DNA of 22,114 nucleotides. Source: a virus. The notes beneath the pieces were generated by a model, which saw only the letters and a list, made by a program, of their open reading frames with translations, searched no databases and was not told the DNA's origin. This document shows, piece after piece, positions 1-22,114 of the stretch (positions are counted from its first letter, which is position 1; the number at the start of each line of letters is the position of its first letter). Location of the stretch: positions 1-22,114 of the IMG/VR virus record IMGVR_UViG_3300044467_000068. One strand, 5' to 3'. Made by a program: the position numbers and the translations under genes.

Positions 1-268
1 CCATTATCCTTCTCTCATTCGCCCTTAATCTATTTGCCTCTCCTCCACGCATATGTCTTTCATTACGATTCAAATCAATTACTTTATAAACTTCCTCATA
101 GAGTTCCATATCGATATCCTTTAAATATTTATGGATATCACGATGCACCGTACTTTTACTTACACCAAATTCCTCTGCTGCTTTCCTAAGCGTTGCTGCA
201 TTTTCAATAATATACCGCGCTTCGTTCACGGCCCTACTCTGGATTAAATCATGTAATATCGTACTCAT
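1..268 (-). CDS. spoIIID: SpoIIID-like sporulation transcriptional regulator (3' end off the window)
   Basis: The visible 89 codons match SpoIIID, the small DNA-binding regulator that with SigE and SigK controls mother-cell genes in endospore formers. The helix-turn-helix core EEFGVSKSTVHRDI (about residues 36-49) and the C-terminal basic motif RHMRGGEANRLR (about residues 71-82) correspond to the B. subtilis segments KEFGVSKSTVHKDL and RHLRGGEATKLK. The family is about 90-95 aa, so only a few residues are missing past position 1. The ATG at 268 follows a strong AGGGGGGAG site at 279-287. It starts 34 nt after the MuF stop and probably shares the head-gene transcript. Identity of the family is close to certain. 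The role in a phage (steering sporulation genes or regulating phage genes) is inference. Confidence 0.92.
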   Translation of the reverse strand, partial: MSTILHDLIQSRAVNEARYIIENAATLRKAAEEFGVSKSTVHRDIHKYLKDIDMELYEEVYKVIDLNRNERHMRGGEANRLRANERRIM

Positions 269-302
269 TAGAAATTGGCTCCCCCCTAATTTCTAAATAT
301 TT

Positions 303-1223
303 TTATTCTAAAACCAGACCTAGCGAGCAACGGCAAGAAGGGTGCAAAGTTGGGGTTAACGATGTATAACTCCTACCCCCGATTAATGCCGTCCCAAACT
401 CTTCCTCTAATCCAACTAATTGACCATTGAGACTTTTACACCATTGACAGAGACGATCATCACGGGTTGTGATCCATCTTCTCTTAGCCGTTACCCTACT
501 AATCAAACCCTTATCCGCCGATTGAATCCACAGACTTTGTTGCCCTTGATTAGCTGCATTTATCGTCTCAGTACGTGCGATATTCTTCGACCGATAAACC
601 AATAAACGTTTTGTATATAATTTTAACTGCTTTTCAATTACATTCGCTGATGCTCCTTGCTTAATAAGCAACTTCCTTAAATTATCTACCGCAAGACCTT
701 GGCGTTCAGTCAACCCAACTATCTGCCTAATATATTTTGCTGATTCATATGGGTGCATACCTTCAACGAACGCCCGGTTAATAACCGCTCTAACTGCTTT
801 CCTTGACTCCTCCGTGATTTCCACGATCAATTTACCTGTATGATCTTTGATATAATCTAATGATTTAGGATTCAAAGTATTAAAACTTGCTTGATGTTCT
901 ATTTTTTTCGGAAGAAATTCAATCGATTTCTTACCAGCTCTGTCAAAAATCTGTTTAAATACAACTGCTAATTGATTCAATTCAACCGAGAAATTATCCC
1001 AAGGTATCAATTCGACTGCTGCATTGATATTTCCCATAGCTATGGCTTTTTCTACATTCCTTAGAACTATTTCCCCCTGCGTTCTAGCTACAGCTTTCAA
1101 AAATGCATCCACCATTTCGGGCTTTGCTTGATCCGCTATACCATGAAGTGATCTCCATTCAAATTCATGAGGTAACTTCTCTTTGTAAAGATCAATGACT
1201 CTTGGTTCTCTGACTCTAAACAT
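303..1223 (-). CDS. MuF-type phage head morphogenesis protein
   Basis: A 306-aa minor capsid protein of the Mu gpF / SPP1 gp7 family, which acts in procapsid assembly near the portal. The C-terminal half carries the family signature: ARTETINAANQG (about residue 218), then TTRDDRLCQWCKSLNG with its CxxC pair, and near the end TLHPSCRCSL, the His-Pro-x-Cys-Arg-Cys end of the MuF domain. The N-terminal half is helical and less conserved. The ATG at 1223 lies 5 nt after the portal stop, with TAAGGA upstream as the ribosome site. Its place directly after the portal is the usual order in phages with a Mu gp29-type portal. There is no sign of a fused toxin domain at the C terminus. Confidence 0.9.
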   Translation of the reverse strand: MFRVREPRVIDLYKEKLPHEFEWRSLHGIADQAKPEMVDAFLKAVARTQGEIVLRNVEKAIAMGNINAAVELIPWDNFSVELNQLAVVFKQIFDRAGKKSIEFLPKKIEHQASFNTLNPKSLDYIKDHTGKLIVEITEESRKAVRAVINRAFVEGMHPYESAKYIRQIVGLTERQGLAVDNLRKLLIKQGASANVIEKQLKLYTKRLLVYRSKNIARTETINAANQGQQSLWIQSADKGLISRVTAKRRWITTRDDRLCQWCKSLNGQLVGLEEEFGTALIGGRSYTSLTPTLHPSCRCSLGLVLE

Positions 1224-1228
1224 CGCAA

Positions 1229-2554
1229 TCAGTCCTTAGCCGATACTGGTAATCCTGCTGTCTTTTTCAGGAAATCTTCAAGTTCATCATTGGGAAATAA
1301 CGGCGCTCCTGCACCCGCCAACTTCGAAATATATTCCCCTAACTCCTTCAAATCTGCAGATTCAATATCACCATGTTCTAAAGTGGGTAATTTTTCCACA
1401 TTGAAATTATTCAACGCGAATAACCTCGGAATTGCATACCTATTAAATGTCGCTGCAATAGAATCTAACCACGTTCCCAAAGCGGTACTAAATAATTTTG
1501 TTTTATCAGAACTGAGTGCATAAGATCCATTAGGCGTTGCAGTACCCAATAATATGAAATCTGCCATAACCGTCATCGCAAGTCTCTGATCAAGACGAGT
1601 GATAATCTGATTAGTATCAAAATTTCTCCGTCCGCCACTCGTTAATAATTCGAGTCTCACTAACTGGTTATTTTGCTCATCATAAATAGCAGGAAGCACA
1701 GCACCTTCCTGTTCATCCCGCCGAATATTCGTGACGAGTTTTTTCATAGCTACATATGCAGCTTTCTCCCCTGCCGTAGCATTTACATCCGTCCACTCCA
1801 CCGGAACATAAACGACCGGATAACCTGCCAATTCCCTTTCTACTCCGATAGCCTCATACGTTTCAATCCTTTTCTTGATATACCAAGTTCTGTAAGCACA
1901 TCGAAGTATAGATCTACCCTCTGGGTTATTTTTATGAATACCAGTCCTGAATAATAATGCCTTTTCGATCGGTATCGTTCGGTATTGGTAATCTGGCGGA
2001 GGAAGTTGAATCATCCCTTGAATTCCTCCACCTTCGTCAAATAGCCAACGCCACAAAGTTTCTTGTGCTCTGATCGGCATCTTTCTCCAACCGATTCGCC
2101 CGTCCGTGAATCTACTTTTCTTAGTAGGATCTCGGCTATCTCCTAATCTCCTTTTATATACAATCTCATGATAAGAAAACCCATAAATTAAAAATGACAT
2201 AATCTCGGAAATCGTATCCTCCCATGTACTCGACATATCAAGTAAACATGATTCAAGGAAAACCTTTGCTTCCTCATCTTTCAGATCCGAACCTCCGGCC
2301 TGAACTCTCCACGGAACTTGTCTAATAAGCATGTCAATAACGAACAAAATAGCGCCAATAACGCTATCATTTTCGGACATCTCTTTATAAACTCTGACTC
2401 TCGTATCAAAACTAGAAAGTTGTTTTAATTGTTCTTCATAAACGTACCCCGAATACTCGATCAATCCCGTTCTTCCAAGTTCCCTTGTTGCAATTTGCGG
2501 AGTGATTATTTGTTTCGTCTTTACTTCATTTGGATCTTTGGATAATCCTGCCAT
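1229..2554 (-). CDS. Phage portal protein, Mu gp29-like
   Basis: A 441-aa protein resembling the Mu gp29 (DUF935) branch of portal proteins, which form the dodecameric DNA channel at the capsid vertex. Supporting segments are an early YKEMSENDSVIGAILFVIDM stretch typical of portal N-termini, IMSFLIYGFSYHEIVYKRR in the clip/stem region, a central GRSILRCAYRTWYIKK segment, and a late TKLFSTALGTWLDSIAATFN helix. The ATG at 2554 is preceded by GAAGGAGG and overlaps the end of the small upstream gene by 34 nt. It is followed 5 nt later by MuF. Length and order fit an intact structural gene. Confidence 0.87.
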   Translation of the reverse strand: MAGLSKDPNEVKTKQIITPQIATRELGRTGLIEYSGYVYEEQLKQLSSFDTRVRVYKEMSENDSVIGAILFVIDMLIRQVPWRVQAGGSDLKDEEAKVFLESCLLDMSSTWEDTISEIMSFLIYGFSYHEIVYKRRLGDSRDPTKKSRFTDGRIGWRKMPIRAQETLWRWLFDEGGGIQGMIQLPPPDYQYRTIPIEKALLFRTGIHKNNPEGRSILRCAYRTWYIKKRIETYEAIGVERELAGYPVVYVPVEWTDVNATAGEKAAYVAMKKLVTNIRRDEQEGAVLPAIYDEQNNQLVRLELLTSGGRRNFDTNQIITRLDQRLAMTVMADFILLGTATPNGSYALSSDKTKLFSTALGTWLDSIAATFNRYAIPRLFALNNFNVEKLPTLEHGDIESADLKELGEYISKLAGAGAPLFPNDELEDFLKKTAGLPVSAKD

Positions 2555-2739
2555 TCATCTTTCGCCTCCTTCTTCCGAAGGCAGAAATTAAATGATTCTC
2601 TTAGAGTCCAAGGTGTAGATTCAGCTATTCGCTTAACGATCAAAAATTCTAGACCGTTTTGCCGACACTCTGTTTCTATGTTTTGTTCTTCCCATACTAT
2701 CGATGCCATTGCTTTATAGTGTTCTGCAAGCTTACCCAT
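2521..2739 (-). CDS. Small conserved phage protein between terL and portal
   Basis: A 72-aa hydrophilic protein of unknown function located between the large terminase and the portal, where many phages have a short helical protein. I see no recognised motif. It has two internal cysteines (in TECRQNG and NFCLRKK) and no membrane segment. I chose the ATG at 2739 because GAGGGG lies 8 nt upstream; a GTG at 2748 and an ATG at 2745 are alternatives. Its end overlaps the portal start, which suggests translational coupling and a real gene rather than a chance frame. Confidence 0.6.
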   Translation of the reverse strand: MGKLAEHYKAMASIVWEEQNIETECRQNGLEFLIVKRIAESTPWTLRESFNFCLRKKEAKDEWQDYPKIQMK

Positions 2740-2787
2740 TACCATCACCCCTCTCTAAATAAAATAAAATAATCTCATTAGCCTTTT

Positions 2788-4133
2788 CTAAAATTTATGA
2801 GGACTCTCGCGGGTAAAATCTTCGATCCCCGCTGGATTATAACTAGCAATCTTTTTAAGTCCACCCATTAATTCCGTAATTGCGATTGTTAATGCATCGA
2901 TCCGATCCGGTGAATCAGGATCATTTTCTGCATCCCATTCAATCATTTGAGTTTCCAAATCTGGGTAAGTACCGACCATATGGCATTTACCTTGCTCAAA
3001 TAATGCTGCAATAGGCTCGGCCCTTATCTTCTTCCCCCTACTCGCATGAATGCCTTTATAGCTCACATTCTGATCAATCGTCTTTATAACGTGCTCAACC
3101 ATGTCCCCGCCTTGGTTAACTTCCGCGACGATCCTATCTGCCTTTAGTTTATTGTAAAGTGATACAACCGCATTGCCCCATCCATTCGGACTTTCAATAC
3201 ATGACTTATCATCAAGGATATAAAAGTGACCATCATTTCCCTTACCGACCGCAATAATTCCAGTCTCATCCGAATTCTTATTAGCCGTGATTGCCGGGTC
3301 AACCCCGACCACAACCCTAACCAAAGTTGGATGTTTATTCACCCGAGTATCTTCGATGTTTTTGCTCTTCCATAATGCTTTCGGGTTATCATCAAGGACT
3401 TCCGCATAAATTTCCTGTCTTCCTAATCTGGTATTTTCTAGTCTATCGATTATGGCATCAAAAAAAACAGGGGATAAATTCTCCCTGTTCTCAAAAGTAG
3501 ATCCTCTTGTTATATGAACATTATTTGCTATCACCAATTCCTTAATCGTCTTTGTCGGTCTTGGCGTTGTCGTTATCATACATCGTGGTTTTTTTCCTAC
3601 CCTCAAGCAAAAAGAAACCATGTCCATTATTTCCTTTTGCTTCCTAGTACTCGCTAATTCATCGACCCACGCCGTGTCTATGTTTGGGCCACGAAGCTGA
3701 TCCGGTTCATCTCCTGAATAAGTTATCGCCATAGCCCCGGTATGAAAAGTGATCCTTCTTTTCGATGGCTCATATAAAGGTCTTTGATGGGGTGGAAACA
3801 CATTTAATATTCCACTTGTCCCTTCGACCATTATATCCCTTACATCCGCTGCCCTTGGTGCGACCAAAGCAATCTGCCTCGCCTCACCACTGTCCACTCT
3901 CTTTCTTATCCATTCGCTTCCCGTCCTAGTCTTACCTAACCCCAGCCACGACCCGCAAGGATCAACCAATAAAACCAATTTCCCAACGGTTCGAGCTGAC
4001 TTTTTCTACCCCACACCTCCCAGCTATAAATCAAATAATTTATTTCATCTATTTCAAGTTCATTTATGAATTTACATAGCCCCTCTTTACCTAAAGCAAG
4101 CAAATTCTTTTTAGATAATTTTGATCTCAACAT
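2788..4133 (-). CDS. terL: Phage terminase large subunit, interrupted at the P-loop by a stop and frame change
   Basis: The ATP-driven packaging motor and nuclease, in two frames. The first 65 codons (4133-3936) end in WLILAGRGWG followed by a TAG. From 3933 the -1 frame continues as KTRTGSEWIRKRV. Family members read AGRGWGKTRTG without a break, so the gene carries 5 extra nucleotides exactly inside Walker A. The rest is intact: Walker B with the catalytic acid (DTAWVDELAS), the coupling segment ITTTPRPTK, the nuclease start VVGVDPA and the C-terminal DRIDALTIAITEL. Restored length would be 446 aa, normal for the family. ATG 4133 has GGTGA upstream. The downstream piece alone could start only at weak codons such as TTG 3978 and would lack a P-loop. 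It is either a pseudogene, a sequence error, or expressed through recoding. Confidence 0.9.
3931..3944 (-). other. Frame break in terL: matched GGT codons around a TAG stop
   Basis: On the coding strand the order is TGG, GGT (3941-3939), TAG (3938-3936), then a second GGT at 3936-3934 followed by AAG ACT. Deleting the 5 nt between equivalent positions of the two GGT copies restores GRGWGKT exactly. The local sequence GGTTA-GGTAA is an imperfect 5-nt tandem duplication. A simple -1 slip at GGT-TAG would instead insert a Leu and Gly and spoil the P-loop spacing. Confidence 0.75.
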
Positions 4134-4164
4134 TTATCTGTCACCCATTATCCTATAAATAATG

Positions 4165-4262
4165 TGCGTACCTTTGCCCGACTTATTACGCTGCAGTCCC
4201 CCTAGCATCGCTCAAGAAATCCGTGCGGAACACACCGAGATTCCTTTAGAACCGCCCCCATT
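4165..4262 (-). ncRNA. Candidate structured RNA between the glycan operon and terL
   Basis: This gene-free stretch is visibly richer in G+C than its surroundings. On the minus strand it can form a two-part hairpin: AAGGAATC (4246-4239) pairs along all 8 positions with GATTTCTT (4221-4214), and inside it GTGTG (4235-4231) pairs with CGCAC (4227-4223) around a UUC loop. Both stems include G-U pairs. A second possible stem has 5-nt arms at 4166-4170 and 4187-4191. No T-run follows, so it is not an ordinary terminator. It holds no tRNA and no convincing ORF beyond a 19-codon frame. I do not recognise the family; it could also be a recombination scar at the cassette boundary. Confidence 0.3.
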
Positions 4263-4269
4263 AGTTCAC

Positions 4270-4974
4270 TTAAATCAAACACCTAACAACTTCAAATCCC
4301 TCTGCCGATCCCATCCCCACGCTAGAACCCATAAAACAGGCCATTACTTGAATGAGTTCTGCCGATCTTGGATGAGGGAATTCTCTTACCTCTGTATCAT
4401 AACATTTTAGCGCTCTAATTTTTAGTTCCGTGAATGTCGCAATATCAAAAAATACATTCGGTGAGAAACTTCCAAAAGATGAAAATGCCCATTCCGTACT
4501 AGATGGAATAGGAAACGTATATATAGCTGATACTCTATGCTTATCCTTCATCGGTCTTGTCGCCGTCAATACTGCCCTGTGGGTTATAACATGATCAATA
4601 TTCAAATCTTTCTGGGAATGTGTGAATATGCAATCCGGTTGTAACTCATCGATAAGCTCTTCTATCGACCGAACAATATTTATAAGTGGTATGCAATCAA
4701 ATTGATTATCTGGAAAATCTGCAAATCTCAAGCGTTTCTTTACATCTGATTTCGATACACCCATTAACACCGATATCGCAGCTCTAGATTTATCTTTGAT
4801 CTTTTCCCTTTCGATATCATCCATAATTTCATCAGGTCTTCTCGCCATTGTTCCATAACTTAAATATGCGATATACACATCTTGGTTATCAACCCTGACC
4901 GATCTTGCTATCACTCCTCCACAACCTAACACTTCGTCATCTGGATGAGCTGAAATTATAAGAATATCCGCCAT
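4270..4974 (-). CDS. PIG-L / LmbE family N-acetyl-sugar deacetylase
   Basis: A 234-aa zinc-dependent deacetylase of the PIG-L family, which removes N-acetyl groups from amino sugars. The N-terminal AHPDDEVLGCGG is the metal-binding and catalytic motif (His-Pro-Asp-Asp), and DHVITHRAV around residue 130 supplies the third metal ligand. I chose the ATG at 4974 (MADILII) because GGGAGGG lies just upstream and the previous stop is 1 nt away; the frame is also open to 4989. It is the last gene of the glycan operon. Its likely job is to deacetylate the nonulosonic acid or a precursor so that another acyl group can be added; the exact substrate cannot be read from the sequence. Confidence 0.88.
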   Translation of the reverse strand: MADILIISAHPDDEVLGCGGVIARSVRVDNQDVYIAYLSYGTMARRPDEIMDDIEREKIKDKSRAAISVLMGVSKSDVKKRLRFADFPDNQFDCIPLINIVRSIEELIDELQPDCIFTHSQKDLNIDHVITHRAVLTATRPMKDKHRVSAIYTFPIPSSTEWAFSSFGSFSPNVFFDIATFTELKIRALKCYDTEVREFPHPRSAELIQVMACFMGSSVGMGSAEGFEVVRCLI

Positions 4975-4975
4975 G

Positions 4976-5671
4976 TTATTCCCTCCCATACTCTCCCATC
5001 AGAAATCTTGCTATCCTTAGATCATTCTGAGTATTAATATCCATCGCTCTTTCTTCACTCACATAATATGGCATCATACTCGGCATATAAAAATCTTCAT
5101 ATTGCATGAACTTTTTAGTTCTCACAAATATAACAGACCCATCATGGATATATCCCTGCTCTAATTCCGTATGCTGGGTATCAATATCCTCTGGGAACAT
5201 AGGTTCAACTAACCCCGTTGTTTTATTTATTCGAAGTGAATGCCTTGGCGGATATCTCAAATTACTCACACTCATTACACCATTTATGTCTTGGTGCTTA
5301 TCCAACAATGCTGATGCCGTCCTTAAATCATTAGCATTTCTTAATGGTGAAGTCGGAATAACAAGCCCCATATTTTCAAACGCATTTCCTTCTGCATAAT
5401 ATATTTCTAGTAGATATCTCACCAATGTCCTCAATTTACAGAAATCGCCACTTAAACTTGGTGGTCTTAAATGTAAAACTACTTTATATTTTGAAGCAAT
5501 TTCCAGATAACTTCGATCATCACTAGTGACCACAATCTCCGAGAAAACCCCACTATCAATCGATGTCTGGATCGCATACTCTAATAATGTTTTTCCATTA
5601 ATAGTCTGGATATTTTTATTTACCAGACGTTTCGATCCACCCCTTGCCGGGATAATCGCCAATGCTCCCAT
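4976..5671 (-). CDS. CMP-nonulosonic acid synthetase (NeuA/PseF/LegF family)
   Basis: A 231-aa cytidylyltransferase that activates a nonulosonic acid with CTP to give the CMP-sugar used by glycosyltransferases. The nucleotide-binding signature IIPARGGSKRL is at the N terminus, followed by VTSDD, a VIPTSPLRNANDL segment and a C-terminal AMDINTQNDLRIA metal-binding region. I chose ATG 5671 because GGGGGAG precedes it by 7 nt; the frame opens at 5689. It abuts the deacetylase gene with 1 nt between stop and start. B. subtilis SpsF, from spore-coat polysaccharide synthesis, belongs to a related group. Which acid is activated cannot be told from sequence. Confidence 0.9.
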   Translation of the reverse strand: MGALAIIPARGGSKRLVNKNIQTINGKTLLEYAIQTSIDSGVFSEIVVTSDDRSYLEIASKYKVVLHLRPPSLSGDFCKLRTLVRYLLEIYYAEGNAFENMGLVIPTSPLRNANDLRTASALLDKHQDINGVMSVSNLRYPPRHSLRINKTTGLVEPMFPEDIDTQHTELEQGYIHDGSVIFVRTKKFMQYEDFYMPSMMPYYVSEERAMDINTQNDLRIARFLMGEYGRE

Positions 5672-5689
5672 AAGTTTCTCCCCCATCAC

Positions 5690-6352
5690 TCATATTAACA
5701 TTGCCACTAAATTCCACACTGCCTCTGTATTTCCCACATTTGGTTTTATATTTTGATTTATTTTATGTTCGAGTACTTCTATCTCAAATCCCGACTCCCC
5801 GAAAACTGTAGATATATGTGCCTCTGTACTAAAATGAACCTTTCCACATTTAATAAATTTACCTTGTTCAAATGTAAACGTATATGGATCTTTGCCTTGA
5901 CTTCCCAACCTTCTTTGTCCATGTTCCCAAGAAAACCAATCAATTCCAATAAACTTCCCTTCCGGCATTAATTTATCAGAAATAAATGTGAGCGAATCCA
6001 TGATGCTCGCAGTGTCATTATGCGTCAAGGAACTCCTATCGATAACAAGATTAAACTTCATATCAAAAGGTATATTTTTTGTAAAATCTCCATTGATAAT
6101 CTTACCCGCTAATTCTGGATATTTATCTCTGATCATTTTTACTGCCGTAGGACTTCCCTCGATAGCATAATAATCCACACCAATAGATAGGAAATACGGG
6201 ATATTCGCACCAATACCCGGCCCTAATTCTAAGACCTTATCACCAGCGACTAAATTACCATATCTATTTACATATTTAATTAGATCCGTCCAAGGCCAAA
6301 GTGAATGACTCATACCCTGACTATACCTTTCTTCCCATTCTTTACAGAACAT
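5690..6352 (-). CDS. Class I SAM-dependent methyltransferase
   Basis: A 220-aa Rossmann-fold methyltransferase. Motif I is LELGPGIGANIPYF, followed by DYYAIEGSP (motif II acid), an NGDF turn and LVIDRSSLTHN (motif IV region). The ATG at 6352 overlaps the previous stop as TGATG, a coupled start; an in-frame ATG at 6388 preceded by AGAGAGG is possible. Sitting between a TylF-like enzyme and the CMP-sugar synthetase, it probably methylates a hydroxyl of the sugar or of an acyl substituent. No base-flipping DNA methylase motifs (DPPY, PCQ) are present, so a DNA target is unlikely. Confidence 0.82.
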   Translation of the reverse strand: MFCKEWEERYSQGMSHSLWPWTDLIKYVNRYGNLVAGDKVLELGPGIGANIPYFLSIGVDYYAIEGSPTAVKMIRDKYPELAGKIINGDFTKNIPFDMKFNLVIDRSSLTHNDTASIMDSLTFISDKLMPEGKFIGIDWFSWEHGQRRLGSQGKDPYTFTFEQGKFIKCGKVHFSTEAHISTVFGESGFEIEVLEHKINQNIKPNVGNTEAVWNLVAMLI

Positions 6353-7035
6353 CACTCCACCACCATATAACTCATTGTCGGACACCATGGAAACCTCTCT
6401 AGTTTTATATTTCTAATTCCAAGTATTTCCTGAATTGCAATTGTCTCGCCCGGCCAGTTCATATTGTTTGCTTCATCAAATGCGATTATCGAGCCTTTAC
6501 TAAATCGATCCTTGCATAAATCTAAACAAACTTTCGTCGGTTCATATATATCAAAATCAAAATACGCCAAGGAAATTATCGTTTCTGGATGTCTAAAAAG
6601 ATATTCCGGCATAGTCTCAACAACATCACCTTTTACTAACTCATGCTTTGTTATCTGTGTTATCGGACTCTCTTTCTCTTGCTCCGCCAATACTTTCCCC
6701 AAATAATAACGATACCCTTCTGAGACCCCCATATCTCCGACTTTAGCATCTGCATCGTGATCCGACACATTCGGAAATCCCTTAAATGTATCAAATCCAA
6801 TAATTTTCCTCGTATAATTAAACGGTTCTAACATACCCCTAAAACATTCGAAGATCGCCATATCTTGACCCCATCTAACCCCAAACTCTAAAATATTTCC
6901 ATGAATTCCAAGAATTTTTTTATATAACTCATAAAGGAAAATAACTCTTGTCAAAGGTTGTCTTCTGATAAATAAATTCAGGTTCGATAATAATTCCTTC
7001 TCCGGTATCGGACATTCTTTAAATAAATTTATCAT
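6352..7035 (-). CDS. TylF/MycF-like sugar O-methyltransferase
   Basis: A 227-aa protein of the TylF/MycF family, SAM- and metal-dependent O-methyltransferases named for macrolide deoxysugar enzymes and common in surface-glycan clusters. Signatures are LEFGVRWGQDMAIF (SAM loop), GFDTFKGFP (about residue 85), LAYFDFDIYEPT (metal-binding acids) and GSIIAFDEANNMNWPGE near the C terminus. The start ATG overlaps the upstream stop by 4 nt (ATGA) and the stop overlaps the next start, so it lies inside a translationally coupled operon. Its likely role is O-methylation of the nonulosonic acid. Confidence 0.85.
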   Translation of the reverse strand: MINLFKECPIPEKELLSNLNLFIRRQPLTRVIFLYELYKKILGIHGNILEFGVRWGQDMAIFECFRGMLEPFNYTRKIIGFDTFKGFPNVSDHDADAKVGDMGVSEGYRYYLGKVLAEQEKESPITQITKHELVKGDVVETMPEYLFRHPETIISLAYFDFDIYEPTKVCLDLCKDRFSKGSIIAFDEANNMNWPGETIAIQEILGIRNIKLERFPWCPTMSYMVVE

Positions 7036-7778
7036 CTTATACTCCCATCCAAAGTTATTTTTTTGATATTGCTACTCATGATTATGTCTAACGACCTCGG
7101 CCCTTCATTGAATAATAAATCAATGATGCCCATATAAGGGATAAACTCACCATGAAGCTGGGTATACTTTGGGTGAATGTATTCTTGGAAATAAGGAACT
7201 ATATTACATTCCCTAAATGCCGATCTGTTAGCATAATTTTGACCCTGTCCACCAAATATATAAATGTCAGCTTCCAACTTTTTACACATGTCTAAGACAA
7301 GATCATTCTTCGATCCTTCAAATTTATATTTTGCTGCATAATCAATTTCTGTCTTTATTCCCAATGTTTTTAAATACCAATCAAACATAAAATTATTTAG
7401 TTCAATGAGATATTTCCAATCTCTTTTATAAACATCTTCAAAGAATGCTGCATAATCATTAAAATATCTGGCCTTTTTATATGCCAGATAAATTGACTTC
7501 CAATGTTTTTCTTTCCATCTAGTTTGGTTATTGATTTCAATATCAGATATTTTCTTACTTCGATGATCTTTATTCAATACTGGAACACTCAACCATATAT
7601 ATCCTCTGTCAGTCTTGATCTTATTTCGATTCATCCAATCCTTACTGCAATACTGGACTTGATCAAAATGTACGAACTTATCTGCGATCGCTATTTTATG
7701 AAACAACCCCATCCACGGGAGAAAACTGCTCTGGTGTGCAGTAAGAACCATCTTTTTATTCGGGGTTAATACAGGCAT
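7032..7778 (-). CDS. WbqC-like family protein
   Basis: A 248-aa member of the WbqC-like family, often found in O-antigen and nonulosonic acid clusters and of poorly defined biochemistry. The N-terminal block HQSSFLPWMGLFHKIAIADK, then FDQVQYCSKDWMNRNKIK and WLSVPV, are the conserved parts. A late IYIFGGQGQNYANRSAF segment is also typical. The ATG at 7778 is preceded by GGTGGTGA and overlaps the upstream aminotransferase by 13 nt. In sugar clusters such proteins are suspected to act in sugar acylation or amine modification; that role is family lore rather than something visible here. Confidence 0.85.
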   Translation of the reverse strand: MPVLTPNKKMVLTAHQSSFLPWMGLFHKIAIADKFVHFDQVQYCSKDWMNRNKIKTDRGYIWLSVPVLNKDHRSKKISDIEINNQTRWKEKHWKSIYLAYKKARYFNDYAAFFEDVYKRDWKYLIELNNFMFDWYLKTLGIKTEIDYAAKYKFEGSKNDLVLDMCKKLEADIYIFGGQGQNYANRSAFRECNIVPYFQEYIHPKYTQLHGEFIPYMGIIDLLFNEGPRSLDIIMSSNIKKITLDGSIR

Positions 7779-8728
7779 TTTTTCACCACCAAAATAATTA
7801 AATCGACCTCTTTATCAGTCATACTTGGATAAATTGGTAACGATACTGTTGTCCTAGTCATCTCTAAGGCATTCGGATAAAGATCCCTATCGCCTAATAA
7901 CTCGAACTCCTCGATCGGTACAATCGCCTTGATTCCATAACTATACATAGTATCAATTATTTTTCTCGCCCTATCAGTTTTCATAATAGCCCGATACCGA
8001 ACATCTGTTATCGATTTATCAGAACTTTTGACCATTGAAAAACCAGCAAGAACATATTTATTGAATATCTCTTCCCGGCGCTGAATGAACTTATTTATTT
8101 TAGATAATTGAACCCTCCCGATCGCTGCCTGTATATCTGACATTTGAAAATTAAACCGAGCAAGTAAATCACTCCTCATGTCAAATTCACGATAATCCCG
8201 AACCTCATCGATCCTTGCTTTATCTCGACTAACGATCGCTCCACCTTGTCCACCCGTCGTTATAATCTTCGTCGCAGAAAATGAGAATATTCCATAGTCG
8301 CAAAATGTACCGACATATTGATTATTAATTTTTGCACCTAATGCTTGAGCTGCATCCTCAATCATCGATCCATAAACATTATTTATTTGTTTAGGTATCC
8401 CGAACATATGAACAACGATATCAGTATGGATTCCAATGTCCATCGCTTCCGGTATAGATCCGGCTGCTATTATTGCATTCCTTACTGCCGAACACGTATA
8501 TAACGGATATGAAATATTTGATTTATGGGAATGCTTAACCGCAAGAAATAAAGCTGCAGTCCCACTACTTACTGCGACTGCATGACCTTCTGGAAGTCCT
8601 AGATAACTACATAATTCATTCTCAAATCTTTCGACTTCCCTTCCCGGCCCAACCCATCCAGATCCAATGATTCGGTTTGCTGCTCTCTGTTCATCAGATC
8701 CTAATGTCGGATAATTATGATCTATCAT
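7766..8728 (-). CDS. DegT/DnrJ/EryC1-family PLP sugar aminotransferase (second copy)
   Basis: A 320-aa PLP-dependent aminotransferase. AVSSGTAALFLAVK is the cofactor phosphate region, MIEDAAQALGAK carries the PLP-ring Asp, and FSFSATKIITTGGQGG contains the Schiff-base lysine. FQMSDIQAAIGRVQL and late LPIYPSMTD are typical of sugar aminotransferases. It is about 40 residues shorter than most family members, with a shortened region after the phosphate-binding loop. It overlaps the acetyltransferase upstream by 14 nt and WbqC downstream by 13 nt. It probably installs an amino group that the neighbouring acetyltransferase acylates. It differs clearly from the PseC-like enzyme at 12624-13700. Confidence 0.88.
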   Translation of the reverse strand: MIDHNYPTLGSDEQRAANRIIGSGWVGPGREVERFENELCSYLGLPEGHAVAVSSGTAALFLAVKHSHKSNISYPLYTCSAVRNAIIAAGSIPEAMDIGIHTDIVVHMFGIPKQINNVYGSMIEDAAQALGAKINNQYVGTFCDYGIFSFSATKIITTGGQGGAIVSRDKARIDEVRDYREFDMRSDLLARFNFQMSDIQAAIGRVQLSKINKFIQRREEIFNKYVLAGFSMVKSSDKSITDVRYRAIMKTDRARKIIDTMYSYGIKAIVPIEEFELLGDRDLYPNALEMTRTTVSLPIYPSMTDKEVDLIILVVKKCLY

Positions 8729-9176
8729 AATATCCCGCTCTAATATTCATCGGATTACCCCAAACCAAAGAATATGGAGGTATTTTCCCCGGCCCAACTA
8801 CCGAACCCGCAGCGATTACCGAATGATGACCTATGGATGTTCCACCTTTTATAACTGAATGTGAACCAATAAACACATTATTACCAATCCAAATCCTTTT
8901 TCTTTCAATTTTATCAACCAACCCGAGGCATACCTTATGAGAATCTGCAGCATTTATCGCAACGAATGAAGCTATATCACAATCATTTTGAATGATCACA
9001 TTAGTATTCTTAGCATTAACTTCCGAAAATGCACCAATATAAACATTCCTTCCAATTGTCGGTTTACCAGTGATGATAACAAATGGATGAAAATCATTAA
9101 CCTCAAGTCCGAGCACATCAAGTAATATTTTTTTGATCTTCTCCATGATTAATATCTTCATCTTGAAGTTTTTCAC
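8715..9176 (-). CDS. Left-handed beta-helix (hexapeptide repeat) acetyltransferase
   Basis: A protein of up to 153 aa with hexapeptide-repeat coils: PTIGRNVYIGAFSEV, IIQNDCDIASFVAIN, IWIGNNVFIGSHSVI and TSIGHHSVIAAGSVV, ending in IPPYSLVWGNPMNIRAGY, the usual close of O- or N-acetyltransferases of this fold. The candidate catalytic His is in NAADSHK. The frame opens with GTG at 9176, inside the end of the neuB gene; an ATG at 9146 is the other plausible start and neither has a strong ribosome site. It could supply the PseH/LegH-type or PglD-type acetylation in the pathway, or decorate the finished acid. The substrate is not determined. Confidence 0.83.
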   Translation of the reverse strand: MKNFKMKILIMEKIKKILLDVLGLEVNDFHPFVIITGKPTIGRNVYIGAFSEVNAKNTNVIIQNDCDIASFVAINAADSHKVCLGLVDKIERKRIWIGNNVFIGSHSVIKGGTSIGHHSVIAAGSVVGPGKIPPYSLVWGNPMNIRAGYYDRS

Positions 9177-10158
9177 CTCTCAAAATATCCCTTATAGCTT
9201 CTTGACCCAAGAATAAAACTATTTTCTCAGGTTGTAACCCATCCCCCGGCCTCATCATCCCTGTATTCTCATTCGTGAATTTATCACCCTTCTTTATATC
9301 TGATACTGCCGTAACACTTCTCCTTGCAATTTTCCTCATATTTTCTTCGTTCTTAGTTGGCTTTAATCCAGCATGCCCCATCATTTTATCTGCCCTCTGG
9401 ATCGCATCAATCCAACTTTTTAAAGCAGTAGGATTCTTACTGAATTTCTGATCCGGCCCCGGTATGGTATTTGACATAGTAAAATGTGTTTCGAATACTC
9501 TACCCCCAAATCCAACACCTAAAACTGCAGCAATATTCCCAATCGTATGATCTGAATATCCCAAAATAATATTCGGATAAGCTTTCCTTATCTTATCCAT
9601 TTTTTTCATATTGACTTCGTCCGGCATCGTCGGATACAGAGACGTACAATGTAATAATATAATTGGATAGTCCGTCTCATCTCCCCTTATTGTCAACACT
9701 GCTTTATCAATTTCATCTTGATAAGACATTCCGCAACCGACTATAATCGGTAATCTTGTTTCCGCATATCTTTTCAAGAGAGGGAGATTGGTAAGATCAT
9801 CCGACCCGACCTTGATCGCCTTTACTCCTAATTTTAAAAGTATTTCTAGGTCACTATAATTCTGCGGTGTCGAAAGAAATGTAAGATTTAACTGATCGCA
9901 TACCCTCTTGATCGTTTTCCAATCTTCAATTTTAAGTTCACACTGTTTAAATGTCTGATACAATTCTGCTTTTGGGTTACAAAATTCATCTGCCTTAAAC
10001 GTCTGGAATTTGATTGCATCCGCTCCCGATCTCTTAGCAGTTCCCACCATTTCCAGCGCCATTTTCAAGCTGCCATTATGATTAATGCCAGCCTCTGCAA
10101 TCGTGTATGGTCTGTGATACCGACTTATCGTTCTTCCTCTAATTTGTATCTCTCTCAT
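9118..10158 (-). CDS. NeuB-family nonulosonic acid synthase with SAF domain (complete active site)
   Basis: A 346-aa synthase of the NeuB/PseI/LegI/SpsE family, which condenses phosphoenolpyruvate with a six-carbon amino sugar to give a nine-carbon acid. The TIM-barrel motifs are all present: IAEAGINHNGS (PEP-binding Glu), GADAIKFQTF, IKVGSDDLTNLPLL, LLHCTSLYP, and both metal-ligand histidines, in GYSDHTIG and FETHFTM. The C-terminal SAF domain carries GMMRPGDGL with the substrate-binding Arg. It overlaps its paralogue upstream by 4 nt (ATGA). Motifs cannot separate sialic, pseudaminic and legionaminic synthases; the upstream PseB/PseC-like genes favour a pseudaminic-type precursor. Confidence 0.92.
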   Translation of the reverse strand: MREIQIRGRTISRYHRPYTIAEAGINHNGSLKMALEMVGTAKRSGADAIKFQTFKADEFCNPKAELYQTFKQCELKIEDWKTIKRVCDQLNLTFLSTPQNYSDLEILLKLGVKAIKVGSDDLTNLPLLKRYAETRLPIIVGCGMSYQDEIDKAVLTIRGDETDYPIILLHCTSLYPTMPDEVNMKKMDKIRKAYPNIILGYSDHTIGNIAAVLGVGFGGRVFETHFTMSNTIPGPDQKFSKNPTALKSWIDAIQRADKMMGHAGLKPTKNEENMRKIARRSVTAVSDIKKGDKFTNENTGMMRPGDGLQPEKIVLFLGQEAIRDILRGEKLQDEDINHGEDQKNIT

Positions 10159-11228
10159 ATAAAACTACACCAATCTGACCAAGTAAGTACTTCGTCTTTC
10201 TTGATATCCCTATTCACTCTTTTTCCAATCATCTGATCTGCATATAAAGGTGAAACACCAGTCCCCGGCCTCTTCGCACCTAACATATTTTTAACCATAA
10301 CTTCACCTTCGACTATGTCACGATTAGCAACTATACTAGTGAAATATAAACTTTTCATTGATAAATCTTCGATCGAAGGTTTTAGATTCTTTTCCCCTAA
10401 CGCCTTTTCTGCTTGTCTAATCGATAAAATCCATTTCCTAAACTCTACCGGATCAAGTGATTTTATATGATGATGTCCAATAGTATTTCTATCTAGCGTC
10501 AATCTTTTTTCAATCAGATTAGCACCTAAAGCGATCGCCATTGAATCGGCAATAATATCCCTAGTATCTGCAGCATATCCAATCGGGATATTTAACATCT
10601 CTTTGAGATAAGGAATTCCGTTTAAATTTATTTTCTCGATCGAACTTGCATGACTACAATAAACGAGCATGACCTCTCTAGCCCCATGCTTTTCTAGGAA
10701 CTCAATGATCTGGACAACCTCACCCATGATTGCCGGGCCTAGATCTATCTGAATGGGTTTCCCTGTCCTCGCAACTGCCTCAAGAAGGGGGTAATTCCTC
10801 AAATCCCACGATCCTATTTTATAAGCAGAAACGTTTGCATCTTCTGCCCATTCCACACTTCGAATAGAATCGACAGATAAATAAAAAGTGATCCCTATCT
10901 TTTTAGCATACTTAGCTAATTCAATAAGTTCAAATGGTTGAAATTGATGCTTTTTAAGCATCTCAAACATATTTTCTTCTTTAGCACCTTCACTAGTCTC
11001 ATATCTATAATTAACTGTCCTGTCTGACATAAACTCTTCACAATCAATAGTTTGAAACTTTACTGCATCCGCCCCAGCTTCCTTCGCTTCATAGATAAGT
11101 TCTTTAGCCACCTCTAACGAACCGCAAGCAGTAACACCAGTTTCAACGACAATAAAAACTGGCTTCCCATCGCCAATTTTATTTTTATCTATCTCGATAC
11201 AAGATTTCAGATCACTTCTAATTTGCAT
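10155..11228 (-). CDS. Divergent NeuB paralogue lacking both metal-ligand histidines
   Basis: A 357-aa NeuB-fold protein with SAF domain (KRPGTGVSP near the C terminus). The barrel is recognisable from GADAVKFQTI, YKIGSWDLRNYPLL, MLVYCSHASS and LDPVEFRKWILSIRQAE. At key points it departs from the family: the PEP-site motif xEAGxNHxG reads VETGVTACGS, the SDH of the first metal ligand reads AAD (GYAADTRD), and the KHFT of the second reads KRLT. I chose ATG 11228, two nt after the sigma-factor stop with GGGGGA upstream; a TTG at 11234 would overlap. It may be a pseudoenzyme partner of the intact synthase or catalyse a related condensation without that metal site. The whole frame is open, so it is not decaying. 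Confidence 0.85.
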   Translation of the reverse strand: MQIRSDLKSCIEIDKNKIGDGKPVFIVVETGVTACGSLEVAKELIYEAKEAGADAVKFQTIDCEEFMSDRTVNYRYETSEGAKEENMFEMLKKHQFQPFELIELAKYAKKIGITFYLSVDSIRSVEWAEDANVSAYKIGSWDLRNYPLLEAVARTGKPIQIDLGPAIMGEVVQIIEFLEKHGAREVMLVYCSHASSIEKINLNGIPYLKEMLNIPIGYAADTRDIIADSMAIALGANLIEKRLTLDRNTIGHHHIKSLDPVEFRKWILSIRQAEKALGEKNLKPSIEDLSMKSLYFTSIVANRDIVEGEVMVKNMLGAKRPGTGVSPLYADQMIGKRVNRDIKKDEVLTWSDWCSFI

Positions 11229-11230
11229 CT

Positions 11231-11743
11231 TCAAATTTCCCCCAATTTGAGTTTCGCAATTTTTTCCCTAGTTTTCTTAGCCAACCTACTCACATATGCA
11301 CGGGATATCTTTAAGACATCCGCCACATCTTTTTGTGGTAGATCATAATAGAATAACATCTCGATAATTGTTTTTTCATAATCCTCAAGCGTCGCAAATA
11401 TTTCCTTGAGCACTATCAGATCTAGAATTCTTCCATATTCTACTGGACAGGATTCATCTGGTATTCTGTTATCCATAATTTCAAGTGTTTCATATGATAC
11501 TGGTCTTTTCCGCATTAACATTTTGATCTCGTTTTCAATACATCGTCCTGCATACGTAGTAAACTTAGCTCCCTTGTCAGGATTAAAAGTCAACCCCGCT
11601 TTGCATAACCCATATGCTGCATTACAAAAAACCTCGTCATATGAATACTCTATGTTTTTAGCTGTATACCTTTTAGCTATATATCCGGCAAGACAAATAT
11701 TATCTTCAACAAGTTTCTTCTGCTCCTCCGTCATCTTTTTCAT
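11231..11743 (-). CDS. Sigma-70 family sigma factor, SigE/SigK-like (second copy)
   Basis: A 170-aa sigma factor. Region 2 reads YDEVFCNAAYGLCKAGLTF and GAKFTTYAGRCIENEIKM, matching the GTKLATYAARCIENEILM signature of sporulation factors SigE/SigK. Region 4 reads QKDVADVLKISRAYVSRLAKK, close to QREIAKELGISRSYVSRIEK of SigK. It is shorter than host SigK (about 240 aa) and lacks the pro-sequence and most of region 3. ATG 11743 has GGGAGG 7 nt upstream. Its stop is 2 nt before the neuB paralogue start, so the sigma factor and sugar genes are co-transcribed. It may redirect host RNA polymerase to phage late promoters or to mother-cell-type promoters. Confidence 0.9.
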   Translation of the reverse strand: MKKMTEEQKKLVEDNICLAGYIAKRYTAKNIEYSYDEVFCNAAYGLCKAGLTFNPDKGAKFTTYAGRCIENEIKMLMRKRPVSYETLEIMDNRIPDESCPVEYGRILDLIVLKEIFATLEDYEKTIIEMLFYYDLPQKDVADVLKISRAYVSRLAKKTREKIAKLKLGEI

Positions 11744-11781
11744 TGCTTTACCTCCCGACAAAGTAAAGCCAAGAGATAAAA

Positions 11782-12372
11782 TTATGATACCTCTTGTCTG
11801 CTAGATTTTTCACTGAAATTTTTTAACTTTTGAATGATCCTTTTTTCCAATCTACTTATATATGATTGAGATATTTTTAACTCATCGGCGATTATCTTCT
11901 GGGATTTCATATGGAAATACCTCGAAATAATTATCTGTATCTCCCGATCCTTCAACATCCCTAATGCCTCTTTCGCACACATGATGTCTAATATCTCATT
12001 GTATTTTAGATGATCATCATTACTAAGCATTCCCTCTAAACTAGCTTGATTACCATTATTATCCTCTGTCAAGATTTCACTTAGATAAATATCAGTCCCA
12101 TTTCTTGACTGATTTCCTTTTTTCCTGAAAGCCATCTTAATTTCATTTTCCATACATCGCCCAGCATATGTCGCAAACTTTGCCCCCTTATTTGGATCAA
12201 ACGTCCGCGCTGCCTTACAAAGTGCAAAGGAAAACATGGAAAATATTTCATCATAATCAAAGTTCCTGACTCCACCCTTGAGCCATTTATTAGTCATATA
12301 TCTAGCAAGGTTTATATTATCCTCTACCATTTTTTGTTGTTCCTCTGTCATCTTCCTTTGCATCGTTAACAT
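11782..12372 (-). CDS. Sigma-70 family sigma factor, SigE/SigK-like (first copy)
   Basis: A 196-aa sigma factor with NLARYMTNKWL (region 1.2/2.1), YDEIFSMFSFALCKAARTF, the promoter-melting segment GAKFATYAGRCMENEIKM, and a region 4 HTH reading KIIADELKISQSYISRLEKR. ALGMLKDREIQIIISRYF resembles the LDDREKEVIVGRFGL of SigK. It is a diverged paralogue of the gene directly downstream, about 38 nt away. ATG 12372 is 8 nt after GGGGGG; an ATG at 12378 lies too close to that site. The C-terminal tail (SEKSSRQEVS) is extra. Two adjacent copies suggest duplication with different promoter choice or timing. Confidence 0.9.
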   Translation of the reverse strand: MLTMQRKMTEEQQKMVEDNINLARYMTNKWLKGGVRNFDYDEIFSMFSFALCKAARTFDPNKGAKFATYAGRCMENEIKMAFRKKGNQSRNGTDIYLSEILTEDNNGNQASLEGMLSNDDHLKYNEILDIMCAKEALGMLKDREIQIIISRYFHMKSQKIIADELKISQSYISRLEKRIIQKLKNFSEKSSRQEVS

Positions 12373-12424
12373 AGCCATTTCCCCCCAAAAAATAAAAAAG
12401 GAAATGATTTTGTTTTCATTTCTC

Positions 12425-12631
12425 TCAAACTTTATTCTGCTCTTTGAATCTTTCTTTACTTGGATTCGTATCTATCTTATGATCCCCACACCAATCATGT
12501 TCTGGATAAACTGCCGGATATCCATTCATCGTTGGCGCTTTCCTCCGGCATCTCCCAATCTCTAATGTTTTCGGTGAATAAAATGCACACGTCGAACAGG
12601 AAAATCCGGTTTTTCGATCCCATCTATCCAT
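12425..12631 (-). CDS. Small CxxC zinc-ribbon-like phage protein
   Basis: A 68-aa protein with four cysteines in a CSTCAFY ... GRCRRKAP ... WCGDHK arrangement. This recurrent pattern in small phage proteins suggests one bound metal ion. No enzymatic motif is present. The ATG overlaps the PseC-like stop and uses the GGGAGGAGG in the end of that gene as its ribosome site, so it is translated with it. The function is unknown. A role as a small DNA- or RNA-polymerase-binding regulator is possible, since the sigma genes follow, but that is a guess. Confidence 0.75.
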   Translation of the reverse strand: MDRWDRKTGFSCSTCAFYSPKTLEIGRCRRKAPTMNGYPAVYPEHDWCGDHKIDTNPSKERFKEQNKV

Positions 12632-13700
12632 TTTTTACCTCCTCCCCAACTTCCCTCAATGCTGCAATAACCACCTTTTGCTCGGCATCGGTAAGGCCCG
12701 GGAATAACGGAATAGTCAATAAGTACTGCCACATTCTTTCTGCTACTTGCGTTTGGCCCGGTAGGTTATAAAAACTTTGAAGGGTAACTGGCTTGTAGTG
12801 GATCTGAGTTTTTACCCGATACTCTAATAATTTATCGATATATTTATCTCGATATTTCGTTGCAATAATATAAATATGTCTCGCGTTCGTCCTATCCCTT
12901 TTCTGGATAATCCTACCGAGATTCATATCGTCGATCGCTTCGTCATAAACTTCCGCCAATTTTTGTCTTTCCCATACCAATTCAGGGATTCTCTTTATCT
13001 GATTGAGGCATAACCCCGCGTGGATATCCGACATACGATAATTATAACCAAGAAAAATCATGTCCCCGAATACCCGACCATGATTTCTAAATGCTTTCAT
13101 TCGGGCATGAGCGTGTAAATTATCGGTCGTTATAACTCCACCTTCTCCACTCGTTATCAGTTTCGAAGCATGCAGACTGAAACAATTTAGATCTGCAAGA
13201 GTCCCGACCTTTTGATCTTTATACGTTGCACCTAACGAATGACATGCATCTGCTATGATTTTAAGACCATGCATTTCCGCTATTTCCTTGAGCTCACTAT
13301 AATCCGCGGGTTGGCCCGCGAAATCAACAGGTATAATTGCCTTTGTCCTCTCGGTTATCTTCCTTTCAACATCCTCTGGATCAATCAAGAGTGTCTTTTC
13401 GGATACATCTGCGAATATGGGACTTGCATTCATATACCTAACGGCATTAGCAGTCGCCACAAACGTCATGGACGGCACGATCACTTCATCACCCGGTCCG
13501 ACCCCTGCTGCCATTAATGCCATATGAAGCGCTGCCGTTCCACTTGAAACTGCTACAGCATATTTAGATCCTACCGATCTCTTGAATTCATCCTCGAATG
13601 CTTCAATGATCTCGCCTTGGGTTATCGATTTACTCCGTAATACTCGGACAACTTCTTCGATGTCCTCTTCTTCGAGATGGTGTCTTGCATAGGGAATCAA
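12624..13700 (-). CDS. pseC: PseC-like UDP-4-keto-sugar aminotransferase
   Basis: A 358-aa DegT-family PLP aminotransferase resembling PseC, which transaminates the 4-keto product of PseB. It begins IPYARHHLEEEDIEEVVRVL with SITQG shortly after, as PseC does. AVSSGTAALHMALMAAG, IPVDFAGQPAD, IADACHSLGA and FSLHASKLITSGEGG (Schiff-base Lys) are the cofactor motifs. YNYRMSDIHAGLCLNQIKR and a late HYKPV segment follow. The start is TTG 13700 with TTGAGGAA just upstream. Its partner dehydratase lies 3.3 kb upstream, separated by the arrays and unknown genes, so the pathway is split over the accessory region. Confidence 0.86.
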   Translation of the reverse strand: MIPYARHHLEEEDIEEVVRVLRSKSITQGEIIEAFEDEFKRSVGSKYAVAVSSGTAALHMALMAAGVGPGDEVIVPSMTFVATANAVRYMNASPIFADVSEKTLLIDPEDVERKITERTKAIIPVDFAGQPADYSELKEIAEMHGLKIIADACHSLGATYKDQKVGTLADLNCFSLHASKLITSGEGGVITTDNLHAHARMKAFRNHGRVFGDMIFLGYNYRMSDIHAGLCLNQIKRIPELVWERQKLAEVYDEAIDDMNLGRIIQKRDRTNARHIYIIATKYRDKYIDKLLEYRVKTQIHYKPVTLQSFYNLPGQTQVAERMWQYLLTIPLFPGLTDAEQKVVIAALREVGEEVKNG

Positions 13701-13706
13701 TGTTCC

Positions 13707-14177
13707 TCAACTCCTTTGAAATTCTAGCTTTTCTATTTCCTCGAATACTGAATTTAGTTCATTTAAGTTTCTATACTTATTTTTAATATTTACAAGATCT
13801 TTCATAGCTTGATCCATCACTTGTGACCAAAGTTTCTGATCCTTTTTAACAACTTCAATTGGTAAATATCCTCTTTCAGTACTAGATTCTGTTTGAATCG
13901 TAACATTGTGATATGCCCGAATCTGGGTATTCTCCATAACAACAACAATGCTTCTCATATAATTTCCGGCTTGGATATGCCTATACTTTTCTGCAGCTAC
14001 CGGGTCATTCCATTCAAATATGCCATGCAATGCAGCATTTTTAGAACGCGATTCATCCACAACATATTCTGGTTTTAATAGTCCTTGATATTTATCTCTG
14101 ATTCTTTCTAACTCAATTTTTCCTGCCTCTGCTTCTACTGGAAAATTATAATCTCTTTTATACGTATAGGCACTCAT
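13707..14177 (-). CDS. Conserved phage protein of unknown function
   Basis: A 156-aa soluble, charged protein. The segment AALHGIFEWNDPVAAEKYRHIQAGNYMRS is the most distinctive: proteins with an HGxFEWxDxxAAxxYR pattern recur in tailed phages without known function. The C-terminal third is helical and Lys/Glu-rich (LVNIKNKYRNLNELNSVFEEIEKLE). The ATG follows AAGGGGAG. It is the first gene downstream of the 14260-14880 repeat array and ends 7 nt before the PseC-like start, so it shares that transcript. I see no catalytic or DNA-binding motif. Confidence 0.75.
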   Translation of the reverse strand: MSAYTYKRDYNFPVEAEAGKIELERIRDKYQGLLKPEYVVDESRSKNAALHGIFEWNDPVAAEKYRHIQAGNYMRSIVVVMENTQIRAYHNVTIQTESSTERGYLPIEVVKKDQKLWSQVMDQAMKDLVNIKNKYRNLNELNSVFEEIEKLEFQRS

Positions 14178-14196
14178 CGGTACTCTCCCCTTTCAA

Positions 14197-14221
14197 TTTC
14201 TGGTCAATAAAAAGATGACCA
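14197..14221. promoter_or_regulatory. Inverted repeat and 10-mer shared with the 16.5-kb leader
   Basis: TGGTCA (14201-14206) and TGACCA (14216-14221) form an inverted repeat with a 9-nt loop just upstream of the gene starting at 14177. The 10-mer TTTCTGGTCA (14197-14206, plus strand) recurs at 16491-16500 upstream of the gene starting at 16475. Both sites lie at the gene-proximal edge of a repeat array. An operator, a processing hairpin or a weak plus-strand terminator (CTTTTTTT follows) are all possible. Confidence 0.35.
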
Positions 14222-14259
14222 CTTTTTTTAAAAATGATCACCAAGATATAAAATATTAA

Positions 14260-14880
14260 CCTCGAACAAAACCGAACCATGACCGAACAGATCCCACGCA
14301 CCTAACAGCATCAGTACAGAACGTAGCACAACATATCTGCCTTGCCACAACCAAACGCAATTGAACAGATCCAACAACACCTGACACCAACGCACCTCAT
14401 CTTATCTGCCCTAACTCTACGTGTCTAAACTTAACCGATCTTACCGAACCCGAACCCTTCTCATCACAACATATCTGCCATGCCTTACCTACCTGATCCC
14501 AACGCATTGAAAATTACCGCACAACGCCTCACCTGAACATGTCTGCCTTAACGGATCATACCTAACCTGACTGAACCAAACATTACCACATTGACCATAC
14601 TTGACCCCACCTTGTCTGCCTCACCTTACATGATCCCGCCCAAATCGAACTCACCGGATCAAGACCTACCCTTTTCACCAAAACAAATCTGCCATACCAT
14701 CCCTTACGACTTCTCACCGCAACTCTCGCAACTCTCGCACCTGACCTATACCAACCTCACCCACTCACCAATTCTAACCTTATCTGCCTAACCACAACCA
14801 TCTTCCTCACCAATCGCACAGGAACATACCTTATCACACGCATACATGCCATATCATATCTGCCATAACGTGTCTCATAT
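14260..14880 (-). repeat. Array 1: degenerate repeats, about 70-nt superperiod of 17-18-nt subunits
   Basis: A gene-free stretch with extreme strand bias: the plus strand is rich in A and C and poor in G, so a minus-strand transcript would be G- and U-rich. The marker TCTGCC (plus strand) recurs at 14336, 14405, 14474, 14542, 14615, 14688, 14783 and 14859, with spacings of 69, 69, 68, 73, 73, 95 and 76. Between markers, related shorter motifs such as ACCGAAC, ACCTAAC and ATCCAAC sit roughly every 17-18 nt in the best units. GATCC-like words recur in most units. There is no inverted repeat, no identical direct repeat long enough for CRISPR, and no long ORF. The function is unknown. Confidence 0.8.
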
Positions 14881-14894
14881 TTTAAAAAATCAAA

Positions 14895-15587
14895 TCATCC
14901 GACCTTAAACATCCCAAACTGGCCACCTTTTTCTGGCCTGTTTTCTCCTAACCCAACAGCAAATCCAGCTATATTCAATAGATTTGCTAACTGTGTCGGC
15001 GTAATAACATCTGCATTGAACTCGATATTAACTTCTGCCGACCACTCCCTAAAAAACGGTCGATATCTAAGATCCGATACACCACTTGATAACCTAACAG
15101 TGTCTTCCCTCATTTCTGGTGGATTACTTTTTATTTCAAGGAATTCACCTTCAATGAAAAAAGCTCCGAATATGGATACTTTATCCTTTGTTACTTTTGC
15201 TCTATACCCACCAGATGCCATTGCTTTTTTTAGTCCGGTGGAAGGAAATCCAAATGTCGCTCCAAGATCAATGTATTTTTGAAATTCATCATGGATTGCA
15301 TTTTCTCTTTGTTCAAATTCAAGATGTGCATACTTGGTAAAATCGAATTCCGGCTTTGCATTATACCAATATAATGATTCTACGAAATCCCTTGCCGGAC
15401 TTCTCCACTCTTTAACCTTTGTCTTCCCTACCTGTTTCCCTAGAATTTCCCTTTTGGATTTTTCAGTGAATGCATGGACTAATAACGGAGTTGTTCCAAT
15501 TATGGTCATCGAAGTTTTTTGCTTGTTCATCTGTGGTATTTTAATTACCATAGATTCACTTTCTTTTGTCACCACTGTCCTTGCCAT
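14895..15587 (-). CDS. Phage protein of unknown function (GGQFG C-terminal motif)
   Basis: A 230-aa protein without a recognised enzymatic motif. Notable segments are MTIIGTTPLLVHAFTEKSK near residue 25, FGFPSTGLKKAMASGGYRAK in the middle, and at the C terminus LRYRPFFREWSAEV followed by AGFAVGLGENRPEKGGQFGMF. The last block is the kind seen in a recurrent family of phage hypothetical proteins. I chose ATG 15587, which has AGAGGGGG 8 nt upstream; the frame is open to 15659 but that start has no ribosome site. It stands alone between two non-coding stretches with its own likely promoter. The glycine-rich C terminus suggests a nucleic-acid-binding or RAMP-like fold, which is speculation. Confidence 0.75.
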   Translation of the reverse strand: MARTVVTKESESMVIKIPQMNKQKTSMTIIGTTPLLVHAFTEKSKREILGKQVGKTKVKEWRSPARDFVESLYWYNAKPEFDFTKYAHLEFEQRENAIHDEFQKYIDLGATFGFPSTGLKKAMASGGYRAKVTKDKVSIFGAFFIEGEFLEIKSNPPEMREDTVRLSSGVSDLRYRPFFREWSAEVNIEFNADVITPTQLANLLNIAGFAVGLGENRPEKGGQFGMFKVG

Positions 15588-15634
15588 ACCCACATTCCCC
15601 CTCTGGCATATTTGGTAACTTGTACCATATCCAA

Positions 15635-15663
15635 ATAATACCATACGATATGTGGACATGCAA
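15635..15663 (-). promoter_or_regulatory. Possible SigA-type promoter for the 15587 gene
   Basis: On the minus strand TTGCAT (15663-15658) and TATTAT (15640-15635) are separated by exactly 17 nt; the -35 is poor and the -10 good. Just downstream, GGTA-N5-TACC (15614-15626) is a short inverted repeat overlapping the expected 5' leader and could be an operator. The upstream gap to 15753 is AT-rich with poly-T tracts. Confidence 0.35.
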
Positions 15664-15752
15664 TGGTTTTTTAACTATATATCTAAAATAAAACTACATC
15701 TTGTATGACACAATATTTTTTTACTTCCGTTTCGATATTTCCATTATTTTTT

Positions 15753-16202
15753 TCACGTAGTGAATGCCATCTCATAACAAAAATTCCGATTATAGGTACT
15801 GTTCACAAACGTCGTTGTATTAATGACTATTACGCCAGTGCTGTTTTCTTGAGGTATATGAAAATGCTGTGACTGGTCTTGGGTAAATTCCTCAAAATTC
15901 ACCGGACTCATAGGAACAATCAATGACACTAAATTGCAATAGCTTTGAGCAAGCGCACTACTAGCAAATTTTAATCCAGACGTTAATGCAAAATACACAT
16001 TGTGTCCTTGAGCATTACTCCCTATTCCATCACAGATAGAATCTGATCCAAGTAAACACATCGGACTTTCACAACACCGATCGCATGTCGTGAAGGTTTT
16101 AGCTGAACCACCCGAAAGAGTTATCGAACCAATCAGCCCATTGTAATCTGAGCTAGATCCAAACGTCGTTCCCGCTCTCGCAATCCATGACAACTCAATC
16201 AC
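15753..16202 (-). CDS. Cysteine-containing hypothetical protein
   Basis: A 149-aa protein I do not recognise. It looks beta-rich, with many Ser, Thr and Gly residues, and carries a cysteine cluster TCDRCCESPMCLLGSDSICDG near residues 39-60 and two more cysteines later. There is no signal peptide or membrane helix. The C-terminal half has NTTTFVNSTYNRNF. The start is GTG 16202, about 10 nt after the previous stop. Composition and length would fit a small virion decoration or adhesion domain, but no motif supports that. It belongs to a three-gene island flanked by the two repeat arrays. Confidence 0.65.
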   Translation of the reverse strand: MIELSWIARAGTTFGSSSDYNGLIGSITLSGGSAKTFTTCDRCCESPMCLLGSDSICDGIGSNAQGHNVYFALTSGLKFASSALAQSYCNLVSLIVPMSPVNFEEFTQDQSQHFHIPQENSTGVIVINTTTFVNSTYNRNFCYEMAFTT

Positions 16203-16211
16203 CTCATTTCC

Positions 16212-16475
16212 CTATGAAAATCTTACCCCTTTTTTCTTGCAAGCTGAAACCACATATGTTTCGTCCTCCGTCTTCTCAACAATAATAAGATATTCAGGAG
16301 GACACTCCCCTTTTTCTACCTCATCAAATAGATCCGACACAGCTATGTACTCAACTGAATTTTTATGGAACATCATTTCCGCCCTATATATTAACATTCT
16401 GCCAGTGATTGCCATTACTAATTCCGGCGATTCTAAAATATCTGTCCTCGAAATATCGAACGTTCCTAATCTCAA
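16212..16475 (-). CDS. Small hypothetical phage protein
   Basis: An 87-aa acidic protein of unknown function. The central part (EYIAVSDLFDEVEKGECPPEYLIIVEK) looks like a small alpha/beta domain. The start is TTG 16475 with AGAGGGAAG upstream, and it is the first gene after array 2. Its leader shares the 10-mer TTTCTGGTCA (plus strand) with the leader of the gene that follows array 1. The stop is 10 nt before the next start, so the two are probably co-transcribed. Confidence 0.6.
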   Translation of the reverse strand: MRLGTFDISRTDILESPELVMAITGRMLIYRAEMMFHKNSVEYIAVSDLFDEVEKGECPPEYLIIVEKTEDETYVVSACKKKGVRFS

Positions 16476-16514
16476 AGATTATCTTCCCTCTTTCTGGTCA
16501 GATTTTTAAATAAA

Positions 16515-17017
16515 TGGTTCGCTCTAACACAATGTTTCAATCTACGAATATGGCTCACTCATAGAATTTGTTTTTCATCGGATAATTTGGTTCACTCGCG
16601 TTATTTGGGGATGCTCATGACAATTGATTCACTCGCAAGGACTGGAACTCTCCTCCCTTGTGGTTCACTCCAAGCATCTGGTCATCTCTTGGGGATTGAT
16701 TCGCTCGTTTTCTTTGCTATCATCACACATTATGACTCTCTCAGTTGATATGATTCACTCTCAAATTCTGGATCGCTCATCTATGTTCGGTAAACCTCTA
16801 TACAATTGGCTCACTCATCTCACTTGTTACTATCTTTTATTTCGGATCACTCTTCCAATCTGAAAAGATCAACTGCATTGGTTCACTCGACTTGTTTGGC
16901 ACTCTCACGCACCTTGGTTCGCTCAGGTGTTATGTTACTATCCCTTTCCACTGGCTCACTCAATCGCTATGTTTTTAGTCTAGATATATGGTTCGCTCAT
17001 CACGAATGTTTTTAATC
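16515..17017 (-). repeat. Array 2: about 28 degenerate 18-nt repeats
   Basis: Coding-strand consensus GAGTGAACCA followed by 8 variable nt. On the plus strand, TGGTTCACTC-like words start at 16515, 16551, 16588, 16625, 16661, 16697, 16751, 16769, 16807, 16843, 16879, 16915, 16952 and 16989, each with at most two mismatches. Weaker TG-N6-TC words fill nearly every intermediate 18-nt step (for example 16533, 16569, 16606, 16643, 16679, 16715, 16733, 16787, 16825, 16861, 16897, 16933, 16970, 17007). Strong and weak units thus alternate, giving a 36-nt dyad. Spacing drifts to 19 or 20 at several steps, so the array is not read in one frame. It fills the whole gap between pseB and the next gene. 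The function is unknown. Confidence 0.85.
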
Positions 17018-17031
17018 TCTATGGTAATGGC

Positions 17032-18003
17032 TTACGAAATACCTTTTGCAATCTCTTCGATACTCAAGAAATCCTCATTCTCATCACTTACATATCTTGC
17101 TTTCTTGAACGGTTCTCCCTCGATCCTGCCTCTTTGAAACCAATTTTGGGGACTTTCTATAACAAAAAATTTACCAGCATCAATCGTCATTGGGGCTTCT
17201 TGCTCACTAATAAGGGCCTCATGCAATTTTTCCCCTTCTCGAATGCCGATAAATTTATTATTCGACTTTGGTGCTATAGCTCTTTTTAAATCAAGAATTC
17301 TAACGCTCGGAATCTTAGGGATAAATATCTCTCCACCGTGCATCTCCTTAATCGCACTCGCCACAACCTCACACGCCTTTTCCGGTTGTAACCAGAATCT
17401 TGTCATTCTTATATCCGTGATTGTGATCTCTTGTCCTTCTTCTCTCTGCTTTATCATGAGTGGCACAACACTTCCACGAGATCCAATTACATTTCCATAC
17501 CTAACACAACTAAAACGGGTTTTTGTTCCACTCGCATAGGCATTTCCATTAATGAATAATCTTTCAGATAAAAATTTAGTTCCTCCATATGTGTTACTCG
17601 GACTACACGCCTTATCTGTGCTTATACCCATGACCCGTTCAACATTTTCGTCGATCGCAGATTCAATCAGATTTTGAACCCCTATCACGTTTGTCTTAAC
17701 TGCCTCGTAAGGGTTATATTCACATGCAGGAACTTGTTTTAGAGCTGCAGCATGTATTACTATATCAATTCCGTGCAACGCTCTCCTGAGACGTTCCCTA
17801 TCCCTTACATCACCAATAAAAAAACGAATACGTTCATCATCGTATCCGTTCATTCTCATCTCATGTTGCTTTAACTCATCCCTTGAAAAAACAATAATCC
17901 TCTTTGGTTTTTCTTTTTCCAAGATCCATTTTATGAAATGTCTTCCAAAAGTTCCTGTCCCTCCGGTGATCAAAATTTGCTTATCTAAAAAGCAATACGG
18001 CAT
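17032..18003 (-). CDS. pseB: UDP-GlcNAc 4,6-dehydratase (PseB-like)
   Basis: A 323-aa short-chain dehydrogenase/reductase-fold enzyme that makes a UDP-4-keto-6-deoxy sugar. The NAD(P)-binding motif is ITGGTGTFGRHFI; FSRDELKQHEM is the PseB/CapE/FnlA signature that follows. HAAALKQVPACEYNPYEAV, STDKACSP and YGGTK (catalytic YxxxK) complete the active site, and GIREGEKLHEALISEQEA is the conserved C-terminal block. ATG 18003 has AAGGGGG at 18014-18020, overlapping the stop of the broken small gene upstream. With the PseC-like enzyme it supplies the first two steps of a pseudaminic-type pathway. It ends where array 2 begins. Confidence 0.92.
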   Translation of the reverse strand: MPYCFLDKQILITGGTGTFGRHFIKWILEKEKPKRIIVFSRDELKQHEMRMNGYDDERIRFFIGDVRDRERLRRALHGIDIVIHAAALKQVPACEYNPYEAVKTNVIGVQNLIESAIDENVERVMGISTDKACSPSNTYGGTKFLSERLFINGNAYASGTKTRFSCVRYGNVIGSRGSVVPLMIKQREEGQEITITDIRMTRFWLQPEKACEVVASAIKEMHGGEIFIPKIPSVRILDLKRAIAPKSNNKFIGIREGEKLHEALISEQEAPMTIDAGKFFVIESPQNWFQRGRIEGEPFKKARYVSDENEDFLSIEEIAKGIS

Positions 18004-18018
18004 TAAATATGTTCCCCC

Positions 18019-18223
18019 TTAACCTCTCGCAATAGAAGCATTGGCCCACATCACGACTTCTTCTAGTTTTGTATTCGCTAAAGATTTTTCTCGACTATTA
18101 GGGCATAAACTATTGATCATGTATGCAAGTTCTTTAGCCTTTTCTCGAATTTCAAAAATACTTTTCAGGTTGTCCAGGCTTTGGTGGATGGTATTTATAA
18201 TTATTTTCGATTATTGGATTCAA
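18019..18223 (-). pseudogene. Acb2/Tad1-hairpin-like small protein gene, broken by one extra T
   Basis: From TTG 18223 (AGGGGGGG 9 nt upstream) the frame reads a YHPPKPGQPEKYF segment, then hits TGA. Removing one T from the 5-T run at 18154-18158 continues as EIREKAKELAYMINSLCP, NSREKSLANTKLEE and VVMWANASIARG up to the TAA at 18019. The repaired product, about 67 aa, matches the small phage family with PESREKSLALTKLEEAxxWANAxIAR patterns to which the anti-CBASS protein Acb2 belongs (Acb2/Tad1 hairpin domain). Acb2 sequesters cyclic nucleotide signals. The family match is from memory of the motif. The break may be real decay or a homopolymer sequencing error. Confidence 0.75.
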
Positions 18224-18238
18224 TTTAATCAACCCCCC

Positions 18239-18982
18239 CTAGATTCCTTTTAATGGAATACTCACCCTTGGATCAATATCTTTTGACATATCGAACTTAA
18301 CAATTCTGTTGCCCCATTTTTTTTCTAGCAAAAGTAGATGTTCCAACTCTTTTTGCTTAGTCCTATATGAAACAACCCCACCAATTTTGTTAATGTGATT
18401 GACTAGGTAATAGAATTTATTGAATCTTAATATTTTATGGTAACGATGCAAGACTTGTAGGCACATATCATAATCTTCTTTGAGATAAATTCTTTCATCA
18501 TACCGAATCGGATTATTACAGAATGCCTGAAAAGGCCCTAAACACACTGACAACATAGAGAATGGTGAATACTCCCGATAAAATTTTGGGTCAGATTGTA
18601 CATTCAATCCCCACATGACCGTTCCCAAATCACGGCACATCTGGAAACCATTTTCAAGTAAATTACTAACTTGATCACAATTCAATTTGACCTGTCTTCT
18701 ACCCTCGATCATTCCAATATGATCATAATCATCATCAACGATAGCCATATTTCCATTTCCCATGTCACCATAATTATTCATAATATAATTTCTTTTCTTG
18801 ACTATATTTCCATCACCTTCATCTGGGATTACTAATAATTCACAACCATTACTATACTGATACTTCTCGTATTCATCTCTTTGACTTTCAGGAATAACAA
18901 TCTTTGCATTTCTAAATACCTTATCACTGCTTACCCCGCCAGCTCGCTTATAAGAGATGATAAATACTTGATAATTACTCAT
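18239..18982 (-). CDS. TET-associated-type glycosyltransferase (TAGT-like), putative DNA glycosyltransferase
   Basis: A 247-aa GT-A-like glycosyltransferase. It starts NYQVFIISYKRAGGVSSDK, has IVIPESQRDEYEKYQ, a KRNYIM segment and MAIVDDDYDHIG, where the DDD triad would bind the metal-nucleotide sugar. A later YLKEDYDMCLQVLHRY block fits the TET-associated glycosyltransferase family described in phages that glycosylate hydroxymethylpyrimidines. ATG 18982 is preferred over TTG 18994; it starts a few nt after the parB-like stop. No TET/JBP dioxygenase or DNA base hydroxymethylase is in this window, so the acceptor is unproven. It could also be the transferase that uses the sugar made by the nearby pathway. 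Confidence 0.66.
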   Translation of the reverse strand: MSNYQVFIISYKRAGGVSSDKVFRNAKIVIPESQRDEYEKYQYSNGCELLVIPDEGDGNIVKKRNYIMNNYGDMGNGNMAIVDDDYDHIGMIEGRRQVKLNCDQVSNLLENGFQMCRDLGTVMWGLNVQSDPKFYREYSPFSMLSVCLGPFQAFCNNPIRYDERIYLKEDYDMCLQVLHRYHKILRFNKFYYLVNHINKIGGVVSYRTKQKELEHLLLLEKKWGNRIVKFDMSKDIDPRVSIPLKGI

Positions 18983-18986
18983 GATT

Positions 18987-19640
18987 TCATACAATCCTAT
19001 CTAAGATATCAGCACCACGAATTACCCGGCCAGTTCCCTTTCTGACATAACCTTCTTTACTATCAAGTGCATGCTTCGACTTTATATTAAATTTATCTTG
19101 GGCAACTTGCCAATCTAATGTGTTATCAAAATAGAGCACAATATAATTGTGCTCCTCAAGAAGTTCCTCAGTAAATTCAAATTCAGGTGTTTCACCTTCC
19201 ATAGGCGAAAATTTATCCATGATCTTACTGACTTCTTTTTCATCAAAGCCAATAGATTCAAAATATGCCGGATCAATCTCACCCAACAATAAATGTAATT
19301 TTTCAAGATCCCAATCTCCACTGATTTTATTTAAGGCAATATTTAATTTTTTTTCTTTTTTCTCATCAACATTTATAACCGAAACTTGGATCTCTTCATA
19401 ACCGAGCTCCTTCATGACCTTTAACCTTTGATGTCCGCCAACGATTCTATTTGTCTTCTCATTCCAGATAATAGGTTCAACATAATCATAAGATTGTAAC
19501 GATTTTTTTAACTTCTTATACTCCGGGTCACTAGGTTTAAGATCTGCCCTTGGGTTATATTCCGCAGGAACTAGATCATCGATATTCATCATTCTTAATT
19601 TGATATTAGTCACCTTTACTTGTTTTATATCTTCATCCAT
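18987..19640 (-). CDS. ParB/Srx-fold N-terminal domain protein
   Basis: A 217-aa protein whose N-terminal part is a ParB-type domain: IDDLVPAEYNPR, a central VEPIIWNEKTNRIVGGHQRL (the GGHQR nucleotide-binding motif) and a VINVDEKKEKKLNIALNKISG segment. In phages such proteins sit next to terS and are linked to DNA modification or packaging rather than plasmid partition. No ParA partner or canonical parS site is seen. The ATG overlaps the terS stop as TAATG, so the two are translationally coupled, and the glycosyltransferase follows. The C-terminal half (LEEHNYIVLYFDNTLDWQVA) is typical of this phage version. Confidence 0.88.
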   Translation of the reverse strand: MDEDIKQVKVTNIKLRMMNIDDLVPAEYNPRADLKPSDPEYKKLKKSLQSYDYVEPIIWNEKTNRIVGGHQRLKVMKELGYEEIQVSVINVDEKKEKKLNIALNKISGDWDLEKLHLLLGEIDPAYFESIGFDEKEVSKIMDKFSPMEGETPEFEFTEELLEEHNYIVLYFDNTLDWQVAQDKFNIKSKHALDSKEGYVRKGTGRVIRGADILDRIV

Positions 19641-20131
19641 TAACCAAGTTCCCCCTCAGTAACGGTACTATTTGAAATTATATTTAATGAATTGAATTTT
19701 TGAATAAGTCTTTGCTTAACCTCTTCAACTTGAACTGGTTTTCCACCCGGCCCACTTATTTCATGACTTTCCCTTTTTCCCCATCGATCTGGATATTTTC
19801 TTTCTAATCGCCATGCTGCAGCTTGCCATGTTCCCCGAGCAGCATCCCCGATTATAATCACATCACGAATTTCCGCTGCAGCTTGGGCTTTTTTTATAGC
19901 AACTGAAAATTCCATAAACGGTGTCTCTGATTTTATAGGTCTTGCATCCACATCTTCTTCAAGTCTACTCGCTTCCCTTTCTCCTCTTCTAACCCAATCC
20001 CTAACCGTAGAATGAGCCAACCCAACATAAGATGCAGCAGTCTCAAGATAATTTCCAGATCTTATTGCTCTAACTATTTCATTTTGTATTTCTATCGTTA
20101 TTTTAGTAGGTCTGCCTACCTTTTTAGGCAC
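19640..20131 (-). CDS. terS: Phage terminase small subunit
   Basis: A 163-aa DNA-recognition subunit of the packaging enzyme. KKVGRPTKITIEIQNEIVRA leads into a helix-turn-helix ETAASYVGLAHSTVRDWVRRG, followed by an oligomerisation helix (FMEFSVAIKKAQAAAEIR) and WQAAAWRLERKYPDRWGKR, a very common terS segment. I chose the GTG at 20131 (PKKVGRP) because GGGGGTGA lies just upstream; an ATG at 20146 is possible. Its partner terL is about 15.5 kb downstream, an unusual separation. Its transcript begins at the repeat-containing promoter region at 20210-20277. Confidence 0.88.
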   Translation of the reverse strand: MPKKVGRPTKITIEIQNEIVRAIRSGNYLETAASYVGLAHSTVRDWVRRGEREASRLEEDVDARPIKSETPFMEFSVAIKKAQAAAEIRDVIIIGDAARGTWQAAAWRLERKYPDRWGKRESHEISGPGGKPVQVEEVKQRLIQKFNSLNIISNSTVTEGELG

Positions 20132-20156
20132 AGCACTCACCCCCATGAAAATAGCA

Positions 20157-20182
20157 AAAACGACCTCAAAAGAAGCCGTTTT
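20157..20182 (-). terminator. Hairpin with U-tract in the terS leader
   Basis: On the minus strand AAAACGGCTTC (20182-20172) pairs with GAGGTCGTTTT (20167-20157), including G-U pairs, around a TTTT loop, and ends in TTTTTGC. It lies between the likely promoter and the terS ribosome site, so it would act as an attenuator or as the end of the upstream transcript. Confidence 0.5.
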
Positions 20183-20209
20183 GTATACTTGTCTAACTAT
20201 TACACCTTA

Positions 20210-20277
20210 AATATAGCATAGTTCATACAGATTGTATACGGACAAAACCCTGCCAAAACTCTGCCAATTTTCTGCCA
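20210..20277 (-). promoter_or_regulatory. Probable late promoter with three 11-bp TGGCAG repeats
   Basis: CTGCCA (plus strand) occurs at 20250, 20261 and 20272, exactly 11 bp apart, giving three phased TGGCAG half-sites on the coding strand followed by AAAAT, AGTTT and GGTTT. About 35 bp downstream is TGCTATATT, an extended -10 at about 20215-20210, with no good -35. This layout suits activation by a regulator such as the HTH protein encoded just upstream. Two GTATAC words (20184-20189 and 20234-20239) flank the -10. Confidence 0.55.
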
Positions 20278-20281
20278 CAAC

Positions 20282-20713
20282 TTAAAAAATGATCCTTTTA
20301 CCATAATATATAGTCCTTTCCAATTTAACCAATGCCCTCGCCTTAGTCCTTCTGGCATTCCTTTCACTGATTTTCATATCACCACATATCCGATAAAACG
20401 GTTCTCCGTCTATAACTTTTCTTTTTATGATCTCAAATTCGAAATTAGTTAATGCTTTTAATGCACCATCTAATATTTCTAATCTCTGATATATCACAGT
20501 TATTTTCTCTTCCAGCTCTTTCCTTCTCCCAATCAAATTAAGAGCATCCATCTCAGTTGGTTTAGATATATTATAACTTGTACCAACCTTTTCCAAGTTC
20601 ATCGCAGATATACCAGTCGCTTCCAGTGAATATAATTCTGATTTCAATACTTCAACATGTGCTCTGAGTTCGTTTAAGTCTTCATAAAAACCCTCAACTA
20701 AACCCATTAGCAT
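20282..20713 (-). CDS. Late-gene transcriptional regulator-like protein (sigma region 4-like HTH)
   Basis: A 143-aa protein with an N-terminal coiled-coil half (LNELRAHVEVLKSELYSLEA and LIGRRKELEEKITVIYQRLE) and a C-terminal helix-turn-helix, FEIIKRKVIDGEPFYRICGD then KISERNARRTKARALVKLER. The architecture resembles the ArpU/RinA/DUF1492 group of phage regulators usually encoded just before terS and thought to activate late transcription. ATG 20713 follows AGAAAGGAG. The triple TGGCAG repeat begins 5 nt after its stop, which fits activation of terS and downstream genes by this protein. Confidence 0.78.
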   Translation of the reverse strand: MLMGLVEGFYEDLNELRAHVEVLKSELYSLEATGISAMNLEKVGTSYNISKPTEMDALNLIGRRKELEEKITVIYQRLEILDGALKALTNFEFEIIKRKVIDGEPFYRICGDMKISERNARRTKARALVKLERTIYYGKRIIF

Positions 20714-20858
20714 TGTACTCCTTTCTAATTTTATAACTTTGTCCTAAGTTTATTCTATTAAGCAAACTCTGTCACTATGTAACTTTCTGGCTATAATTTC
20801 TATATCTGACAAATAATTGTCCACAATCTGTAGATAACATGTTAATAACTTCCATAAT

Positions 20859-20893
20859 AAAAGACAGACCAATATTTTTTTGGTCTGTCTTTT
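20859..20893. terminator. Strong bidirectional intrinsic terminator
   Basis: A 13-bp perfect stem (20859-20871 with 20881-20893, core AAGACAGACCA / TGGTCTGTCTT) and a 9-nt loop, with T-runs after the stem on both strands. It closes the antitoxin transcript and separates it from the late-regulator gene. The 165 nt from 20714 to 20858 upstream of that gene hold no other feature I can support. Confidence 0.88.
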
Positions 20894-20912
20894 TGTTTTA
20901 TATTTGATTTAT

Positions 20913-21248
20913 CTACCACTCTTCTTTTCCTACTGGACTTCCCCAATCAGTTTCCTCATGCTTATTTTCTGGTGTCACCTTAGATAATAATTTAGTGAGT
21001 TCATATTTTTTTATTTTGGTATCTATAATTTTTTTAATTTCTTCATTAGATTTTAAGAGTTTAAAATACTGTTTTGAATTTCCCATTATACGTAGGTTTT
21101 CTAACATATTGCTATATTCAGCCTCCGAAATCAAAACCACATTTTCCCCATGTTCTCTGGTGATGATAATTGTTTCAAAATCATCTACAACTTTATCACA
21201 ATAATCTTTAAAGTTTTGTCTTACATCCAAATAATATCTCGCTATCAT
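20913..21248 (-). CDS. Phd/YefM-type antitoxin without a neighbouring toxin
   Basis: A 111-aa protein of the Phd/YefM antitoxin fold. The N-terminal DNA-binding domain reads RYYLDVRQNFKDYCDKVVDD then TIIITREHGENVVLISEAEY, the usual core. The C-terminal tail ends ETDWGSPVGKEEW, an extended toxin-wrapping type of end. ATG 21248 follows GAGGTGA. No toxin gene follows: a strong terminator starts 20 nt after the stop. It may neutralise a host RelE/YoeB-like toxin in trans or act only as a repressor; both are inference. Confidence 0.85.
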   Translation of the reverse strand: MIARYYLDVRQNFKDYCDKVVDDFETIIITREHGENVVLISEAEYSNMLENLRIMGNSKQYFKLLKSNEEIKKIIDTKIKKYELTKLLSKVTPENKHEETDWGSPVGKEEW

Positions 21249-21269
21249 TATTATTCACCTCAATCATAT

Positions 21270-21287
21270 TGTACATGATGTTGTACA
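21270..21287. promoter_or_regulatory. Twin TGTACA operator of the antitoxin gene
   Basis: TGTACA occurs at 21270-21275 and 21282-21287, centres 12 bp apart, just upstream of the antitoxin start. TGTACA is the known core of YefM operators, so this is probably an autoregulatory site. Confidence 0.6.
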
Positions 21288-21290
21288 AAT

Positions 21291-21312
21291 AAAAAACAGG
21301 CCATAAGGCCCA
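21291..21312 (-). terminator. Short hairpin with T-run after the amidase
   Basis: On the minus strand GGCC-TTAT-GGCC (21310-21299), extendable by two G-U pairs, is followed by TG and six T residues. The stem is short, so efficiency is uncertain, but the position after the amidase and antitoxin remnant is right. Confidence 0.4.
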
Positions 21313-21330
21313 TTAATTTAAAACTATGGT

Positions 21331-21381
21331 TTATTTCCACATTTCTTCGTCTACTGGATTCCACCAATCAGTTTCTTTATG
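21331..21381 (-). pseudogene. C-terminal remnant of a second Phd/YefM-type antitoxin
   Basis: Sixteen codons and a stop read HKETDWWNPVDEEMWK, closely resembling the HEETDWGSPVGKEEW tail of the intact antitoxin at 20913-21248. There is no start or DNA-binding domain; the remnant begins 3 nt after the amidase stop in another frame. It looks like the end of a lost tandem antitoxin gene. Confidence 0.6.
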
Positions 21382-21384
21382 AAG

Positions 21385-22114
21385 TCATTTCCTTAAATAA
21401 TCAGCAACCTTTGCAGCAGTATCATATTTATCCTTACCCGAAAGCAAGATCTCACTCTTATGTCCTACCGTCAATCCTCCGATAACAATCAATTGCTCTG
21501 CAGACATAGCATCTGGCGGGATGATCTTATTTACCCCTTGCCTTGTGAAGTTGGCCACTCCTCCGAACTTCGCATCAATATCTTTAGCTGACCACTCATC
21601 TTCTGGACTAAATTTAAGGATCGCTATTTTAAGCACTGATTCTTCAACCCCCTTATAATCTTGATCATAATAATCACAGATCCCCCGAACATGAGCATCT
21701 GCTATTCTTTGCCTGAATGCCGGATCTTTTAATTTTAAAACGTCCGCTTGATTATCTATAAATCCATTTTCAGTCAAGATCGCTGGCATCTCAGTATATT
21801 TAAGCACATATAAATTCTTCTGCTTTATTCCCCTATTCGTAAATCCTAATGCCGATAAATGAGGTAATACTTTCTCCGCCAAAACTTCTGCCTCTCCATT
21901 ATGCTCAATGATAAATATTTCTACACCAGTTCCTCCGGCTGAATTTATATGGATCGTGATGAATAAATCGGCCTTGAAATTATTAGCTATATCACATCTT
22001 GCTCGAAGCGAATCAGTAACGCTATTGATCTGGCCCGGCACAACTTCACCATTTCTAGTCAATAACACTTCGAAATTATTTCTTTTTAGTCCAACCTCGA
22101 TCCGCTTTGATATA
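21385..22114 (-). CDS. N-acetylmuramoyl-L-alanine amidase (Amidase_3), 5' end off the window
   Basis: A cell-wall hydrolase of the Amidase_3 zinc family, probably the phage endolysin. The frame is open to the right edge and reads ISKRIEVGLKRNNFEVLLTR before the first internal start, so the N-terminal DPGHGG motif lies beyond 22114. Visible motifs are RCDIANNFKADLFITIHINSA (zinc His), TGVEIFI and LKYTEMPAILTENGFIDN (catalytic Glu). The C-terminal 85 residues, including PPDAMSAEQLIVIGGLTVGHKS, resemble a cell-wall-binding CWB2-type module common in clostridial relatives. Such a domain suggests a spore-forming anaerobe or relative as host. Confidence 0.88.
   Translation of the reverse strand, partial: ISKRIEVGLKRNNFEVLLTRNGEVVPGQINSVTDSLRARCDIANNFKADLFITIHINSAGGTGVEIFIIEHNGEAEVLAEKVLPHLSALGFTNRGIKQKNLYVLKYTEMPAILTENGFIDNQADVLKLKDPAFRQRIADAHVRGICDYYDQDYKGVEESVLKIAILKFSPEDEWSAKDIDAKFGGVANFTRQGVNKIIPPDAMSAEQLIVIGGLTVGHKSEILLSGKDKYDTAAKVADYLRK

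What the first reader, a model, noticed from the sequence alone, without database searches (positions are those of the whole stretch)
16515..17017. About 28 degenerate 18-nt repeats alternating strong and weak units
Words like TGGTTCACTC (GAGTGAACCA on the transcribed strand) start every 36-37 nt, with weaker TG-N6-TC words at the 18-nt midpoints, across the entire pseB-16475 gap. Spacers are unrelated and spacing slips to 19-20, so it is neither CRISPR nor an open frame. An array for a multimeric DNA- or RNA-binding protein, a centromere-like or packaging site, or a repetitive non-coding RNA would fit.
Basis: seen in the sequence. Interest (0 to 1): 0.78.

Follow-up and report, generated by a model that had tools for sequence, protein, structure and literature searches.

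The report
Phage array of dual-spacer guide RNAs
The odd alternating repeats are a TIGR array, a row of about 13 small two-part guide RNAs that a phage would use to steer a Tas protein to DNA; in this phage family the guides are spread over several places, tens of kilobases from the single tas gene.

Summary
In detail: on the minus strand at 16495-17017, 29 short repeats alternate between a strong word (GAGYGANYCA) and a weak word (GADWGTAHCA), separated by unrelated 8-9-nt spacers. This is a TIGR array (tandem interspaced guide RNA; Faure et al. 2025, PMC12045711): strong = edge repeat, weak = loop repeat, about 13 dual-spacer guides. The same repeat occurs in over 100 viral stretches; 66 of 114 carry one protein family close by. 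That family is Tas: above the NCBIfam TIGR-Tas cut-off, best solved-structure matches TasR and TasH, predicted fold matching them. Loop positions 3 and 8 covary as a base pair, so the unit works as RNA. The window is a 22-kb fragment without a tas gene, but five related 82-88-kb phages carry this array at the same place (directly after pseB), one nuclease-less tas gene 27-58 kb away beside a parA gene, and about 93-125 guides in several clusters. Spacers change about half as fast as the repeats between them. Natural targets were not found. The array is a known kind; arrays this far from tas, with this many guides, are a variant that the 2025 paper does not describe.

The parts
16495..17017 (-). 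TIGR dual-repeat array, about 13 complete dual-spacer guide units (edge-A-loop-B-edge); non-coding
   Evidence: the last weak repeat at 16495-16505 is doubtful
16515..16524 (-). last full edge repeat (GAGCGAACCA); most relatives end here with a truncated edge repeat GAGCGATCA(G/A)
16989..16998 (-). first full edge repeat (GAGCGAACCA), preceded by a loop-like repeat at 17007-17017
16661..16670 (-). edge repeat of the guide with spacers CAAGGGAG / GTCCTTGC, kept in relatives G001 and G003
17032..18003 (-). pseB-like nucleotide-sugar dehydratase, ends 15 nt before the array; an array sits downstream of pseB in all five relatives
16212..16475 (-). 87-aa protein of unknown function directly downstream of the array (homologue in the same place in 4 of 5 relatives)
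14214..14242 (-). terminator-like hairpin, the first on the minus strand after the array (13 pairs, T-run)
   Evidence: 4 sites found in the region vs 2.1 +/- 1.7 in shuffles, so weak

Best explanation
The repeats are a TIGR array: a non-coding transcript, probably made with the pseB operon, that is cut within the strong (edge) repeats into about 36-nt tigRNAs. Each tigRNA holds spacer A and spacer B (8 nt each) separated by the weak (loop) repeat. The shared GA (box D) and CA (box C) ends of both repeats would be held by a symmetric dimer of a Nop-domain Tas protein, so that spacer A pairs with one strand of a DNA target and spacer B with the other. In this phage family the Tas protein is nuclease-less (TasA), encoded once, 27-58 kb from this array, next to another array with the same repeats; so this array would act in trans. 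Shown here: array anatomy, RNA-level pair covariation, identity of the Tas family, conserved position, slower change of spacers than of repeats. Inferred from the published system: processing, RNP formation, DNA binding. Inferred and weaker: that the effect is to block or regulate DNA of competing elements or of the host, or to bias inheritance.
For: Repeat found in 114 viral stretches. One ~300-aa family in 66 of those 114 loci; of 28 records that were searched whole, mostly because the fetched piece lacked it, 21 have it. Family = Tas: phmmer to TasR 9mty E 3.9e-12 and TasH E 3.6e-7; NCBIfam NF052498 TIGR_Tas_endo 199.8 bits, cut-off 100; AlphaFold model pLDDT 87, Foldseek best hits all TasH/TasR, then IS110. 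Edge and loop share GA...CA ends with flat 8-nt spacers. Loop positions 3 and 8 covary: Watson-Crick 0.46 vs 0.29 +/- 0.02 shuffled, top of all position pairs. Spacer changes 0.09 per nt vs loop 0.21 and edge 0.17 in homologous units. Same array position and one tas in all five relatives. Definition of TIGR arrays read in PMC12045711.
Against: No tas gene in the 22-kb window itself. No terminator directly after the array, unlike typical TIGR arrays. The box letters (GA/CA) differ from the TasR boxes (UG/CCA), though boxes are said to diverge between systems. No natural target could be shown. No RNA data.
Confidence: 0.95

Rival explanations
1. A DNA site: iteron, centromere or packaging repeats bound by a protein such as the ParA-linked ~90-aa protein or the ParB-like protein.
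For: Regular direct repeats; the relatives encode a ParA-like ATPase and a small protein just upstream of tas; a ParB-like gene lies about 2 kb upstream in the window.
Against: Loop positions 3/8 covary as a base pair within one strand; all arrays lie on one strand; spacers are conserved better than repeats, the reverse of what a protein-binding DNA array would show; the repeat travels with Tas across unrelated phages.
Confidence: 0.02
2. A decayed TIGR array that no longer works: a relic in the late operon.
For: No tas in the fragment; loop repeats weak and one unit irregular at 16733-16778.
Against: Thirteen complete units with 8-9-nt spacers; spacers nearly intact against relative G003 while repeats drift; position kept in five relatives of 82-88 kb.
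Confidence: 0.05
3. A CRISPR-like, ToxI-like or coding repeat.
For: A 36-nt period recalls ToxI antitoxin RNAs (from memory); some collection hits of the pattern are coding repeats.
Against: Repeats are 10 nt and alternate; no Rfam family matches; no toxin or cas family among hits of the neighbouring genes; 14-18 stops in every minus frame.
Confidence: 0.01

Closest known systems
TIGR-Tas systems, dual-repeat arrays with TasA (Faure et al. 2025, PMC12045711)
   Same: Alternating edge and loop repeats of about 10 nt, 8-9-nt spacers, ~36-nt unit, boxes shared by both repeats, a paired position inside the repeat, nuclease-less Nop-domain protein, phage setting.
   Different: This array lies 27-58 kb from tas, inside the pseB late operon; each relative phage holds about 93-125 guides in several clusters (the paper: most often 5-15 units, arrays upstream or downstream of tas, sought within 5 kb); box letters GA/CA; tas sits beside parA rather than tasParB.
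[quoted passage not shown]
   Same: Nop-type RNA-binding protein; IS110 transposases are the next structural matches after TasH/TasR.
   Different: No transposase catalytic domain seen; arrays of short guides instead of a single bridge RNA or a k-turn guide.
CRISPR arrays
   Same: Guides interspersed with repeats in a directional array.
   Different: 10-nt alternating degenerate repeats, split 8+8-nt spacers, no cas genes seen.

Membership tests
TIGR dual-repeat array | Two alternating repeats of 8-12 nt | tested here: met
   Edge GAGYGANYCA (10 nt) and loop GADWGTAHCA (9-12 nt) alternate over 29 repeats
TIGR dual-repeat array | Variable spacers of about 9 nt (8-12), ~36-nt unit | tested here: met
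   25 spacers of 8 nt and 3 of 9; unit 36-38 nt; flat composition
TIGR dual-repeat array | Same box D and box C ends in edge and loop repeats | tested here: met
   Both begin GA and end CA
TIGR dual-repeat array | Covarying base pair inside the repeats | tested here: met
   Met in the loop repeat, positions 3-8; the edge repeat barely varies there and shows no signal
TIGR dual-repeat array | Nop-domain Tas gene next to the array | tested here: inconclusive
   Absent from the 22-kb fragment; in five relatives one Tas gene per contig, next to another array with the same repeats, 27-58 kb from this one
TIGR dual-repeat array | Array ends with a truncated edge repeat and a terminator (described as typical, not defining) | tested here: not met
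   Most relatives end in a truncated edge, but no terminator-like site follows before the next gene in the window
TIGR dual-repeat array | Processing to 36-nt tigRNAs bound by Tas | not testable with these tools
   Needs small-RNA sequencing
TasA (relatives' protein) | Nop-domain core related to TasR/TasH, no nuclease domain | tested here: met
   only the IS110-type C-terminal domain and weak spurious hits in Pfam, no RuvC or HNH family
CRISPR array | Near-identical 25-36-nt repeats with cas genes | tested here: not met
   10-nt degenerate repeats; no cas family among hits to the ten genes between 12624 and 20713
ToxI (type III toxin-antitoxin RNA) | Near-identical ~36-nt repeats, ToxN-like toxin | tested here: not met
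   Sequence between repeats unrelated from unit to unit; no toxin family and no Rfam match

The most novel reading that the evidence does not exclude
One phage genome stores about 100 dual-spacer guides in several arrays spread over its map, all served in trans by a single nuclease-less Tas protein encoded beside parA. The guides are kept between phages better than the repeats that frame them, so they face conserved targets, and they would act as RNA-guided blocking or regulation rather than cutting.
Probability: 0.4. Interest if true: 0.8.

Novelty: new variant of a known kind. Interest (0 to 1): 0.62.

Why it matters
What TIGR arrays target and why phages carry them is open. A phage family with about 100 guides per genome, some conserved in four or five relatives, gives many guide sequences to work from, and shows that searching only near tas genes misses arrays. 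Spacer conservation gives a handle on which guides are under selection.

Tried and rejected
Self- or kin-targeting: 450 distinct guides against 1.5 Mb of related and array-bearing contigs gave no exact composite target and no excess over wrongly joined controls. Third-codon periodicity of spacer changes: none. Covariation between spacers A and B: none, as published. Exact target scans of IMG/VR for four guides: two showed an excess at one gap size (AGGTTTCC/AAATTAGG, a guide conserved in all five relatives but not in the window array, 87 at gap 2 vs 18 and 9, mostly in-frame KLGWKP, which I recognise as a motif of nucleotide-sugar dehydratases; CAAGGGAG/GTCCTTGC of the window array, 55 at gap 0 vs 15 and 8, often in-frame K/RGGKD), but common in-frame motifs give such an excess by themselves and the two gaps disagree, so no target is claimed. 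A contig hit by two window guides (G016) was at chance level overall. Cellular genomes: most pattern hits have no tas in the fetched piece and several look like coding repeats; tas plus array only in an Acidobacteria MAG (L181), and a broken-looking tas plus array in Ammoniphilus resinae (L198). Host of the phage not determined: all isolates matched by portal and terminase are under 60% identical.

Full report
What was seen is there. Autocorrelation of the stretch peaks at 36, 18, 54 and 72 nt, beyond every shuffle. Parsed on the minus strand, 29 repeats run from 17017 down to 16495, alternating a strong word GAGYGANYCA with a weak word whose consensus in the family is GADWGTAHCA; spacers are 8 nt (25) or 9 nt (3), and no minus-strand frame is open.

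The pattern of three strong words at 36-nt steps was scanned through IMG/VR: 114 stretches matched (my own estimate of chance is well below one, not a tool result). A few are coding repeats of Staphylococcus-type surface proteins. Clustering all reading frames of these loci showed one protein family of about 300 aa in 66 of the loci. It matches TasR (9mty, E 3.9e-12) and TasH (3.6e-7) in the PDB, passes the NCBIfam TIGR-Tas cut-off, and its predicted structure (pLDDT 87) finds TasH and TasR first and IS110 transposases next. Of 28 records searched whole, most of them because the fetched piece lacked the family, 21 have it. For comparison, 74 of 50,697 annotated phage records gave even a weak match.

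The published definition (PMC12045711) is two alternating 8-12-nt repeats, edge and loop, with 8-12-nt spacers, processed to 36-nt tigRNAs; both repeats share box D at the start and box C at the end, and the boxes vary together. Here both repeats start GA and end CA. Inside the loop repeat, positions 3 and 8 covary as a Watson-Crick pair (0.46 vs 0.29 +/- 0.02 in shuffles; n = 336) and carry the highest mutual information of all position pairs. The edge repeat hardly varies at these positions and gives no signal. This is the main evidence that the unit acts as RNA.

The window is a 22,114-base virus record with no tas gene. Five related contigs of 82-88 kb (G001-G005) share its gene order: amidase, ArpU-like, terS, (parB-like), pseB, ARRAY, small gene, pseC, sigma factors, terL, portal (individual genes are missing or moved in some). 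Each has one tas gene, 27-58 kb from this array in contig coordinates, followed by further arrays, and at least one more cluster; the counts of edge repeats are 107, 125, 111, 111 and 93 for G001, G002, G003, G004 and G005. All arrays lie on the same strand as these genes. Directly upstream of tas lie a ParA-like ATPase, an ~90-aa protein and, in four of five, a ~250-aa protein. Arrays far from tas also occur in other phages: G012 (21 kb and more) and G014 (20 kb).

Between relatives, homologous units keep their spacers better than their repeats: with one spacer identical, the other differs at 0.09 per nt, the loop between them at 0.21 and the edge at 0.17. A unit shared by the window, G001, G003 and G004 (AATTATCC / AATTCTAT) shows a changed loop between nearly unchanged spacers. 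Units also appear in different order, so the array gains and loses whole guides. Pairs were accepted only if the second spacer had at most 5 of 8 differences, which favours the spacers somewhat, so the ratio is approximate.

Targets remain unknown. No composite target was found in the phages' own or related genomes. Scans for four guides gave chance-like or motif-driven hits. The order of the composite target (A, gap, reverse complement of B) is my derivation from the published cleavage geometry. The steps from array to bound DNA are therefore taken from the published system, and the biological purpose is inference.

Noticed in passing
L013:9590-11352 (G001) and the same place in G002-G005: tas lies at the end of an operon with a ParA-like ATPase, an ~90-aa protein and usually a ~250-aa protein without any Pfam match; the published link is with ParB, not ParA.
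   Followed up: partly
window 4270-13700: The late region carries a large sugar cassette: two NeuB/PseI-like synthases, PseF-like cytidylyltransferase, PseC-like aminotransferases, WbqC-like, PIG-L deacetylase, methyltransferase; suggests a phage that changes its own or its host's glycans.
   Followed up: partly
window 14895-15659: 254-aa protein (phrog_4652, unknown function) ending GLGENRPEKGGQFGMFKV, which by eye recalls the glycine-rich loop of RAMP-type proteins; not found in the five relatives.
   Followed up: no
window 11231-12378: Two adjacent, related sigma-factor-like genes, kept side by side in most relatives.
   Followed up: no
L198 (Ammoniphilus resinae): A TIGR array beside a tas gene that seems split over two frames; possibly a decayed system in a cultured strain.
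   Followed up: partly
G002 and G005 contigs: Both contigs repeat sequence at their ends (G005 inside an array, G002 around terL), so they are probably complete genomes a little shorter than the contigs.
   Followed up: no
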